From: Salinirussus salinus
GTDB lineage: Archaea > Halobacteriota > Halobacteria > Halobacteriales > Haloarculaceae
DNA: 64,000 nt
Assembly: GCF_009831455.1 (NCBI RefSeq)
Contig: NZ_WOWO01000001.1
Location: 496,001-560,000, forward strand
Direction of reading: 5' to 3'
The notes beneath the pieces are model-generated. The model was given only the letters and a program-made list of their open reading frames with translations, did not search any database and was not told where the DNA came from. Each line of letters opens with the position of its first letter. The first letter of the stretch is position 1. The translations under genes and the position numbers were made by a program. This document shows positions 1-64,000 of this stretch, piece after piece.

Positions 1-4214
<4,214 letters not shown>

Positions 4215-4233
4215 TCACCGCGGTAGCGCACGG

Positions 4234-4243
4234 CTTATAATCG
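4234..4243 (+). promoter_or_regulatory. TATA box of top6BA
   Basis: CTTATAATCG is centred about 27 nt before the top6B ATG. This predicts a leaderless transcript, the common haloarchaeal arrangement. Confidence 0.6.
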
Positions 4244-4264
4244 CCCGCCGCGAACGGGCGCCAA

Positions 4265-6703
4265 ATGTCTTTCCAGTCGACGCTCGGCGAGGACGAGGGG
4301 ATCGCCGAGGAGCTGGCCGAGAGCCAGCGCGCCATCTCCATCGCCGAGTTCTTCGAGAAGAACAAGCACATGCTCGGGTTCGACTCGGGGGCCCGGGCGC
4401 TCGTCACCGCGGTCAAGGAGGGGGTCGACAACAGCCTCGACGCCTGTGAGGAAGCCGACATTCTCCCGGACATCTACGTCGAGATCAAGGAATCGGGGGA
4501 CTACTACACGCTCGTCATCGAGGACAACGGTCCCGGGATCACCGAAGACCAGATCCCGAAGGTCTTCGGTAAGCTGCTGTACGGCAGCCGATTTCACAAG
4601 CGCGAGCAGAACCGCGGTCAGCAGGGCATCGGGATCTCCGCGGCGGTCCTCTACTCGCAGCTGACCTCCGGCAAGCCCGCGAAGATCACCTCCCGGACCC
4701 GGGGGAGCGAGGAGGCCCAGTACTTCGAGCTGATCGTCGACACCGACGACAACGAGCCCGAGATCAGCGAGTCCTCCACGACCGCCTGGGACCGCCCTCA
4801 CGGCACCCGGATCGAGCTGGAGATGGAGGGGAACATGCGGGCCCGCCAGCAGCTCCACGACTACGTCAAACACACCGCCGTGGTGAACCCCCACGCCCGC
4901 ATCGAACTCCGGGAGCCCAGCGCCGAGTTCAAGTACGAGCGGGCGACCGACCAGCTCCCCGCGGAAACCGAGGAGATCCGCCCCCACCCCCACGGCGTGG
5001 AACTGGGGACGCTGATCAAGATGGCCGAGGCGACGGACTCCTACTCCATCTCCGGCTTCCTGCAGGGGGAGTTTACCCGCGTCGGCGGCAAGACCGCCGA
5101 CTCGGTGATCGCGAACTTCAACGACCGCCACTTCGGCCGCGAGATGACCTGGCGGCCACCACAGAGTCACGAGAACGAGGACATCGAAGCCGCCGTCCGG
5201 GAGGCAGTCGCCAACAAGGGCAAGGAGGCGACCGCCGACTTCGCCGCCCGCGTGTCCGAGGACCTTGGCGGACGTGACCGGGTCGCCCACCACCAGGTCG
5301 TCGCGGCGGTCGCGGAGGCGGCCGACACCGTCGCCGAGGCGTACGACACGACCTTCGGCGACACGGTCCGGCAGAAAGCCGTGGCGGCTGCCTGGGCGGC
5401 AGTGACTGCCGAGCGCGTCCCGGACGTGTACGCGCTCGTGGACGCGGCCACGACCGACCGGAAGGACGACGCGGCCATCCAGGGACTGGCCGAGCGCCTG
5501 GCCGCGAAGTTCGAGGGCGGCGAAGGGGACGACGCTGACGGCGAGAGCCGCCACCGCGTCACCCGCGACGAACTGGCCGAGTACGTGCGACGGGCCGCGG
5601 AGATGACCGAGGAACACGACGACGCGACGTTCGGCGAGACCGCCCGCGGGAAGGTTGTCGACGAACTCTGGGCGGCCTGCGAGCGGGTACCCGACGACCC
5701 GCCCCGGGTCCACGCCGTCGCCAGCGACCGCGACACCGCCTCCGAGCTCCTGGAGGCGATGCGCGAGACGGACATCATCGCCCCGCCGACGGGCTGTCTG
5801 GCCCCGATCACCGAGGAGCTCGTCGAGGCGGGGCTCCGCAAGGAGTTCGACGCCGATTTCTATGCCGCGGCGACCCGGGACGCCTCGGTCCACGGCGGCG
5901 ACCCCTTCATCGTCGAGGCCGGGCTGGCCTACGGCGGCGACATCCCCGACGACGGGGCCGCCGAGGTGATGCGCTTTGCCAACCGGGTCCCGCTGGTCTA
6001 CCAGCGCGGCGCGTGTGCGACGACGGACGTGGTCAAGGGGATCAACTGGCGCAACTACGGGCTTGACCAGCCCGGGGGGTCGGGGATCCCGAACGGCCCC
6101 GCAGTGGTCATGGTCCACGTCGCCTCCACGAACGTCCCCTTCACCAGCGAATCCAAGGACGCCGTGGCGAACGTCCCGGAGATCGAACACGAGATCGAAC
6201 TCGCGGTGCGGGAGGCCGCCCGCGAGCTGAAGAGTTTCCTGAACAAGCGCCGCTCGATGCAACAGCGCCGGGAGAAACAGGACAAGCTGGCCACCATCCT
6301 CCCGGAGATGGCCGAGAAGCTCTCCGAAGTCACGGGTCGGCCGGCGCTGAACATCGACGACACGATGGCCCGGATCATGAACAACGTCCTCGTTGAGCGC
6401 GAGCGCGAGGACGGACAGGTCCGGCTGACCGTCGAGAACAACACCGACGCCGGTGCCGAGCTGGAGCTGACCGACATCGTCACCGCCGAGCCCGACCTGA
6501 ACGGGACGGACGCGGACGGAAACGCCGACGGCGGCGACCCGACCGTCGTCGAGATGGACGGCGAGTACTTCCTGAAGTGGTCGCCCGATGTGCCGGGCGG
6601 CGGGGAGGCCACCCTGGCGTACGACCTCGACGGCGATGCGGAGTGTGACCTCTCAGTCGAGGGCATCGAGGACGAGAAACTGACTGTCGACACCCGACAA
6701 TGA
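4265..6703 (+). CDS. top6B: DNA topoisomerase VI subunit B
   Basis: ATPase subunit of the archaeal type IIB topoisomerase that relaxes and decatenates DNA. The Bergerat (GHKL) fold is clear: [15 protein letters not shown] (about residues 50-64), [10 protein letters not shown] (84-93) and [15 protein letters not shown] (118-132). The transducer region follows from about residue 500 ([12 protein letters not shown]). A C-terminal beta-rich part (about 700-812) resembles the Ig-like tail known from some archaeal Top6B. At 812 aa it is much longer than the roughly 530-620 aa of crenarchaeal and methanogen proteins. Most of the excess is an acidic helical stretch at residues 300-498 containing two related segments 90 residues apart. 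The stop overlaps the top6A start (ATGA). Confidence 0.96.
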
Positions 6704-7809
6704 GCACCGACACCCCCACCCTGACCGAGGACGAGCAGCGAGCCCGCGAACAGCTCGTCGACCTCGCGGCACAGTTCTACGACCAGTTCGCGTCCGGGAC
6801 AGTCCCGAGCATGGACGTCCCCACCCGCACGAAATCCAACATCGAGTACGACCCCGAAAAGAAGGTGTGGGTCTACGGCGACCGCCACTCCACGCGGTCG
6901 GCGAACTCGATCCGGGGCGCCCAGAAGCTGCTGAAGGCCGTCTACACCATCGACTTCCTCAGCCGACAGCTCGAGGAGGGCCGCTCGTCGACGCTGCGGG
7001 AGCTGTACTACCTCTCCGAATCCTGGGACCTCGACGAGGCCCAGTTCTCCAGCCAGGACGAGTCCAACGACCTCATCGAGGACCTCGAGATCGTCTCGGG
7101 GGCGACCCGCGAGGACTTCCACATGCGCCCCGAGGAGTCGGGCGCGACCGTGATGGGGCCGCTCCTGCTGCGCGAGCAGACCCGCCGGGGCGAGCGGGAG
7201 ATCCACTGCCAGGAGGACGTCGGCGAGGGCGGCTACCAGATCCCCAACAACCCCGACACCATCGACTTTCTGGATTCGGACGCCGAGTTCGTCCTCTGTG
7301 TGGAGACCGGCGGCATGCGCGACCGGCTGGTCGAGAACGGCTTCGACGACGAGATGGACGCGCTGGTCGTCCACCTGAAGGGCCAGCCCGCCCGCGCGAC
7401 CCGCCGGCTCACCAAGCGGCTGCGCGACGAACTCGACTTACCGGTGGTCGTCTTCACCGACGGCGACCCCTGGAGTTACCGGATCTACGGCTCGGTGGCC
7501 TACGGCTCGATCAAGTCCGCCCACCTCTCGGAGTATCTCGCCACCCCCGAGGCGGACTTCGTCGGCATCCGGCCGGAGGACATCGTCGAGTACGACCTCC
7601 CGACCGACCCGCTCTCCGACTCGGACGTCAACGCCCTGGAGTCGGAACTGGAGGACCCGCGGTTCCAGACCGACTTCTGGGAGGAGCAGATCGAGTTGCA
7701 ACTCGACATCGAGAAGAAATCCGAACAGCAGTCGCTGGCCTCCCGCGGCCTGGACTTCGTGACCGACACCTACCTCCCCGAACGGCTGGACGAGATGGGC
7801 GTCATCTGA
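6700..7809 (+). CDS. top6A: DNA topoisomerase VI subunit A (Spo11-like)
   Basis: Catalytic DNA-cleaving subunit of topoisomerase VI, 369 aa, the normal size. The winged-helix (CAP-like) domain carries [12 protein letters not shown]; one of the paired tyrosines 103/104 is the nucleophile that forms the 5'-phosphotyrosine link. The TOPRIM domain follows, with [12 protein letters not shown] (metal-binding Glu) and [19 protein letters not shown] (DxD). The start codon overlaps the top6B stop by 4 nt, giving coupled synthesis of the A2B2 complex. Confidence 0.97.
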
Positions 7810-7817
7810 CCCCCGGG

Positions 7818-8573
7818 CTACTCGCCGCCCTCGTCGAGTGCCACTTCGAGGCCGCGCTCGCGGCAGTCCTCTGCGAAGGCCGCCGAGTCCGTCTCCAGCG
7901 CCTCGAAGGTGTTGTAGTGAATCGGCACGACCAGCTCCGGGTCCAGGCGCTCCGCGAGGGCGGCTGCCTCGCGACGGTCCATCGTGAACGCGCCGCCGAT
8001 GGGCGGGAGGAACACGTCCACGTCCAGTTCGGCGTGTCCCTCCAGCACGTCAGTGTCTCCGGGCCAGAACGCGGTCGTGCCCTCGAAGGAAACGAGAAAG
8101 CCACAGCCCAGTCCCTCCGGGTGGAAAGGGGCCCCGTCGGCGGTCGTGTGGGGGCCGCCGGGCTCGTTGTACGCCGGGACGGTCCAGACCGGCAGGTCGG
8201 CGGCCACGGCGTCGTCCTCCATCGAAACCTCCCGCACGTCGTAGGGCAACTCGGACAGCCGCGGGAGGTCGCGCCCGCTGTCCCGCGGATCGATGCCCTC
8301 GAAGGCAAGGACTGTCGTCCCGTCGCCGGAGACGCGCTCGAGACCGCCGTCGTCGTAGTGGTGGACGTGCGAGAGACAGACGAGGTCGGCGTCCCCGGGC
8401 CGGTAATCCCGGCCCGACGGGTGCGCGCCGGCGGCTGCCGGGCTGTCGGGTTCCCACTCGCCGGTCAGGACGCCGTAGCGCCCGGGGTCGAGGTAGACGA
8501 CCCGGGCGCCCTCGAGCCGGACGGTCGCGTAGCCGAGCCACTCCACCGTGAGGCCGTCGTAGGTGACTGTCAT
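7818..8573 (-). CDS. metallo-beta-lactamase-fold hydrolase (UPF0173/UlaG-like)
   Basis: This 251-aa cytoplasmic protein starts MTVTYDGLTVEWLGYATVRLEG, the usual opening of UlaG/UPF0173-type metallo-beta-lactamase-fold hydrolases. The metal motif is LSHVHHYDDGG, a variant of HxHxDH with the acidic pair shifted by one position. Later ligands appear in WPGDTDVL and VPIHYNTFEAL. The start was placed at the ATG following MLAAPEPAA because a TATA-like box lies 27 nt before it. It converges with top6A with 8 bp between stops. Substrate unknown. Confidence 0.8.
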   Translation of the reverse strand: MTVTYDGLTVEWLGYATVRLEGARVVYLDPGRYGVLTGEWEPDSPAAAGAHPSGRDYRPGDADLVCLSHVHHYDDGGLERVSGDGTTVLAFEGIDPRDSGRDLPRLSELPYDVREVSMEDDAVAADLPVWTVPAYNEPGGPHTTADGAPFHPEGLGCGFLVSFEGTTAFWPGDTDVLEGHAELDVDVFLPPIGGAFTMDRREAAALAERLDPELVVPIHYNTFEALETDSAAFAEDCRERGLEVALDEGGE

Positions 8574-8594
8574 CGCCGCGGGTTCGGGCGCGGC

Positions 8595-8606
8595 GAGCAA
8601 AAGCCC
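8595..8606 (-). promoter_or_regulatory. TATA-like box of the metallo-hydrolase gene
   Basis: The minus strand reads GGGCTTTTGCTC, centred about 27 nt before the ATG at 8573, compatible with a leaderless transcript. Confidence 0.4.
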
Positions 8607-8678
8607 GTCGCGGACGGTGACGGTGCCGACGGCGGCGACGGACCCGGCAGTCGGGGCGGGCCGGCCGCCAGCCCTCGG

Positions 8679-11144
8679 CTACCCGGCGGTGCCGTTGACC
8701 GTTATCACGGCGCCGGGAGACCCCTCGTTAGACAGAGTCGGGTACGGGCGGTCGACCTGCGAGCCCGAGGGGTGGTAGGGGCCCCGGAAGTCGTAGGCGC
8801 GGTTGTCGTTGGTATCCAGGTGGGTCGCGACGTGGATCTCCGCCCCGTCCGCGACCGGACGACGCAACGGTATCGTCACGTCCTCCTGTGCTCCGGGCTC
8901 GATGTACTCGCTGACGCCGAGGACAGTCCCGTTGACGGTTCCCTCCCGGACGACGATGAAGCCGCCTTCGGAGCTGGTCGCGGCGTCGATGGTGACCGAC
9001 TCGCCGGACCCGGAGACGGTGACGCCGCCGGCCGCGACGGATGCCACCGGCGCGGAGACGAGCACGAAGACCAGGTATGCGAGTCCCAGCATCGCGGCGG
9101 CGTGTTTCGTCCCGTCCCGCAGCGAGCCGTTGCCGAGCTGACCGGCGATAAAGCCCGAGCAGACCGCCTGGACCAGGGCGGTGTGGAAGAAGACCAGCGT
9201 GTAGGCGGCCTTGTCGACCCGGCCAAAGCGGGTGAACGCGTCGACGTTGACCCCCAGCCGGCTGGTCTGGTCGGCGCTGGGCGTCGGCACGGCCTCGGGC
9301 AGACTCGGTACCAGCACCTGGTTGACCGCGATGATGATGACCAGAAAGACCAGGAAGGCGATGTAGATGACGACCAGATAGGTGAGCATCTGCTGGCGGC
9401 GCTGGCGTCGCAGGTCCAGGTCCGCCCGCGCCTGCTCGGAGGCGATCCGGAGGACGTCCCCCAGGTCGCCGCTGGCTCGCATCGCGTTGTTCAGCAGGAC
9501 GACCACCCGGGTGACCGCCGTGGTCCGCACCCGGCGGCCGAGCCGGACCAGCGCGTCGTCGACGTTCGAGCCGTACTCGATGTCCCGCCAGACCCGCTCG
9601 ACTTCGGGTGTGAGCACGCCCAGGTCGCTCCCGCGGACCCGGTCGAGGCTCTTGACAAGCGTCATGCCGGCCTCGTTGAGGCTGGCCAGCCGCTCGAGCA
9701 GCTCCGGCATCGCCGCCTCGATCCGGTCGATCCGGCGCTTGTACACCTCCCGCACCACCCCGTAGCTGACGAGGACGACGAGCGCCGACTGCACGAGAAG
9801 GTCGTCCAGCACCCAGAGGTTGACCCCGGTGCCGGTCAGCGCGCCCGGCAGCCGGACCAGAAAGAGCGCGCCCGCGAGCGGTACCGCGACGTACAGCACC
9901 GTCGTCGGGTCCGACAGCGCCGTCCGGAACGGGCGCCGGACCGCGCTCTTGACGCGGGTGACGCGGTCGTGCCACGCCAGCACCCACTCGTTGTCGCCGT
10001 CGGCGGCGACGCCGCCGTCGGTCGCCCGCCGCTCGGCGCGTGGCGAGGCCCGGACGGGGGTGTCGACGGGCATCCGGTCGAGCACCTCGCTGCCGGTCCC
10101 TCGTGCGATGCCGAGCGTCTCCAGTTTCGAGGACAGGAAGACCGCGAAGCCGGCGTTGGCAAGCGGGATCAGCAGGTACGCGACCATCTGGAGGAAGGGA
10201 AGCGTGTCGGTGGTCGTCAGCCCGAACACGAGCAGGATGGTGATGAAAAAGAGCACACCGGCGACGAGTACCGTGACGTACCCCTCGGCGACGGTCGCCA
10301 GGAACTCCAGCACCTCCTCCTGGCGCTGCTCGGACTCCTCGCGAAAGCGCTCGTATGACTCCCGGAGGAACTCGGCGCGGTCGCTCCCGCTCTGGAGGAC
10401 GCTCGCGAAGTTCTCGGTGAAGGTCTTGAACTGCTCGCTGGGCGTTCGCCGCCCCATCCGCCGCAGCGCCGAGACCATGTCGCGGCCGAACAGCTCCATC
10501 TCGCGGACGACGATCCGCATCTCGCGGGCGGACTCGCCGTACACCTCGCCGTTCTCCCCGAGGATCCGCAACACTTCCGGCGTCTCCATCCCGCCCCGCG
10601 AGAGCGCGTACATGAACGCGGTCGTCCGCGGCAGCCCCTCCTCGATGCTCCGGCGGCGGACCTCGGCGTCGCTCTCGGGGAGCTTCCACCGGAAGACGTA
10701 GGCCCCGGCCGCGACGGCGACGCCCCCGACCACGAAGCCGCCGCCGAGCAGCCCCCAGTACAGCTCCGGCGAGACGACCAGTTCGAAACTCTTGGAGAAG
10801 CCGAGCGTCCCGGCGATGGCGTTCGGAAGCTCCGCCAGCTTCCGGATGACGGGCTCGACGACCAGGAGCAGGCCGGCGACGGCGTAGGCGGTCCCCAGCC
10901 CGCCGCCGACGAAGCCGAGCACCACGAACAGGTACGTCTTGGCGGCGTAGGTCCGGTAGGACTGACCGATGTAGGCGGACTCGATGACCCGCTTGCGCTC
11001 TGGGTGTTCGGAGAGCACCCGGCCGAAGAGCACGCGGGCGAGCCGGGCCACGACACGGTCGACCCGGGGGCTGACCTTCGACCCGGCGTACGCGGCCGCC
11101 ACGAGGGCGACGACCACCAGCCCCAGGAGGTCGACGAGACTCAT
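8679..11144 (-). CDS. type II/IV pilus secretion platform protein (T2SSF/PilC-TadC type) with a C-terminal surface domain
   Basis: This 821-aa membrane protein has two T2SSF-like halves (about residues 170-330 and 470-640), each with helical cytoplasmic bundles such as FGRDMVSALRRMGRRTPSEQ and LASLNEAGMTLVKSLDRV, flanked by transmembrane helices. In the family this is the inner-membrane platform on which the adjacent ATPase drives pilin polymerisation. Unusually, after the last membrane helices (to about residue 700) there is a soluble tail of about 120 residues with TIDAATSSEGGFIVV, VLGVSEYIEPGAQEDVTIPL and HVATHLDTNDNRAYDF. I recognise this pattern as the haloarchaeal surface-domain family DUF7282 (recalled, not searched). 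The start overlaps the ATPase stop (ATGA). No pilin gene is adjacent. Confidence 0.85.
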   Translation of the reverse strand: MSLVDLLGLVVVALVAAAYAGSKVSPRVDRVVARLARVLFGRVLSEHPERKRVIESAYIGQSYRTYAAKTYLFVVLGFVGGGLGTAYAVAGLLLVVEPVIRKLAELPNAIAGTLGFSKSFELVVSPELYWGLLGGGFVVGGVAVAAGAYVFRWKLPESDAEVRRRSIEEGLPRTTAFMYALSRGGMETPEVLRILGENGEVYGESAREMRIVVREMELFGRDMVSALRRMGRRTPSEQFKTFTENFASVLQSGSDRAEFLRESYERFREESEQRQEEVLEFLATVAEGYVTVLVAGVLFFITILLVFGLTTTDTLPFLQMVAYLLIPLANAGFAVFLSSKLETLGIARGTGSEVLDRMPVDTPVRASPRAERRATDGGVAADGDNEWVLAWHDRVTRVKSAVRRPFRTALSDPTTVLYVAVPLAGALFLVRLPGALTGTGVNLWVLDDLLVQSALVVLVSYGVVREVYKRRIDRIEAAMPELLERLASLNEAGMTLVKSLDRVRGSDLGVLTPEVERVWRDIEYGSNVDDALVRLGRRVRTTAVTRVVVLLNNAMRASGDLGDVLRIASEQARADLDLRRQRRQQMLTYLVVIYIAFLVFLVIIIAVNQVLVPSLPEAVPTPSADQTSRLGVNVDAFTRFGRVDKAAYTLVFFHTALVQAVCSGFIAGQLGNGSLRDGTKHAAAMLGLAYLVFVLVSAPVASVAAGGVTVSGSGESVTIDAATSSEGGFIVVREGTVNGTVLGVSEYIEPGAQEDVTIPLRRPVADGAEIHVATHLDTNDNRAYDFRGPYHPSGSQVDRPYPTLSNEGSPGAVITVNGTAG

Positions 11145-12787
11145 CCCTTGCTCTGGATGTCCACGGCGCCGGCCCCGGAGTCTTCGAGGTCGGCGCGGTC
11201 GATCCGCGCGAGCACCTCCTCACGGTCGGCGTAGTACTTGTTGACCATGGCGGTGAACCGGCGGTAGTCGGTGATCCCCTCGCGCTGGAGATACCGGAGA
11301 AAGCGCCGCCGGTTTTTCAGCTCCCCGAGCAGTTCGGACTCGCTCCAGCCGTTCTCCTCGCGGATCTCGTCCATGAGCCCGGAGTTAGACTCCGAGAAGC
11401 TGTCGGCGGTGGCGTCCCAGTTGTAGGTGTTGGAGTAGTCGAGTTCGCCGGTGCGCTGGTCGATCCCCTCGATCTCCGCGAGGGTCTTGGCGCGCCGGAC
11501 CCGTTCCCCGCCCGTGCGCCCGAGCACCTGCACACAGAGGATATCGAGCGAGGAGACCATCGGCCGGGGGACGTTGATCGGCTCGTTCTCCAGACGGTTG
11601 ATGACGGTCTGGACCGAGTCGGCGTGCAGCGTCGAGAACGTGGTGTGGCCGGTGTTCATCGCCTGGAAGAGGGTGATCGCCTCCTCGCCGCGGACCTCGC
11701 CGACGATGATGTACTCCGGGCGATGCCGCAGCGCCGACCGCAGCAGGTCGTACATCGTGATGTCGCCCTCGCCGACCCGCTCGCGGGTCACCGAGGACAG
11801 CCAGTTGTCGTGGTACAGCGACAGCTCGCGGGTGTCCTCGATGGTCAGCACCTTCGCCCGCGGCGGGATGAACATCGACACCGCGTTCATCGACGTGGTC
11901 TTGCCGGCTGCGGTCCCGCCGGCGAAGATCAGCGACTTGTTGTGCTCGATGGCCAGCCAGAGGTAGGCCAGCATCCGGACGCTGAAGGTGCCGTACTCGA
12001 GCAGGTCCACCGGGGTGAAGGGTTCCTCGGCGTACTTCCGGATGGTGAACGCAGACCCCTTCGGGGTGACCTCCTCGCCGAGCGCCAGTTCGATGCGGGA
12101 GCCGTCGGGCAGCGTCGTCGAGACGACCGGGTCCGAAACCGAGATGTGCCGGCCCGACCGCTGGGCGAGCTGGACCACGAAGTTGTCCAGCTCCCCGCGC
12201 CCGTAGGTGACGCTGGTCTCGACGTCGGTGTACTCGTCGTGGTAAATAAAGACCGGCAGGCCCGGCCCGTCACAGGAGATGTCCTCGATGTGGGGGTCGT
12301 GCATCAGCGGGTCGAGCCGGCCGTACCCCTGGAAGTCACGGTACAGGTAGTAAAACAGCCGGTAGAAGGACTCCTCGGGGACGCTGACGCCGTACTCCTC
12401 GAGGCGCTCGTGGAGCTCCTCCCGGAGCGCGGCTTCGGAGTCCTCGGCGACGTCCTCCCGGTACAGAAGCGGGTCGCGGACCTCGTCGAACAGCCGGTCG
12501 AGCAGCCGACGCTCCAGGTCGGACAGCGCCGGCTCGACGACGTGGTAGTAGTGTTCGCTCTCCTCGGGGTCGTAGTTGACCGAGACGAAGGCGAAGGGGG
12601 CGTTCAGCCAGTAGCGGTCGAGTTCCTCGTAGCCCTCCAGCCCGTCGAAGGAGACCAGCCGGCCGTGGCGTTTCGGGTCGTACTCGGTGACTGTCATCGT
12701 CGACCCGCTCAACACCCGGGCGGTCTGTGCGAGCCAGTCGCGGATCCCGTCGAGCGGCCCGTCCCCGTTCGCTGTGCCCTGTGCCAT
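11141..12787 (-). CDS. type II/IV secretion system ATPase (PilB/GspE-VirB11 family)
   Basis: Cytoplasmic motor ATPase of an archaeal type IV pilus-like system, 548 aa. Walker A is FAGGTAAGKTTSMNA, the Walker B region is EYIIVGEVRGEEA, and the His box is TGHTTFSTLHADSV. The N-terminal region (YEELDRYWLNAPFAFVSV) matches the archaeal PilB/ArlI type. It is first in a two-gene operon with the platform protein. A TATA box 44 nt upstream predicts a short leader. This is unlikely to be the archaellum motor because no arl or chemotaxis genes are nearby. Confidence 0.9.
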   Translation of the reverse strand: MAQGTANGDGPLDGIRDWLAQTARVLSGSTMTVTEYDPKRHGRLVSFDGLEGYEELDRYWLNAPFAFVSVNYDPEESEHYYHVVEPALSDLERRLLDRLFDEVRDPLLYREDVAEDSEAALREELHERLEEYGVSVPEESFYRLFYYLYRDFQGYGRLDPLMHDPHIEDISCDGPGLPVFIYHDEYTDVETSVTYGRGELDNFVVQLAQRSGRHISVSDPVVSTTLPDGSRIELALGEEVTPKGSAFTIRKYAEEPFTPVDLLEYGTFSVRMLAYLWLAIEHNKSLIFAGGTAAGKTTSMNAVSMFIPPRAKVLTIEDTRELSLYHDNWLSSVTRERVGEGDITMYDLLRSALRHRPEYIIVGEVRGEEAITLFQAMNTGHTTFSTLHADSVQTVINRLENEPINVPRPMVSSLDILCVQVLGRTGGERVRRAKTLAEIEGIDQRTGELDYSNTYNWDATADSFSESNSGLMDEIREENGWSESELLGELKNRRRFLRYLQREGITDYRRFTAMVNKYYADREEVLARIDRADLEDSGAGAVDIQSKG

Positions 12788-12824
12788 CGTTTTTCGCCGC
12801 AGTAGGAACCGGTTACTCGGCCAG

Positions 12825-12838
12825 CTACTTATACTGCC
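12825..12838 (-). promoter_or_regulatory. TATA box of the pilus ATPase operon
   Basis: The minus strand reads GGCAGTATAAGTAG, about 44 nt before the ATPase ATG, so the transcript would carry a leader of roughly 18 nt. Confidence 0.5.
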
Positions 12839-12882
12839 TGCCCGCCACAGGGCGGTCCGGACGGCTCGCCGTCGCCGCGGAG

Positions 12883-13557
12883 TCAGACCCGCTCGATCCG
12901 TACCAGGATGGCCCCCAGACCAAGCTGGAAGAGTATCCCGACCGGGACAGTCGTCCCCGCCGTCGCCTGCCAGTGCTGCCAGAGCGGGACCAGCAGAGCC
13001 AACCCCGCCACGAGCAACAGCAGGCCGAGCGCACGGACCGGGTCGCCGTACGTTCGGCCGCGACCCTCGTCCCGGTGCAGGCGGTGGTCGGCCAGCCCGG
13101 CCGCGAGCGGGGCGACTGTCGCTGCCGCCAGCAGGACCAGGAGGTCGCCGGACAGCCCCGCAGCCAGCGCCGCAGCGAGGACGAGCACGGCACTCGCGGC
13201 GACCAGGCCGAAGGTCAGCCGCGGCGTGAACCGCCGCTCGAGCCGGTCATCGCGGAGGTAGTAGACGACGCTCAGTCCCAGCGGGACGAGGAAGGCGGCG
13301 CTGCCGGCCAGCCACGCCGTCGCGGCCAGCGTCTCCCCGGGGGTGGCGACGAAGCCGGGGACCTGCCAGACAAAGAGGAGGGGACGCTCGCCGGGGAGCT
13401 CGGTCCCGAGGATGTACAGCAGGCGAAGCGGGAGAAAGCGGAAGGTGAGCGCGGTGAGCCCCTGCGGGGAGAACAGCGTCACCGACCAGGGCAACAGCGC
13501 ACACAGCCACGTCGCCAGCACGGCGAGTTCGCCGGCGTACTCCGAGCGTGCCCACAT
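12883..13557 (-). CDS. hypothetical six-helix membrane protein
   Basis: This 224-aa protein is made almost entirely of hydrophobic helices: near residues 12-30, 68-100 (two), 115-135, 137-155, 180-195 and 205-220. A loop of about 40 residues with LRLLYILGTELPGERPLLF lies between the first and second. I recognise no catalytic motif. It resembles haloarchaea-specific membrane proteins of unknown function. It lies 95 bp upstream of the pilus ATPase gene on the same strand but has its own TATA-like box, and the ATPase gene has one too, so an operon is unlikely. Confidence 0.7.
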   Translation of the reverse strand: MWARSEYAGELAVLATWLCALLPWSVTLFSPQGLTALTFRFLPLRLLYILGTELPGERPLLFVWQVPGFVATPGETLAATAWLAGSAAFLVPLGLSVVYYLRDDRLERRFTPRLTFGLVAASAVLVLAAALAAGLSGDLLVLLAAATVAPLAAGLADHRLHRDEGRGRTYGDPVRALGLLLLVAGLALLVPLWQHWQATAGTTVPVGILFQLGLGAILVRIERV

Positions 13558-13578
13558 ACCATCCCGGGCGACCGGCGG

Positions 13579-13589
13579 GCGATAAAAGC
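13579..13589 (-). promoter_or_regulatory. TATA-like box of the membrane-protein gene
   Basis: The minus strand reads GCTTTTATCGC, centred 28 nt before the ATG at 13557, the leaderless spacing. Confidence 0.5.
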
Positions 13590-13678
13590 TGTCGGCTTCG
13601 CGTCCGGGAGCACCGACCGCGGTCGACGTCGACCGGCGTTACGTTCTTGCCCGCGGGCGACGTACGTACCGGTATCGG

Positions 13679-14101
13679 ATGAGGCGTGACCACTTCACTG
13701 TCGAGACAGACCCAGCGCGCGACCCGCCAGCCGTGGCCATCACCTTCGACGGCCCGGCGGGAACCCTCGCCGAGCGGCTCGCGGACGACGGCGTCCCCCC
13801 CGCCGAGGACGTCGATGTCGTCCTCCGGCTCCAGGGCCCGGTCGACGACCCCGACACGACCGGTGTACTCAGCCTGACGCGACGCCTCACCGGGGAGTAT
13901 CTGCTCGAAGTCAACGCGGAGGCGGCCGGGCTGCTCGAGGTCGTCAGCGCGGCCCGCGACGCCGAGGACACCTACGCCGTCCGGATCGAGCGGCCGGCCG
14001 ACGAGACGGTCGTCTACGAGAAGGGAACCTTCCTGGTCTACGACGAGGAGGGCAGCCTCCTGCGCCAGCACAGCCTCATCCCGAGCGGCGTCGAACTGTA
14101 G
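13679..14101 (+). CDS. small conserved haloarchaeal protein (DUF5793-like)
   Basis: A 140-aa soluble acidic protein beginning MRRDHFTVETDP, with alternating strands (LTGEYLLEVNAEAAG, TYAVRIERPADETVVYEKG). The opening MRRD(H/Y)F resembles a haloarchaeal family I recall as DUF5793; the assignment is unchecked and no function is known. Its 3' end overlaps the 3' end of the convergent sirtuin gene by 26 nt, so the two transcripts are partly antisense. Confidence 0.7.
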   Translation: MRRDHFTVETDPARDPPAVAITFDGPAGTLAERLADDGVPPAEDVDVVLRLQGPVDDPDTTGVLSLTRRLTGEYLLEVNAEAAGLLEVVSAARDAEDTYAVRIERPADETVVYEKGTFLVYDEEGSLLRQHSLIPSGVEL

Positions 14102-14837
14102 CGGCGACCTCCGGCAGGGCCTCCGTCACGTCCGCGCGGATGTCGTCGTCGGCCTGGCCGGTCACCGGCGTCTCCTCCAGATTCACGAGCGAGAGTCGCG
14201 CCCCCTCCCGCGCCGCCACGCGGGGCAGCGAGGCCGCGGGCTCGACCTTCAGCGAGGAACCGACCGCCAGGAAGACGTCGGCCTCACGGGCGTGCCGGCG
14301 GGCCTGCTGGAGCGCGCCAGTCGGGAGCTGCTCGCCGAAGAGTACGGTGTCGGGCTTGAAGACACCGCCACAGGAACACTCGGGGGGGAGCTCCCCCTCG
14401 CGGGCGCGCTGCTCGACGGGGTCGGCGTCCAGCCGGGTGCCACAGTCCTGGCAGGCGACCCGGCGGCTGTTGCCGTGGAGTTCGATGACCGACTCCGAGC
14501 CCGCCGTCTGGTGGAGTCCGTCGGTGTTCTGGGTGATGACGGCGTCGAGCTGCCCCGCCTCTTCGAGCTCCGCGAGCGCCTCGTGGGCGGCGTTGGGCGC
14601 GACGTCGTCGGGGAACATCCGCTCGGAGAGTTCGAGCCGTTCCGCCCAGAAGCCGCCGGGGTCGGCCTGGAACCGCGAGTAGTGAAAGTCCGCGGGGTCG
14701 AACTCCGTCTTCCAGATGCCGTCCTCGCCGCGAAAGGAGGGGATACCGGAGGCGGTGCTCACGCCCGCGCCCGTGAGCGCGGCGACGTGGTCGGCCTCCG
14801 CGATGGCCGCCGCGAGCGATTCCGTCAGGTGGCTCAT
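14076..14837 (-). CDS. Sir2-family NAD-dependent protein deacylase
   Basis: Sirtuin of 253 aa that removes acyl groups from lysine using NAD+. It has the NAD motif GAGVSTASGIPSFRG, the QNTDGLH motif and catalytic His in VIELHGNSRRVAC. The zinc ribbon is CQDC followed by ECSC. LFGEQLP and VGSSLKVEPA also match the family. The start is the ATG giving MSHLTESLAAAIAEAD; the frame stays open a further 438 bases upstream, but that extension is low-complexity and overlaps the divergent cupredoxin gene. In haloarchaea these enzymes may act on acetylated chromatin or metabolic proteins. Confidence 0.93.
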   Translation of the reverse strand: MSHLTESLAAAIAEADHVAALTGAGVSTASGIPSFRGEDGIWKTEFDPADFHYSRFQADPGGFWAERLELSERMFPDDVAPNAAHEALAELEEAGQLDAVITQNTDGLHQTAGSESVIELHGNSRRVACQDCGTRLDADPVEQRAREGELPPECSCGGVFKPDTVLFGEQLPTGALQQARRHAREADVFLAVGSSLKVEPAASLPRVAAREGARLSLVNLEETPVTGQADDDIRADVTEALPEVAATVRRRSG

Positions 14838-14967
14838 ACACGACAGTGGGCGCCGGCGCCCCAAAACGGTACTGCCGGCCGTCAACCGTGTCACAATCAT
14901 ACCTCCACAAAGTGATATCTCAGTGGAAAGAACGGCTTTGCGCCCGTCCGGTGACGTTCGAGGTGGG

Positions 14968-15996
14968 ATGACAGATCCCCATGACCAGTCATCGACCGAC
15001 GACTGGCCGGAGACTGACGCCCGCGTCGCGCGTCGAACCGTTCTGAAAGCAGCGGGCGCCTCCGCGGCACTGCTCGGGACGACCGGCGTCGCCGCCCAGT
15101 CCAGGCCGTCGGAGGATACGCCAGGGGAGGGGACGCCTGGGCACGGACCACCTGACGGCGGGGAGGGCGGGAAGACGTCGGACTCCCCGGCGGCGCTCGA
15201 CCCGCTGTTCGGCAAGCCCTCTGCCGGCCCGAACCCCTGTGGCGGGGACGCTGGCCCGGACTGCTTCGAGGACATCTCACCGACGCCGGACTACGAGGTC
15301 GAACTCCACATCGACCTGCCCGGCCTCCTCTTCGCGGTCGTCGAACAGGAACTGCTCTCGGTGGAGACACTCAACAGCATCAACGAGGACGTGGCCGACG
15401 GCGAGGTCACGCCGGGAAACCTCCACAATCCGAGGACGGAGCTCGAGGTCGAACAGCCCGACGGAAGCACCACGGGGGTCACCGTCGAGGGAGTCGCCCG
15501 ACTGCTCGCAGGCACCGTCGGCTTCCACTTCGAGCCCGCCGGACTCCACGTCGAGCCCGGCTCGGTAGTGCTGTTCAGCGCCGAGACGCCCGACCACGGC
15601 GTCGCTCCCTACCACGCACGCCACGGCCGGCAGAACCGGGTCCCCGACGGGGTCGGACCGTTCGCCTCGCCGCTGATTCCCGTCGGTGGCTACTGGCTGT
15701 TTTGCTTCTCGACGCCGGGGGTCTACGACTGTTACTGTCCGCCACACGACCCCTTCGGGATGGTGTTCCGGGTCGTCGTCTCCGATGGAGAGGGGGTCCC
15801 CGACCCGAACGTCGAAAACACCGGCCGGCCCCCGCCCGGCGCGAACGAGCTGCCGTCGGTGCTGGGCGGCCTGGACCCGAACGTCCCGAGTTCCCTGGCG
15901 GCGCTGAACTCGGAGGCACTCGCACCGGCTACCATCGTGGAGGACGGTGCCGTCTCCTGGGAGACGGTCGTCGCCTCCCACCGATCGGACGGCTGA
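14968..15996 (+). CDS. Tat-exported cupredoxin-domain protein
   Basis: This 342-aa protein carries a twin-arginine signal (VARRTVLKAAGASAALLGTT, ending near AAQS), followed by a low-complexity Gly/Pro/Asp spacer. The C-terminal half contains a cupredoxin fold with the type 1 copper ligands in order: His in PDHGVAPYH, then Cys, His and Met in YCPPHDPFGM. It is probably a cell-surface or periplasm-like copper electron carrier. The start was chosen at the ATG giving MTDPHDQSS; the GAGGTGG just before is too close to be a good ribosome site. No oxidase or nitrite reductase genes are adjacent, so the redox partner is unknown. Confidence 0.85.
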   Translation: MTDPHDQSSTDDWPETDARVARRTVLKAAGASAALLGTTGVAAQSRPSEDTPGEGTPGHGPPDGGEGGKTSDSPAALDPLFGKPSAGPNPCGGDAGPDCFEDISPTPDYEVELHIDLPGLLFAVVEQELLSVETLNSINEDVADGEVTPGNLHNPRTELEVEQPDGSTTGVTVEGVARLLAGTVGFHFEPAGLHVEPGSVVLFSAETPDHGVAPYHARHGRQNRVPDGVGPFASPLIPVGGYWLFCFSTPGVYDCYCPPHDPFGMVFRVVVSDGEGVPDPNVENTGRPPPGANELPSVLGGLDPNVPSSLAALNSEALAPATIVEDGAVSWETVVASHRSDG

Positions 15997-16147
15997 CCCC
16001 GGACTCCGGGGCGTCGCCGTCCTGCGGTGTCGGGCAGCCGGCGCCGGCGCCGCGGTGCCCGGAGTGGACTGACGGCAGCCTCGTGGTACCGACCCGCATT
16101 TCGATACTCCTAACACGGCTTCGGTGGAACTACCGGGAGAGTCCGAC

Positions 16148-17296
16148 ATGAAACTGCACGAGTATCAGGCGAAGGAGGTGTTCGCGGACGCCGGGATCCC
16201 GACGCCGTCCTCGGCGCTGGCGACGACCGTCGACGAGGCGGTCGACGCGGCGGGGGAGATCGGCTATCCGGTCGCGATCAAGGCGCAGGTACAGGTCGGC
16301 GGCCGCGGGAAGGCCGGCGGGATCAAACTCGTCGAGAGCGACGAGGAGGCCCGCGAGGCCGCCGACGCGATCCTGGGGATGGACCTCAAGGGCTACCACG
16401 TCGACCGCGTCCTCGTCGAGGAAGCCGTCGACTTCACGAACGAACTCTACGTGGGCGTGACGATGGACCGGGGCGAGGGCGAGCCCGTGGCGATGGTCTC
16501 GACCCGCGGCGGCGTCAACATCGAGGAAGTCGCGGCCGAGGACCCCGACGCCATCGCCCGCGAGCATATCGACCCCGCCTTCGGGATGCATCCGTTTCAG
16601 GCCCGCAAGGCGGTCTACGACGCCGGCGTCGACCGCGAGGTGGCAAACGACGTGGCGGGCGTCCTCCAGACGCTGTACGAGCTCTGGGACGAGAAGGACG
16701 GCGCCGACGCGGAGATCAACCCGCTGATGGTCACCGCCGACGACGAGGTCATCGCCGCCGACGCCGTGATGAACATCGACGACGACGCCCTCTTTCGCCA
16801 GCCCGACCTCGCGGAGATGGAGGAGGAAGCTGCGGAGGACGACCTCGAGGCCAAGGCCAACGAGTACGGCTTCGACTACGTCCGGCTCTCGGGCAACGTC
16901 GGCATCATCGGCAACGGCGCCGGCCTCGTGATGACGACGCTTGACCTGGTGGACTACTACGGCGGCGAACCCGCCAACTTCCTCGACATCGGCGGCGGCG
17001 CTCAGGCCGAGCGGGTCGCCAACGCGCTCGACATGGTCTTCTCCGACGGGAACGTCGACGCCGTCGTGTTCAACATCTTCGGCGGCATCACCCGCGGCGA
17101 CGAAGTCGCGAACGGGATCAACAGCGCGCTCGAACAGTTCGAGGAGATCCCCAAGCCGGTGATCGTCCGGCTCGCGGGGACCCGCTCGGAGGAAGGCATG
17201 GAGATACTCAACACTGACCTCGTGCAGGTAGAGGAGACACTGGAAGCAGCCGTCCAGGCCGCCGTCGCGGCCGCCGACGAGGAGGTGGAAGAATGA
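16148..17296 (+). CDS. sucC: succinate-CoA ligase (ADP-forming) subunit beta
   Basis: TCA-cycle enzyme subunit of 382 aa, the usual length. The N-terminal ATP-grasp domain opens MKLHEYQAKEVFADAGIPTP and contains KAQVQVGGRGKAGGIKL and AEINPLMVTADDEVIAADA. The CoA-ligase domain has GNGAGLVMTTLDLVDYYGG, FLDIGGGA and FNIFGGITRGDEVA. The start is ATG at 16148; in-frame codons upstream add only eight residues. SucD follows on the same strand after a 130-bp spacer, which is long for this operon and contains a strong hairpin. Confidence 0.97.
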   Translation: MKLHEYQAKEVFADAGIPTPSSALATTVDEAVDAAGEIGYPVAIKAQVQVGGRGKAGGIKLVESDEEAREAADAILGMDLKGYHVDRVLVEEAVDFTNELYVGVTMDRGEGEPVAMVSTRGGVNIEEVAAEDPDAIAREHIDPAFGMHPFQARKAVYDAGVDREVANDVAGVLQTLYELWDEKDGADAEINPLMVTADDEVIAADAVMNIDDDALFRQPDLAEMEEEAAEDDLEAKANEYGFDYVRLSGNVGIIGNGAGLVMTTLDLVDYYGGEPANFLDIGGGAQAERVANALDMVFSDGNVDAVVFNIFGGITRGDEVANGINSALEQFEEIPKPVIVRLAGTRSEEGMEILNTDLVQVEETLEAAVQAAVAAADEEVEE

Positions 17297-17359
17297 GTTC
17301 TGTCAGACCGTCCGTCGCTCGCCGTGCTCGCTCGGCTGGGACTGACAACCTCATGCTCA

Positions 17360-17384
17360 CCACCGCCGGGCGCGCCCGGCGTGG
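17360..17384 (+). repeat. stem-loop in the sucC-sucD spacer
   Basis: CCAC(C)GCCGGG-CGCG-CCCGGCGTGG forms a 10-bp stem with a single bulge; its core is an 18-bp perfect palindrome at 17364-17381. It sits mid-spacer and is flanked by repeated GCTCGC/GTGCTCG words. It could be an RNA processing or attenuation element, or only GC-rich filler. Confidence 0.45.
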
Positions 17385-17426
17385 CTCGCCTCGCGGTGCT
17401 CGGCTCGCCACCGGGGGGTGGTTCGC

Positions 17427-18296
17427 ATGAGCGTGCTCGTCGACTCCGAGACCCGTGTCGTGGTCCAGGGCATCACGGGCGGTGAGGGGAAGTTCCACAC
17501 CGAGCAGATGCTCGAGTACGGCACCAACGTCGTCGCGGGCGCGGTCCCGGGACGTGGCGGCCAGGAGGTCGCGGGCGTCCCCGTCTACGACACCGTCCAC
17601 GAGGCCGCCCGCGAGGAGGACGCCGACGCCTCCGTGGTCTTCGTCCCGCCGGCCTTCGCCGGGGACGCCTGCTTCGAGGCGCTCGACTCGCCGGTCGACC
17701 TGGTGGTGACGATCACCGAGGGGATCCCGACCCAGGACATGAGTCGCGTCTACCGGAAGCTCCGGGAGACCGACGCCCACATGGTCGGCCCGAACTGCCC
17801 CGGCGTCATCACGCCCGGCGAGTCCAAGCTGGGGATCCTGCCGGGCAACATCTTCTCCTCGGGTAACGTCGGCTTAGTCTCCCGCTCCGGCACCCTCACA
17901 TATCAGGTTGTGGACAACCTCACCGACCGCGGGCTCGGCCAGTCGACCGCCATCGGCATCGGCGGCGACCCGATCATCGGCACCGACTTCATCGGCGCCC
18001 TCGAACTCTTCGAGGCCGACCCCGACACGCACGCGGTCGTGATGTGCGGGGAGATCGGCGGCGAGGACGAGGAGGAAGCGGCCCGCTTCATCGGCGAGCA
18101 CATGGACACGCCGGTCGCGGGCTTCATCGCCGGCCGCACCGCGCCGCCGGGCAAGCGGATGGGCCACGCCGGCGCCATCGTCTCCGGCTCCGGCACCGGC
18201 ACGGCGGACTCGAAGATCACCGCACTCGAGAACAACGGCGTTCCCGTGGGCGACACGCCCGAAGAAGTGGCCGACCACGTCGAGGACCTGCTGTAG
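17427..18296 (+). CDS. sucD: succinate-CoA ligase (ADP-forming) subunit alpha
   Basis: CoA-binding, phosphohistidine-carrying subunit of 289 aa. It opens [19 protein letters not shown] and contains the CoA/NAD-like fold [38 protein letters not shown] and [12 protein letters not shown]. The active-site His is in [19 protein letters not shown]. The ATG at 17427 was chosen over one three codons upstream because homologues begin at MSVLVD. It forms the alpha/beta enzyme with SucC and makes ATP from succinyl-CoA. Confidence 0.97.
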
Positions 18297-18453
18297 CCGC
18301 GACCCCGCCTCCGTCACCCGGAGGCTGTCAGGTCGCTGTGACTGGCCGGTCGCGAACGCCTCTTTTGTGACAGTATCTCACACGACTACCCCGTAGGTTT
18401 CAGGGTCGAGCGGCCTACTCCGGCCGGATCGCACTGCGTGAACGTTCCGATGG

Positions 18454-18464
18454 GATTTTATGAG
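18454..18464 (+). promoter_or_regulatory. TATA box of the small zinc-finger gene
   Basis: GATTTTATGAG is centred 27 nt before the ATG at 18485, the spacing for a leaderless transcript. Confidence 0.55.
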
Positions 18465-18484
18465 ATGCGCGAGGAGATCATGTT

Positions 18485-18718
18485 ATGACTCATACCTGTC
18501 GCGACTGCAAGCGGACGTTCAGCTCCGAGCTCGAACTCGAACTCCACCGGGACACCTGCTCGGAGGGCCAGCTGATCTGTGACTCCTGTGGCGAGCGGTT
18601 CGCGGAGCGGTCGGCCACGACCGACGGCTGGCACTATCGATGTCCCAACGAGGACTGTGACGGTGCCGGGATCGGCGAGGACATCCACAAGGTACAGGAC
18701 GTACGACTGGAAGCCTGA
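18485..18718 (+). CDS. small two-zinc-finger protein (DUF7128-like)
   Basis: This 77-aa protein has a C2H2-like finger, THTCRDCKRTFSSELELELH, with His and Cys following. A C4 ribbon follows, CDSCGERF with CPNEDCDG near residues 52-59. Such micro-zinc-finger proteins are numerous in haloarchaea and some affect adhesion, biofilm or stress adaptation; the partner of this one is unknown. It is transcribed alone from a well-placed TATA box and converges with the SRPBCC gene. Confidence 0.85.
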   Translation: MTHTCRDCKRTFSSELELELHRDTCSEGQLICDSCGERFAERSATTDGWHYRCPNEDCDGAGIGEDIHKVQDVRLEA

Positions 18719-18736
18719 CGTCCGGCTCCGCCCGCC

Positions 18737-19144
18737 TCACCCCTCCGCGAGGTCGGCGATCCGGTCCAGCGCCCGGCGACAGACCGGTGCGTAGCCGACG
18801 GCGTACAGCGGCAGTTCGAACCCGACGCGACAGGTGCCCTTTTTGATTCCCTCCGCCGGCTCGACGAAGTGACCGGTGGCCGGCACGCGCGCGACGCGCC
18901 AGGTCCATCGGTAGTCCCGGCAGGTCGCCACCGCGAACGGGAGCCAGATACCGCCCGGCACGCGGACGCGACCGGTCGTCCCCGCCTGGATGTAGCGGCG
19001 GTCGCACTCGACCGCGCGCACCGACGGCCCCCACTCGGGCCACCGCTCCGTGTCCGTCAGCAGGTCCCAGACTGTCTCGCGGTCGGCGCCGACCTCGCGG
19101 GTGACCGCGAGCCGGCGCCCGCCGGGCGTCCGTCGGCGTTCCAT
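18737..19144 (-). CDS. SRPBCC (START/polyketide-cyclase-fold) protein
   Basis: This 135-aa protein shows the family opening TREVGADRETVWDLLTDTERWPEWGPSV, then strands and a C-terminal helix (VCRRALDRIADLAEG). The fold makes a hydrophobic pocket for lipids, polyketides or aromatic ligands. No ligand-specific residues are recognisable. It is divergent from the ABC exporter operon with a 71-bp gap, but a functional link is not shown. Confidence 0.8.
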   Translation of the reverse strand: MERRRTPGGRRLAVTREVGADRETVWDLLTDTERWPEWGPSVRAVECDRRYIQAGTTGRVRVPGGIWLPFAVATCRDYRWTWRVARVPATGHFVEPAEGIKKGTCRVGFELPLYAVGYAPVCRRALDRIADLAEG

Positions 19145-19215
19145 GCCCTGCCTTCGTGTTCAGGCCTGATAACTGGACCCAACACATAGGACGGTGGCGC
19201 CGTAACGCGGAACCG

Positions 19216-20169
19216 ATGATAGAGGCCCGGGACCTGCGCAAGGAGTACGGCGGCTTCGCCGCCGTCGAGGGGAGCACGTTCTCGGTCGAGGCCGGCGAGG
19301 TGTTCGGCGTCGTCGGTCCCAACGGGGCGGGCAAGACGACGACGCTGAAGATGCTCGCAGGCCTGCTCGAACCCACCTCCGGGACCGCCACCGTCGCCGG
19401 CTACGACGCCGGCGAGACGGAGATGCGTACCCGGCTCGGCTTTCTGCCCGAGGAGTCACCGCTGTACGAGGAGATGACGCCCCTGTCGTACCTCCGGTTT
19501 TTCGCCGACCTCTACGACGTGCCCCGCGACATCGCCACCGAGCGGATCCACGGAACGCTGGACGAACTCGACCTGGACCACCGCGAGCGCCAGCTCGGCG
19601 ACATGTCCAAGGGGATGAAACGGAAGGTCGCCATCGCCCGCTCGCTGGTCAACGACCCCGACGTGCTGATCTACGACGAGCCCGCCAGCGGGCTGGACCC
19701 GCTCACCACGAACTACATCATCGAGTTCACCGAGAAACTCGCCGAGGAGGGCAAGACGGTCGTCTTCTCGGCACACAACCTCTTTCACGTCGAGTCGATC
19801 TGCGACCGGGTGGCGATCATGAACGAGGGAGAGATCGTCGCCCGCGGCGACCTCGCGGAACTGCAGGCCGAGCACGGGGAGACACGGTACCACGTCTACA
19901 CGAGCGTCGAGGTGCCGGACAGCGTCCGGGAGAACGGCCGGTACCGCCGCGTCGTTGGGAGCATGGACGCCGTCGACGGGATCCGGGAGGCAGCCGAGGC
20001 CGCCGGCGGGCGCGTCGAGGATATCCGCACCGAGGAGTCGAGTCTGGAGGAGGTCTTCCTCAACGTCGCCGAGGACGGGGCCAGCGCCGGTAGCCACAGT
20101 GACACCGACCGGCGGGGTGACGCGCCGGCCGGGGAGCGCCGACCGGACCCGGGGAGCGAGGAGGTCTGA
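19216..20169 (+). CDS. ABC-2 type exporter ATP-binding protein
   Basis: Nucleotide-binding subunit of 317 aa. Walker A is GPNGAGKTTT, the signature is GDMSKGMKRKVAIARSL (MSKGM in place of LSGGQ, common in NatA-like proteins), and Walker B is VLIYDEPASGLDP. H-loop: FSAHNLFHVE. An acidic, Gly/Asp-rich tail (about residues 288-317) has no homologue that I recognise. The start is ATG at 19216 (MIEARDLRKEYGG). It is first of three overlapping genes: its TGA shares one base with the next ATG. NatA-like exporters move Na+, drugs or lipids; the substrate here is unknown. Confidence 0.93.
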   Translation: MIEARDLRKEYGGFAAVEGSTFSVEAGEVFGVVGPNGAGKTTTLKMLAGLLEPTSGTATVAGYDAGETEMRTRLGFLPEESPLYEEMTPLSYLRFFADLYDVPRDIATERIHGTLDELDLDHRERQLGDMSKGMKRKVAIARSLVNDPDVLIYDEPASGLDPLTTNYIIEFTEKLAEEGKTVVFSAHNLFHVESICDRVAIMNEGEIVARGDLAELQAEHGETRYHVYTSVEVPDSVRENGRYRRVVGSMDAVDGIREAAEAAGGRVEDIRTEESSLEEVFLNVAEDGASAGSHSDTDRRGDAPAGERRPDPGSEEV

Positions 20170-22028
20170 TGCACCCGCGCAAGCTGTTGCGCATCGCCCG
20201 CTGGGAGGTGACGAAAAACGCCGGCGGGGTCGACCGCCGCACGCTCGCCGTCGCGGTCGGTGCGTTGCTCCTGCTGGGCGCGCTCGCGCCGGTCATCGCC
20301 GGCAGCGGCGTCGCGGTCGACCGCGGTATCTACCGCGTCGGGGTCGCCCCCGACAGCCCCTACCATCCCGTCGCCGCGGGCGACGACACCTTCGCGGTCC
20401 GCGGCCCCGAGCCCGAGGCGCTCCGGGAGGGCGACCTCGACCTGCTGGTGACAGGGGCTGACCCGGTGACGGTCCGGCCGGCTCCCGACGCGAAGGGCCG
20501 GGCGGCGGCCGCGGAGTTCCGGTCCGCCGTGGAGGCATACAACGACGCACAGCTGCAACGCGAGGGCGAGAACGCGACCGCCGCGTTCCCGGTGTCGGTC
20601 ACCCTGACCTACGAGGACCGGACCGCCGGCGCGGTCACGGCGGGCGGCGGCAGCGGTGACGCTGGCAGCGGTACCGCACCCGGTGGTGGCGGCGGGGACG
20701 GCGACGCTGGTGGTGACGCGGGCAGCTCCGGCTCCGGCGGGGGCGGACCCGGGGAGGGCGGGGGCAACTCGGGCGCGAGCGGCGCAGGCGGTACGAGCGG
20801 CGTGGGTGGCGCTCTCGGGAACCTCGGGTCCGGCAGCAGTTCCACGACCGACCCCTCGACCATCGCTCCCCCCTTCCCCTTCGAGTCGCTCGTGCTCGCC
20901 TTCGTTTTCGTCGTCCCCCTCAATTTCCTGATCCAGGCCTACGGCTCGACCTTCCTTTCGGAGCGGCTGAACCGCCGCGGGGAGTTGCTGCTCGTCTCGC
21001 CGGTGACCCGACTCGACATCATCGCCGGGAAGACGCTGCCGTACTTCCTGGGAGCGATGGCGCTGGAGGCGGCCATCGCGGTCGGCCTCACGTACCTCGC
21101 GACCGGCTCGCTCGGCGGGCTCGTCTCCGTGCTCGCCGTCGCGCCGCTCGTTCTCCTCTTTCTCGCGGCCACCTTCCTCGGGGCGATGTTCGCCCGCTCG
21201 TTCAAGGAGCTCACCTTCCTTACCGTGACGACCACGGTCACGCTGACGAGCTACGCCTTCGTCCCCGCGGTCTTCACCAATGCCGGTCCGGTCGCGCTCA
21301 TCTCGCCGCTGACCATCGTGGTGCGGGACCTCCAGGGCCAGGCGGTCTCCCTGCTCGAGTTCGCTTTCTCGACGCTGCCGCCGCTGCTGACCGCCGCGGT
21401 TCTGTTCGGGCTCGGCGCCGGACTCTACCGCGAGGAGGACATGTTCGCCCAGCGGTCGGTCCCGCTGAAGGTGCTCGACGCGCTGGCCGGCCCCGTCCGC
21501 AAGCGCTGGCACGTCGGCGCCCTGACCGCCCTCCTGATCCCCTTCGTCTTCGTGCTCGAACTGCTCGCGGTCGCCTTCCTGTTCGCGCTCGGCGAACTCT
21601 CCATCCCGCTGGTGCTCGTTGCCGTCGCGGTCATCGAGGAGGTGGCGAAGAGCCTCCACGTCTACGCCAGCTTCGAACACGGGCGCTTCGAGCGGACCGC
21701 GCGGGCGGGCCTGCTCGTCGGCGCCATCAGCGGCGTCGGCTTCTTCCTGGCGGAGAAGCTGACGGCCATCGCGCAGGCGGTCGGCCTCGACGCGGTCCCC
21801 ACCGGCGAGGCGGCCCTGAGGACCGGCCTGATCCAGGGCGCCGACCCCGTCGTGTTGCTCGTCGCCTCCCTCGCCCTCCCGCTGCTGTTACACGTCGTCA
21901 CCGCAGCCATCTCGGCGGCCGGTGCGAGCCGGAGCCGCCGGGCCTACGCCGCTGCGCTCGCGGTCGCCATCGCGGTCCACCTCGCCTACAATCTCGCTAT
22001 CTTCGGGGCGGTGGTCGGCCGTGTCTGA
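20169..22028 (+). CDS. ABC-2 permease fused to a PrsW-like intramembrane protease domain
   Basis: A 619-aa fusion. Residues 1-430 are an ABC-2 permease: an N-terminal helix at about 28-47, an external domain, a Gly/Ser/Asp linker of about 70 residues (158-226) with almost no other residues, then helices including RLNRRGELLLVSPVTRLDIIAGK. From about residue 445 a second membrane domain carries PrsW-type motifs: EEVAK (490-494), GFFLAEK (about 523-529), LLHVVTAAISAAG (about 574-586) and VHLAYN near the end. In PrsW these Glu/His residues form the active site of site-1 proteases acting on membrane proteins. Translation is coupled on both sides. The fusion point is within a continuous frame with no sign of frameshift. 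Confidence 0.85.
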   Translation: MHPRKLLRIARWEVTKNAGGVDRRTLAVAVGALLLLGALAPVIAGSGVAVDRGIYRVGVAPDSPYHPVAAGDDTFAVRGPEPEALREGDLDLLVTGADPVTVRPAPDAKGRAAAAEFRSAVEAYNDAQLQREGENATAAFPVSVTLTYEDRTAGAVTAGGGSGDAGSGTAPGGGGGDGDAGGDAGSSGSGGGGPGEGGGNSGASGAGGTSGVGGALGNLGSGSSSTTDPSTIAPPFPFESLVLAFVFVVPLNFLIQAYGSTFLSERLNRRGELLLVSPVTRLDIIAGKTLPYFLGAMALEAAIAVGLTYLATGSLGGLVSVLAVAPLVLLFLAATFLGAMFARSFKELTFLTVTTTVTLTSYAFVPAVFTNAGPVALISPLTIVVRDLQGQAVSLLEFAFSTLPPLLTAAVLFGLGAGLYREEDMFAQRSVPLKVLDALAGPVRKRWHVGALTALLIPFVFVLELLAVAFLFALGELSIPLVLVAVAVIEEVAKSLHVYASFEHGRFERTARAGLLVGAISGVGFFLAEKLTAIAQAVGLDAVPTGEAALRTGLIQGADPVVLLVASLALPLLLHVVTAAISAAGASRSRRAYAAALAVAIAVHLAYNLAIFGAVVGRV

Positions 22029-23097
22029 CCTGCTCTCCTCGCCGCGGGCGACCATCGCGAGGCGGGACCTGGCCTCGCTGCGCAGCGAGAAGACCATCGT
22101 CCTTGCACTCTTGATCCAGCTCTTTATCGCCGCCTTCTCCTCGTTTCTGGTCGTGGGTCTCACCTCGCTGTACGACCCCGGCTCCGTCCAGGGCGGCGGG
22201 GTCGACGTCGGGGTCAGCGGCGAGGCCCGGGAGGAGCTGGTGGCCGCCGCCAGCGAGGTCGAGGGGGTCGCGACCTCGACGTACGCCGACCCCGAGACAG
22301 CCCGCTCGCAGTTCCAGGGCGGCCGGCTCGACGCAGTCCTGGTCGCCGAATACACGGACGCCGGGGACGGCAGGCGGATTGCGGTCACGGCCACCGTCCC
22401 CGACGGCAACGTCCGGACGACGCTCGTGGTCGTCCAGCTCCGGTCGGTCCTGACCCAGCTCGAGCGCGACGAGCGGACCGACCGGGTCGACCACCTCCAG
22501 TTCCGGCCGCTCGACCTGCCGGAGGAAGCCGACGCCAGCCCCTACTTCGGCTTTACCTACACCGTTCTCGTCCCCCTGTTGCTCTTTTTGCCGCCCTTCA
22601 TCAGCGGCTCCGTGGCCGTCGACACCCTCACCGAGGAGTTCGAGCGCGGGACCCTCGAGCTGCTCCGGGTCGCGCCGGTCTCGCTGACCGACATCGTGGA
22701 CGCGAAAGCCGCCGCGATGATACTGCTCGCGCCGGTCCAGGCCGGGGCCTGGCTGCTCCTGCTGGGGGTCAACGGGATCACCGTCGGGAGCCCGCTGGCC
22801 CTGCTGGCGATGGTGGCCGCTATCGCGACTGTCCTCGTCGCACTGGGGCTGGGGCTGGGGCTGGTGACCCGGGACCGCCGCAAGGCACAGCTGCTGTACT
22901 CGGTCGTTGCCCTGCTGGTCTTCGGGGCCGCGGCACTGCTCCCCGAGCACCCCGCGGCGACCGTCGCCCGGCTGGCCGTCGGGAGCGCCACCCCCAGCAC
23001 GTTCGCTCACGTCGCCGGCTTCCTCGCGCTCGCGGTCGTCGGTGCCGTTGCTCTCCGGACCTACGCCGGCCGGGTCGACGTCGAGGCGCTGGGCTGA
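22021..23097 (+). CDS. ABC-2 type exporter permease (NatB-like)
   Basis: Second permease, 358 aa, starting at a GTG that overlaps the previous stop by 8 nt. It has one N-terminal helix (KTIVLALLIQLFIAAFSSFL), an extracytoplasmic domain of about 150 residues, then five hydrophobic segments. The cytoplasmic loop EEFERGTLELLRVAPVSLTD is typical of ABC-2 permeases and contacts the ATPase. With the preceding two genes it completes an ATPase plus two-permease exporter. Confidence 0.88.
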   Translation: MSDLLSSPRATIARRDLASLRSEKTIVLALLIQLFIAAFSSFLVVGLTSLYDPGSVQGGGVDVGVSGEAREELVAAASEVEGVATSTYADPETARSQFQGGRLDAVLVAEYTDAGDGRRIAVTATVPDGNVRTTLVVVQLRSVLTQLERDERTDRVDHLQFRPLDLPEEADASPYFGFTYTVLVPLLLFLPPFISGSVAVDTLTEEFERGTLELLRVAPVSLTDIVDAKAAAMILLAPVQAGAWLLLLGVNGITVGSPLALLAMVAAIATVLVALGLGLGLVTRDRRKAQLLYSVVALLVFGAAALLPEHPAATVARLAVGSATPSTFAHVAGFLALAVVGAVALRTYAGRVDVEALG

Positions 23098-23169
23098 CCA
23101 CGGTCGGCCGGTTGCCCCCTCCCGCACGGACCACCGCCACTTTTGAGCCCCGCACCCGACGTGGGGGCC

Positions 23170-24147
23170 ATGGAGTACACGACACTGGGCGACACCGGCA
23201 TGGAGGTCAGCCGCATCTGCCTGGGCTGTATGAGCTTCGGCTCCCCGGAGTGGCGCGAGTGGGTGCTCGACGAAGAGGAGAGCAAACCGATCATCGACCG
23301 GGCCATCGACCTGGGGATCAACTTCTTCGACACCGCCAACATGTACTCGGTCGGGGAGTCCGAGCGCGTCCTCGGGAACGCCCTCGCGGAGTACGACCGC
23401 GACCGGATGGTCGTCGCCACGAAGGGCTTTTTCCGGATGGACGAGGACAACCGCAACTCCGGCGGGCTCTCCCGGAAGGCAATCGAGCAGGAACTCGACA
23501 ACTCCCGCGAGCGGCTGGGGATGGACACCATCGACCTCTACCAGCCACACCGCTGGGACTACGACACGCCCATCGACGTCACCCTGAAGGCACTGGACGA
23601 CGCGGTCCGCCGCGAGAAGATCCGCTACTTCGGGGCCTCCTCGATGTGGGCCCGCCAGTTCGCCGAGGCCCTGCACACCAGCGACCGGCTCGGGCTCGAC
23701 CGCTTCATGACGATGCAGAACCACTACAATCTCGTCTACCGCGAGGAGGAACGGGAGATGCTCCCGCTCTGCGAGCAGGAGGGGGTGGGCGTCATTCCCT
23801 GGAGCCCGCTTGCACGGGGCTATCTCACCCGGCCCCACGAAGAGGTCGACGCCACCACGCGGGGAGAGAACGAAGAGCGGCTCTACGAACACCCCTACCG
23901 GGAGGGCGGCGGCCCCGAGGTGAACGAGCGGGTTCAGGAACTGGCCGCAGAGAAGGGGATCACGATGGCTCAGACCGCCCTCGCCTGGGTGCTACACAAG
24001 GAGTGGGTCGACGCCCCGATCATCGGCACGACCAGCGTCGAACACCTCGAGGACGCTGTCGAAGCCCTGGAGGTCGACCTCTCGGCCTCGGACATCGAGT
24101 ACCTCGAAGAGCCCTACGAGCCCGTCCGGGTCTCGGGCCACCGCTAA
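23170..24147 (+). CDS. aldo/keto reductase
   Basis: NADPH-dependent oxidoreductase of 325 aa with a TIM-barrel fold, opening MEYTTLGDTGMEVSRICLGC. The catalytic tetrad is visible: Asp and Tyr in FFDTANMYSVGESE, Lys in VVATKGFF and His in YQPHRWD. The NADP region IGTTSVEHLEDAV lies near the C-terminus. It resembles the bacterial YajO/Tas-like subgroup. It is monocistronic; the substrate cannot be read from sequence. A second, unrelated-subgroup member lies at 41445-42242. Confidence 0.93.
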   Translation: MEYTTLGDTGMEVSRICLGCMSFGSPEWREWVLDEEESKPIIDRAIDLGINFFDTANMYSVGESERVLGNALAEYDRDRMVVATKGFFRMDEDNRNSGGLSRKAIEQELDNSRERLGMDTIDLYQPHRWDYDTPIDVTLKALDDAVRREKIRYFGASSMWARQFAEALHTSDRLGLDRFMTMQNHYNLVYREEEREMLPLCEQEGVGVIPWSPLARGYLTRPHEEVDATTRGENEERLYEHPYREGGGPEVNERVQELAAEKGITMAQTALAWVLHKEWVDAPIIGTTSVEHLEDAVEALEVDLSASDIEYLEEPYEPVRVSGHR

Positions 24148-24246
24148 CCCCACGGACCCAGCCGGTGATCCCTCGACCGTCAAACACTCTTTCACTTTCT
24201 CTACCCGATCTTCCGATATGCGGTAATTTTCCGCTCTACTGTAACG

Positions 24247-24254
24247 TGTTATCC
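24247..24254 (+). promoter_or_regulatory. TATA-like box of the TrkA-N gene
   Basis: TGTTATCC is centred about 27 nt before the ATG at 24277. The 129-bp gap before it is locally AT-richer than its surroundings. Confidence 0.45.
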
Positions 24255-24276
24255 GTCCGAGACCGTTTCGATACGT

Positions 24277-24708
24277 ATGAGCGTCCAGAACACGCGGAAC
24301 GCGGTCATCGTGGGCGGCGGCCGGGTCGGCCGGCGGACGGCAGCCAAGATCACCGAGCGTGGGTACACGGTCACCATCGTCGAGGCCGACGAGAAGAAAG
24401 CGGAAGCGCTGTCGGTACCACCCTCCAGTCGGGTGGTCATCGGCGACGGGGCGGACGTCGAGGTCTTCAAGGAGGCCAACCCGACGATAGCCGACGTCGT
24501 CGCCGGGCTCACCAACGATACCGACACCAACCTCGCGGTCTGCGAACTCGCCCGCGAGGTCGTCCCGGAGGCGACGACGGTGCTGCGGATCAACGCCGAC
24601 GGCGAACAGGACTACGCGTACCTGAACCACGTCGACAACATCGTCTACCCCGCGGCCGCGGGCGCGTCGGTCGCCGCCACGCAGATCACGGGCGGACACG
24701 TCCAGTGA
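24277..24708 (+). CDS. TrkA-N (RCK) domain protein
   Basis: A single Rossmann domain of 143 aa that begins NAVIVGGGRVGRRTAAKI, followed by VTIVEADEKKAE, VIGDGADVEVFKEA and VAGLTNDTDTNLAVCELA. This is the NAD(H)-binding regulatory domain of Trk/Ktr potassium transporters and RCK channels. It lacks the C-terminal TrkA-C domain, so it is probably a stand-alone regulatory subunit. The nearest possible partner is the channel at 28053-29711, but no Trk/KtrB permease is adjacent. Confidence 0.88.
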   Translation: MSVQNTRNAVIVGGGRVGRRTAAKITERGYTVTIVEADEKKAEALSVPPSSRVVIGDGADVEVFKEANPTIADVVAGLTNDTDTNLAVCELAREVVPEATTVLRINADGEQDYAYLNHVDNIVYPAAAGASVAATQITGGHVQ

Positions 24709-24762
24709 CGCCGGACAGTCCGGTTCCTCCGGCGACGAGGTCTGCCCGCGCGCCGGCGTCCG

Positions 24763-25173
24763 TCAGGCGGTCGCGTCCTCGGCGGCTGACGGCACGCCGG
24801 CGTACCAGTACCAGAGGACGGCGACGGCCGTGACCGTCACGTAGGCGGCGGTCACGGCGAGCGCCGAGTAGCTCCGGACGGCGACCAGGTAGACCGCCCC
24901 GACGCCGCCGAACAGGACTCCGAGGACGAGAAATACCGACAGGCCGGCCGACGACCGGACGCTCGCGTCGGCGCCCGTGAGCACCCGAACGCCGACGGAC
25001 GCGACCGTCAGGACCGCCCAGGTGAGCACCGGCAGCCCGAAGACGGTCAGGGCGGTCGCGTCCAGCCACGCGACCTCCGTGACGAGGATTGGCCAGCCGA
25101 CTATCCCGAGACCGAGCCACGCGATGCTGCGCAACAACTCTTCCCGGACGATCCCGCGCAGTTCCGGGTTCAT
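24763..25173 (-). CDS. hypothetical four-helix membrane protein
   Basis: A 136-aa protein opening MNPELRGIVREELLRSIAW, with four hydrophobic helices (about residues 14-32, 38-60, 76-98 and 105-125) and a short tail. It has no family motif that I can name. The start is placed at the MNPELRG ATG; longer readings in frame are low-complexity. A TATA-like run lies about 75 nt upstream. Confidence 0.65.
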   Translation of the reverse strand: MNPELRGIVREELLRSIAWLGLGIVGWPILVTEVAWLDATALTVFGLPVLTWAVLTVASVGVRVLTGADASVRSSAGLSVFLVLGVLFGGVGAVYLVAVRSYSALAVTAAYVTVTAVAVLWYWYAGVPSAAEDATA

Positions 25174-25242
25174 GTCTGTAATTCCCGGAGCCACCGGGAT
25201 AAACCACCTCTCGCCGTCGCTGGCTCCGCGACCCGCCACAGC

Positions 25243-25254
25243 TTTTTTATAATT
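25243..25254 (-). promoter_or_regulatory. TATA-like box upstream of the small membrane protein
   Basis: The minus strand reads AATTATAAAAAA, the strongest A/T run nearby. It lies 75 nt before the ATG at 25173, implying a leader of about 45 nt. On the plus strand the same run could act as a T-rich terminator, but no plus-strand gene ends here. Confidence 0.45.
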
Positions 25255-25306
25255 CGTGAGAGGTTTCGCCGCGCTGGGGGACCCGCCCCGGGGCGTCGGC
25301 CGCTCT

Positions 25307-25816
25307 CTACTCCCCCCGCACCTCGTCGGCGACCCGCTGGAGCGTCGCGTACTCCTCGTCGCTGTATGCGATGAAGCGGACGTCCGCCAGACTGTCGGGC
25401 TCGAACCGGTCGAGTTCCTCGCAGATGATCCGGGCGCCCTCCGCGAGGTCGAACCCGGCGACGCCACAGCCAAGCGCCGGGATGACCAGCGATCCGGCGC
25501 CCAGCTCCTCGGCCCGTTCGAGGGTGTTGCGGGTGGCGTCGCGTATCGACTCCGCCGTCGCCTGCCCGTCGCCGTAGTGGGGCATCGCCGCCGCGTGGAT
25601 CACGTACTCGGCGTCGAGGTCGTAGGCGTCGGTGACCGCGACCCCGCCCAGGTCGACCGGCCCCTTCGAGGTCGCCTCCTCGTTGATCGGCCCGCCGGCA
25701 CCGCGCCGGAGCGCGCCGGCGACCCCCGACCCCATCCGGAGGCTCGTCCCGGCGGCGTTGACCAGCACGTCCGCCGACTGTGCGGCGATGTCGCCCTGGA
25801 TGACGCTGAATTCCAT
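25307..25816 (-). CDS. macro-domain protein (ADP-ribose binding/hydrolysing)
   Basis: A 169-aa single macro domain: MEFSVIQGDIAAQSADVLVNAAG, MGSGVAGALRRGAGGPINEEA, YVIHAAAMPHYGDG and VIPALGCGVAGFDLAEGARI. These loops bind ADP-ribose; family members remove ADP-ribose from proteins or process O-acetyl-ADP-ribose, the by-product of sirtuins. A Sir2 enzyme lies at 14076-14837, giving a plausible but untested biochemical link. It diverges from the PH-domain pair across a 70-bp promoter region. Confidence 0.92.
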   Translation of the reverse strand: MEFSVIQGDIAAQSADVLVNAAGTSLRMGSGVAGALRRGAGGPINEEATSKGPVDLGGVAVTDAYDLDAEYVIHAAAMPHYGDGQATAESIRDATRNTLERAEELGAGSLVIPALGCGVAGFDLAEGARIICEELDRFEPDSLADVRFIAYSDEEYATLQRVADEVRGE

Positions 25817-25839
25817 GTGCGAGTACAGGACGGTCGGCG

Positions 25840-25863
25840 GCAAAAATCCCGGTGGCTTAACAG
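25840..25863. promoter_or_regulatory. divergent promoter: macro-domain gene and PH-domain pair
   Basis: The minus-strand box GGGATTTTTGC (25840-25850) lies about 29 nt before the macro ATG. The plus-strand box GGCTTAACAG (25854-25863) lies about 28 nt before the ATG at 25887. Confidence 0.5.
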
Positions 25864-25886
25864 GCCAGCGCCCCTCCCTCAAGGGG

Positions 25887-26522
25887 ATGGCTGACCCCTC
25901 CGATGCGGACGCTCCCGCCTCCGACGCCACGGGGGCCACCTCCGCGGATGCCGACGCGTCCGGGGCGGACACCGCCGCTTCCGCCGCGGCTGCCGGCTCC
26001 GAACCCGCCCCCGGCGCAAGCGACTCCCCGGACGGGACCGACCTCGAGGCGTACACGACAGACCGGCGGACTCTCTCGCCGCGGGTGCGCGTCCAGTGGG
26101 GGGCCCGCGTGCTCGTTACCACCCTGGTTCTGGGGCTCGTGCTCTCGGCGGCCGCCAGCCGGTTCAACGTCGACCCGCGGCTCGGCGGCGTGGCCGCCCT
26201 TGCTCTGGGTCTGCTGGGCCTGGTCTGGGTCGCCCTCCGGTACCGGGTCTGGGCTTACGAGGTCCGGACGGACGCACTCTACCTCCAGCGCGGTGTACTC
26301 ACCCACACCCGGACGCTAGCTCCCTACGTCCGCATCCAGCACGTCGACACCTCGCGGGGTCCCCTGGAGCGGGGGCTCGGGCTCTCGACACTCGTGGTCT
26401 ACACCGCCGGCTCGCGTGGAGCGGACGTCTCCGTCCCCGGCCTCACGCCCGAAGAGGCGACGGACCTGCAGGACCGGCTGAAGGAGCTGGCCATCGAGGC
26501 CGAGGGCGGTGACGCGCTGTGA
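25887..26522 (+). CDS. bacterial-PH-domain membrane protein (YdbS-like)
   Basis: 211 aa. Residues 1-55 are a disordered Ala/Ser/Asp/Gly tract. Two transmembrane helices follow (about 75-92 and 98-116), then one bPH2 domain: YEVRTDALYLQRGVLTHTRT, YVRIQHVDTSRGPLERGLGL and LVVYTAGS. The YdbS/YdbT family in bacteria forms a paired membrane system of uncertain function. The stop overlaps the GTG start of the next gene by 4 nt, so the two are produced together. Confidence 0.87.
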   Translation: MADPSDADAPASDATGATSADADASGADTAASAAAAGSEPAPGASDSPDGTDLEAYTTDRRTLSPRVRVQWGARVLVTTLVLGLVLSAAASRFNVDPRLGGVAALALGLLGLVWVALRYRVWAYEVRTDALYLQRGVLTHTRTLAPYVRIQHVDTSRGPLERGLGLSTLVVYTAGSRGADVSVPGLTPEEATDLQDRLKELAIEAEGGDAL

Positions 26523-27976
26523 GGCTCTCCCCGCGCTCGGTGCCGGTGCGGGTCCTCGAGAACGGCGGGCGGGTCGTCTTCTTCGCCGCCGTCGGCATCG
26601 TCTCCAGTTCCGGAGGTGACCTCCCGCCGCTGTCCGCCGTCGCCGGCATCATCGTCCTCGCCGCCGGCCTCGTAACGGTCTGGCAGACGGCCTACGTCCA
26701 GCGGTTCAGCTACGAGGTCACCGAGGACACCTTCGACATCGCCTCCGGCGTCCTCTCCCGGCGCGAACGGGAGATCCCCTACGAACGGGTCCAGAACGTC
26801 GACATTTCGGAGAACGTCCTCCAGCGGCTGCTCGGACTCGCACAGGTCCGCATCGAGACCGCCGGCGGCAGCGGCACCGAGGCCCGGCTCCGCTACGTCA
26901 GCCGCGCGGAGGCCGGGCGGCTCCAGGAATTGCTCGGCGAACGGAAGCGCCGGGCGACCGGCGAGGCCGAGGACGGCGCCGAAGAGGGCGCCAGCCGACC
27001 CGCCATCGAGACGGAGATCCTCTTTACCCTCTCCGACCGCGAACTGGTCATCCTCGGTGTCGTCTCGGCGGACCTGCGGCTGCTCGGGCTCGCGTCGGTC
27101 GTGCTCTCGGGCTTTGCCCCGCAGGTCGCGGCCCAGCTCCAGCCGGGACCGGACCTGGTCTCGCTGGCCGGCCCGCTTCTCGCGCTGGTCGGGCTGGTCG
27201 GCCTCTGGGTCGTCAGCGCCGTCACCGCCGTGTTCCGGTACTACGGCTTCGAGCTCCGCCGCCGGGCCGACGAGCTCCGCTACGAGCGTGGCCTGCTCCA
27301 GCGCTACAGCGGCACCATCCCGGTCGACAAGATCCAGACGCTACGGCTCCGCGAGAACGTCCTGGCGCGGGCGCTTGGCTACGCCGGGCTGGTCATCGAG
27401 ACGGCCGGGTACGGCCCGGGACAGGAGGGGGGTTCGCAGTCGGCGGTCCCGCTGGCGAAACGGGAGCGTGCGCTCGCGCTGGCCCGCGAGGTCGAGCCCG
27501 TCGGCGCCATCGAGTTCGACCGCCCGCCCCGGCGCGCCCGGACCCGCTACGCCGTCCGGTACGCGCTCGCCGTCGCCGGCCTGACGGCCGTGCTGTGGGC
27601 AGTCGACGCGGTCACCGGCTGGCTCCCGCTCTGGTATCTGGCCGCCGGCCTGCTCGTGGCGGTCCCGCCCGCGGCGCATCTGGCCTGGCGACACCGCGGC
27701 TACCACCTCGGCGAGGACTACTTCGTGACCCGCAACGGCTTCTGGCGCCGGGAGACCGTCGTCGTGCCCTACGACCGGGTCCAGACGGTCGCGAACAGCC
27801 AGTCGGTCTTCCAGCGCCGCCGCGACCTGGGGACGGTCCGCGTCGACACCGCGAGCAGCGGCGGCTTCTTCGGGACGGCGGCTGCCGCGGTCGACATCGA
27901 CGGGGGGCTCGCCGATGAGCTGCGCGAGCGGGTCCACGGACGGTTCCGGCGGGCGATCCACCGCGCCGCCGACTGA
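26519..27976 (+). CDS. triple bacterial-PH-domain membrane protein (YdbT-like)
   Basis: This 485-aa partner of the preceding protein starts at GTG. It has three bPH2 domains, each with the motif YxxVQ(N/T)-neighbourhood: EIPYERVQNVDISENVLQRL (about 80-100), TIPVDKIQTLRLRENVLARA (about 263-283) and VVPYDRVQTVANSQSVFQRR (about 417-437). Pairs of transmembrane helices precede each domain (about 17-57, 175-240 and 347-385). The arrangement matches Bacillus YdbT, known in that genus with YdbS; the biochemical role is unknown. Confidence 0.87.
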   Translation: MRLSPRSVPVRVLENGGRVVFFAAVGIVSSSGGDLPPLSAVAGIIVLAAGLVTVWQTAYVQRFSYEVTEDTFDIASGVLSRREREIPYERVQNVDISENVLQRLLGLAQVRIETAGGSGTEARLRYVSRAEAGRLQELLGERKRRATGEAEDGAEEGASRPAIETEILFTLSDRELVILGVVSADLRLLGLASVVLSGFAPQVAAQLQPGPDLVSLAGPLLALVGLVGLWVVSAVTAVFRYYGFELRRRADELRYERGLLQRYSGTIPVDKIQTLRLRENVLARALGYAGLVIETAGYGPGQEGGSQSAVPLAKRERALALAREVEPVGAIEFDRPPRRARTRYAVRYALAVAGLTAVLWAVDAVTGWLPLWYLAAGLLVAVPPAAHLAWRHRGYHLGEDYFVTRNGFWRRETVVVPYDRVQTVANSQSVFQRRRDLGTVRVDTASSGGFFGTAAAAVDIDGGLADELRERVHGRFRRAIHRAAD

Positions 27977-28052
27977 CTCCCGGGCGGGGGTCGGCGGCGA
28001 GCGCGCGCCACGTTCCCCCCGCGGGCCGTCGCAGTCTGCCCCGCCACTGCTC

Positions 28053-29711
28053 TCACGACCCGTCGCCCGACCCGTCACCGTCGACCACTGAGGCGAAGGC
28101 GGCGATCCCGTCGTCCGGCCCGATGACGACCGCGGCGTCGCCGACCCGGAACCGGAAGTCGGGGTCGAGGCCGGTCATCGTCTCCCCGTCGCGCTCGACG
28201 GCGACCACGGTACAGCCCGTCCGGGCGCGGATGTCCGCCGAGGCCAGCGTCTCGCCGGCCAGCAGGCCCACGTCGGTCCGGACCACCTCGATCTGCTGGC
28301 CGACCGAGATCACCTCCCCCTCGAGGATCGTCGCCGCGAGCATCCGGCCGCTGACAGTCGAGAGCGCGAGCACGTAGTCCGCCCCCGCGCGGTAGAGTTT
28401 GGCGACGTTCTCCGTCTCGTTGGCCCGCGCGACTATTTCGACGTCCACGTCCAGCTGCCGGATCACGAGCGTGGCGAAGACGGTGAGGGTGTCATCGGAG
28501 AGCGCGAGGACGACCGTGCTCGACTCGTGGACCCCCGCCCGCTCCAGCACGGTCCGCTCGGTCGCGTCGCCGACCACGTCGACGCCGGGCTTGTCCGCGA
28601 CGTCGACGGCCGTACAGGGGAGTCCGGCGGCCGTCACGGCCTCCTTGACCGTCGAGCCGACCTCCCCGTAGCCACAGACGAGCACCTGTCCCTCGCGGAG
28701 CCGGCGGCGCTCGCTTCTGGTGAGGGCGTTCAGCCGCTCGAGGTCCTCGTCGCTGCCGGCCACCAGCAGGACCGTCCGACCGTCGATCACGTCGCCGGGG
28801 TCGGGCGGGCTGACGAACTCCCCCCGGAACCACGCACCGATGACGTTCACCCCGGTCCGCTCGCGGATCCCGCTTTCGGCGACGGTGACGCCGTCGAGTT
28901 CGGAGCCGGGCTGGACCGGGAGCTCCGCGACCTCGAAGTCCGTCCCGATCTCGACCGCGTCGGTGACCTCCGTCCGCGCGGCCGTGTTCACCTTCCCCGC
29001 CAGGCTCTCGCCGATCAGCGTCCGCGGGGTGAACACGTGGTCGGCGCCGGCGTACCGGTGGTAGTCGGCCATGTCGGGGTCCTCGACGAAGGTGATGATC
29101 TGTACCCCGCCGTCTTCGAGGGCCTCGTTCGCCGCCAGCGCGACCGAGGCGTTGGTCTCGTCGTCGACGTCAGCGACCAGCGCCCGCGCCTCTCCCAGCC
29201 CGGCGTTCAGGAGCGTCTCCGCGCGTTCCGGGTCACCGTGGACCACCCGGACCCCGTCCTCGACCAGGTCCTCGGCCGCGTCCCGGTCGCTCTCGACGAC
29301 GACGTAGGGGACCTCCAGTCCCTCGAGTTCGTCGATGAGCCGCCGGCTGCGCTGGGTGAACGAGCAGATGACGACGTGGTCGCCGACGCCGTCCGTGGCC
29401 GTCGGGACGGTCGTCGAGAACGCGTCCCGGAGAAACGGGAACAGCAACACCGGCAACCCCAGGAAGAACAGGAAGGTGCCGGCGATGTCCATCACCATCA
29501 CCAGCAGGTTCATCTGCGGGGTCGACCACGGGGAATCGGACCCGTATCCGGTCGCGGTGAACGTCTCGACGACGACCTGCAGGGAGTGGAGGAAGGTGTT
29601 CCGCTCCCCCTCGAAGTAGAACATCCCGACGTGGTACAGCACGGCAAAGCCCAGAAGCGAGCCGACGAGCAGGGCGACGTAGTAGCCGGTCCGCCGCCGC
29701 AGCCTGTTCAT
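28053..29711 (-). CDS. potassium channel with tandem RCK (TrkA-N/TrkA-C) domains
   Basis: A 552-aa two-helix channel: TM1 at about 10-30, pore helix and selectivity filter TATGYGSDSP (about 52-61), and TM2 at about 68-92. Two RCK units follow. The first (VVICSFTQRSRRLIDEL) lacks a clean GxGxxG, while the second has QVLVCGYGEVGSTVKEA. TrkA-C modules lie at about 240-315 and 470-545. The tandem design resembles MthK-like or GsuK-type gated K+ channels. Since haloarchaea hold molar K+ inside, this may release or sense K+; direction is not readable. Confidence 0.92.
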   Translation of the reverse strand: MNRLRRRTGYYVALLVGSLLGFAVLYHVGMFYFEGERNTFLHSLQVVVETFTATGYGSDSPWSTPQMNLLVMVMDIAGTFLFFLGLPVLLFPFLRDAFSTTVPTATDGVGDHVVICSFTQRSRRLIDELEGLEVPYVVVESDRDAAEDLVEDGVRVVHGDPERAETLLNAGLGEARALVADVDDETNASVALAANEALEDGGVQIITFVEDPDMADYHRYAGADHVFTPRTLIGESLAGKVNTAARTEVTDAVEIGTDFEVAELPVQPGSELDGVTVAESGIRERTGVNVIGAWFRGEFVSPPDPGDVIDGRTVLLVAGSDEDLERLNALTRSERRRLREGQVLVCGYGEVGSTVKEAVTAAGLPCTAVDVADKPGVDVVGDATERTVLERAGVHESSTVVLALSDDTLTVFATLVIRQLDVDVEIVARANETENVAKLYRAGADYVLALSTVSGRMLAATILEGEVISVGQQIEVVRTDVGLLAGETLASADIRARTGCTVVAVERDGETMTGLDPDFRFRVGDAAVVIGPDDGIAAFASVVDGDGSGDGS

Positions 29712-29830
29712 ACCCCGTCATTGCCAAGGGCCGACAAAGGAGTTACCATGACGCTCCACGACTGCGGGGATGGTCCGGGACTGGCGCGGCGGACCGTCGC
29801 TGTTATTCCCGCCCGTCCCCTCGGGTGGAC

Positions 29831-30625
29831 ATGGTCAGCGGCGCCATCGTCGACCTGGACGGCACCGTCTACCGCGGCGACGACCTCATCCCCGGCGCGG
29901 CCGCGGGGGTCGACGCCCTCCGCGAGCACGGCTGTGGACTGTGTTTCTTCTCGAACAACCCGACGAAGGACGGGGCGGCCTACGTCGACCGGCTGCGCGA
30001 GCTGGGCGTCGACGCCCGCGAGGGCGAGGCCTGCTCGGCCGGCGTCGCCACGGCCCGCTACCTCGCCGACCACCACGCCGGGGACCCCGTGCTGCTGGTC
30101 GGCGACGAGGGACTTGCCGAGCAACTCCGGGCCGCCGACGTCCGCCTCACCGACGACCCCGCAGAGGCGAGTGTGCTGCTCGGCTCCTGGACGAACGACT
30201 TCGACTACTACGACATGATGGCCGCCATGGACGCCGTCGAGGAAGATACCGTCTTCCTGGGTTCGGACCCGGACCGGGCGATCCCCTACGACGACGGCCG
30301 GCTCATCCCCGGGTCGGGCGCCATCGTCGGCGCGCTCGCGCGGACGGTCGGCCGCGAGCCCGACCGGATCCTCGGCAAACCCTCCGACGTCGCGCGGGAC
30401 CTGGCGCTGGACCGGCTTGGGCTCTCCGCCGCCGACGCCGCGGACTGCCTGGTCGTCGGCGACCGGCTGGACACGGACCTGTTGCTCGGCGAGCGCGCGG
30501 GCATGACGACCGTCCTCGTGCTCTCGGGTGTCACCGACCGCGCGGACCTGGCCGACAGCGACGTCGAGCCCGACTACGTGCTGGAGAATCTGGGCGAGAT
30601 CGGCACTCTCCTTCGAGATGAGTGA
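29831..30625 (+). CDS. HAD-superfamily phosphatase (NagD-like)
   Basis: A 264-aa cytoplasmic phosphatase with all four HAD motifs: DLDGTVYRG (nucleophile Asp), FFSNNPT (Thr/Ser motif), Lys in ILGKPSDVA, and VVGDRLDTDLLLGERAGM. The large C2A-type cap places it with the NagD/4-nitrophenylphosphatase/PGP group. ATG at 29831 was preferred to a GTG two codons upstream because homologues begin close to the DLDGT strand. The substrate may be a sugar or glycolate phosphate, but this is not determined. Confidence 0.9.
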   Translation: MVSGAIVDLDGTVYRGDDLIPGAAAGVDALREHGCGLCFFSNNPTKDGAAYVDRLRELGVDAREGEACSAGVATARYLADHHAGDPVLLVGDEGLAEQLRAADVRLTDDPAEASVLLGSWTNDFDYYDMMAAMDAVEEDTVFLGSDPDRAIPYDDGRLIPGSGAIVGALARTVGREPDRILGKPSDVARDLALDRLGLSAADAADCLVVGDRLDTDLLLGERAGMTTVLVLSGVTDRADLADSDVEPDYVLENLGEIGTLLRDE

Positions 30626-30642
30626 GCCACGGCGAGGCGTTA

Positions 30643-30651
30643 CGTTTTAGC
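30643..30651 (+). promoter_or_regulatory. TATA-like box of tRNA-Gln
   Basis: CGTTTTAGC is centred about 29 nt before the first base of the tRNA, in the 51-bp gap after the HAD gene. Confidence 0.45.
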
Positions 30652-30676
30652 GGACCGGGACCCGACTCGCGTGTGC

Positions 30677-30778
30677 AGTCCCGTGGTGTAGTGGCCAATC
30701 ATAGTGGCCTTTGGACGTGGCCGGCTTCGCGGTCGCGGAAGCGAGCCACTGACGGCAGTTCGAATCTGCCCGGGACTA
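30677..30778 (+). tRNA. tRNA-Gln (anticodon TTG), intron-containing
   Basis: The acceptor stem AGTCCCG pairs perfectly with CGGGACT, followed by discriminator A at 30778; CCA is not encoded. The T arm is GGCAG-TTCGAAT-CTGCC. The anticodon stem GTGGC (30704-30708) pairs with GCCAC (30745-30749), and the loop is CTTTGG plus A38 with anticodon TTG at 30711-30713. Between position 37 and A38 lie about 29 extra bases, the canonical archaeal intron site. The mature tRNA would be about 73 nt. Introns are known in haloarchaeal tRNA-Trp, elongator tRNA-Met and tRNA-Gln. Confidence 0.93.
30715..30743 (+). other. tRNA-Gln intron (after position 37)
   Basis: These 29 bases interrupt the anticodon loop. 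They are G+C-rich and contain self-complementary words (GGCCGGC, GGTCGCGG) that can form the hairpin of a bulge-helix-bulge substrate. The ends may shift by one or two bases. The splicing endonuclease gene is not in this window; the RtcB ligase is. Confidence 0.8.
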
Positions 30779-30780
30779 CT

Positions 30781-30815
30781 GACAATATATTTATAATTCA
30801 TTTCTGATTAAATTT
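30781..30815. terminator. AT-rich segment after tRNA-Gln
   Basis: GACAATATATTTATAATTCA and further T-runs form one of the most AT-rich stretches of the window. It is directly downstream of the tRNA, so probably an archaeal T-tract terminator. Confidence 0.45.
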
Positions 30816-30838
30816 CCGCACTCGTCTTCCGGGGCCAG

Positions 30839-30850
30839 CACTTTATCACC
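30839..30850 (+). promoter_or_regulatory. TATA-like box of the Dam-like methylase
   Basis: CACTTTATCACC is centred about 29 nt before the ATG at 30874, predicting a leaderless transcript. Confidence 0.5.
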
Positions 30851-30873
30851 CCGACCGGCCGTACTCCGGGCCA

Positions 30874-31812
30874 ATGGCGAAGCCGATCCTGAAGTGGGCC
30901 GGCGGCAAGCGACAGCTCCTCGGGGATATTTACGCCCGCTTCCCCGCCGATTACCGTCGCTACCACGAGCCCTTCCTCGGGGGTGGCGCCGTCTTCTTCG
31001 ACCTCGAGCCGACCGGCGGGACGGTCAACGACACCAACCCGCGCCTGGTCACCTTCTACGGGGTGGTCCGGGACCGTCCCGACGCCCTCATCGAGCGCCT
31101 GCGTGCGTTCGACGACCCCGACGCCGAGCCGGATCCGGACCAGGCTTTCGCCGAGGAGGGTTGGGACGGCGGGGAGGTCGAGCAGTACTTCTACCAGCAG
31201 CGGGCCCGGTTCAACCGCCGGGCGTACGGGGACGGCGAGTGGCCCGCGACCGCCGCCGAGCGCCTCGAGGAGGCGGCGCTCCTGCTGTATCTCAACCGGA
31301 CGTGTTACAACGGGCTCTACCGCGAGAACTCCTCGGGTGGCTTCAACGTCCCTATCGGGCGCTACGCGGACCCCGACTGGGTGCAGGCCGACCGCATCCG
31401 CGCGGCCGGCCGCGCGCTCGCCGAGACCGACGTTCGCAACGAGGACTTCGCGTACGTCCTCGACGCCGCCGACGAGGGTGACCTGGTCTACCTCGACCCG
31501 CCCTACCAGCCGATGAGCGCGACCGCGAACTTCGCCGAGTACAGCGCCGAGGGGTTCGACCGGGCGGACCAGCAGCGGCTGCTGGAGACCGTCGAGCGCC
31601 TCGACGGGAACGGCGTCGACTTCGTGCTCAGCAACAGCGGCGTGACCTACGACCTGTACGACGACGCCGGGTTCGCCGTCGAGACGGTGGGTGCGACCCG
31701 CGCTATCAACAGCGACGAGACCGCCCGCGGCGAGGTCGAGGAGGTCATCGCCACGAACGTTCCCGAGGGGCGACGGGCCGGGCGGGGCCAGGCCGGCATC
31801 GCGGACTCCTGA
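30874..31812 (+). CDS. Dam-family DNA adenine-N6 methyltransferase (D12 class), solitary
   Basis: This 312-aa methylase opens with the SAM-binding motif KWAGGKRQLLGDI and EPFLGGGAVFFDL, continues NRTCYNGLYRENSSGGFNVP, and has the catalytic DPPY in GDLVYLDPPYQPMSATANF, plus FVLSNSG. This order (alpha class) is that of Dam, DpnM and related enzymes that methylate adenine, often in GATC; the actual site cannot be read. No restriction endonuclease is adjacent, so it is probably an orphan methylase for marking or regulation. Its base composition is like its neighbours. It converges with the peptide importer with only 2 bp between stops. Confidence 0.92.
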   Translation: MAKPILKWAGGKRQLLGDIYARFPADYRRYHEPFLGGGAVFFDLEPTGGTVNDTNPRLVTFYGVVRDRPDALIERLRAFDDPDAEPDPDQAFAEEGWDGGEVEQYFYQQRARFNRRAYGDGEWPATAAERLEEAALLLYLNRTCYNGLYRENSSGGFNVPIGRYADPDWVQADRIRAAGRALAETDVRNEDFAYVLDAADEGDLVYLDPPYQPMSATANFAEYSAEGFDRADQQRLLETVERLDGNGVDFVLSNSGVTYDLYDDAGFAVETVGATRAINSDETARGEVEEVIATNVPEGRRAGRGQAGIADS

Positions 31813-31814
31813 GT

Positions 31815-32897
31815 TCAGTCCCCGGCGACGTCGGCCTCGTCCCCGCCCCCGGCGTCGGCGTCGCCCTCGGCGTGGTCGAGCGGTTCGCTCTCCCAGTAGG
31901 GGTGGTCGTCGACGGCCCGGAAGCAGGCGGCGTACTGGCCGGGCTCGACCTCGACGCCGTCGGGCTTCTCGCCCCGGCAGGCCTCGCGGGCGTAGGGACA
32001 CCGGGTGTGGAACCGACAGCCCGCCGGCGGCTCCCGCGGCGAGGGGACGTCGCCCTCCAGGGCGTCGACGCGGCGGCCCTGTTCTGTGGTGCTCGCCCGG
32101 GGAACACTCTCTAGGAGCGCCTGCGTGTAGGGATGGGCGGGGTTCTCGAAGATGTCGTCGACCGTGCCGGTCTCGACGATCTCCCCCAGGTACATCACCG
32201 CCACCCGGTCGGAGATGTGCCGGACGACACTCAGGTCGTGGGCGATGAAGAGGTAGGTGAGGTCGAACTCCTCCTGGAGGTCCTCTAAGAGATTCAGGAC
32301 CTGCGCCTGGACGGAGACGTCGAGCGCGCTGACGGGCTCGTCGAGGACGATGAAGTCGGGCTCGAGCGCGAGCGCGCGGGCGATGCCGATCCGCTGGCGC
32401 TGGCCACCGGAGAACTCGTTGGGGTAGCGGTCGACCTGGTCAGCGGAGAGTCCGACCCGCTCGAGGAGGTCGACCGCCCGCTCGCGGCGCTCTGCCCGGC
32501 CGGCGATACCGTGGATGTCCAGCGGTTCGGTGATGATCTCCCCGGCGGTCATCCGCGGGTCGAGACTCGAGAAGGGGTCCTGGAAGACCACCTGGGCCCG
32601 CCGGCGGAACTCCGTGAGTTCGGCGCCGTCCATCTCGAACAGCTCCTCGCCGTCGAAGTGCACCTGCCCGCCGGTCGCCTCGCGCAGCCGCAGCAGCGTC
32701 TCGCCGGTCGTCGACTTGCCACAGCCGGATTCGCCGACCAGCCCCAGGGTCTCCCCCTCGTAGATCTCGAAGTCGAGCCCGTCGACGGCTTTCACGCTCA
32801 CCGGCTCCCGGCCCAGCAGCCGGTCCAGCACCGAATCCTGCTCGTAGTAGTACTTCTCCAGCCCCTCGACTTCGACCAGTGGCTCCGCGTCACTCAT
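31815..32897 (-). CDS. peptide-type ABC importer ATP-binding protein (OppF/DppF)
   Basis: 360 aa. Walker A is [15 protein letters not shown], the signature is [17 protein letters not shown], and Walker B is [19 protein letters not shown]. The oligopeptide-specific C-terminal extension has [14 protein letters not shown], whose cysteines can hold a [4Fe-4S] cluster in Opp/Dpp ATPases. ATG at 32897 ([10 protein letters not shown]) was chosen; another lies three codons upstream. The start overlaps the OppD stop. It is last gene of the five-gene importer operon. Confidence 0.94.
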
Positions 32898-34140
32898 CCC
32901 CGTCACCCCCGGTCTCTCCCCCGTCGGCTTCGACGCCCTCGAAGTAGTCCTCCGGGAGCGCCTCGGCCGGGGAGTACTCGCGGTCGGTGAGGACGCACCT
33001 GGCCTGGTGTTCGCCGCTTCCGTCCGCCGGCCGTTCGCTCGGCGTCTCCAGGCAGGCCTCCATCGCCTTCGGGCACCGGTCAGCGAAGTAACACCGGTCG
33101 CCCATCTCCTCGTCGAGCAGGCTGGGGACGTTGCCCTCGATGGGCTGCAGGCGGGGCTGTGGGTCCTGCAGGTCCGGGATCGACCCCAGCAACCCCTGGG
33201 TGTAGGGGTGGACCGGGTTCTCGAAGACGTCGTCCAACGTCCCCCGCTCGACGACCTCGCCGGCGTACATCACACAGACCCGGTCGCACATCCGGGCGAT
33301 CACCCCCAGGTCGTGGGTGATCAGGATGATGCTCATCCCCCGTTCCTCCTGGATGTCCCGCAGGAGATTCAGGATCTGCGCCTGGATGGTGACGTCCAGC
33401 GCCGTCGTCGGCTCGTCCGCGATCAGCAGGTCGGGCTCGCCGGCCAGCGCCTGGGCGATCATCGCCCGCTGGAGCATCCCCCCGGAGAACTGGTTGGGGT
33501 ACTCCTCGGCGCGCTCGGCGGGGTCGGGGATGCCTACCTGCTCGAGCAGTTCGACCGCCCGCTCCTTGCTCGGCTCGGTCACGTAGCCCCGGCCGGGGAC
33601 GAGCGTGTCCACGAAGAAGCGGCCGAAACCGTAGCCCTGAGTCCGCGACCGGGTCGACCGGGGGTTGGATCGTGCCCGGCGCTGGACCTCGACGGCCTCG
33701 GCGATCTGCTCGCCGACCGTCAGCGAGGGGTTGAAGCTGCTCATCGGGTCCTGGAAGATCATGCTGAACGAGGGGCCGCGAAGCGCCCGACGGGTCCGCT
33801 CGGAGACGGTCCGGAGGTCGACGTGGTCGCCGTCGACGGCCACCGAGTCGTCGTCGCGGTACTCCTCGGCGAGGTCGGCGTCGCGGTACCAGACCTCCCC
33901 GGCGGTGACCCGGCCGGGCGACTCGACGAGGTCGATCAGCGACAGCGCGGTCACGGACTTGCCGGAGCCGGACTCGCCGACGATGCCGAGGATCTCGTTG
34001 TCCCGGACGTCGAAGGAGACGGACTCCGCGGCGTTGACCTGCCCCTCCTCTGTGAAAAACCGGGTCGAGAGGCCCTGCACGGACAGCAGCGTGTCCGCAC
34101 CCGCCGGCGGCTGGCGCCGGAGTTCGGTCTCGCGGCTCAT
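32890..34140 (-). CDS. peptide-type ABC importer ATP-binding protein (OppD/DppD)
   Basis: A 416-aa ATPase with Walker [16 protein letters not shown], signature [17 protein letters not shown] and Walker [20 protein letters not shown]. The C-terminal cysteine motif is [15 protein letters not shown]. Relative to usual OppD (about 330 aa) it has about 40 extra residues between Walker A and the signature ([20 protein letters not shown]) and an acidic tail. Such an insert is seen in other haloarchaeal dipeptide ATPases as far as I recall. Overlaps OppC by 4 nt. Confidence 0.94.
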
Positions 34141-35153
34141 GTGCCACCCTCCCCCTCGATGTCCGGGTCCAGCGCGTCGCGGAACCAGTCACCGACCAGA
34201 TTGATCCCGATGACCGACAGCATGATCGCGATGCCGGGCATCGTCGCGATCCACCACTGGCCCGAGGAGACGTAGTCCTGGCCCTGGGAGATGTCGAATC
34301 CCCAGGAGAGAGTCGTCCCCGAGAACCCCAGAAAGGAGAGCGCACTCTCCAGCAGGATGATCGCCGCGATCTGGACCGTGCCGAGCACGATGATCGGGGT
34401 CATGGCGTTGGGCAGGACGTGGCGCCCGATGATCCGGCTGTCGCCGGCGCCCAGCGCCCGGGCAGCCTTGACGTACTCCTGCTGGCGCAACGACAGGGCC
34501 TCCCCGCGGGCGACGCGGGCGAACCACACCCAGTTCACCAGTCCGACGACGATCACCACCGTTACCGGGAGGGTCGTCGAGGCGGGCATCCCGGAGGCGA
34601 GTCCTGCAGCTACGAAGGGGTCCGGGATCGGGACTGTCGCCCGGCCCCACAGCCCGATCAGCGCGACGGCGAGCACCAGCGACGGGAACGCGAGGCTGAC
34701 GTCGGCGATCCGCATCAGCGTGTCGTCGACGGTACCGCCGCTGTAGCCGGCGACGAGTCCGACGGGAACGCCCACAAGCACCGCCAGTATCGTCCCGAGG
34801 ACACCGACCATCAGCGACGTGCGGGCGCCGTAGATCACACGCGAGAGCATGTCACGGCCCAGTCCGTCGGTTCCCAGGGGGTGTGACAGCTTGGCCTCGA
34901 TGGTCGTCACGTTGGTGACCGTCTGGATCTCGCCGTCGACCAGCTGGGCCGTGGTCTCGTTTGTGGTCTTGGTGAACCCGAGCGGCGGGAGTTCGGTCTG
35001 GTTGAGGTTCTGTGCGGTCGGGTCGTGTGGCGCGATCAGGGGTGCGAACACTGCCACCAGGATGATCACGACCACGAGCAGGAGTCCGATCTTCGGGAGC
35101 AGGCTGTTCCGGAACTCCTTTTTCAGGTTCCGGATGACGCGCGGGGAGACCAT
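34137..35153 (-). CDS. peptide-type ABC importer permease (OppC/DppC)
   Basis: A 338-aa permease with N-terminal helix LLPKIGLLLVVVIILVAVFAP, an external loop (HPLGTDGLGRDMLSRVIYGA is the OppC hallmark), then four to five helices. The EAA loop is QEYVKAARALGAGDSRIIGRH, which contacts the ATPases. It shares one base with the OppB stop and overlaps OppD, so the operon is tightly coupled. Confidence 0.94.
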   Translation of the reverse strand: MVSPRVIRNLKKEFRNSLLPKIGLLLVVVIILVAVFAPLIAPHDPTAQNLNQTELPPLGFTKTTNETTAQLVDGEIQTVTNVTTIEAKLSHPLGTDGLGRDMLSRVIYGARTSLMVGVLGTILAVLVGVPVGLVAGYSGGTVDDTLMRIADVSLAFPSLVLAVALIGLWGRATVPIPDPFVAAGLASGMPASTTLPVTVVIVVGLVNWVWFARVARGEALSLRQQEYVKAARALGAGDSRIIGRHVLPNAMTPIIVLGTVQIAAIILLESALSFLGFSGTTLSWGFDISQGQDYVSSGQWWIATMPGIAIMLSVIGINLVGDWFRDALDPDIEGEGGT

Positions 35154-36145
35154 CAGTCGTACACCACCCGTGGGTCGAGGTAGCCGTAGATGATGTCGAC
35201 GACGATGTTGACGATGACGAAGGCCGTCCCGATGACGATCAGACAGCCCTGCAGCGCCGGCCAGTCACGGAGGTTGATGCTCTGAATGACCAGCGTTCCC
35301 AGCCCCGGCCACGCGAAGACGGCCTCGGTGATGACCGCCCCGCCGATCAGCGTTCCCAGCTGGAGCCCCAGCACCGTGATCACCGGGATCAGCGTGTTCC
35401 GGAGTGCGTGTTTGTACCTGACCAGCGCCTCGGGTGCACCCTTTGCACGCGCCGCCCTGACGTAGGACTTGCCCAGTTCGTCGAGCATCCCCGACCGCGT
35501 CAGCCGGGTGATCAGCGCCATGAAGTACGTCCCCAACGCGATCGCGGGGAGGGTGATGTAGGAGAGCCACTCCAGCAGCGTCCCGATGAACGGTTCCGGG
35601 CCGACGAGCGCAGCCACCACCGCGACCGAGGTCGCGCCCCGACCGCTGGTCTGGAAGACGTCGAACTGGACGGCGAAGACCAGGATCAGCATGATCCCAA
35701 GCCAGAAGTTCGGGGTGCTGATCCCGCCGAGGGAGAACAGCGTCGCCCCGTAATCGACCGGCGAGTTGCGCCGGGTGGCGCTCAGCACGCCCAGCGGGAT
35801 CGAGAGGACGATGGCCACGATAGTCGCCGCGACGGCCAGTTCGACCGTCGCCGGCACCCGCTGGAAGACCATCGTCGTCACGGCCTGTCCCTTGACGTAG
35901 GAAAAGCCCATGTCTCCCTGGACCAGCTCGACGAGGTACTGGCCGTACTGGACGTACAGCGGCTGGTCGAGACCGAGTTCGGCGGCGATGGCCTGCCGGG
36001 TCTCCTGGGAGGCATCCAGCGGCGCGACCGCGTTGATCACGCTGCCGGGGGTGATAAACCGGAGGGCGAACACGACAGTGATGACGCCCCAGACGACGCC
36101 GATGCCCTGCAAACTCCGCTTGATCGCCAGACGACCGAGCGACAT
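35153..36145 (-). CDS. peptide-type ABC importer permease (OppB/DppB)
   Basis: A 330-aa permease opening MSLGRLAIKRSLQGIGVVWG with the OppB N-terminal helix and the external region DQPLYVQYGQYLVELVQGDMG. The EAA loop is YVRAARAKGAPEALVRYKHAL and the ending is YGYLDPRVVYD, all typical of OppB/DppB/GsiC. It lies 15 bp downstream of the binding-protein gene. Confidence 0.94.
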   Translation of the reverse strand: MSLGRLAIKRSLQGIGVVWGVITVVFALRFITPGSVINAVAPLDASQETRQAIAAELGLDQPLYVQYGQYLVELVQGDMGFSYVKGQAVTTMVFQRVPATVELAVAATIVAIVLSIPLGVLSATRRNSPVDYGATLFSLGGISTPNFWLGIMLILVFAVQFDVFQTSGRGATSVAVVAALVGPEPFIGTLLEWLSYITLPAIALGTYFMALITRLTRSGMLDELGKSYVRAARAKGAPEALVRYKHALRNTLIPVITVLGLQLGTLIGGAVITEAVFAWPGLGTLVIQSINLRDWPALQGCLIVIGTAFVIVNIVVDIIYGYLDPRVVYD

Positions 36146-36160
36146 CTCTCCTGTAGTGTA

Positions 36161-37831
36161 TCAGTTCTGCGTCGCGGTCCACACGTCGATGAGTTCGTCG
36201 GGACGGGGCTGCCACTGGATGCCGTTGGAGACCCCGTAGACGCTGAACTGCTGGTGGAGGAACACCCACGGCGCCAGGTCGTGCAACAGCTGGTTGGTCT
36301 GCTGGAGGATCTGCTCGCGCTCCTGGGGGTCCGGCTCGCTCTGTGCCTGCTCGATGAGCGAGTCGACCTCCTCGTTCTGGAGGACGGTGAGCGGCCCGCC
36401 GCTGGTCAACAGCGGGATGATCGTCTGTGCGGCGTCGAACTCGCCGTTCCCCCACCCCAGCAGGGTGAAGGGCGGCCGGTCCTCGATGTTTGGCGCGGTC
36501 ACGTCCTGGACCAGCGAGTTGAACTCCCGCTGCTGGAGCTCGCAGTTGACGTTGGACAGCGAGTCGATCTGGTTGGCTGCCGCCTGCGCGATCTCGACGT
36601 CACGGAGGTAGCGGCCGATCGGCGTCTGGAGGGTGATGTCGACGCCGGCGTGTCCGGACTCCTCGACCAGCCGTTCGGCCTCGTCGGGGTCGTAGCCGTA
36701 GGGCTCGATGTCGGGGTTGTGGCCGGTGAACTGCGAGAGGGTCGGCTGGCCGGTGATCTCGCCGAAGCCCTGGAGGACGTTCTCGATGATGCTCTGGACG
36801 TCGACGGCGTAGTTCATCGCCTGCCGGAACTGCTGGCTGCTGAACGGCTCGATGTCGTAGCGCATCTGCAGGAAGATGATCCGCGTGCTCGGCACCGGAT
36901 TGACCGACGCGACGTCCGAACTCTGCACCCGGGAGATCTCCTGTGGCGGCACGTTCGTGACGATGTCGGTCTCTTCGGCGAGCAGCTGATTGACCCGGGT
37001 GCTCGACTCCGAGGAGGCGGTGATCGTCAGTTCGTCGGCTGCCGCGGGCTCCCCCCAGTAGTCACCGTAGTTCTCGTAGCTGACCGAGGTGCCCGACTCG
37101 TAGCCCGTCAGCTGGAACGGGCCGGTCCCGTTGACGTTGCGGTTGATGAAGTCGGTGCCGTTCTCCTCGACCCAGGACTGCTGCATGACCTGGCCGTTGG
37201 TGGCGAACAGCTGGAAGACGATCGGGTTCAGCCCGCCGAAAGTGACGGTTACCTCGCCGTCGCCGGCCTCGACGTTCTCGAGGGTTCCGGTCCCCGCGAG
37301 GTCGCCGTCCTGGGGGAGGGCACCGCCGACCTCCTCGGTCTCGATCCGGCGGATGCTGTACCGGACGTCCTCGGACGTGAGGTCGTCGCCGTTCTGGAAG
37401 GTGACGCCGTCACGGAGCGTGAACCGGGCGGTGCCGGGCTCGACCCGCTCCCACTCGGTGGCCAGCTTCGCGATGATGGCTCCCTCCTTGTCCCGGCCCA
37501 TCAGCCCCTCGTAGGCCTGGGAGACGATGATGTTCGTCGGCGTCTCGGCGTGGTCGTGGGGGTCCAGCCCCGAATCCATCTGCCCCAGCGTGACCCCGAC
37601 CGAGAAGGACTCCTCGCCGCCGTCGTCGGTCGGCGTGTCCTCGGTCTCGTCGTCGTCCATCGGCGTGTCCGTGTCATCCTGCGTGTCTCCCCCGTCGTCC
37701 CCACCGTCGCCCTCTGTGGGTGTGTTCTGGGCACCCCCACAGCCGGCGACCGATACCGTCGCGGCTGCCCCGCCGACAGCCTTGAGCAGCGTCCGACGAT
37801 CGACCTGGCTTTCGCTTTCGTCCCGTGGCAT
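36161..37831 (-). CDS. peptide-type ABC importer substrate-binding lipoprotein (family 5)
   Basis: This 556-aa solute-binding protein has a Tat motif followed by a lipobox (RRTLLKAVGG then SVAGCGG), so it is probably exported folded and anchored by a lipid on the Cys. An acidic Asp/Thr/Gly tether follows, then SBP_bac_5 features: DPHDHAETPTNIIVSQAYEG, FTLRDGVTFQNGDDLTSEDV, NGTGPFQLTGYESG and FRQAMNYAVDVQSII. It is first gene of the operon, with a TATA box 26 nt upstream. The family imports peptides but also nickel, glutathione or sugars, so peptide specificity is inferred. Confidence 0.94.
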   Translation of the reverse strand: MPRDESESQVDRRTLLKAVGGAAATVSVAGCGGAQNTPTEGDGGDDGGDTQDDTDTPMDDDETEDTPTDDGGEESFSVGVTLGQMDSGLDPHDHAETPTNIIVSQAYEGLMGRDKEGAIIAKLATEWERVEPGTARFTLRDGVTFQNGDDLTSEDVRYSIRRIETEEVGGALPQDGDLAGTGTLENVEAGDGEVTVTFGGLNPIVFQLFATNGQVMQQSWVEENGTDFINRNVNGTGPFQLTGYESGTSVSYENYGDYWGEPAAADELTITASSESSTRVNQLLAEETDIVTNVPPQEISRVQSSDVASVNPVPSTRIIFLQMRYDIEPFSSQQFRQAMNYAVDVQSIIENVLQGFGEITGQPTLSQFTGHNPDIEPYGYDPDEAERLVEESGHAGVDITLQTPIGRYLRDVEIAQAAANQIDSLSNVNCELQQREFNSLVQDVTAPNIEDRPPFTLLGWGNGEFDAAQTIIPLLTSGGPLTVLQNEEVDSLIEQAQSEPDPQEREQILQQTNQLLHDLAPWVFLHQQFSVYGVSNGIQWQPRPDELIDVWTATQN

Positions 37832-37850
37832 ATCCAACCAGTGTCAGGTG

Positions 37851-37861
37851 CAGATAATGAA
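37851..37861 (-). promoter_or_regulatory. TATA box of the peptide importer operon
   Basis: The minus strand reads TTCATTATCTG, centred about 25 nt before the binding-protein ATG, predicting a leaderless transcript. The remaining 187 bp up to the next gene shows nothing else clear. Confidence 0.5.
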
Positions 37862-38047
37862 AGTGTCGGTCCTATAGCCGCCTGTGGGGCGGTCTCCCCC
37901 GTCGCTGACCCGGAGCTGTCGGCGTGGGCTGGTCCGTGAACGTTCGGCCGCCCGCTCGCTCCCCCCGGGTGGCCAGTTCCCGCGCCGCCGGAGTTGTTGC
38001 TTATCCCACAGTTCTTCACCCCGGACACGACAACCCTGAGGCCGGTC

Positions 38048-38551
38048 ATGCGAACCCTTTTGCGTGGGCCGGTCGTTCCCCCCGGCGTGCCGGGACCGGA
38101 CGACACCGAGATGGAGTGGTGGGACGCGCTGCTCGCGGACATGCGTGCGGAGGCCGCGGCCTACGAGGACGAGGGCTGGGAGACCCTCGAACTCCATCCG
38201 GGCGACGTGACTGCACGGGACGGGAGCGTCGAGGACCTCGGGCTGGACGTGCTGGTCCCCGACAACGAGTTCGCTGACCTGGAGGCCGCACTCGCCGACG
38301 GCGTCGAGGGCTACGAGGTGCTGCGCTCGACGGCCGGGCACTACGTCGCCCTGCTGGTCGTCGTCGAGGCCGCCGGCGGGCGCGCGGTGTTCGTCCCCGC
38401 CTACTACAGCGGCCGGGACGACGCCGCGGCCACGCTCCTCCGGAAGGCCACCGAGGCCGGCGAACTGACGCTGATCCTCCGGACGCTCACCGACGACCGG
38501 GTCGAACTCGCGCTCGACGACCCGGAGCTGCTTGTCCCCGACGGCGACTGA
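38048..38551 (+). CDS. conserved haloarchaeal protein of unknown function (DUF7529-like)
   Basis: A 167-aa soluble acidic protein with EWWDALLADMRAEAAAYEDEG, WETLELHPGDVTARDG, LDVLVPDNEFADLE and VFVPAYYSGRDDAAA. The pattern matches a haloarchaeal family I recall as DUF7529, unchecked. The start is uncertain: ATG at 38048 is used, but an ATG at 38111 just before the conserved EWW is also possible. Monocistronic. Confidence 0.7.
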   Translation: MRTLLRGPVVPPGVPGPDDTEMEWWDALLADMRAEAAAYEDEGWETLELHPGDVTARDGSVEDLGLDVLVPDNEFADLEAALADGVEGYEVLRSTAGHYVALLVVVEAAGGRAVFVPAYYSGRDDAAATLLRKATEAGELTLILRTLTDDRVELALDDPELLVPDGD

Positions 38552-38599
38552 GCCCGCGGCTACCGCTCCCTCACTCGCTTCAGTCGCCCGACAGAGAGC

Positions 38600-38609
38600 G
38601 TTAAGTATC
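38600..38609 (+). promoter_or_regulatory. TATA-like box of the M20 peptidase gene
   Basis: GTTAAGTATC is centred about 26 nt before the ATG at 38630, the leaderless spacing. Confidence 0.5.
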
Positions 38610-38629
38610 TCCCCGTGCCGTGGTAGGGC

Positions 38630-39928
38630 ATGGCAGGTCCGACCGCCGACGTCCAGGAGTACATCGAGGAGCACCGCGAGGAGCTGTTCGACCTCGTCGC
38701 CCGTCTGGTCGAGACCCCCTCGGTCTCGGGCGAGGAGGGGCCGGCGCAGGAGCTGGTGGTCGAGGAGCTGGAGTCGCTGGGGCTGGAGCCGGACGTCTGG
38801 GAGCCCGACGTCGAACGGTTCCGGGACCACCCCGGGTACTTCGACACCAAGACCTACGACGAGGTGGGCTACGGGGGCCGTCCCAACGTCGTCGCGCGGG
38901 TCGAGGGGGCGGGCGAGGGCCCGTCGCTGGGTCTCTCCGGGCACATCGACGTGGTCCCCGTCGAGGCCGAGGACTGGAGCTACGACCCCTGGACGGCGAC
39001 CGTCGAGGACGGCCGGATGTACGGCCGCGGGGCCTGCGACATGAAGGGGGGGCTCGCGGCGAACCTGTTCGTCTACCGGGCGCTCCGGGAGTCGGGCGTG
39101 GACCTGGCGGGAGACCTGCTCCTCCAGTCGACCATCGACGAGGAGGCCGGCGGCACCGGCGGCGTGCTCGCGGCCCTGGAGCGGGGCTACCAGCCCGACG
39201 CCGCGGTCATCCCGGAAGCGTTCGGGATCCCCGACATCGGCATCGCCAGCAGCGGCGTGATGTACGTCCGGATCACGGTCGAGGGCAAGGCCGCCCACGC
39301 CGCCTACGGCTACGAGGGGGTCAACGCCATCGACCGCCTGGCCCGGGTCGTCACCGCGCTGGAGGAGCTGGACCGCGAGCGCAAGGCCCGGATCGACTAC
39401 CAGCCGGCGGTCAACCAGGACCCCGCCGCCGAGGGGGAAGTGACGAACCTCAACGCCGGGATCGTCGCGGGCGGGGACTGGCCCTCCACGGTGCCGGCGG
39501 AGGCGACCGTCGAGTGCCGGGTCGGGTGGCCCCCCGGCGAGACCCGCGAGGAGGTCCGCAGCCAGGTCGAGGCTGCCGTCGAGAGCGTGGTCGCCGAGGA
39601 CGACTGGCTGGCCGAGCACCCGCCCGAGGTCGAGTGGTTCGGCTGGAACGCCGAGCCCCACGAGTGCGACCGCGACGCCGAGGTCGTCACACTCGCCCGC
39701 GAGCACGCCGCCGACGTCTGTGGCGCCGAGGGACAGTTCATCGGCGGGCTGGCGGGGCTGGACGAGCGGTTCTACGTCAACTACTACGACATCCCCTGTC
39801 CGACGGTCGGCCCGGTGGGTCACAACCTCCACGGCGCCGACGAGTCAGTCGACCTGGACTCGCTTGTCGACACCGCCAAGATCCTGGCGGCGACGGCCAT
39901 CGACTTCTGCGGGGTCGCTGAGGGGTAG
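38630..39928 (+). CDS. M20-family metallopeptidase/deacylase (ArgE/DapE-like)
   Basis: A 432-aa di-zinc hydrolase. Metal ligands and acid are visible: GHIDVVPVEAEDW (His, then Asp two residues on), YGRGACDMKGGLA (bridging Asp), QSTIDEEAGGTGG (catalytic Glu and metal Glu) and HNLHGADESV (last His). The dimerisation domain begins near VRITVEGKAAHAAYGYEGVN. Family members cleave N-acyl amino acids, dipeptides or succinyl-diaminopimelate; haloarchaea lack diaminopimelate walls, so peptide or N-acyl amino-acid hydrolysis is more likely. It follows the peptide importer, which fits peptide use. Confidence 0.93.
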   Translation: MAGPTADVQEYIEEHREELFDLVARLVETPSVSGEEGPAQELVVEELESLGLEPDVWEPDVERFRDHPGYFDTKTYDEVGYGGRPNVVARVEGAGEGPSLGLSGHIDVVPVEAEDWSYDPWTATVEDGRMYGRGACDMKGGLAANLFVYRALRESGVDLAGDLLLQSTIDEEAGGTGGVLAALERGYQPDAAVIPEAFGIPDIGIASSGVMYVRITVEGKAAHAAYGYEGVNAIDRLARVVTALEELDRERKARIDYQPAVNQDPAAEGEVTNLNAGIVAGGDWPSTVPAEATVECRVGWPPGETREEVRSQVEAAVESVVAEDDWLAEHPPEVEWFGWNAEPHECDRDAEVVTLAREHAADVCGAEGQFIGGLAGLDERFYVNYYDIPCPTVGPVGHNLHGADESVDLDSLVDTAKILAATAIDFCGVAEG

Positions 39929-40015
39929 GCGCCCGCTCCGGCTCTGTGTCCCCTGTGTGTCACTGTCCCCCGGACCGGCAGTAACTACAAGTCAGTCCCT
40001 GACAATATGTATCGT

Positions 40016-41338
40016 ATGTCAGGACAGCAGCAGGCGAGTAGACCAACCGACGACTCGCGCGCGTTCCCCCACTGGCACGACCCGGGGAAGGAAGCCCTGG
40101 AGATCGTCGAGGGCGACGGCGCCTACGTCACCACGGCCGACGGGCGCACGCACCTCGACTTCATCGCACAGCTGTACTGTGTCAACGCCGGCCACGGCAA
40201 CGAGGCCATCATCGAAGCCATCGAGGAGCAGCTCCGCCAGGTCCAGTACGTCTCCTCGGCGAAACACAACGACGCCCGCTCGGAGCTGGCGGGCCGACTC
40301 GCCGACGTCGCGCCCGACGGGCTGACGGACGTTCTCTTCTCGATCTCGGGCAGCGAGGCCAACGAGTCCGCCGCGCAGTTCGCCCGGGAGTACACCGGCA
40401 ACAACAAGATCCTCACGCGATGGCGCTCCTATCACGGTGCGACCTACGGTGCGGGCTCGTTCACCGGCGACCCCCAGACCCGCGCCCCCATCGAGCGCCA
40501 CGCCGCCACCACCGGCTCCGGGAAGTTCCTCCCGCCGCTGCCCCGGGCCTTCGGCACCGACGACCCCCAGGAACTCGCCGACCAGGCCATCGAGCACCTC
40601 CGGTTTGTCATCCACAACGAGGGGCCGGACTCGATCGCGGCCATCCTGACCGAGCCGGTCGGCGGGACCAGCGGCGCCTACCCCGCGCCGGCCGACTACT
40701 TCACACAGCTCCGGGAGCTCTGTGACGAGTACGGCATCCTCCTGATAAGCGACGAGGTCATCGCCGGCTTCGGGCGGTGTGGCGACTGGTTCGGGATCGG
40801 CACCGAGGACGTCCAGCCGGACATGATCACCTTCGCGAAGGGGGTCACCTCCGCGTACATCCCGCTTGCGGGGGTCATCGCCCGCCGGGACATCGCGGCC
40901 CACTTCGAGGAGGAGGGGTTCCCGCTGGGTCAGACCTTCTCCGGGCACCCGGTCGCCTGCGCTGCCGGCCTCGCCGCGGTCGAGGAGTACGAGGACGGCC
41001 TCATCGACAACGTGGCCGACCACGCCGACCACTTCGAGTCCCGGCTCCGGGAGCTGGAGGCGAAACACGACGTGGTCTGTGACGTCCACGGCCGCGGGTA
41101 CCTCTGGGGCGTGGAGTTCGCCGACCCCGCCACCGGCGAGCCGTTCGTCGACCCCCGTGTCACGGACGAGGACAACCCCGTCGACGACGTGCTCTCCGCG
41201 ACCCGCGAGCGCGGCGTTCTGTGTGGCAGCGCCCGCCCGAACACCCAGGTCATCGTCTCCCCGCCGCTGACCGTCGGCGAGGCCGAGATCGACGAGGGCG
41301 TTGCGGCGCTGGACGAGGCCATCGCCGAGGTGTTCTGA
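40016..41338 (+). CDS. class III PLP-dependent aminotransferase
   Basis: A 440-aa omega-amino-acid/aspartate-type aminotransferase. PLP-site elements are GSEANESAAQFARE, RSYHGATYGAGSFTGDP, LLISDEVIAGFGRCGDWFG (Asp to the pyridine nitrogen) and FAKGVTSAYIPLAGVI (Schiff-base Lys). The C-terminal signature is GRGYLWGVEF. ATG at 40016 is used; an in-frame ATG three codons upstream is possible. It lies 87 bp after the M20 peptidase with its own weak TATA-like box. Candidate substrates include taurine, beta-alanine and GABA; none is proven. Confidence 0.92.
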   Translation: MSGQQQASRPTDDSRAFPHWHDPGKEALEIVEGDGAYVTTADGRTHLDFIAQLYCVNAGHGNEAIIEAIEEQLRQVQYVSSAKHNDARSELAGRLADVAPDGLTDVLFSISGSEANESAAQFAREYTGNNKILTRWRSYHGATYGAGSFTGDPQTRAPIERHAATTGSGKFLPPLPRAFGTDDPQELADQAIEHLRFVIHNEGPDSIAAILTEPVGGTSGAYPAPADYFTQLRELCDEYGILLISDEVIAGFGRCGDWFGIGTEDVQPDMITFAKGVTSAYIPLAGVIARRDIAAHFEEEGFPLGQTFSGHPVACAAGLAAVEEYEDGLIDNVADHADHFESRLRELEAKHDVVCDVHGRGYLWGVEFADPATGEPFVDPRVTDEDNPVDDVLSATRERGVLCGSARPNTQVIVSPPLTVGEAEIDEGVAALDEAIAEVF

Positions 41339-41371
41339 GGCCCGCCGCCGATGTTCTGAGGCCCGCCGGCG
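41330..41371 (+). repeat. short tandem duplication at the 3' end of the aminotransferase gene
   Basis: TGTTCTGAGGCCCGCCG occurs twice with a 20-bp period, so the stop codon and its context are copied just downstream. The second copy is followed by a GC-rich inverted repeat (CGCCGGCGG...CCGGCGGGG) that may help termination. Confidence 0.6.
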
Positions 41372-41413
41372 GTCGGCGGAGCCGGCGGGGCACTTCCCTT
41401 GCCCTCGTCGGTA

Positions 41414-41423
41414 CGTTTTCAAC
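41414..41423 (+). promoter_or_regulatory. TATA-like box of the second aldo/keto reductase gene
   Basis: CGTTTTCAAC is centred about 27 nt before the ATG at 41445. Confidence 0.4.
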
Positions 41424-41444
41424 CGCTCCGTCCGTCGCCGGGGT

Positions 41445-42242
41445 ATGGCGCTCGACCTGCCCGGGATGGGGCTCGGAACCTCGGGGAACACGGACCCGGA
41501 GACCTGCCGTGAGACCGTTGTGGAGGCGCTTGAGATGGGGTACCGGCACATCGACACCGCCCAGATGTACGACAACGAGGACGCCGTCGGCGAGGGCATC
41601 GCCGCGGCCGACGTGGACAGGGACGGCGTGGTCCTCGCGACGAAGGTCCACCCCTCGAACCTCGCCTACGAGGACGCGAAGCGAACGGCCGAGGAGAGTC
41701 TCGACCGGCTGGGCGTCGACAGCGTCGACCTCCTCTACGTCCACTGGCCGATGAACGCCTATGACCCCGAGGACACGCTGCGGGCGATGGACGAACTCCA
41801 CGAGGAGGGACTTACCCGCCACGTCGGGCTCTCGAATTTCACGCCCGACCTGCTCGACGAGGCCCGCGGCCTGCTCGAGGCGCCGGTCGCCGCCCACCAG
41901 GTGGAGTGTCACCCGCTGCTCCCCCAAGAAGAACTCCGGGCGTACGCCCGCGAGCACGGCCACCCGCTGGTCGCGTACTGCCCGCTCGGCCGCGCGCAAC
42001 TCGAGCATCCTGTCCTGGAAGAGGTCGCGGACAAGCACGGCGTCTCGACCCCGCTGGTCTCGCTTCTGTGGTGTCTCGCCCAGGACAGCGTTGTCCCGAT
42101 CCCGAAGGCGACCGGCGACCACGTCCGCGAGAACTGGGAGGCACGCGACCTCGAACTCGACGACGCGGACCTGGAACGGCTCGACGCCATCGACGAGCGC
42201 CAGCGGATCATCGACCCGGAGAACGCGGCCTGGAACCGGTAG
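41445..42242 (+). CDS. aldo/keto reductase (2,5-diketo-gluconate-reductase-like)
   Basis: A 265-aa TIM-barrel reductase with tetrad residues in RHIDTAQMYDNEDAVG (Asp, Tyr), LATKVHPSN (Lys) and LLYVHWPM (His). The NADP-binding end is PIPKATGDHVRENWEARD. The set AHQVECHPLLPQEEL and YCPLGRAQ is typical of the DkgA/DkgB subgroup, distinct from the member at 23170-24147. Monocistronic with a TATA-like box at leaderless spacing. Confidence 0.93.
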   Translation: MALDLPGMGLGTSGNTDPETCRETVVEALEMGYRHIDTAQMYDNEDAVGEGIAAADVDRDGVVLATKVHPSNLAYEDAKRTAEESLDRLGVDSVDLLYVHWPMNAYDPEDTLRAMDELHEEGLTRHVGLSNFTPDLLDEARGLLEAPVAAHQVECHPLLPQEELRAYAREHGHPLVAYCPLGRAQLEHPVLEEVADKHGVSTPLVSLLWCLAQDSVVPIPKATGDHVRENWEARDLELDDADLERLDAIDERQRIIDPENAAWNR

Positions 42243-42300
42243 GACCCTCAGCGCACGGCTGCGCCCCCACAAACAACGCCGTCGGGTGTGGCTCCGTGGG

Positions 42301-42313
42301 CACTTTTTTCACC
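42301..42313 (+). promoter_or_regulatory. TATA-like T-rich box of the acylase gene
   Basis: CACTTTTTTCACC is centred about 29 nt before the ATG at 42336; the same T-run may terminate the preceding gene. Confidence 0.45.
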
Positions 42314-42335
42314 GGCCACTCCCTGGTTCGAGAGA

Positions 42336-44753
42336 ATGGACTACGAGACGACACGGCGGGCCGTCCTGGGCGCGCTGGTCGCCGGCGGGACGGGCGCGGT
42401 TGCGCTCTCGCCGGCCGGCGGCCTCCTCGAACGGTTCGCGCCGTTCAGCGGGCGAGCCTGGGACGCCGCCGAGCGGGTCCCCTCCACGGTCGAGAGCCCG
42501 TACGGCCCGGCCACGATAACGTACGACGACTACCACGTCCCTCACGTCGAGGCTGACACCGAGGAGGCGGCCTACTTCGCGGTCGGCTACGCGCAGGCCG
42601 CCGACCGGCTGTTCGAGATGGACCTGGTCCGCCGGCGGATGCGCGGGACCCTCGCCGAGGTCGCCGGCGAGCAGGTCGTCGACTCCGACGTTTTTAATGT
42701 GCGGATGGACTTCCTCGGTGCCGCCGAGGCCTCCGCGGAGGCCATCGCGGGGACCGACACCGAGCGGATGACCGAGGCCTTCGCCGACGGTGTCAACGCC
42801 TACATCGACGAGGGGTCGCTGCCCCTGGAGTTCGGATTGTTGGGCTACGAGCCCCGGGAGTGGTCGGTCGTCGCCTCACTTCTGGTAGGCGCGCAGGTCT
42901 CGTGGGGCCTGACGGGCAGTTTCCGGACGCTCCAGCGGGCGCTGCTCCGCGAGCGGCTCGACGCCGACACCTACCGGCAGCGCTACCCCGCCCGGCTGGA
43001 CCACGGCTACCCGATCCTCCGCCCCGACCGGGTCGGCGGGGAGGTCCACGGCGTCGCCGGCCGGGGCGTCGAAGCAGCGAGCGCGGACGCCCGCGTCGGG
43101 AAGGCCGTGGACGCCGACTTCGCCGATTGGCTCGGGCGGTTCGAACCGCCGCCGTATCTGGGCTCGAACAGCTGGCTCGTCGCCGGCGAGCACACCGCCA
43201 GCGGCAGCCCGATCGTCGCAAACGACATGCACCTGACGCTGATGGCGCCGCCGGTCTGGTACGAGCAGCGGGTCAGCGCCGGCGAGGTGGACGTCCGCGG
43301 CGTCGCCTTCCCCGGGGTGCCCTTCGTCGTCGCCGGCGAGAACGACCACGGCGCCTGGGGGTTCACCAACACTGGTGCGGACGTCGTGGACCTGTACACC
43401 TACGAGACCGACGACGCCCGCGAGCGCTACCGCTATCAGGGCGAGTGGCGCGAGTTCGACACTGAGACCCGCACTGTGGAGGTCGCGGGCGGCGAGAACC
43501 GCGAGGTGACGGTCAAAAAGACCGTCCACGGGGCCTTCCTCGACCGGGAGGTTGACGGCGACGCACGGCACGTCGGTGTCGCCTGGACCGGCATGTCCGG
43601 CACCCGCGAGTCACAGGCGATCCACGAGTTCAGCCGCAGCACCGGCCGCGAGGACGTCCTGGAATCCCTGGAGCTGTTCGACGCCCCGACCCAGAACTTC
43701 GTCTACGCCGACCGCGAGGGCAGGACGCTCTACTGGGCGACCGGGAAGATCCCGATACGGCGGGTCGACGGCGAGGTCGTCCGCGGGGACCGCGTCTTCG
43801 ACGGCTCCGCCGGCGAGGCCGAGTGGGAGGGCTTCGAACCGTTCGGGCAGTCCTCCTGGGAGGGATTCGTCCCCTTCGAGGACAAGCCCGGCGTCGTCCA
43901 GCCCAGCTACGTCGGGACCGCGAACCAGCGGCTGGTCGACGACCCGGTCTACCCGATCGGCCAGGAGTACGCCTCGGGCTTCCGGGGCACCCGGATCTAC
44001 GAGGAACTCGACGCCGCCGTCGAGGAGGGGAGAGCCATCGACCGCGAGTTCATGCAGGGGTTGCAGCGCGACACCGTCGACGTCAGGGCGCGAACGCTGG
44101 TGCCCGCCATCCTCGACGCCCGCGACCGGATGCCCGACGCGGCCGACCCGTACCTGGATGCCATGGCCGACTGGGACTACCGGCTCGACCGCGACTCGAC
44201 GGCCGCGCTGGTCTTTCGCTTTTTCTACGAGTTCTTCCGCGAGGAGACCTGGCGCGACGACTACGAGGACGTGGGGCTGGACAGCTCCTACTGGCCCCAG
44301 GAGTGGGTACTGGTCACGCTCCCGCCCGACGACGAGGCCTTCGGCGGCGACCGGGCGGGGGTGCTCGCCCGCGCGATGGAGCGGGCCGTCGAGCGCGTCG
44401 ACTCCGAGGGCTGGGAGACCTACGGCGACTACAACCGGACGGTCATCGACCACCCCTTCGGCGGCCAGGTCGGGGCGCTGAACTACCCACGCTACCCCAC
44501 CGATGGCGGCTCCTTCACCGTGATGAACTTCCGGAAGGAGGGCGGCGCGGGCAGCAGCCAGCGGACCGTCTACCCGATGGACGGCGAGACCGTGACGGTC
44601 CTTCCGGGGGGGAACGACGGCTCCTATTTCTCCGAGCACTACGACGACCAGCTCCGGCTGTGGGCCGACGGGGAGTACCGACCGGCTCCGCGGGCCGTCG
44701 ACGGCGACCCCGACATCACCGTCGAAGGACGGCGCGGGGGGGCTGGCGGATGA
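42336..44753 (+). CDS. penicillin-acylase-family Ntn-hydrolase, Tat-exported
   Basis: An 805-aa precursor. TTRRAVLGALVAGG is a twin-arginine signal, so the enzyme is likely secreted or surface-held. It has alpha-subunit features (PATITYDDYHVPHVEADTEE, YFAVGYAQAADRLFEMD), then the self-cleavage site LGSNSWLVAG. The Ser after Gly becomes the beta-subunit N-terminal nucleophile. Further Ntn features are PIVANDMHL, WYEQRV and GENDHGAWGFTN. The family hydrolyses amides such as N-acyl homoserine lactones or antibiotics; a role in quorum-signal degradation is possible but not shown. The stop overlaps the next start (ATGA). Confidence 0.9.
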   Translation: MDYETTRRAVLGALVAGGTGAVALSPAGGLLERFAPFSGRAWDAAERVPSTVESPYGPATITYDDYHVPHVEADTEEAAYFAVGYAQAADRLFEMDLVRRRMRGTLAEVAGEQVVDSDVFNVRMDFLGAAEASAEAIAGTDTERMTEAFADGVNAYIDEGSLPLEFGLLGYEPREWSVVASLLVGAQVSWGLTGSFRTLQRALLRERLDADTYRQRYPARLDHGYPILRPDRVGGEVHGVAGRGVEAASADARVGKAVDADFADWLGRFEPPPYLGSNSWLVAGEHTASGSPIVANDMHLTLMAPPVWYEQRVSAGEVDVRGVAFPGVPFVVAGENDHGAWGFTNTGADVVDLYTYETDDARERYRYQGEWREFDTETRTVEVAGGENREVTVKKTVHGAFLDREVDGDARHVGVAWTGMSGTRESQAIHEFSRSTGREDVLESLELFDAPTQNFVYADREGRTLYWATGKIPIRRVDGEVVRGDRVFDGSAGEAEWEGFEPFGQSSWEGFVPFEDKPGVVQPSYVGTANQRLVDDPVYPIGQEYASGFRGTRIYEELDAAVEEGRAIDREFMQGLQRDTVDVRARTLVPAILDARDRMPDAADPYLDAMADWDYRLDRDSTAALVFRFFYEFFREETWRDDYEDVGLDSSYWPQEWVLVTLPPDDEAFGGDRAGVLARAMERAVERVDSEGWETYGDYNRTVIDHPFGGQVGALNYPRYPTDGGSFTVMNFRKEGGAGSSQRTVYPMDGETVTVLPGGNDGSYFSEHYDDQLRLWADGEYRPAPRAVDGDPDITVEGRRGGAGG

Positions 44754-45127
44754 GCGCCGAGACGGCTGCCGGCGGTACTGACTCGCAGGGTCGCTTCTCC
44801 CGGGCGCTCGCCGCGGTCCGGACCGGCGACCGCGGCCGCCGGTGGCTGGTCACGGCGGGTGCCGTCGCGCTGGGGCTCGTGCTCGCGACGGGTCACTGGA
44901 TGGGGCTGGTGCTGGGCGGCGCGCTCGTCGGCGTCCTCCAGCGCGACCTCAAGCGCGCGGTCGGCGGCGGCCTCCTCTTCGGGCTCGTCGCGCTCGGGGC
45001 ATTCGTCCTGGTCGCGCCGCGGCTGGAGGCCGGCGAACTGCTGGCGCTGACCCCCGCGGCCTACGTTACCATCGGTGCGGGGCTTGGCCTGCCGCTTCTC
45101 GGTTCGCTGACCCGCGGCGTCGTCTGA
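44750..45127 (+). CDS. small membrane protein coupled to the acylase
   Basis: A 125-aa protein: a polar N-terminus of about 32 residues, then four hydrophobic segments (about 33-48, 48-60, 68-86 and 95-112) separated by charged turns (LQRDLKRAVGG). No family motif recognised. Its ATG overlaps the acylase stop, so production is coupled; it might help export or retention of the acylase, but this is only inference from gene order. Confidence 0.75.
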   Translation: MSAETAAGGTDSQGRFSRALAAVRTGDRGRRWLVTAGAVALGLVLATGHWMGLVLGGALVGVLQRDLKRAVGGGLLFGLVALGAFVLVAPRLEAGELLALTPAAYVTIGAGLGLPLLGSLTRGVV

Positions 45128-45165
45128 GATGTGCCCCAGGAAGCCGCTGCCGCGTTCGCTCCCGC

Positions 45166-46053
45166 TTACCGGTTCTCCGATTTCTCGGTGTCGAACCCCT
45201 CTGTGAGGTCGTCCCACCGCTCGGCCAGCCCTTCGGCAGTCCAGCCCCCGCCCGCCTCCAGGTCCCTGACCATGGTCCGCTCGTACTCGGGGTCGGAGAT
45301 GTAGGTGAGTTCGCCGGCCTGCAGGCCGACGGTGTTGCCGGTGATATCCTCGGCGTGCTCGCTGGCGAGGAAGACGGGCGCGGCGGTCGTGAGCTGTGGC
45401 CCCCACTCGTCCTCGCCGACGTCGTCGACCAGGTCGTCGGTCATCCGGGTGAGCGCCGCGGGCCAGAAGGCGTTGACCCGGACGTTGTACCGGTCGAGTT
45501 CGCGCGCAGCGGTCCGCATCAGCCCTAGGATACCCGCTTTGGCGGCCGCGTAGTTTCCCTGCCCGACCCGGCCGGCCGCCGAGTCACTGGAGACACACAG
45601 AAACGAGCGCTGGCGGTCGAAGGCCTCCTCCTTGTACCGTTCCCGCCAGTGGCGGGCGACGTTGTGCAGAAGCGAGTAGTGGCCCTTGAGGTGGACGTCG
45701 ATGACGGTGTCCCACTCCGCCTCGCTCATGTTGAACAGCATCCGGTCCCGGAGGACGCCGGCGTAGTTGACGACCGAGTGGAGGGCGCCGTACTCGTCGA
45801 CGGTGTCCGCGACGAGCTTCCGGGTGTAGTCGACGTCGGTCACGTCGCCGAAGTGGGCCATCGCCTCGCCGCCGCCGGCCTCGATCCGCTCGACCGTCTC
45901 CTGGGCCGGTTCCTCGTCGGCGCCGCCCCCGGTGACGTCGACGCCGAGGTCGTTGACGACCACCGTCGCGCCGCGGTCGGCCATCGCGACCGCCGTCTCC
46001 TCGCCGATCCCGTTCCCGCCGCCACAGACGAGACAGACCGTGTTCTCGAGCAT
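45166..46053 (-). CDS. short-chain dehydrogenase/reductase
   Basis: A 295-aa NAD(P)-dependent oxidoreductase. The Rossmann motif is VCGGGNGIGEETAVAMADRG (a TGxxxGxG variant lacking the Thr), then NDLGVDVTGGG, NYAGVLRDRM, the Ser in CVSSDSAAG, and the catalytic NYAAAKAG. The pattern NDLG...GGGADEEPAQET resembles hydroxyacyl-CoA dehydrogenases of the multifunctional-enzyme type, so fatty-acid or acyl-CoA metabolism is plausible. It converges with the small membrane protein gene, 38 bp away. Confidence 0.9.
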   Translation of the reverse strand: MLENTVCLVCGGGNGIGEETAVAMADRGATVVVNDLGVDVTGGGADEEPAQETVERIEAGGGEAMAHFGDVTDVDYTRKLVADTVDEYGALHSVVNYAGVLRDRMLFNMSEAEWDTVIDVHLKGHYSLLHNVARHWRERYKEEAFDRQRSFLCVSSDSAAGRVGQGNYAAAKAGILGLMRTAARELDRYNVRVNAFWPAALTRMTDDLVDDVGEDEWGPQLTTAAPVFLASEHAEDITGNTVGLQAGELTYISDPEYERTMVRDLEAGGGWTAEGLAERWDDLTEGFDTEKSENR

Positions 46054-46100
46054 CGTCTCGCGTCAGGCGTGCCCCAGGCATAGAAGGTCCGGTCTCTGCC

Positions 46101-46661
46101 TCACTCCTCCGGGTCGCTCCCCTCGCTCTCCGGGTCCAGCACGGTCACGTCGACCTCTCCCCCCGAAACGTGGAGGCGGAGCATCGTCGGTCGCTCCGCG
46201 GGGAGTGCGCCGGTCGCGCTGCCGGGGTTGAGCAGGCGAACCCCGCCGACGGCCTCGTCGATGACGCGGTGGGTGTGGCCGGCGACCGCGACGACGGGCT
46301 GCCCGTCGCCCGCCGGCCTCCCGTTCCCGGCGGACTCGACGGCCGCCAGGACCCCGCGGTCGTAGGCCGCCCGGTCCAGCGAGGCGTCGTCGACGTCCGG
46401 CGGGTGGGTCACGACCAGGCGGACGCCCTCCACTGTCAGCGTCGCCACCTCGGGCAGGTCGACCCCGACGTCGGCGTTGCCGCGGACGGCGACGAGGTCG
46501 GCCGCGAGGTCGCGGAAGAACTCGAGGGCGGTCGGGGTCACGAAGTCGCCGGCGTGGACGGTGTAGTCGGCCGCCTCGACCTCCGCCCGGACCCAGCCGG
46601 GGACGGTCTCCCGGAGGTCGTGGTAGGTGTGCGTGTCGCTGAGGACTGCGACGCTGGCCAT
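46101..46661 (-). CDS. metallophosphoesterase (YfcE/MJ0936-type)
   Basis: A 186-aa calcineurin-like phosphodiesterase with metal motifs in order: VLSDTHTYHDL (DxH), VHAGDFV (GDxx), VAVRGNADV (GNxD), VVTHPPD and AVAGHTHRVI (GHTH). Closing LLNPGSATGALPAERPTML matches the YfcE group, which hydrolyses phosphodiesters. The start at 46661 gives MASVAVLSDTHTY; the frame stays open upstream but that part is low-complexity. Confidence 0.92.
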   Translation of the reverse strand: MASVAVLSDTHTYHDLRETVPGWVRAEVEAADYTVHAGDFVTPTALEFFRDLAADLVAVRGNADVGVDLPEVATLTVEGVRLVVTHPPDVDDASLDRAAYDRGVLAAVESAGNGRPAGDGQPVVAVAGHTHRVIDEAVGGVRLLNPGSATGALPAERPTMLRLHVSGGEVDVTVLDPESEGSDPEE

Positions 46662-46717
46662 CGGCGGGCGTTCGGCGCCGGGGCGTCTATAGGTTCCGGC
46701 GCCCCGGCGCGGGATAC

Positions 46718-46849
46718 TCAGTCCAGGTCGTACCCGCACTCGGGACACTTGTCGGGGTAGGTGCGGCCGTCGACGACGGCCGTCCCGTACTCGGCGTTGT
46801 CCGGCGCACTCCGGTACAGGCGCTCGCCGCAGTTCGGACAGTTCTTCAT
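46718..46849 (-). CDS. 43-residue zinc-ribbon mini-protein
   Basis: Complete small gene with ATG at 46849 and TGA at 46718-46720. It begins MKNCPNCGERLYRSAPDNA and ends PDKCPECGYDLD. The two CPxC knuckles 31 residues apart form a C4 zinc ribbon. It lies 56 bp upstream of the phosphoesterase gene on the same strand, so the two may be co-transcribed. Function unknown; haloarchaea have many such micro-proteins. Confidence 0.75.
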   Translation of the reverse strand: MKNCPNCGERLYRSAPDNAEYGTAVVDGRTYPDKCPECGYDLD

Positions 46850-46993
46850 CCGGTACCGCTACCAGCACCCGGTCGGGTTTCAATCCACCGCCGAGCGGGT
46901 TCCGGGTCGCCGCCGGTCGACGGTCCGCCGACGCCGCCGACACCCACCCACAGGTCGGGGTCGAGCGGGGAGCGAGACCCCCGTCCGGACTGT

Positions 46994-48475
46994 TCAGAAC
47001 GGGTACTCGCGGGGCTCTTCCTGGACGGAGATCCACTTGGTTTCGGTGAACTCCTCGATGATCCACTCGCCGTTGTACCGGCCCAGCCCGGAGTCGTTCA
47101 CGCCGCCGAAGGGGGTGTGCGGTTCCTCGTTGACCGACATGTCGTTGACGTGGACCATCCCGGCCTCGATCCGGTCGGCGACCCTGCGGGCGTGGCCCTG
47201 CTCGCCAAAGACCGCCGCCGAGAGTCCCTTGTCGGTGTCGTTGGCGATCTTGACGGCCTCCTCGTTACTCTCTGCCTCGATCACGGGTGCGACGGGGCCG
47301 AACTGCTCGTTACAGCCGAGCCCGATGTCGTTCGTCACGCCCGAGACGACCGTGGGCTCGACGAACAGGTCCTCGTAGTCGCCGCCGGCCTCGATGGTCG
47401 CACCGGCCTCGACCGACCGCTCCAGAAAGTCCATCATCCGGTCGCGCTGTGACTGGTTGATCACCGGGCCGAGCGCGTTCTCGGGGTTCGACGGGTCACC
47501 CACCGGCAGTGCCGCGGCCCGCTCGGCCAGCCGCTCGACGTACTCGTCGTACAGCGACTCGTGGACGATGTGCCGGGAGATGGCGATACAGACCTGGCCC
47601 TGGTGGACGAAGGAGCCGAAGACGCCGGCGTCGATGGCCTCGTCGATGTCGGCGTCGTCGAGCACGACGAACGGGGCGTTCCCGCCGAGTTCGAGCGCCG
47701 GCCGGGCGAGATTCTCCGCGGCCAGCCCGCCCACGTGGCGGCCGACCTCCGTCGAGCCGGTAAAGGAGAGCACGTCCAGTTCGGGGTTCGCGGCGACCCG
47801 CTCGCCGGCCGGCTCCCCGCGCCCGGTGACGACGTTCAGCAGGCCGCCGGGGAGCCCGGCGGCCTCGAACAGCCGGGCGACCGCCAGCCCGCCGACGGCT
47901 GGGGTGTTCTCGTCGGGCTTGAGCACGACCGCGTTCCCCAGTGCGAGCGCCGGCGCGACCGACCGGACCGCCAGGTGTAGCGGGAAGTTCCACGGCGAGA
48001 TCACGCCGACGACGCCAGCCGGCTCGCGGGTGACCTCGTTTCGCTTGCCCGGCGTCGTCGACTCCGAGGTCGACCCCTGCGAGCGCATCGGGAAGCTGGC
48101 CGACTCCGCCAGCATTCCCATCGTCGCCTCCTCGACCTCGAGGGCGGCTTTCAGTACCGTCGAGCCCGACTCGGCGACCATCAGCTCCGTCAGCGCGTCG
48201 GCGTGCTGGTCCAGCAGCGCCATCGCGTTCTGGACCACCTCGGCGCGGTCCTGGGGCGGTCTGTCTGCCCAGGCCTCCTGTGCGGCCGCGGCCGCCTGGA
48301 AGGCGTCGTCGACGTCGGCCGCCGTCCCTGCCGGCACCTCGTGGACAACCTCGCCCGTCGCCGGGTTCTCGACGGAGATCGTCCCCCGGTCGCCCGCCGG
48401 TACCCACTCCCCGCCGACGTACATCTCCGACCAGTCCGCGTCGATCCCGAATCCCGGTGTGGCTGATTGTGCCAT
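46994..48475 (-). CDS. aldehyde dehydrogenase (NAD(P)-dependent)
   Basis: A 493-aa enzyme of normal length. It has the cofactor and oxyanion region GVISPWNFPLHLAVRSVAPAL, FTGSTEVGRHVGGLAAENL, ALELGGNAPFVVLDDAD (general-base Glu) and GQVCIAISRHIV (nucleophile Cys). It ends in the usual GMVHVNDMSVNEEPHTPFGG. It resembles the benzaldehyde/aryl-aldehyde or succinate-semialdehyde subgroup rather than betaine aldehyde dehydrogenase. If the aminotransferase at 40016 acts on omega-amino acids, its semialdehyde products would be natural substrates; this link is inference. Confidence 0.93.
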   Translation of the reverse strand: MAQSATPGFGIDADWSEMYVGGEWVPAGDRGTISVENPATGEVVHEVPAGTAADVDDAFQAAAAAQEAWADRPPQDRAEVVQNAMALLDQHADALTELMVAESGSTVLKAALEVEEATMGMLAESASFPMRSQGSTSESTTPGKRNEVTREPAGVVGVISPWNFPLHLAVRSVAPALALGNAVVLKPDENTPAVGGLAVARLFEAAGLPGGLLNVVTGRGEPAGERVAANPELDVLSFTGSTEVGRHVGGLAAENLARPALELGGNAPFVVLDDADIDEAIDAGVFGSFVHQGQVCIAISRHIVHESLYDEYVERLAERAAALPVGDPSNPENALGPVINQSQRDRMMDFLERSVEAGATIEAGGDYEDLFVEPTVVSGVTNDIGLGCNEQFGPVAPVIEAESNEEAVKIANDTDKGLSAAVFGEQGHARRVADRIEAGMVHVNDMSVNEEPHTPFGGVNDSGLGRYNGEWIIEEFTETKWISVQEEPREYPF

Positions 48476-48495
48476 GACACATAATAGCACGAAAT

Positions 48496-48506
48496 CTCAA
48501 TAAGGG
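48496..48506 (-). promoter_or_regulatory. TATA box of the aldehyde dehydrogenase gene
   Basis: The minus strand reads CCCTTATTGAG, centred about 27 nt before the ATG at 48475, the leaderless spacing. Confidence 0.55.
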
Positions 48507-48593
48507 TTGTGGAGTGGTCCCGTTCCAGCAGCCACAGCCAGCCGAACTCGCCGCCATGCCAACGGACTTGACCGTGTGCAACAGGAATCAGTC

Positions 48594-48995
48594 ATGGCCG
48601 ACGCGACAGTCCGGGAGCTCATGACCGCGCCGATGATGACCGTCGAGGCCGACGAACCGCTCTCCGAGGTGGCCTGGGCCATGGAGCAGAAGGGGATCAA
48701 GTCGCTCGCGGTCGTCGACGAGGACTGCCTGCCGGTGGGCATCCTCACCTCGACGGACTTCATCCACATGGCTGCCGAAGAGGCTGTCCCGGCCGAGGCG
48801 ACTGTCGGCGACTACATGACCACCGGCGTAGCGACGACGACCCCCGACACTCCGGTCGAGGCGGTCGCCGCCCGCCTGCTCGAGGAGGGGTTCAACCACA
48901 TGCCCGTCGTCGAGGAGGAGGTCGTCGGTATCCTCAGCACGACTGACCTCCCCCAGTACCTCTCGTCACCGGTCGAAACCGCCGGCGGCGCGTGA
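48594..48995 (+). CDS. tandem CBS-domain protein
   Basis: A 133-aa protein made of two CBS domains: TVRELMTAPMMTVEADEPLS, GIKSLAVVDEDCLPVGILTS, then TVGDYMTTGVATTTPDTPVE and GFNHMPVVEEEVVGILSTTD. CBS pairs bind adenosine nucleotides or SAM and act as energy sensors on partner proteins. It has no attached effector domain. ATG at 48594 was chosen over upstream in-frame codons because MADATVREL is the normal CBS opening. Confidence 0.92.
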   Translation: MADATVRELMTAPMMTVEADEPLSEVAWAMEQKGIKSLAVVDEDCLPVGILTSTDFIHMAAEEAVPAEATVGDYMTTGVATTTPDTPVEAVAARLLEEGFNHMPVVEEEVVGILSTTDLPQYLSSPVETAGGA

Positions 48996-49081
48996 GTGAC
49001 ATCGGGTTGCGCCTCCTGGTGTGGCTATCTCCCCACGCCTGTGACGCATACGCACTGCCCACGCTCACGGGAGAAGCGCAT

Positions 49082-49162
49082 ATGTCTGTGAGGCCCGTAG
49101 CTTCCAGTCAGATGTTCTCACGGGCTGTCGCTCGCCCGCATCGGGGGGGCGCCGCCGGATGA
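49082..49162 (+). other. possible 26-codon upstream ORF before the membrane-anchored protein
   Basis: ATG at 49082 opens MSVRPVASSQMFSRAV and ends at a TGA that overlaps the next gene's ATG (ATGA). The arrangement is that of translational coupling, but the peptide is basic and low-complexity. A chance frame is quite possible. The rest of the 163-bp gap shows no clear signal. Confidence 0.3.
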
Positions 49163-50613
49163 GCGGGCGCGGGGCCGGGAGCGACCGCCCGGCAGCGGGT
49201 GAGCAGACCAGTCTGTCCAGCCCGCGAGCGCGGGCCGTCGCGGCGCGACTCCGGCGGCTCGGTATCGCGGCCGGCAGACAGTTCGTCGCCGACCTCTGGG
49301 CAGCCAGAGGCTACGAGATACGCTCCCCAGACGGTCACGGAGCCGACGGCTCCGGTACGGTCCTGGAGGCGACTCGCGGCAGCGAGACCGCCACGCTCGG
49401 CGTGGTCAGCCCGTCCCGGCTGGGCGCCACCCCGCTGCCCGCCCTGGACCACGACGCTGTCGTCGTGCTCGGCGACCCAGCGTGGGTCGCCGACCGGGTC
49501 GACGGGGACACCCGGGTGCTCGCCCCCGGGGACCTGGCGGAGATGCTGCTGTACGCGGTCGACCGGCCGGTCGCCGACGACCTCTGTGAGCGTCACCTGG
49601 GCGCACCGCCGGAGCGACTGCGGCTCCCGGTCACTGCGGCCCTCGGCAGGCACCTGCGCTCGCTTACCCCGTCGGGCCCGAGCCTCGGCTCCGGGCTGCG
49701 CGTGGCGGGGGTCGGGCTCGCGGTCGTCCTCGTCGCGGTCGCGCTCGCGACGCTCGGCGGGTCGGGAGCGCCCGGGCCGGCTACCCCCGAAGCCGGCCTC
49801 GAGGCGGCCTCGAGCGGGACCGGCGAGGCCGCCGAGGCAGCCGCCGCCGTCTCCACGGAGAACGCCGGCGAGTTCCCCGAGACGTACCCCCCGGGGACGG
49901 CCGACCTGCTGCCTCCCGGCGTCACCCGGGAGGGGATCGACGACGCCGCGACGCTGGGCCGGGCCCACAGCCAGCGCCTCGAGGGGCGGTCGTACGCGCT
50001 CACGGTCACGCGCCACCAGCCGCTCGCGAACGGGAGCGCAACACCGGCCGACCCCAGCCTCGACCGGTATCTGTTCGGCTCCATCCCACAGCCGGGGGTC
50101 ACCCACACGACGGGGTTCGCCGTCGCCGGTGACGCCTACCGCTCGAGGGCCACCCTCCAGAACGAGGCCGGCGACAGGGTGCGGGCGGGCGTCTACTTCA
50201 CGGACGGGGAGTGGTACGTCGCCGCCCCGCTGTACGGCAACACGTCGTTCCGGTCGGCGCCGGTTACCGGCTCCGTCGGCCCCGACCCCGACACGTATCG
50301 CACCGAACTCGTCGACCGGTATCTCTCGTCGCCGGAGACCGAGCTGACCGGGGTCGTCGACCGTGACGGGCGCCGGCTGTACCGTCTCGTCGCGAACGGG
50401 ACACCGCGCCCGTTCCCCGACCTGTTTACCCGGAACTACACCGCCGTCGCGCTGGTCGACAGCCGCGGGGTCGTCCACAACCTCTCGGTCAGCTACGCCA
50501 TCGTTAGCGACGACGAGCGCGCTACCGTCGAGACCTCGGTCTCGTACGGCTCGTTCGGGGAGGTGGCGGTCCGGCCGCCGCCCTGGTACATCAACCGGTT
50601 CGACGAGCGGTAG
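49159..50613 (+). CDS. membrane-anchored protein with possible nuclease-fold head and extracellular domain
   Basis: 484 aa in three parts. Residues 1-170 are a soluble domain whose GRQFVADLWAARGYEIRSPD, then TVLEATRGSETATLGVV, recall the Mrr-like restriction-endonuclease fold, but the catalytic (E/Q)xK is not visible. One transmembrane helix lies at about 181-202. An outer domain (about 255-484) has RAHSQRLEGRSYALTVTRHQ, many Asn-X-Thr/Ser sites and strands, similar to haloarchaeal lipoprotein-like domains. Orientation (head inside, tail outside) is inferred. Possibly a transmembrane sensor. Function unknown. Confidence 0.7.
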   Translation: MSGRGAGSDRPAAGEQTSLSSPRARAVAARLRRLGIAAGRQFVADLWAARGYEIRSPDGHGADGSGTVLEATRGSETATLGVVSPSRLGATPLPALDHDAVVVLGDPAWVADRVDGDTRVLAPGDLAEMLLYAVDRPVADDLCERHLGAPPERLRLPVTAALGRHLRSLTPSGPSLGSGLRVAGVGLAVVLVAVALATLGGSGAPGPATPEAGLEAASSGTGEAAEAAAAVSTENAGEFPETYPPGTADLLPPGVTREGIDDAATLGRAHSQRLEGRSYALTVTRHQPLANGSATPADPSLDRYLFGSIPQPGVTHTTGFAVAGDAYRSRATLQNEAGDRVRAGVYFTDGEWYVAAPLYGNTSFRSAPVTGSVGPDPDTYRTELVDRYLSSPETELTGVVDRDGRRLYRLVANGTPRPFPDLFTRNYTAVALVDSRGVVHNLSVSYAIVSDDERATVETSVSYGSFGEVAVRPPPWYINRFDER

Positions 50614-50620
50614 CGCCACG

Positions 50621-50630
50621 CTTTTTGCGG
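50621..50630 (+). promoter_or_regulatory. TATA-like box of the DUF502 gene
   Basis: CTTTTTGCGG is about 25 nt before the ATG at 50650, in the 36-bp gap after the preceding gene; it could also be that gene's T-tract terminator. Confidence 0.35.
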
Positions 50631-50649
50631 ACTCGGTCGGGGTTAGCGC

Positions 50650-51324
50650 ATGGGACTGACGAGGACGGTCAAGACGAGTCTGGTCGCCGGCGTCGCGCTC
50701 ATCGCGCCGCTTCTGGTCACGGTCATCGCGTTCCAGCTCGTCTTCGGCTGGATACGCGGCTTCCTGACCCCGATCGTCGAGAGCATCGGGCTGGTGTCGC
50801 TCGTCGGGATCGAGGTCGTCGCCGAGGTCCTGGCGCTGGTCATTCTGGTGCTGGCCATCGCCAGCCTCGGCTATCTGGCCCAGCGCAGCGCCGGCGCCTA
50901 CGTCTTCGGGGTCGTCGACCGGGTCATCGGGCTGGTCCCGATCCTGAGTGTCGTCTACAATGGCGTCCGGCAGGTCTCGGACGCGCTGACCCGCCAGGAG
51001 AGCCGCTTCGAGAGCGTCGTCCTCGTCGAGTATCCCCGCGAGGGGGTCTACTCCTTCGGCTTCGTCACCGCCGAGACATCCGACCACGCCTCCCCGCCCG
51101 ACGAGGACACCTACAACGTCTACATGCCGGGCAGCCCGAACCCCACCCAGGGCCACCTCCTCTTCGTCCCCGAGGAGGAGTTTTACCCCGTCGACATCAA
51201 GGTCTCCCGGGCGATCCGTCTGCTCGTCACCACCGGCATCGCCGAGAACCGGGAGGAGCTGGAACAGCTCCACGAGGAAGTCGCCGAGGAGGTCGCAGAA
51301 GAGGACGTCGAGATACGGTTCTGA
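50650..51324 (+). CDS. DUF502 family membrane protein
   Basis: 224 aa with two N-terminal membrane helices (about residues 10-32 and 50-78). The DUF502 signature follows: VDRVIGLVPILSVVYNGVRQVSDAL, ESVVLVEYPREGVYSFGFVT and MPGSPNPTQGHLLFVPEEE. A Glu-rich coiled tail (ELEQLHEEVAEEVAEED) ends it. The family is common in bacteria and haloarchaea, including light-signalling operons in some; biochemical function is unknown. Confidence 0.9.
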   Translation: MGLTRTVKTSLVAGVALIAPLLVTVIAFQLVFGWIRGFLTPIVESIGLVSLVGIEVVAEVLALVILVLAIASLGYLAQRSAGAYVFGVVDRVIGLVPILSVVYNGVRQVSDALTRQESRFESVVLVEYPREGVYSFGFVTAETSDHASPPDEDTYNVYMPGSPNPTQGHLLFVPEEEFYPVDIKVSRAIRLLVTTGIAENREELEQLHEEVAEEVAEEDVEIRF

Positions 51325-51362
51325 GAGCCGGCCGGACGCTCCGGATCCGGTCCTGCCTCCGG

Positions 51363-52088
51363 TTACATGTACGCGGAGTCCCACCGCGTGGGCTTGCGGG
51401 CGTTGCCACAGGCGTCACACTGGATCCGCCCCATCGGGTCCATCGCGTTCGAGAGGCTCTCGCAGTTCGAACACCAGTAGCCGTAGAGGTCCTCCCCGTC
51501 CTCGCTGGTGTAGACGACGTCGAACGGCGCCACTGACCCCCGCTCCTGGTCCTCGTGGTCGACGTAGACCGTCCGCCCGTCGTCCTCGACGGGCTCGAGG
51601 CGGACCTGCTCGTCCTCGGCGTAGACGTTCTCGACGTGCGGGGTGCCGTCGATCTCCACCTCGGTCTCGCCGACCTTCACGAACCCCTGGCGCTCGTAGA
51701 AGGCGTTCCCGTCGGCGTTGTCGGCGAGCACGCGCCCCCGGAGCGTGGCGGCGCCGCGTTCGGCCAGCCGGTCGCGGGTCGCCTCGAACAGCTGCTGGCC
51801 GTAGTCCTCGCTGCGGTAGTCCGGGTCGACGTGGAGCCACAGCAGTTCGGCTGTCCCCTCGCCCGTGACGACGCTGTCGGCGAACCCGACGACCTGGTCG
51901 CGGTGTTCGGCCACCAGCAACAGCTTCCCGTCGTCCTCCAAAACGTCCATCAGCCGACTCTCGTCGTACCACTCCTCGATGGCCCCGACGATCGTCTTGG
52001 GGTCGAGCGAGTACGACGCCTGCATCGACCGCCGCGCGACGTCCCGGATCGAGGGTCTGTCTCCCGGCCTCGCGGTGCGGACCTCCAT
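51363..52088 (-). CDS. GNAT acetyltransferase fused to a zinc-ribbon domain (DUF5816-like)
   Basis: 241 aa. Residues 1-150 form a GNAT N-acetyltransferase: ELLWLHVDPDYRSEDYGQQL is the acetyl-CoA loop and NADGNAFYERQGFVKVGE the C-terminal strand. Residues about 168-241 form a separate domain: SVAPFDVVYTSEDGEDLYGY, then WCSNCESLSNAMDPMGRIQC with a final CGNARKP, a C4 zinc ribbon. The same domain occurs alone at 56470-56709. The zinc ribbon may direct the enzyme to a protein or RNA target. Confidence 0.88.
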   Translation of the reverse strand: MEVRTARPGDRPSIRDVARRSMQASYSLDPKTIVGAIEEWYDESRLMDVLEDDGKLLLVAEHRDQVVGFADSVVTGEGTAELLWLHVDPDYRSEDYGQQLFEATRDRLAERGAATLRGRVLADNADGNAFYERQGFVKVGETEVEIDGTPHVENVYAEDEQVRLEPVEDDGRTVYVDHEDQERGSVAPFDVVYTSEDGEDLYGYWCSNCESLSNAMDPMGRIQCDACGNARKPTRWDSAYM

Positions 52089-52110
52089 GGCGACCTGTAC
52101 GGGCGGGACC

Positions 52111-52122
52111 GCAATAAAGACT
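52111..52122 (-). promoter_or_regulatory. TATA box of the GNAT fusion gene
   Basis: The minus strand reads AGTCTTTATTGC, centred about 28 nt before the ATG at 52088. The rest of the divergent gap up to 52283 has no other clear signal. Confidence 0.5.
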
Positions 52123-52283
52123 CACCACCTGACCAACACGACCCGGAACCCGGCCGCCGGGCCGTGACCTGGCGCCCGAACACCTGTCATCTGTTCTTAC
52201 TTTCCGCCGGATCTGCCCGTCCGGACAGCGCTGACCCGGTTGTCGTAACGCTAAAGAGTCAAACAGACCTTCAAGTAAGCAAG

Positions 52284-52328
52284 ATGAACAACGCACGCGC
52301 CGTTTGGAGGGGGTACTGTGGGTGTTGA
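52284..52328 (+). CDS. 14-codon upstream ORF (possible leader peptide) before the HD gene
   Basis: ATG at 52284 opens a 14-residue frame, MNNARAVWRGYCGC, ending TGA at 52326-52328, inside the first codons of the HD gene. The codons for Trp-Arg lie on the strong ribosome-binding site GGAGG used by the HD gene, so ribosomes translating the short frame would cover or expose that site. The peptide is rich in costly residues (Trp, Tyr, two Cys). This could be a leader peptide or a chance frame. Confidence 0.4.
   Translation: MNNARAVWRGYCGC
52306..52310 (+). promoter_or_regulatory. Shine-Dalgarno site deciding the HD gene GTG start
   Basis: GGAGG, extended by four more Gs in the next positions, lies 8 nt before the GTG at 52318. 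This supports GTG as the start in a genome where many genes look leaderless. Confidence 0.65.
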
Positions 52329-52995
52329 GATCCAGGAATCGCCGGTCTCCGAGGAGGAGTTCGCGGCGATGGAGGAGTTCGTCCGGGATTACCTCACTGC
52401 CAGCGTCGAGAGCGAGGAGGAGGGCGGCCGGATGCGGTGGTACCCCTGGCACTCCGCGGAGTACCGGTTCAACCACATCCGGAACGTGGTCGAACTCTCG
52501 GCGGAGATCGCCGAGGCCGAGGGGGCGAACACCGACGTCACCCGCGTCGCCGCCCTCTTTCACGACATCGCCAAGCTGGAGGTCGAGCAGGACGTCCACG
52601 CCGAGGAGGGTGCCCGGATCGCCCGGGAGTACCTCACCACGCACTGCGACTATCCGGACTCGTTCGTCGACCAGGTGTGTGACGCCGTCCGGGACCACTC
52701 CTACCAGGGCGACCTGACGAGGCTCCCGCTCGAGACCCAGTGTCTCATCGAGGCCGACGTCCTCGACAAGGTCGGGGCAAACGGCGCGGCGCTGATGATG
52801 TTGCGGATGGGCTACGAGTCCCGCACGCACATGGACGCCGCCGAGATGGTCGGCCGGGTGCTCGAGCGCGGCGAGGACGCGAAGGAACGCATCGAGAGTC
52901 AGACCGCCTACGACATCGCCCACCGGCGGCTGAAGCGCGTGGTCTGGTTCCGCGAGTGGCTCGACGACGAGGTCGCCGAGGTCGACCTGGAGTAG
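52318..52995 (+). CDS. HD-domain phosphohydrolase
   Basis: A 225-aa metal-dependent hydrolase starting at GTG (VGVEIQESPVSEEEF). HD-fold ligands: His in YRFNHIRNVVELS, the HD pair in AALFHDIAKLE, His in DAVRDHSYQGD and Asp in LIEADVLDKVG. Conserved MRWYPWHSAEYRFNHI is distinctive of the archaeal members. The family acts on nucleotides or phosphodiesters; substrate unknown. It lies behind a 14-codon ORF that overlaps its start. Confidence 0.9.
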   Translation: MGVEIQESPVSEEEFAAMEEFVRDYLTASVESEEEGGRMRWYPWHSAEYRFNHIRNVVELSAEIAEAEGANTDVTRVAALFHDIAKLEVEQDVHAEEGARIAREYLTTHCDYPDSFVDQVCDAVRDHSYQGDLTRLPLETQCLIEADVLDKVGANGAALMMLRMGYESRTHMDAAEMVGRVLERGEDAKERIESQTAYDIAHRRLKRVVWFREWLDDEVAEVDLE

Positions 52996-53013
52996 CCACC
53001 CCCGGGCGGCAGG

Positions 53014-53694
53014 CTACAGCAGCGTCCCCGCGGCGTCCCAGAGGAAGGCGACGCCGAAGCCCGCCAGCACGGCCGCGCTCACGCCGGCGACGATGGGCGT
53101 CGCCCGGTCGACGCGCCGTTTCCCGGCCACCAGCAGCGCGGGGAAGCCGACGATCCAGACGAGGATCCCGGCAAAGAGGCCCACCAGCAGCGCCGGGCTC
53201 CCGGTCCGGACGACCAGCAGGCCCGAAAGCGCGTCGCCGACGTAAGGGGTCTGTGCGAGCACGTCGACGGTCCCCGGCCGGAGGAGGCCGACGCCGACTG
53301 TGAGCCAGAAGACGACCTGGTAGGGGTTGGTCAGCGCGAGCACCAGCGCCTTCCGGAAGCCGGCACTTCTCCCCGTCGACTCCTCGGGGGCAAGCGTGGC
53401 CGTCACGTCGCGGGCGGCGCCGTACGCGAAATAGAGCATCAGGAGGCCGCCGACCCCGACCATCCCCGCCCGCAGGAGGGGGACCCGGTCGACGACGGCC
53501 ACCGCGCCGGCCAGCGAGAGCAGGAAGAAGGCGGCGTCGGCGGTCATCGCGCCCAGCCCGGCGGTGAAGCCGGCCCGCCAGCCGTGGACAACGCTCTCCT
53601 CGGCGATGACGGCGTTCATCGGGCCCGGCGGGGCCGCGAGCGCGAGGCCGAAGACGGCGCCGGCGGCGAGCGTCGTGACCGTCTCGAAGACCAT
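53014..53694 (-). CDS. LysE/RhtB-family exporter
   Basis: A 226-aa membrane protein with six helices. The LysE-family opening is GLALAAPPGPMNAVIAEESV, followed by GWRAGFTAGLGAMTADAAFF and the conserved ALTNPYQVVFWL. The family exports amino acids and similar small molecules. It may be last in a minus-strand run with the two following membrane-protein genes (gap 30 bp). Confidence 0.9.
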   Translation of the reverse strand: MVFETVTTLAAGAVFGLALAAPPGPMNAVIAEESVVHGWRAGFTAGLGAMTADAAFFLLSLAGAVAVVDRVPLLRAGMVGVGGLLMLYFAYGAARDVTATLAPEESTGRSAGFRKALVLALTNPYQVVFWLTVGVGLLRPGTVDVLAQTPYVGDALSGLLVVRTGSPALLVGLFAGILVWIVGFPALLVAGKRRVDRATPIVAGVSAAVLAGFGVAFLWDAAGTLL

Positions 53695-53724
53695 TCGAAC
53701 CGACTTGGGATGGGGAGCCTAAAA

Positions 53725-54387
53725 TCAGCCCGACTTCCGGGCGTCCAGTTGCCGCTCGATGTAGCCGGCGACGTCGGTGAGGTGGGCGGTCCCCCAGACC
53801 GCGACGACGACGGCGCCGATAGTGTTGAACACGAGGTCGAGCATCGTGTCCTCGAGCCCGTACTGGGTCAGCAGTGCCCGGTTGCCCACTGCGCGTGCGG
53901 CCTCCCCCAGCGCGAACTCGATGACTTCCCAGAACACGCCGAAGGCGAGCACGAACAGGAGGATGAAGGCGAACATGAACCGCGGGGGAAGCGCGATCTC
54001 CTCGGAGTGTGCGTCGAGCGCCCGGGCGGTCGCGTAGCCGACGCCCGCGACGACCGAGGCCGAGAGCGCGTGGGTGACATGGTCCCACCACGGGACCGAG
54101 CCGTAGAGGTTGGTCTCGCTGCCCGGTAATCCGAGGACGCCGAAGGCGTGCAGGAAGACCGCGCTGGTGATCCACAGCGTCAGCGCCGGGTCCATCGGGA
54201 TGTCGTAGTCCCGCTCGAGTACCGGCGGCAACTGCGTGACGAGCAGCCCGACCCCCGCGTTGACGACGATGGTCGTCGAGCCCCGGTAGAGCCCGACGAA
54301 GAAGATGCCCACCAGTCCCATCTCCATGGCCCAGGCAGCCTGCTTCTGGCGGCGCCGGCTGACTCCGAGCCGGTCGCGGAGCCTCAT
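53725..54387 (-). CDS. hypothetical membrane protein (YjdF/DUF2238-like)
   Basis: 220 aa with about six helices. VPWWDHVTHALSASVVAGVGYA and FWEVIEFALGEAA, then LEDTMLDLVFNTIGAV, give paired acidic/His residues inside the membrane (WWDH, E...E, D...D...N), the pattern of the DUF2238/YjdF family. A metal-binding or carrier role is possible. Gap to the next upstream gene on the strand is 31 bp, so an operon is likely. Confidence 0.75.
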   Translation of the reverse strand: MRLRDRLGVSRRRQKQAAWAMEMGLVGIFFVGLYRGSTTIVVNAGVGLLVTQLPPVLERDYDIPMDPALTLWITSAVFLHAFGVLGLPGSETNLYGSVPWWDHVTHALSASVVAGVGYATARALDAHSEEIALPPRFMFAFILLFVLAFGVFWEVIEFALGEAARAVGNRALLTQYGLEDTMLDLVFNTIGAVVVAVWGTAHLTDVAGYIERQLDARKSG

Positions 54388-54418
54388 CGCTCTCCCCGTC
54401 CTGTCCCGCGGCGGGACG

Positions 54419-55033
54419 TCATGGAGCTCCCCCGATCCGGCGACGGACCCGCGCCCGGCGGCGGATGTAGAACTCGAAGACGACTCCCGCGAGCAGGCCC
54501 GCTACCGTCGAGGCGACGAACTCGAGCATCAGCCCGCGCTCGATGGCGTACCCGTCCAGTGCGGGGTCGAGGAGGAAGCCGGTGCCGAGCCAGACGTCGA
54601 CAGTCCACCGGAGGACCGCCCAGACTCCGGCGACGGCCATCGTGGCGATGGCGACGAAGGCGACGGCGAACGAGGGTGACATCGAGACCGAGGTGAAGGC
54701 GTGCAGTTCGACGACGACCACCAGCGCGAGCGCCGCGACCGAGAGGTAGGTCCCGACCCGGTTGGTCACCTGGAGGGTGGCGACGGTCCGCCCGAGCACC
54801 GGCAGGGCTGCGAGCGCGAGCACCTCCCAGGGGAGCATCACCTTCGGGTCCGCGAAGACCAGCGGCGGCAGGAGTACGATGACAGCCACGGCGGTGGCGA
54901 ACACGCCCCACAGCAGGTCGCCGGCCAGCACCGAGCCGACGGCGGTGAGCCCGATCCCGGCGACGACGACCCACGCGAGTGCGGCGTTGAGCCGCTCGTC
55001 GCGCAGCAGGCGTTCGATGCTCGTCTCTTCCAT
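54419..55033 (-). CDS. hypothetical membrane protein
   Basis: 204 aa, opening MEETSIERLLRDERLNAAL and holding about six hydrophobic segments (about 18-36, 40-58, 68-82, 92-110, 118-138 and 160-185), with a basic tail RRRARVRRRIGG. It shows some resemblance in layout to the next gene downstream, with a shared acidic/hydrophobic loop before the last helix (LDGYAIERGLMLEFVASTVA). The start is placed at the MEETSIE ATG. Unknown function. Confidence 0.7.
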   Translation of the reverse strand: MEETSIERLLRDERLNAALAWVVVAGIGLTAVGSVLAGDLLWGVFATAVAVIVLLPPLVFADPKVMLPWEVLALAALPVLGRTVATLQVTNRVGTYLSVAALALVVVVELHAFTSVSMSPSFAVAFVAIATMAVAGVWAVLRWTVDVWLGTGFLLDPALDGYAIERGLMLEFVASTVAGLLAGVVFEFYIRRRARVRRRIGGAP

Positions 55034-55107
55034 ACGCTCACCTGTCGGCGGCGGGCCCCGAAAGGGTACCGGCCGTGCGGTGCCCCGAGCACGGTGTCGA
55101 CGCGGGT

Positions 55108-56013
55108 TCACACCAGCGCGTAGACGGTCGCGTACGCGAGGGCCGCCAGCGTGACCGCGGTCAGTCCCGTCGCGACTGCCGGGAGCGGCCGGGGGCGCCG
55201 GGTGACCGGCACGCCCACCAGCCCGACCGCGAGCACGCTGACGACGAAGGGGGAGGCGACCTCGACGGTCGGAGCCGGCACCGCGAGCACGGCCACCGCG
55301 TAGGCGACACCCAGCGCCGCCCGGGGTCTCACGACCGACCGGACCCCGCGCCCGCGCAGCCGGAGAAAGACCACCAGCGCCAGCCAGATGACCGCCAGCT
55401 CGACGAAGAAGGCGGCCAGCAGGTGGACCGTCGGGTCCGGCGACAGGGCCACCCGCTCGGTCAACAGTTGCCACCCCAGCGGGTACAGCAGGTCGGGCGG
55501 CCCGCCAGCCAGCAGGTCACCGAAGGGATGGGAGAGAAAGCCGACCGCGGCGAGCCCGGCGACCGCCCGCGGCCCGAAGCCGAGTCGCTCGGCGACCAGC
55601 GCCACGCCCAGGCCGGCGGCGAGAAACACCCCGAGCATCGCCGCGGTGAGCGGCCCGCCGGTCAGCCAGACCGTGCCGACGAGCCCCCCGGCCCCCGCGA
55701 GGGCGCCGGCGAGCGCCAGCCGACGGGCGCGAGCGCGCCAGGCGCCGAGCCCGGCGGCCGCGACCGCCCCGACGACCAGCGAGTGAGTCACCGAGCGGTG
55801 GAGGGTGTCGGTGGCCGCCCAGAACGACTCCGCGGCACCCGCCGCACTCGCCGCGTCGGCCGCGCCGAGCACCGCAAAGAGCATGTCGACGTCGGGGGCG
55901 GTCGCGAACGCGCCCGCCAGCACGCCCGCCAGCAGCGCCCGCTCGCGGGGCAGGCGGCCGGCGGCGAGGCTGGCGACGACCGCAAAGGCCACCAGTCCGT
56001 GCCCGACGAACAT
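55108..56013 (-). CDS. YdjM/DUF457-family membrane metal-dependent hydrolase-like protein
   Basis: A 301-aa membrane protein with family motifs MFVGHGLVAFAVVA (His), ATAPDVDMLF (acidic pair), DTLHRSVTHSLVVGA (HRSxTHS) and FLSHPFGDLL (HxxxD). These His/Asp residues near the membrane would bind a metal, as in the LexA-regulated YdjM of bacteria. Further helices fill the C-terminal half. A clear TATA box lies 26 nt upstream. Confidence 0.85.
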   Translation of the reverse strand: MFVGHGLVAFAVVASLAAGRLPRERALLAGVLAGAFATAPDVDMLFAVLGAADAASAAGAAESFWAATDTLHRSVTHSLVVGAVAAAGLGAWRARARRLALAGALAGAGGLVGTVWLTGGPLTAAMLGVFLAAGLGVALVAERLGFGPRAVAGLAAVGFLSHPFGDLLAGGPPDLLYPLGWQLLTERVALSPDPTVHLLAAFFVELAVIWLALVVFLRLRGRGVRSVVRPRAALGVAYAVAVLAVPAPTVEVASPFVVSVLAVGLVGVPVTRRPRPLPAVATGLTAVTLAALAYATVYALV

Positions 56014-56032
56014 GCGTACCGTTTGCCTGCCT

Positions 56033-56043
56033 GATATATAAAG
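56033..56043 (-). promoter_or_regulatory. TATA box of the YdjM-like gene
   Basis: The minus strand reads CTTTATATATC, centred about 25 nt before the ATG at 56013, one of the best TATA matches in the window. Confidence 0.6.
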
Positions 56044-56079
56044 CCGCGTTTCGGCGGCTGGCGGGTGCCGCGATCGCGC

Positions 56080-56397
56080 TCAGCGACCGCCCGGCGCGTC
56101 GGAGGGGCACTGCCGGACGACGTAGCCGTCACCGTCGACGCCGATCAGGGCCCACTCGTAGTCCGGCGCGGCCGCTTCCAGCCGCCGCTCGACCGCCGCG
56201 AGGTTCTCGACCCACGTGACGAAACACCGGAGGTCGCCGGAGTCGGGCGGTGCCTCCGGCTCGGGCATCGGTGTCACGTGCACGATCCGCCACTTGCGCT
56301 CGGCGCGGAACGTGCGTCCGTCCCCGGAGGTCACGTACCCGAGGTCGGAGAAGACGGTCCTGGCCCGCTGGTGGAGTGTCCCGGTGACGGTGGACAT
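56080..56397 (-). CDS. conserved haloarchaeal protein of unknown function (DUF7116-like)
   Basis: A 105-aa soluble protein: LHQRARTVFSDLGYVTSGDG, FRAERKWRIVHVTPM, LRCFVTWVENLAAVERRLEA and YEWALIGVDGDGY. The layout matches a small haloarchaeal family I recall as DUF7116, unchecked. Three short genes here on the minus strand (this, the zinc ribbon and the YdjM-like gene) appear to have separate promoters. Confidence 0.7.
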   Translation of the reverse strand: MSTVTGTLHQRARTVFSDLGYVTSGDGRTFRAERKWRIVHVTPMPEPEAPPDSGDLRCFVTWVENLAAVERRLEAAAPDYEWALIGVDGDGYVVRQCPSDAPGGR

Positions 56398-56469
56398 CTG
56401 TGATTCGTTACCACGGCACGCGACATAAGGTTATTCCATTGACACTGACACGACGGTCCGCGGCGGCCA

Positions 56470-56709
56470 TCACTCGTGGGCGGCGTCCCACTCCTCGGCT
56501 TTCGTGCGGTTCGAGCACTCGTTGCACTGGACCCGCCCCATCGGGTCGACGGCGTTGTCCAGCGTGTGGCAGTTCCCGCAGTAGAAGCCCCAGCGGTTCT
56601 CGCGGTCGGCGTCGCTGTAGACGACATAAAACGGCGCCTTCGAGCCGCGGCGTGCCGGCTGCTCGTCGCGGTACAGCGTCGCTCCGTCGGGGCCGACGAT
56701 CGTCTCCAT
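56470..56709 (-). CDS. stand-alone zinc-ribbon protein (DUF5816-like)
   Basis: A 79-aa protein, METIVGPDGATLYRDEQPAR, then GSKAPFYVVYSDADRENRWG, the C4 knuckles FYCGNCHTLDNAVDPMGRVQ and CNECSNRTKAEEWD. It aligns along almost its whole length with residues 168-241 of the GNAT fusion at 51363-52088 (same APF-VVY, C-NC, DPMGR-QC spacing). The zinc ribbon probably binds a protein or nucleic acid. Confidence 0.85.
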   Translation of the reverse strand: METIVGPDGATLYRDEQPARRGSKAPFYVVYSDADRENRWGFYCGNCHTLDNAVDPMGRVQCNECSNRTKAEEWDAAHE

Positions 56710-56776
56710 ACCCCCCCTTGCCCGGCCACGGCCAAAGACGTGTCCCCTATGTACCGGTACCCCCTACGCCCCGGCA

Positions 56777-57181
56777 ATGCAGCAGGTCGTCGTCCCCGTC
56801 CGGTACCCTCTCAGCGACCGCTCCAGGGCCACGCTGGAGGAGGCTATCGGGATCGCCGAGGAGCGCGAGGCAGCCCTGACCGTCCTCCACGTCAACCTCT
56901 ACCAGGACAACGGGCGCGTCACCCGCCGCCAGCTCCGCGAGGCCGTCGAGCGCGCCTTCGGAACGATCCCGAACGCGCGCTACGTCGTTCGGCGGGGGCT
57001 GCTCGTCGAGGAGACGATCCTCGAGGAGGTCGCCGCCGGCGACGCCGACGTGGTGGTCGTCGGGAAGCGACAGGCGAGCCGGTGGCGGCGGATGATGCGC
57101 CGGCTCACCGACGACCCCGACATCGAGGGGTATCTCAAAAACGAGCTCGACGCCGAGGTCGTCACCGCGAGTTCGGACTAA
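56777..57181 (+). CDS. universal stress protein (UspA family)
   Basis: 134 aa. Opening QQVVVPVRYPLSDRSRATLE, then ALTVLHVNLYQ and AAGDADVVVVGKRQASRWRR. The usual ATP-binding loop G-2x-G-9x-G(S/T) is modified (VGKRQASRW), so it may not bind ATP. Its stop overlaps that of the mscS-type gene on the other strand by 4 nt. Confidence 0.85.
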   Translation: MQQVVVPVRYPLSDRSRATLEEAIGIAEEREAALTVLHVNLYQDNGRVTRRQLREAVERAFGTIPNARYVVRRGLLVEETILEEVAAGDADVVVVGKRQASRWRRMMRRLTDDPDIEGYLKNELDAEVVTASSD

Positions 57182-58233
57182 CCCTCGTCGCCGGGTTCCT
57201 CCGGCACCGAGGGCGGCACCCTGCTCCCCGCGGTCCGTCGGCCGTCCCCGTCGACCGCCGGCCGGTCCACCCCGCCAGTGGCCACGTTGAGCTGGCCGCT
57301 GGTCTCGTCGAACATCAGGTGGGTGTGGGGGTAGGCGATCTCGATGTCGGCGTCGGACTCCTCGAGCGCGGTCCAGACCTCTTCCTGGACCCGTGACCTG
57401 GTGGTCAGCAGCTTGTACGGCTCCTTGGCCCAGTAGCGGAGACGGAGGTTGACACCGTTGTCGGCGTAGGCCTCGATGTAGCAGGTGGGCGCGGCGGGGT
57501 AGCGGGCGGCCCCCACCCGGATCCGCGGGCCGCCCTCGATGACGACGTCGACCTTCCGGGCGGCGCGCTCGATGAGTTCCCGGGCCGCCGGGATGTCGCT
57601 CTCGTAGGTCACAAGCACGTCCAGCGCCAGCCTGGTCCGGGTGTCCTCCGCGGAGTAGTTGGTGACGTCGCGCTCGCGGATGGTCCCGTTCGGGATCACG
57701 AGGAAGGTGTTGTCGAGCGTGAGCATCTTGGTGTACCGGAGGGTGATGTCGTCGATGAACCCCCTGGTCCCGTCGTCGAGCTCGACCATGTCGCCGATCT
57801 CGTAGGGCTGGTCGGCAAGCAGGAAGACGCCACTGATGACGCTGCCGACGATCGGCGCGAGGATGACACCCACGACCGCCGAGAACACCGTCACCGACAG
57901 CGCGATGCTTCCGAGGTCGAAGCCGTTGATCCGGAGGATGGTGAAGAACCCGAGCAGGTAGACCACCAGCCGGAGCCCCCGAAGCGCCGTCCGCGTCAGG
58001 CTGGGACGCTCGAACCGGCGGGCGATCCGCCGGCCGAACAGCCTGACCACCAGCCGGCCTGCAACCCACGACAGGACGACCACCAGAACCGAGGCGACGA
58101 GTGGCAACACCCACTCCGGGATCCACTCCGGGAACCAGGAGGGCTGAGCCAGCCCCTGCAGCGGGAGCAGGAGTTCCGTCACCGGCGCAGCCGCCGGAGA
58201 GAGGGCGTCTCCTGTGGCGCCGGCCTGTGGCAT
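57178..58233 (-). CDS. MscS-family mechanosensitive channel
   Basis: A 351-aa channel with three N-terminal helices (about 35-55, 85-105 and 108-135). The pore-lining third helix region is ALSVTVFSAVVGVILAPIVG. The beta domain is DMVELDDGTRGFIDDITLRYTKM and LVIPNGTIRERDVTNYSAED. The alpha/beta end is IAYPHTHLMFD. Acts as an osmotic release valve on sudden dilution, important for a high-salt organism. It has a TATA box at leaderless spacing, diverging from rtcB. Confidence 0.92.
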   Translation of the reverse strand: MPQAGATGDALSPAAAPVTELLLPLQGLAQPSWFPEWIPEWVLPLVASVLVVVLSWVAGRLVVRLFGRRIARRFERPSLTRTALRGLRLVVYLLGFFTILRINGFDLGSIALSVTVFSAVVGVILAPIVGSVISGVFLLADQPYEIGDMVELDDGTRGFIDDITLRYTKMLTLDNTFLVIPNGTIRERDVTNYSAEDTRTRLALDVLVTYESDIPAARELIERAARKVDVVIEGGPRIRVGAARYPAAPTCYIEAYADNGVNLRLRYWAKEPYKLLTTRSRVQEEVWTALEESDADIEIAYPHTHLMFDETSGQLNVATGGVDRPAVDGDGRRTAGSRVPPSVPEEPGDEG

Positions 58234-58253
58234 GCATCACAGACTTTCCGGCC

Positions 58254-58294
58254 GGGAAATAAGGGTTGTCCCCGCCGGTCGAACGTTATTTGAC
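58254..58294. promoter_or_regulatory. divergent promoter: mscS-type gene and rtcB
   Basis: The minus-strand box CCCTTATTTCCC (58254-58265) is 26 nt before the channel ATG. The plus-strand box CGTTATTTGAC (58284-58294) is 28 nt before the rtcB ATG. Both predict leaderless transcripts. Confidence 0.6.
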
Positions 58295-58316
58295 CGTCGC
58301 TCGTCCACGTTCGGGT

Positions 58317-59804
58317 ATGACCACCTTCGACGCCGGCCCCGTCACGCTCGAGCGCGTCCGGGAGTTCGTCTGGGAGATCCCACAGGAAGGGGAGATGCGC
58401 GTGCCCGCTCGCGTGTTCGCCAGCGAGGCACTGCTCGAGGAGATCAAGGAGGACAGGACGCTCCAGCAACTCCGCAACGCGACTCACCTCCCCGGTATCC
58501 GGAAGTACGCAGTCTGCATGCCCGACGGTCACCAGGGCTACGGCTTCCCCGTCGGCGGCGTCGCGGGCATCGACGCCGAGGACGGCTGTATCAGTCCCGG
58601 CGCGATCGGCTACGACATCAACTGCGGCGTCCGGATGGTGCGGACGGACCTCGATTACGACGACGTCCGGGGCCGCGAGGAGGAGCTGGTCGACCGGCTG
58701 TTCGAGGCGGTACCCACCGGGCTCGGCGGCGGCGGCGTCTACGAGGGGAGCATGGCCGACGTCGAAGCCATCCTCGAACGCGGCATGGACTGGGCGCTGG
58801 AGGAGGGCTACGCCGTCGAGGCGGACCTGGCCCACTGCGAGGACGAAGGGTACCGGCCAGAGGCCGACGCGGGCGCGGTCTCGCAGAAGGCCAGGGACCG
58901 CGGCAAGAACCAGGTCGGTTCGCTGGGATCGGGCAACCACTTCCTGGAGGTCCAGCGGGTCACCGACGTCTTCCTGGAGGACGTCGCCGCGGAGTTCGGC
59001 CTCCGGGAGGACCAGGTGGTCGTCCTCATCCACTGCGGGTCCCGCGGGCTCGGACACCAGGTCTGCACCGACTACCTCCGGGACATCGAGCAAACCCACC
59101 AGGGGCTGTTGAACCAGCTGCCGGACAAGGAACTGGCCGCGGCGCCGGCGGGCTCGCAGCTGGCCGACGAGTACTACCGGGCGATGTGTGCCGCGATCAA
59201 CTTCGCGTGGGTCAACCGCCAGCTGATCACCCACCAGACCCGGCAGGTCTTCGCGGACGTGTTCGACGCGGAATGGGAGGAGCTGGGGATGGAGCTGCTG
59301 TACGACGTGGCCCACAACATCGCGAAGCGGGAGGTCCACGACGTGGCGGTCGGCCCGGCGGGTGAGGACACCGGCCGCGAGGAGCGGGAGCTGTTCGTCC
59401 ACCGGAAGGGAGCGACGCGGTCGTTCCCGGCCGGCCGGCCAGAACTCCCGGCGGCCTACCGCGACGTGGGCCAGCCGGTGATCATCCCCGGCAGCATGGG
59501 GGCGGGCAGCTACGTCCTCCGCGGGGGCGAGGAGTCGCTCGCGGAGACCTTCGGCTCGACGGCCCACGGTGCCGGCCGGCTGATGAGCCGCACGCAGGCC
59601 AAAGACGAGTTCTGGGGCGAGGACGTCCAGCGGGACCTGCAGGACCGCCAGCAGGTCTACGTCAGAGCCCAGAGCGGCGCGACCGTCGCCGAGGAAGCCC
59701 CCGGCGTCTACAAGGACGTCGACGAGGTGATCCGCGTCTCCGACGCCCTGGGGATCGGCGACCGCGTCGCCCGCACGTTCCCGGTCTGTAACATCAAGGG
59801 ATAG
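58317..59804 (+). CDS. rtcB: RtcB tRNA-splicing ligase
   Basis: A 495-aa Mn2+/GTP-dependent RNA ligase that joins 2',3'-cyclic-phosphate and 5'-OH ends of tRNA exons. Metal ligands: Asp/Cys in GYDINCGVRMV, His in GSGNHFLEVQ and His in IHCGSRGLGHQVC, plus DVAHNIAKRE. The guanylated His is in STAHGAGRLMSRTQAK. Opening MTTFDAGPVTLERVREFVWE fits archaeal homologues. The window also holds an intron-bearing tRNA-Gln, a natural substrate. Confidence 0.97.
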   Translation: MTTFDAGPVTLERVREFVWEIPQEGEMRVPARVFASEALLEEIKEDRTLQQLRNATHLPGIRKYAVCMPDGHQGYGFPVGGVAGIDAEDGCISPGAIGYDINCGVRMVRTDLDYDDVRGREEELVDRLFEAVPTGLGGGGVYEGSMADVEAILERGMDWALEEGYAVEADLAHCEDEGYRPEADAGAVSQKARDRGKNQVGSLGSGNHFLEVQRVTDVFLEDVAAEFGLREDQVVVLIHCGSRGLGHQVCTDYLRDIEQTHQGLLNQLPDKELAAAPAGSQLADEYYRAMCAAINFAWVNRQLITHQTRQVFADVFDAEWEELGMELLYDVAHNIAKREVHDVAVGPAGEDTGREERELFVHRKGATRSFPAGRPELPAAYRDVGQPVIIPGSMGAGSYVLRGGEESLAETFGSTAHGAGRLMSRTQAKDEFWGEDVQRDLQDRQQVYVRAQSGATVAEEAPGVYKDVDEVIRVSDALGIGDRVARTFPVCNIKG

Positions 59805-59811
59805 GGCGGCG

Positions 59812-59925
59812 TCGGACCGCCGGATTCGGATCCGACGGCCCGCCGGACCGCCGGGTCCGGATCCGACGGCCCGCCGGACCGCCGGGTCCGGGTTCGGCAG
59901 GCCGTCGGTCCGCCCTCGCCGGGAA
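59812..59925. repeat. 31-bp GC-rich tandem repeat after rtcB
   Basis: A 31-bp unit starting GGATCCGACGGCCCGCCGGA occurs at 59828 and 59859 with exact period, with a degenerate third copy from 59890 (GGGTTCGGCAGGCC) and a partial one before. Each unit contains inverted GGC/GCC words. It fills most of the 155-bp gap between rtcB and the next gene. Confidence 0.8.
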
Positions 59926-59959
59926 AACCCATTTAGTCGGGCCGCCCGAGAGGTCGGGT

Positions 59960-60811
59960 ATGATAGACGAGACCGCCGACGAGATCGCCGACATGCAGAC
60001 CCACTCCTCGTCGGTCGTGGCGGTCAAAGCGGCGCGTGCGCTGGGGGAGCTGGCCGACCGGGAGTTCCCGGCCGTCGAGGAGTACCTGCGCGCGCTGGAG
60101 CGCAACAGCAACGCCCTCCGGCGGGCGAACCCCTCACACGCCTCGCTGCACAACACCCAGGGCCGGATCGTCGACCGGGTCACCGGCGCCTCGCCCGACA
60201 GCGTCGCGGAGGCACAGCGCCTCACCGAGGAGGCCATCGCCGAGGTCGTCGAGACCGTCGAGGCGGGGAAACGCCGGGCCGCGGAGCGGGGGGCGGAACT
60301 GGTCGCCGGCGACGACACGCTGCTGGTCCACGACTACTCGACGACGGTGCTCTCGGCGGTCACCCGGGCCGTCGAGGAGGGTGGCTCGTTCACGGTCTAC
60401 GTTACGGAGGCCCGGCCGCGGTATCTCGGCCGGAAGATGGCCCGGCGGCTCGCCGAGTTCGAGGCCGTCGACACCCACCTGCTGGTCGACAGCGCCAGCG
60501 GCCACTACCTCCCGGAGTGTGACCGCGTGGTCGTGGGGATGGACTGCATCGTCGACGGGACGCTGTACAACCGCGTGGGGACCTACCCGCTGGCCGCGAC
60601 GGCCGCCGACGCGGGCGTCCCGGTGGCGGTCATCGGCTCGGCGGCCAAGCTCGTCGACGAGGGCTTCGCCTTCGAGAACGAGTTCCGGCCGGCCAGCGAG
60701 GTGATGCGCGAGCCCGCCGACGGGTTCGCGGTCGAGAACCCCGCCTACGACGCGACCCCGACCCGGCTGGTCGACACCGTCGTCACCGACGAGGGACGTT
60801 TCGAGCCGTGA
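59960..60811 (+). CDS. eIF2B-alpha/ribose-1,5-bisphosphate isomerase family protein
   Basis: A 283-aa member of the MtnA/R15P-isomerase/eIF2B fold. N-terminal helices (DEIADMQTHSSSVVAVKAAR) are followed by LLVHDYSTTVLSAVTRAVEE, YVTEARPRYLGRKMARRLAE and VGMDCIVDGTLYNRVGTYP. The Asp in GMD matches the catalytic Asp of the family, but the position of the active-site Cys (as in HCxS) is YSTT here. It is shorter than R15P isomerases (about 320 aa). It may therefore be a regulatory or different enzyme. Start ATG at 59960. Confidence 0.85.
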   Translation: MIDETADEIADMQTHSSSVVAVKAARALGELADREFPAVEEYLRALERNSNALRRANPSHASLHNTQGRIVDRVTGASPDSVAEAQRLTEEAIAEVVETVEAGKRRAAERGAELVAGDDTLLVHDYSTTVLSAVTRAVEEGGSFTVYVTEARPRYLGRKMARRLAEFEAVDTHLLVDSASGHYLPECDRVVVGMDCIVDGTLYNRVGTYPLAATAADAGVPVAVIGSAAKLVDEGFAFENEFRPASEVMREPADGFAVENPAYDATPTRLVDTVVTDEGRFEP

Positions 60812-60821
60812 ACCGTCGCAG

Positions 60822-60834
60822 GGGTTTTTACTCC
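60822..60834 (+). promoter_or_regulatory. TATA-like box of the DUF373 gene
   Basis: GGGTTTTTACTCC is centred about 27 nt before the GTG at 60855. Confidence 0.5.
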
Positions 60835-60854
60835 GCCGTGGCCTCCCCCCGAGT

Positions 60855-61979
60855 GTGAGCACGCTGGTCGTCTGTCTCTACCGCGGTGGCTCCCTCCCGA
60901 CCACCCTGCCCGTCGTCGGCGAGGGCGCGGTCGAGGAGCTGGTGACCGAGGCGGGCATCGAGGACCCCGAAGACAGCCGCGTGAACTGCCTGCTCGAGGG
61001 GCTACGGGTGGCCCGCGAGACCGGTGAGGGGACCGTGCTGGCGGTCGTCTCCGCGGAGGACTCCGTCAGCGGGACGCGGACGTTCGCCGCCCAGATAGAC
61101 GACCTCGTCGCCGAGCACGACCCCGACTCGGCGGTGGTGGTCGTGGACAGCGCCGAGGACGAGCGGCTCGTCCCGATCGTCGAGAGCCGGGTCCGCGTGG
61201 ACGCCGTCGACCGCGTCGTCGTGCGGCAGGCACACGACATCGAGTCGACCTACTACCTGCTCAAGCAGTTTCTCGCCGACGAGCAACTCCGGAAGACCGT
61301 GCTGGTCCCCGTCGGCCTCGCGCTGCTCGCCTTTCCGGCGTTGCTGTTCGTCGCCGAGTCCCCCGCCGTCGCCGTCGGGACCATCGCCGCCGCCGTCGGC
61401 TTTTATCTGCTGTACAAGGGGCTGGGCGTCGACGGCTACCTCGCCGCCCTTCCCGGTCAGATCCGCGGGGCGCTGTACTCCGGACAGGTCGCGCTGGTCA
61501 CCTACGTCGTCGCCGCCGGCCTCGCACTCGTCGGCGTGTTCGTCGGCGTCCTGGCGGCGTCAGGGATCGGGAACTCCCCCGCCGACCTGATCGTCGGAAT
61601 GCGCTTCGTCTACGACGCCATCCCCTGGCTGACCGCGGCGGCACTGGCCGCGAGCGCCGGCCGCCTGCTCGACGAGTTCATCCGCGACGACGACCTCGGG
61701 GGCGCGTACGTGAACCTCCCCTTCGTCGCGGTGGCCGTCGGGCTCGCGGTCCGGGGCTTCTCGGCGTACTTCCTCGAACGGTCGGGCGTGTTCGACCCCG
61801 TCAGCGTGCCGAGTGCGGACCTCGGGCCCCTCTCAGTCGAGGGGTTCTCGCTCTCGCCGGGGGCCCACCTCGCCCTGTTCATCCTCGCGAGCATCCTCAT
61901 CAGCCTCGTCGGCGTCCGGGTCGCCGCCTACGTCAGCGGCTCGGACATCGAGGTGGAGTTCGACGAGCCCAGTTCGTAA
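60855..61979 (+). CDS. DUF373 family membrane protein
   Basis: 374 aa, starting at GTG (VSTLVVCLYRGGSLPTTLP). Residues 1-135 form a cytoplasmic alpha/beta domain with VNCLLEGLRVARETGEGTVLA and VDRVVVRQAHDIESTYYLLK, the DUF373 signature. About seven membrane helices follow. The family is conserved across archaea, with no known function. Thirty-two bp ahead of the DUF371 gene. Confidence 0.88.
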   Translation: MSTLVVCLYRGGSLPTTLPVVGEGAVEELVTEAGIEDPEDSRVNCLLEGLRVARETGEGTVLAVVSAEDSVSGTRTFAAQIDDLVAEHDPDSAVVVVDSAEDERLVPIVESRVRVDAVDRVVVRQAHDIESTYYLLKQFLADEQLRKTVLVPVGLALLAFPALLFVAESPAVAVGTIAAAVGFYLLYKGLGVDGYLAALPGQIRGALYSGQVALVTYVVAAGLALVGVFVGVLAASGIGNSPADLIVGMRFVYDAIPWLTAAALAASAGRLLDEFIRDDDLGGAYVNLPFVAVAVGLAVRGFSAYFLERSGVFDPVSVPSADLGPLSVEGFSLSPGAHLALFILASILISLVGVRVAAYVSGSDIEVEFDEPSS

Positions 61980-61999
61980 CCCCTGTGTCCCGCCGCACC

Positions 62000-62006
62000 G
62001 GAGGTG
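62000..62006 (+). promoter_or_regulatory. Shine-Dalgarno site of the DUF371 gene
   Basis: GGAGGTG lies 5 nt before the ATG at 62012, deciding that start and suggesting co-transcription with the DUF373 gene. Confidence 0.6.
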
Positions 62007-62011
62007 CCGGC

Positions 62012-62440
62012 ATGGACCACACCCAGACCGTCAGCGCCCGCGGCCACGAGCACGTCAAGGCAACCCACGGGAGCACGTTCGAGGTGACGACCGACGACTA
62101 CCTCACCCCGGCCGGTGACTGCATCCTCGCGGTCGGGGCCGACCGCGCGCCCGCCGACTTCGACGACGCCTTCGTCGCCGCCTGCCGCGACCCCGACGCG
62201 ACGGTCACGGCCACCATCGAGGCGGGCGGGCACCGTGACCGGGTCGTCGGGCGCGGTCACCCCGACCTGAGCTTCGACAGCGACCGCTCGGCGGTGTGTC
62301 GCACCAGCGACTACGTCGACGACCGGACGGTGATGGTCGGGGCCGGACGTGCCGCCGCCGGCCTGGACCGGGAGCTCGTCGCCGCGCTGGCCGACGGCGC
62401 GTCGTGTACGTTCGCGCTTTCGGTGTCGGTTGCAGTGTAG
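62012..62440 (+). CDS. DUF371 family protein
   Basis: A 142-aa soluble beta-rich protein: VSARGHEHVKATHGSTFEVT, TPAGDCILAVGADRA, GHPDLSFDSDRSAVCRTSDY and DDRTVMVGAGRAAAGLDREL. This is the archaeal DUF371 pattern. The conserved Cys/His/Asp residues hint at a metal or small-molecule site, but nothing is established. It has a Shine-Dalgarno site and probably shares a transcript with DUF373. Confidence 0.87.
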   Translation: MDHTQTVSARGHEHVKATHGSTFEVTTDDYLTPAGDCILAVGADRAPADFDDAFVAACRDPDATVTATIEAGGHRDRVVGRGHPDLSFDSDRSAVCRTSDYVDDRTVMVGAGRAAAGLDRELVAALADGASCTFALSVSVAV

Positions 62441-62470
62441 TGTCCGGTTTGAAGCCGGGCGCAGAACGCT

Positions 62471-62479
62471 CAAATATCT
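62471..62479 (+). promoter_or_regulatory. TATA box of the squalene/phytoene synthase gene
   Basis: CAAATATCT is centred about 23-25 nt before the GTG at 62498, consistent with a leaderless transcript beginning at the GTG. Confidence 0.5.
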
Positions 62480-62497
62480 CGGACCCTTCCCTACCGT

Positions 62498-63595
62498 GTG
62501 TCCCGTTTTCACGAGGACGGTCGGTCGGTCGACCCGGCGAACGGGCGCCGAACGGACGGCGCCGCGGCCGGCGGAGCGGAGGCCGTCGAGTGGTGTTACG
62601 ACGCCGTCGGTACGGTCTCGCGCACCTTCGCGCTCACCGTCGAGGAACTCGAGGAGCCGATGGCCCGCGAGGTGTGTGTCGGCTACCTCGTCTGTCGCGT
62701 CGCCGACACCGTTGAGGACGACCCGCGGGTCCCGCCCGCCGAGAAGGCGGCCCTCCTGCGGACCTACGACCGCGTGCTCGCCCCCGACAGCGACACCGAC
62801 GGCGCCGACTTTCGCCGCCGCGTCGACCCGTGGCTCCCGCCCGACCCCGGACCGGACTGGACAGTCGTCGCGGACGCGCCGCGCGTCCTGACGGCACTGG
62901 ACGGGCTCGGCCCGGCCGCCCGCGAGCGCATCGTCCCGCCCGTCCGGGAGATGGTGGACGGGATGGCGACCTTCGTCGAGCGGTACGCCGACGAGCCGGG
63001 ACTGCGGGTCCAGACCGCGGCGGAGCTCGAGGAGTACTGCCAGTACGCCGCCGGGACCGTCGGGACGCTCGTCACCTCGCTGGTCGCCGCCGAGGCCGAC
63101 GCCCCGACCACCGAGCGCCTGCGCGAGACGGCTCGCTCCTTCGGCCTCCTGCTCCAGCTGGTCAACGTCGCCAAGGACGCCGGCGGGGACTACACCGAGG
63201 AGGGGAACGTCTACCTGCCGGCGGTCTGGCTCGAGGAGGCCGGCGTCACCCCCGCGGACCTGGGCGACCCGGCTGCGGCCGACCGGGTCGCACCCGTCAT
63301 CGAGCGCGCGACCGCCCACGCGGAGACGTACCTCGACGACGCCCAGGCCTGGCTGGAGGCGATGCCCGAAGACCGCGGGAACCGCCTCTCCGCGTGGGCG
63401 ACCCCCTACCTGCTGGCTGTCGGTACCATCCGGGAGCTCGCTCGCCGGCCGGCCGACGCTGTCCGGGAGGGTGACGTGAAAGTCGGGCGGGCGGAGGTCG
63501 CCGCGGTGGTCTCCGCCTTCGAGCGGGGTGCGACGGCCGCCGACCTCGGCGACCTGCGTGCCCGGGTCCGGGAGCGTCCCCTCCAGGAGTACTGA
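62498..63595 (+). CDS. squalene/phytoene synthase family protein
   Basis: A 365-aa head-to-head prenyl synthase starting at GTG. The first Asp-rich motif is LVCRVADTVEDDP. The second is LLQLVNVAKDAGGDY, with KD in place of the usual RD and GD in place of ED, followed by NVYLPAVWLEEAG. SRTFALTV is the usual substrate-pocket opening. The KD variant is what I recall of haloarchaeal squalene synthases; phytoene synthase is the alternative. The product would feed squalene or carotenoids of the membrane. Confidence 0.9.
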   Translation: MSRFHEDGRSVDPANGRRTDGAAAGGAEAVEWCYDAVGTVSRTFALTVEELEEPMAREVCVGYLVCRVADTVEDDPRVPPAEKAALLRTYDRVLAPDSDTDGADFRRRVDPWLPPDPGPDWTVVADAPRVLTALDGLGPAARERIVPPVREMVDGMATFVERYADEPGLRVQTAAELEEYCQYAAGTVGTLVTSLVAAEADAPTTERLRETARSFGLLLQLVNVAKDAGGDYTEEGNVYLPAVWLEEAGVTPADLGDPAAADRVAPVIERATAHAETYLDDAQAWLEAMPEDRGNRLSAWATPYLLAVGTIRELARRPADAVREGDVKVGRAEVAAVVSAFERGATAADLGDLRARVRERPLQEY

Positions 63596-63600
63596 CCTAT

Positions 63601-63613
63601 ACGCTTTTGCTCC
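63601..63613 (+). promoter_or_regulatory. TATA-like box of the last small gene
   Basis: ACGCTTTTGCTCC is centred about 27 nt before the ATG at 63634. Confidence 0.45.
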
Positions 63614-63633
63614 TGCCCGGTCTAGCGGCGGGC

Positions 63634-63831
63634 ATGACTGTTCTCTCCTTCGACGAGCACGGCGTCGACGTGGTCTACGAGGGCACGGAATTCCGCCTGG
63701 AGAAGAAACTGGTCGAGGACGCCATCGGCAAGTCCTACCCCGACGTGACCGACCACGAGGTTCTGCAGATCGTCGAACCCGACCCCGCGCTCTCGGGCGA
63801 ACCACAGCGGGTCGCCGACATCCTCGCCTGA
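63634..63831 (+). CDS. small conserved haloarchaeal protein (DUF5800-like)
   Basis: A 65-aa acidic protein: MTVLSFDEHGVDVVYEGTEF, then LEKKLVEDAIGKSYPDVTDH and EVLQIVEPDPALSGEP. The pattern matches a family I recall as DUF5800, unchecked. ATG at 63634 gives the conserved opening. Function unknown. Confidence 0.75.
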   Translation: MTVLSFDEHGVDVVYEGTEFRLEKKLVEDAIGKSYPDVTDHEVLQIVEPDPALSGEPQRVADILA

Positions 63832-63932
63832 CCTGCCCCTCGCCGACACTCCGAGCGCTCCCGCACCGCCGGATTCCACCCCCAGCTACAGGCCCCTGTC
63901 TCCCAGCCGTACACCGCTATCCGCTATATCGA

Positions 63933-64000
63933 ATGCCGGGCCCGTCGACGGACACCGGGACGAACGGTACTGGCGAGTCGGGGACTGCACGCGGGTACGA
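63933..64000 (+). CDS. possible start of a gene running off the right edge
   Basis: ATG at 63933 opens a frame, MPGPSTDTGTNGTGESG, that remains open to the last base. The Thr/Gly/Ser-rich beginning resembles haloarchaeal N-termini, but only 22 codons are visible, so the call is weak. The 100 bp before it shows no strong signal. Confidence 0.25.
   Translation, partial: MPGPSTDTGTNGTGESGTARGY

Follow-up and report, generated by a model that had tools for sequence, protein, structure and literature searches.

What does an open reading frame of 14 codons do when it runs into the start of a longer gene? We examined this question for a short upstream open reading frame (uORF) in front of an HD-domain phosphohydrolase-like gene (HD gene) of Salinirussus salinus, located in a 64,000-nt stretch of genomic DNA (the window). 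A preliminary description of this DNA had reported the uORF, its 11-nt overlap with the HD gene and a GGAGG motif inside it, and had suggested that it works either as an attenuator of the leader-peptide type or as a switch for coupled re-initiation. The 14 codons, the overlap and the GGAGG motif (52306-52310, within the uORF) were all found as described (Table 1). The HD gene product matched the Pfam HD domain with an E value of 6.9e-15, and the closest solved structures, 2pq7 and YedJ (3gw7), are HD hydrolases. The gene was found in 255 of 255 good-quality genomes sampled from the order. It is flanked by a divergent gene for a GNAT acetyltransferase with a C-terminal DUF5816 domain (51363-52088, minus strand) and a convergent gene for a LysE-type exporter (53014-53694, minus strand). 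The same genome encodes a second, distant HD-domain protein (G000:C3:152267-152650, minus strand; 37% identity over 124 aa).

Table 1. Annotated features of the HD locus (positions in the window).
Feature	Position	Strand	Description
Short uORF MNNARAVWRGYCGC	52284..52328	+	14 codons; ATG at 52284, TGA at 52326-52328; 11-nt overlap with the HD gene
HD-domain phosphohydrolase-like gene	52318..52995	+	225 aa, GTG start; Pfam HD PF01966, HDIG TIGR00277
Shine-Dalgarno GGAGGGGG of the HD gene	52306..52313	+	Within the uORF; consensus GGAGGTGG at -12 to -5
Promoter-like box TGTCGTAACGCTAAAGAGTCAAAC	52241..52264	+	Core CTAAAG at 52251-52256; conserved spacing to the uORF ATG
Predicted transcription start (leaderless mRNA)	52280..52284	+	0-4 nt 5' of the uORF ATG; inferred from the box and an H. 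volcanii statistic
HD Val3 GTT plus GA of Glu4	52324..52328	+	Rare Val codon creating the uORF stop TGA

To estimate how widely the uORF is conserved, HD loci were drawn from a named genome collection as well as from the family and the order. Once these had been oriented and stripped of duplicates, the set comprised 186 start-aligned loci; cases in which the automatically chosen upstream ATG had a weak context were listed as a check on that choice. An upstream ATG was present at 185 of these 186 distinct haloarchaeal loci, 31-68 nt 5' of the HD start, and was followed by A in 184 of the 185 (typical context GTAAGATGA). The uORF thus keeps a strict AUG (185/186), whereas the HD gene itself starts with GTG, ATG or TTG, the initial base being G in 76% of loci. 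A Shine-Dalgarno-like (SD-like) motif was detected at 170 of 187 HD loci, and the positional profile of 185 loci placed GGAGGTGG at -12 to -5. An out-of-frame upstream ATG whose ORF ended in the interval from -2 to +21 relative to the start was found at 182 of 187 distinct HD loci; the same layout occurred at only 3 of 90 GNAT, 1 of 62 LysE and 1 of 10 DUF502 genes, which served as control neighbours at the same loci. We concluded that the uORF is real and far beyond chance expectation.

The arrangement was kept in deep lineages whose HD proteins are 43-50% identical, and the uORF was present in 15 of the 16 sampled families having an HD locus. The exception was family f15, in which the uORF ATG was not found in either of two genomes (loci L287 and L288) and the HD gene was kept. 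When the 120 nt upstream of the HD gene were examined in these two loci, the leader carried CAGGTGA near an ATG start. Judged from these leaders, the uORF is dispensable in f15. At one locus of family f9 (L295, genome G180) the search read the HD gene through one TGA, reflecting an assembly error or a broken copy.

The uORF was in frame with the HD gene at none of 185 loci; 148 loci had it in frame 2 and 37 had it in frame 1. When changes were counted on an HD protein tree, uORF distance had shifted at least 36 times and frame at least 12 times, with fewer changes on well-supported branches. The loci are related by descent, and sister pairs on supported branches were too few for significance, with the direction nearly always as expected. 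Since both ATG distance and frame shifted repeatedly and the HD frame was never entered, the uORF appears free to move between two out-of-frame states and never extends the HD protein. An N-terminal extension of the HD protein was ruled out by this use of two frames. What proved conserved among relatives, in place of the peptide that the preliminary description had looked for, was the exclusion of the HD frame together with the stop.

We next determined where the uORFs end. Termination fell 4-20 nt within the HD gene for 180 of 185 uORFs, and two ended just before the start, at -1. The most frequent ends in frame 2 (n = 148) were +11 (86 loci), +17 (50) and +20 (8), and in frame 1 the end was at +16 in 35 of 37 loci. 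Variation was seen among families: in f2 the uORF ended at +4 in two genomes (an ATGA overlap of 4 nt) and at +11 in two others, in f9 at +16 or +20, and in f11 at +25. The stops at +11, +16 and +17 depend on a rare codon of the HD gene (Val3 GTT, Ile5 ATA or Ile5 ATT). GTT made up 160 of 3579 Val codons in HD gene bodies vs. 84 of 144 at Val3 of frame-2 loci. Among 1449 gene-body Ile codons, ATA and ATT were used 38 and 70 times, respectively; ATA occupied Ile5 in 32 of the 37 frame-1 loci. Frame-2 loci used GTT at Val3 or else ATT at Ile5, the latter in 49 of the 60 loci with Val3 GTC. The stop-making solutions were thus varied (GTT-GA, ATT-AG/AA, ATA-A/G and GTG-AGG/GTA-AGG). In three lineages (loci L244, L247 and L248) Ile5 was replaced by Val with codon GTG or GTA before AGG, which still gave a stop in the uORF frame (TGA or TAA).

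These frequencies were compared with two null models. When synonymous codons were drawn from gene-body usage, a stop by +20 was expected at 13.0 ± 3.4 of the 148 frame-2 loci and at 1.8 ± 1.2 of the 37 frame-1 loci, vs. 144 and 36 observed; in the frame not used by the uORF, stops were near expectation. The stricter model permuted codons within codon positions, preserving the codon usage of the 5' end (3000 permutations). Here 180 of 185 loci were observed vs. 103.6 ± 4.7 expected (maximum 120), and for 39 representatives below 80% identity the observed number was 36 vs. 21.7 ± 2.2 (maximum 29). An AT-rich codon bias at the 5' end is therefore insufficient as the cause of the rare codons. The uORF was open up to the HD start at 183 of 185 loci, vs. 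139 ± 5.7 after shuffling; 5' of the HD start, 2 of 2014 codons in the uORF frame were stops vs. 42 of 1866 in the third frame. These codon statistics give good support for selection that keeps a uORF stop just inside the HD gene. Such selection makes sense only for a translated uORF, and codon choice is therefore strong evidence of uORF translation with obligatory termination at the HD start.

A promoter-like box of about 20 nt was conserved through most haloarchaeal families and was confined to the region preceding the HD gene. The distance from this box (TGTCGTAACGCTAAAGAGTCgAAC) to the uORF ATG was fixed at 32.5 ± 1.1 nt, whereas the distance to the HD start was scattered (69.4 ± 5.9 nt). 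The exact box occurred as a single copy in the S. salinus genome, with two-mismatch matches at the control rate. Allowing one mismatch, 23 of 57 family genomes carried one copy each, beside the HD gene, and the reversed control gave none. With one copy per matching genome and the remaining matches at the control rate, the box was rejected as a regulon motif; it may be the site of a dedicated regulator. It differs both from the usual haloarchaeal TATA motif and from the TTWT element that has been proposed (PMC4983044). Should its core function as a TATA-like element, a transcript start about 27 nt from the box centre would fall 0-4 nt 5' of the uORF ATG. In Haloferax volcanii, 72% of coding transcripts are leaderless (PMC4983044). 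The HD transcript is likewise predicted to be leaderless and to begin at or just before the uORF AUG.

We propose that the uORF is probably a minimal leaderless first cistron which delivers ribosomes to the HD gene by termination-reinitiation. Ribosomes would start at the 5'-terminal AUG of the predicted leaderless mRNA, read about 10-30 uORF codons of irrelevant sequence, and pass the Shine-Dalgarno and start codon of the HD gene out of frame. They would usually terminate 4-25 nt within the HD gene. The terminating ribosome would then be held by the Shine-Dalgarno and re-initiate a few nt back at the HD start (GTG, ATG or TTG), making HD synthesis dependent on uORF translation (translational coupling). 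As judged from the aligned loci, selection evidently acts on the uORF start, the out-of-frame overlap and the stop window, and not on the peptide; we infer the leaderless start, re-initiation and an activating net effect. In H. volcanii, a Shine-Dalgarno motif in a 5'-UTR does not bring about de novo initiation (PMC3986360), and overlapping gene pairs are strictly coupled, the Shine-Dalgarno contributing to a different extent in different pairs (PMC6728339). The HD gene is laid out like the downstream member of such a pair, in that the uORF stop lies at or over the HD start and the HD Shine-Dalgarno lies inside the uORF, and the upstream member has only a few codons; hence our interpretation of the uORF as a leaderless first cistron followed by re-initiation. 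What speaks most against coupling is that the usual HD overlap of 11-20 nt is longer than the typical window of -8 to +6 nt for termination-reinitiation in H. volcanii (PMC10666635). Such an overlap requires the ribosome to move back by 5-14 nt, a step that may set a low, steady HD yield. Of the two mechanisms named in the preliminary description, coupled re-initiation is well supported, since the ATG and the out-of-frame overlap are conserved and the stop position is under selection; the attenuator is not, and is considered below with the other explanations.

In a leader-peptide attenuator, slow decoding of Trp, Arg, Tyr and Cys codons would control access to the HD start. The S. salinus uORF does end in W-R-G-Y-C-G-C, and Trp, Arg and Cys recur near these positions at other loci. 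However, the recurring R-R-W-x-C-G corresponds to CGG AGG TGG xxx TGT GGG, i.e., to the Shine-Dalgarno and start codon read in frame 2. Arg, Trp and Cys recur because GGAGGTGG and the TGTGGG start region are read out of frame, and in frame-1 lineages the same region gives other residues, such as EVDTWVSR or RRDLSWASK. The codons that the preliminary description had taken as a signal are thus mostly imposed by the HD start region. That description had also looked to a conserved peptide with synonymous third-base changes for support, and this was not found: codons 2-7 of near pairs carried 54 non-synonymous vs. 18 synonymous codon changes, a threefold excess in an N-terminal half that varies without constraint, and near pairs of the -34 class differed at codon positions 1, 2 and 3 in 23, 32 and 35 cases. 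A hairpin hiding the Shine-Dalgarno gave no signal (unpaired probability 0.337 vs. 0.363 with shuffled flanks), and an Rfam search returned no match. On this evidence we regard the attenuator as highly improbable. A functional micropeptide would account for the conserved start and stop, but the uORF peptides vary in sequence and in length (9-30 aa), and purifying selection on them is absent as far as these codon changes tell; we give this idea hardly any credence.

The chief rival of re-initiation is a uORF that acts as a brake. Once loaded at the leaderless AUG, ribosomes would sit over the Shine-Dalgarno and start codon of the HD gene and compete with direct initiation there, the stop near the start would let them clear the gene, and HD output would rise when leaderless initiation falls. 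The sequence evidence for translation and overlap also fits a brake, and mutations of 5'-terminal uAUGs in Escherichia coli alter downstream expression to varying degrees (PMC4965119). A brake would not need a stop within 4-25 nt, however; a stop before the Shine-Dalgarno would suffice, yet early uORF stops are almost absent. There would also be little direct initiation to compete with if, as in H. volcanii, Shine-Dalgarno motifs in 5'-UTRs attract no ribosomes (PMC3986360). A brake explains less well than re-initiation why the uORFs neither stop early nor run on, and we consider it unlikely. Alternatively, the uORF might be untranslated, with GTAAGATGA serving as a DNA or initiator element, or with the transcript starting downstream, and the frame incidental. 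The ATG does have a conserved context and a fixed distance from the promoter-like box, and at some loci a TTTATA-like sequence lies about 11-16 nt before it. This motif is not conserved, and a DNA element leaves unexplained both the open frame and the compensating rare codons that make stops in two frames; an untranslated element is accordingly very unlikely. A programmed frameshift from the uORF into the HD gene, yielding an N-terminally extended protein, would suit the out-of-frame overlap, but use of both non-HD frames would require shifts in opposite directions, and the HD gene has retained its own Shine-Dalgarno and start codon. We find it scarcely credible.

The type of mechanism is already known from coupled genes, 5'-uAUGs and synthetic bicistronic designs, and the HD case is a variant of it in 15 of 16 sampled families. 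Overlapping pairs of H. volcanii likewise have overlapping cistrons with the downstream Shine-Dalgarno inside the upstream frame (Huber 2019, PMC6728339; 2023, PMC10666635), and the two deep f2 genomes share with them the standard 4-nt ATGA overlap. Those pairs overlap by 1-8 nt, whereas the upstream cistron of the HD gene has 9-30 unconserved codons and an overlap of mostly 11-20 nt. Leaderless uORFs with a 5'-terminal uAUG in E. coli (Beck 2016, PMC4965119) are also short, with the AUG at or near the 5' end (as predicted here) and a downstream gene with a Shine-Dalgarno; they were identified from transcript ends and have mixed downstream effects, while the HD uORF has a stop under selection and has been maintained across an archaeal order. 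Short coupled uORFs, including leaderless mycobacterial ones (discussed in PMC12548453 and PMC4633059), and bacterial leader genes (PMC4833913) share a short first ORF thought only to drive the next gene, although the leader genes of PMC4833913 are defined as non-overlapping and the HD uORF overlaps its gene and contains the Shine-Dalgarno. Nearly the same blueprint is found in synthetic bicistronic designs, among them a leaderless one (PMC10367133) and a nonsense ORF with an internal ribosome-binding site (PMC13255528); unlike these, the HD arrangement is natural and ancient. Short ORFs also precede normal haloarchaeal genes in long 5'-UTRs of H. volcanii (PMC4983044), but these 16 uORFs lie in leaders of 150-250 nt, and the table in that work describes no gene as an HD protein. 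The literature searched contained no natural case of a sequence-free first cistron conserved across an archaeal order.

Pattern searches of the S. salinus genome for similar architecture gave eight matches, one of them the HD locus (control, 4), and three matches (control, 0), with no clear repeat among those checked. At one of these, locus L284, near position 1500, a 14-codon frame accompanied by GGAGGTGGT ends in TGATG, one base into a 495-aa ORF. This frame is probably the ordinary end of an upstream gene, and it could be another short coupled frame.

To our knowledge, archaeal uORFs have rarely been shown to be conserved. At the HD locus the start, the exclusion of the HD frame and the stop can be traced through 15 families, with synonymous codons of the HD gene bent to hold the stop. 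The signature of rare codons at a gene start making out-of-frame stops can be scanned for genome-wide. The locus is a natural counterpart of the synthetic bicistronic design. The HD gene also offers a clean test of how the ribosomes of haloarchaea, seemingly without Shine-Dalgarno-driven de novo initiation, use the Shine-Dalgarno in re-initiation. A more far-reaching interpretation, which we offer tentatively and hold to be rather doubtful, is that a sequence-free first cistron has been kept since the ancestor of the order, that a universal HD enzyme is obligately re-initiated from a leaderless start, and that HD expression senses the translational state of the cell. If this is true, HD output would depend on how leaderless (70S) entry and ribosome recycling are balanced.
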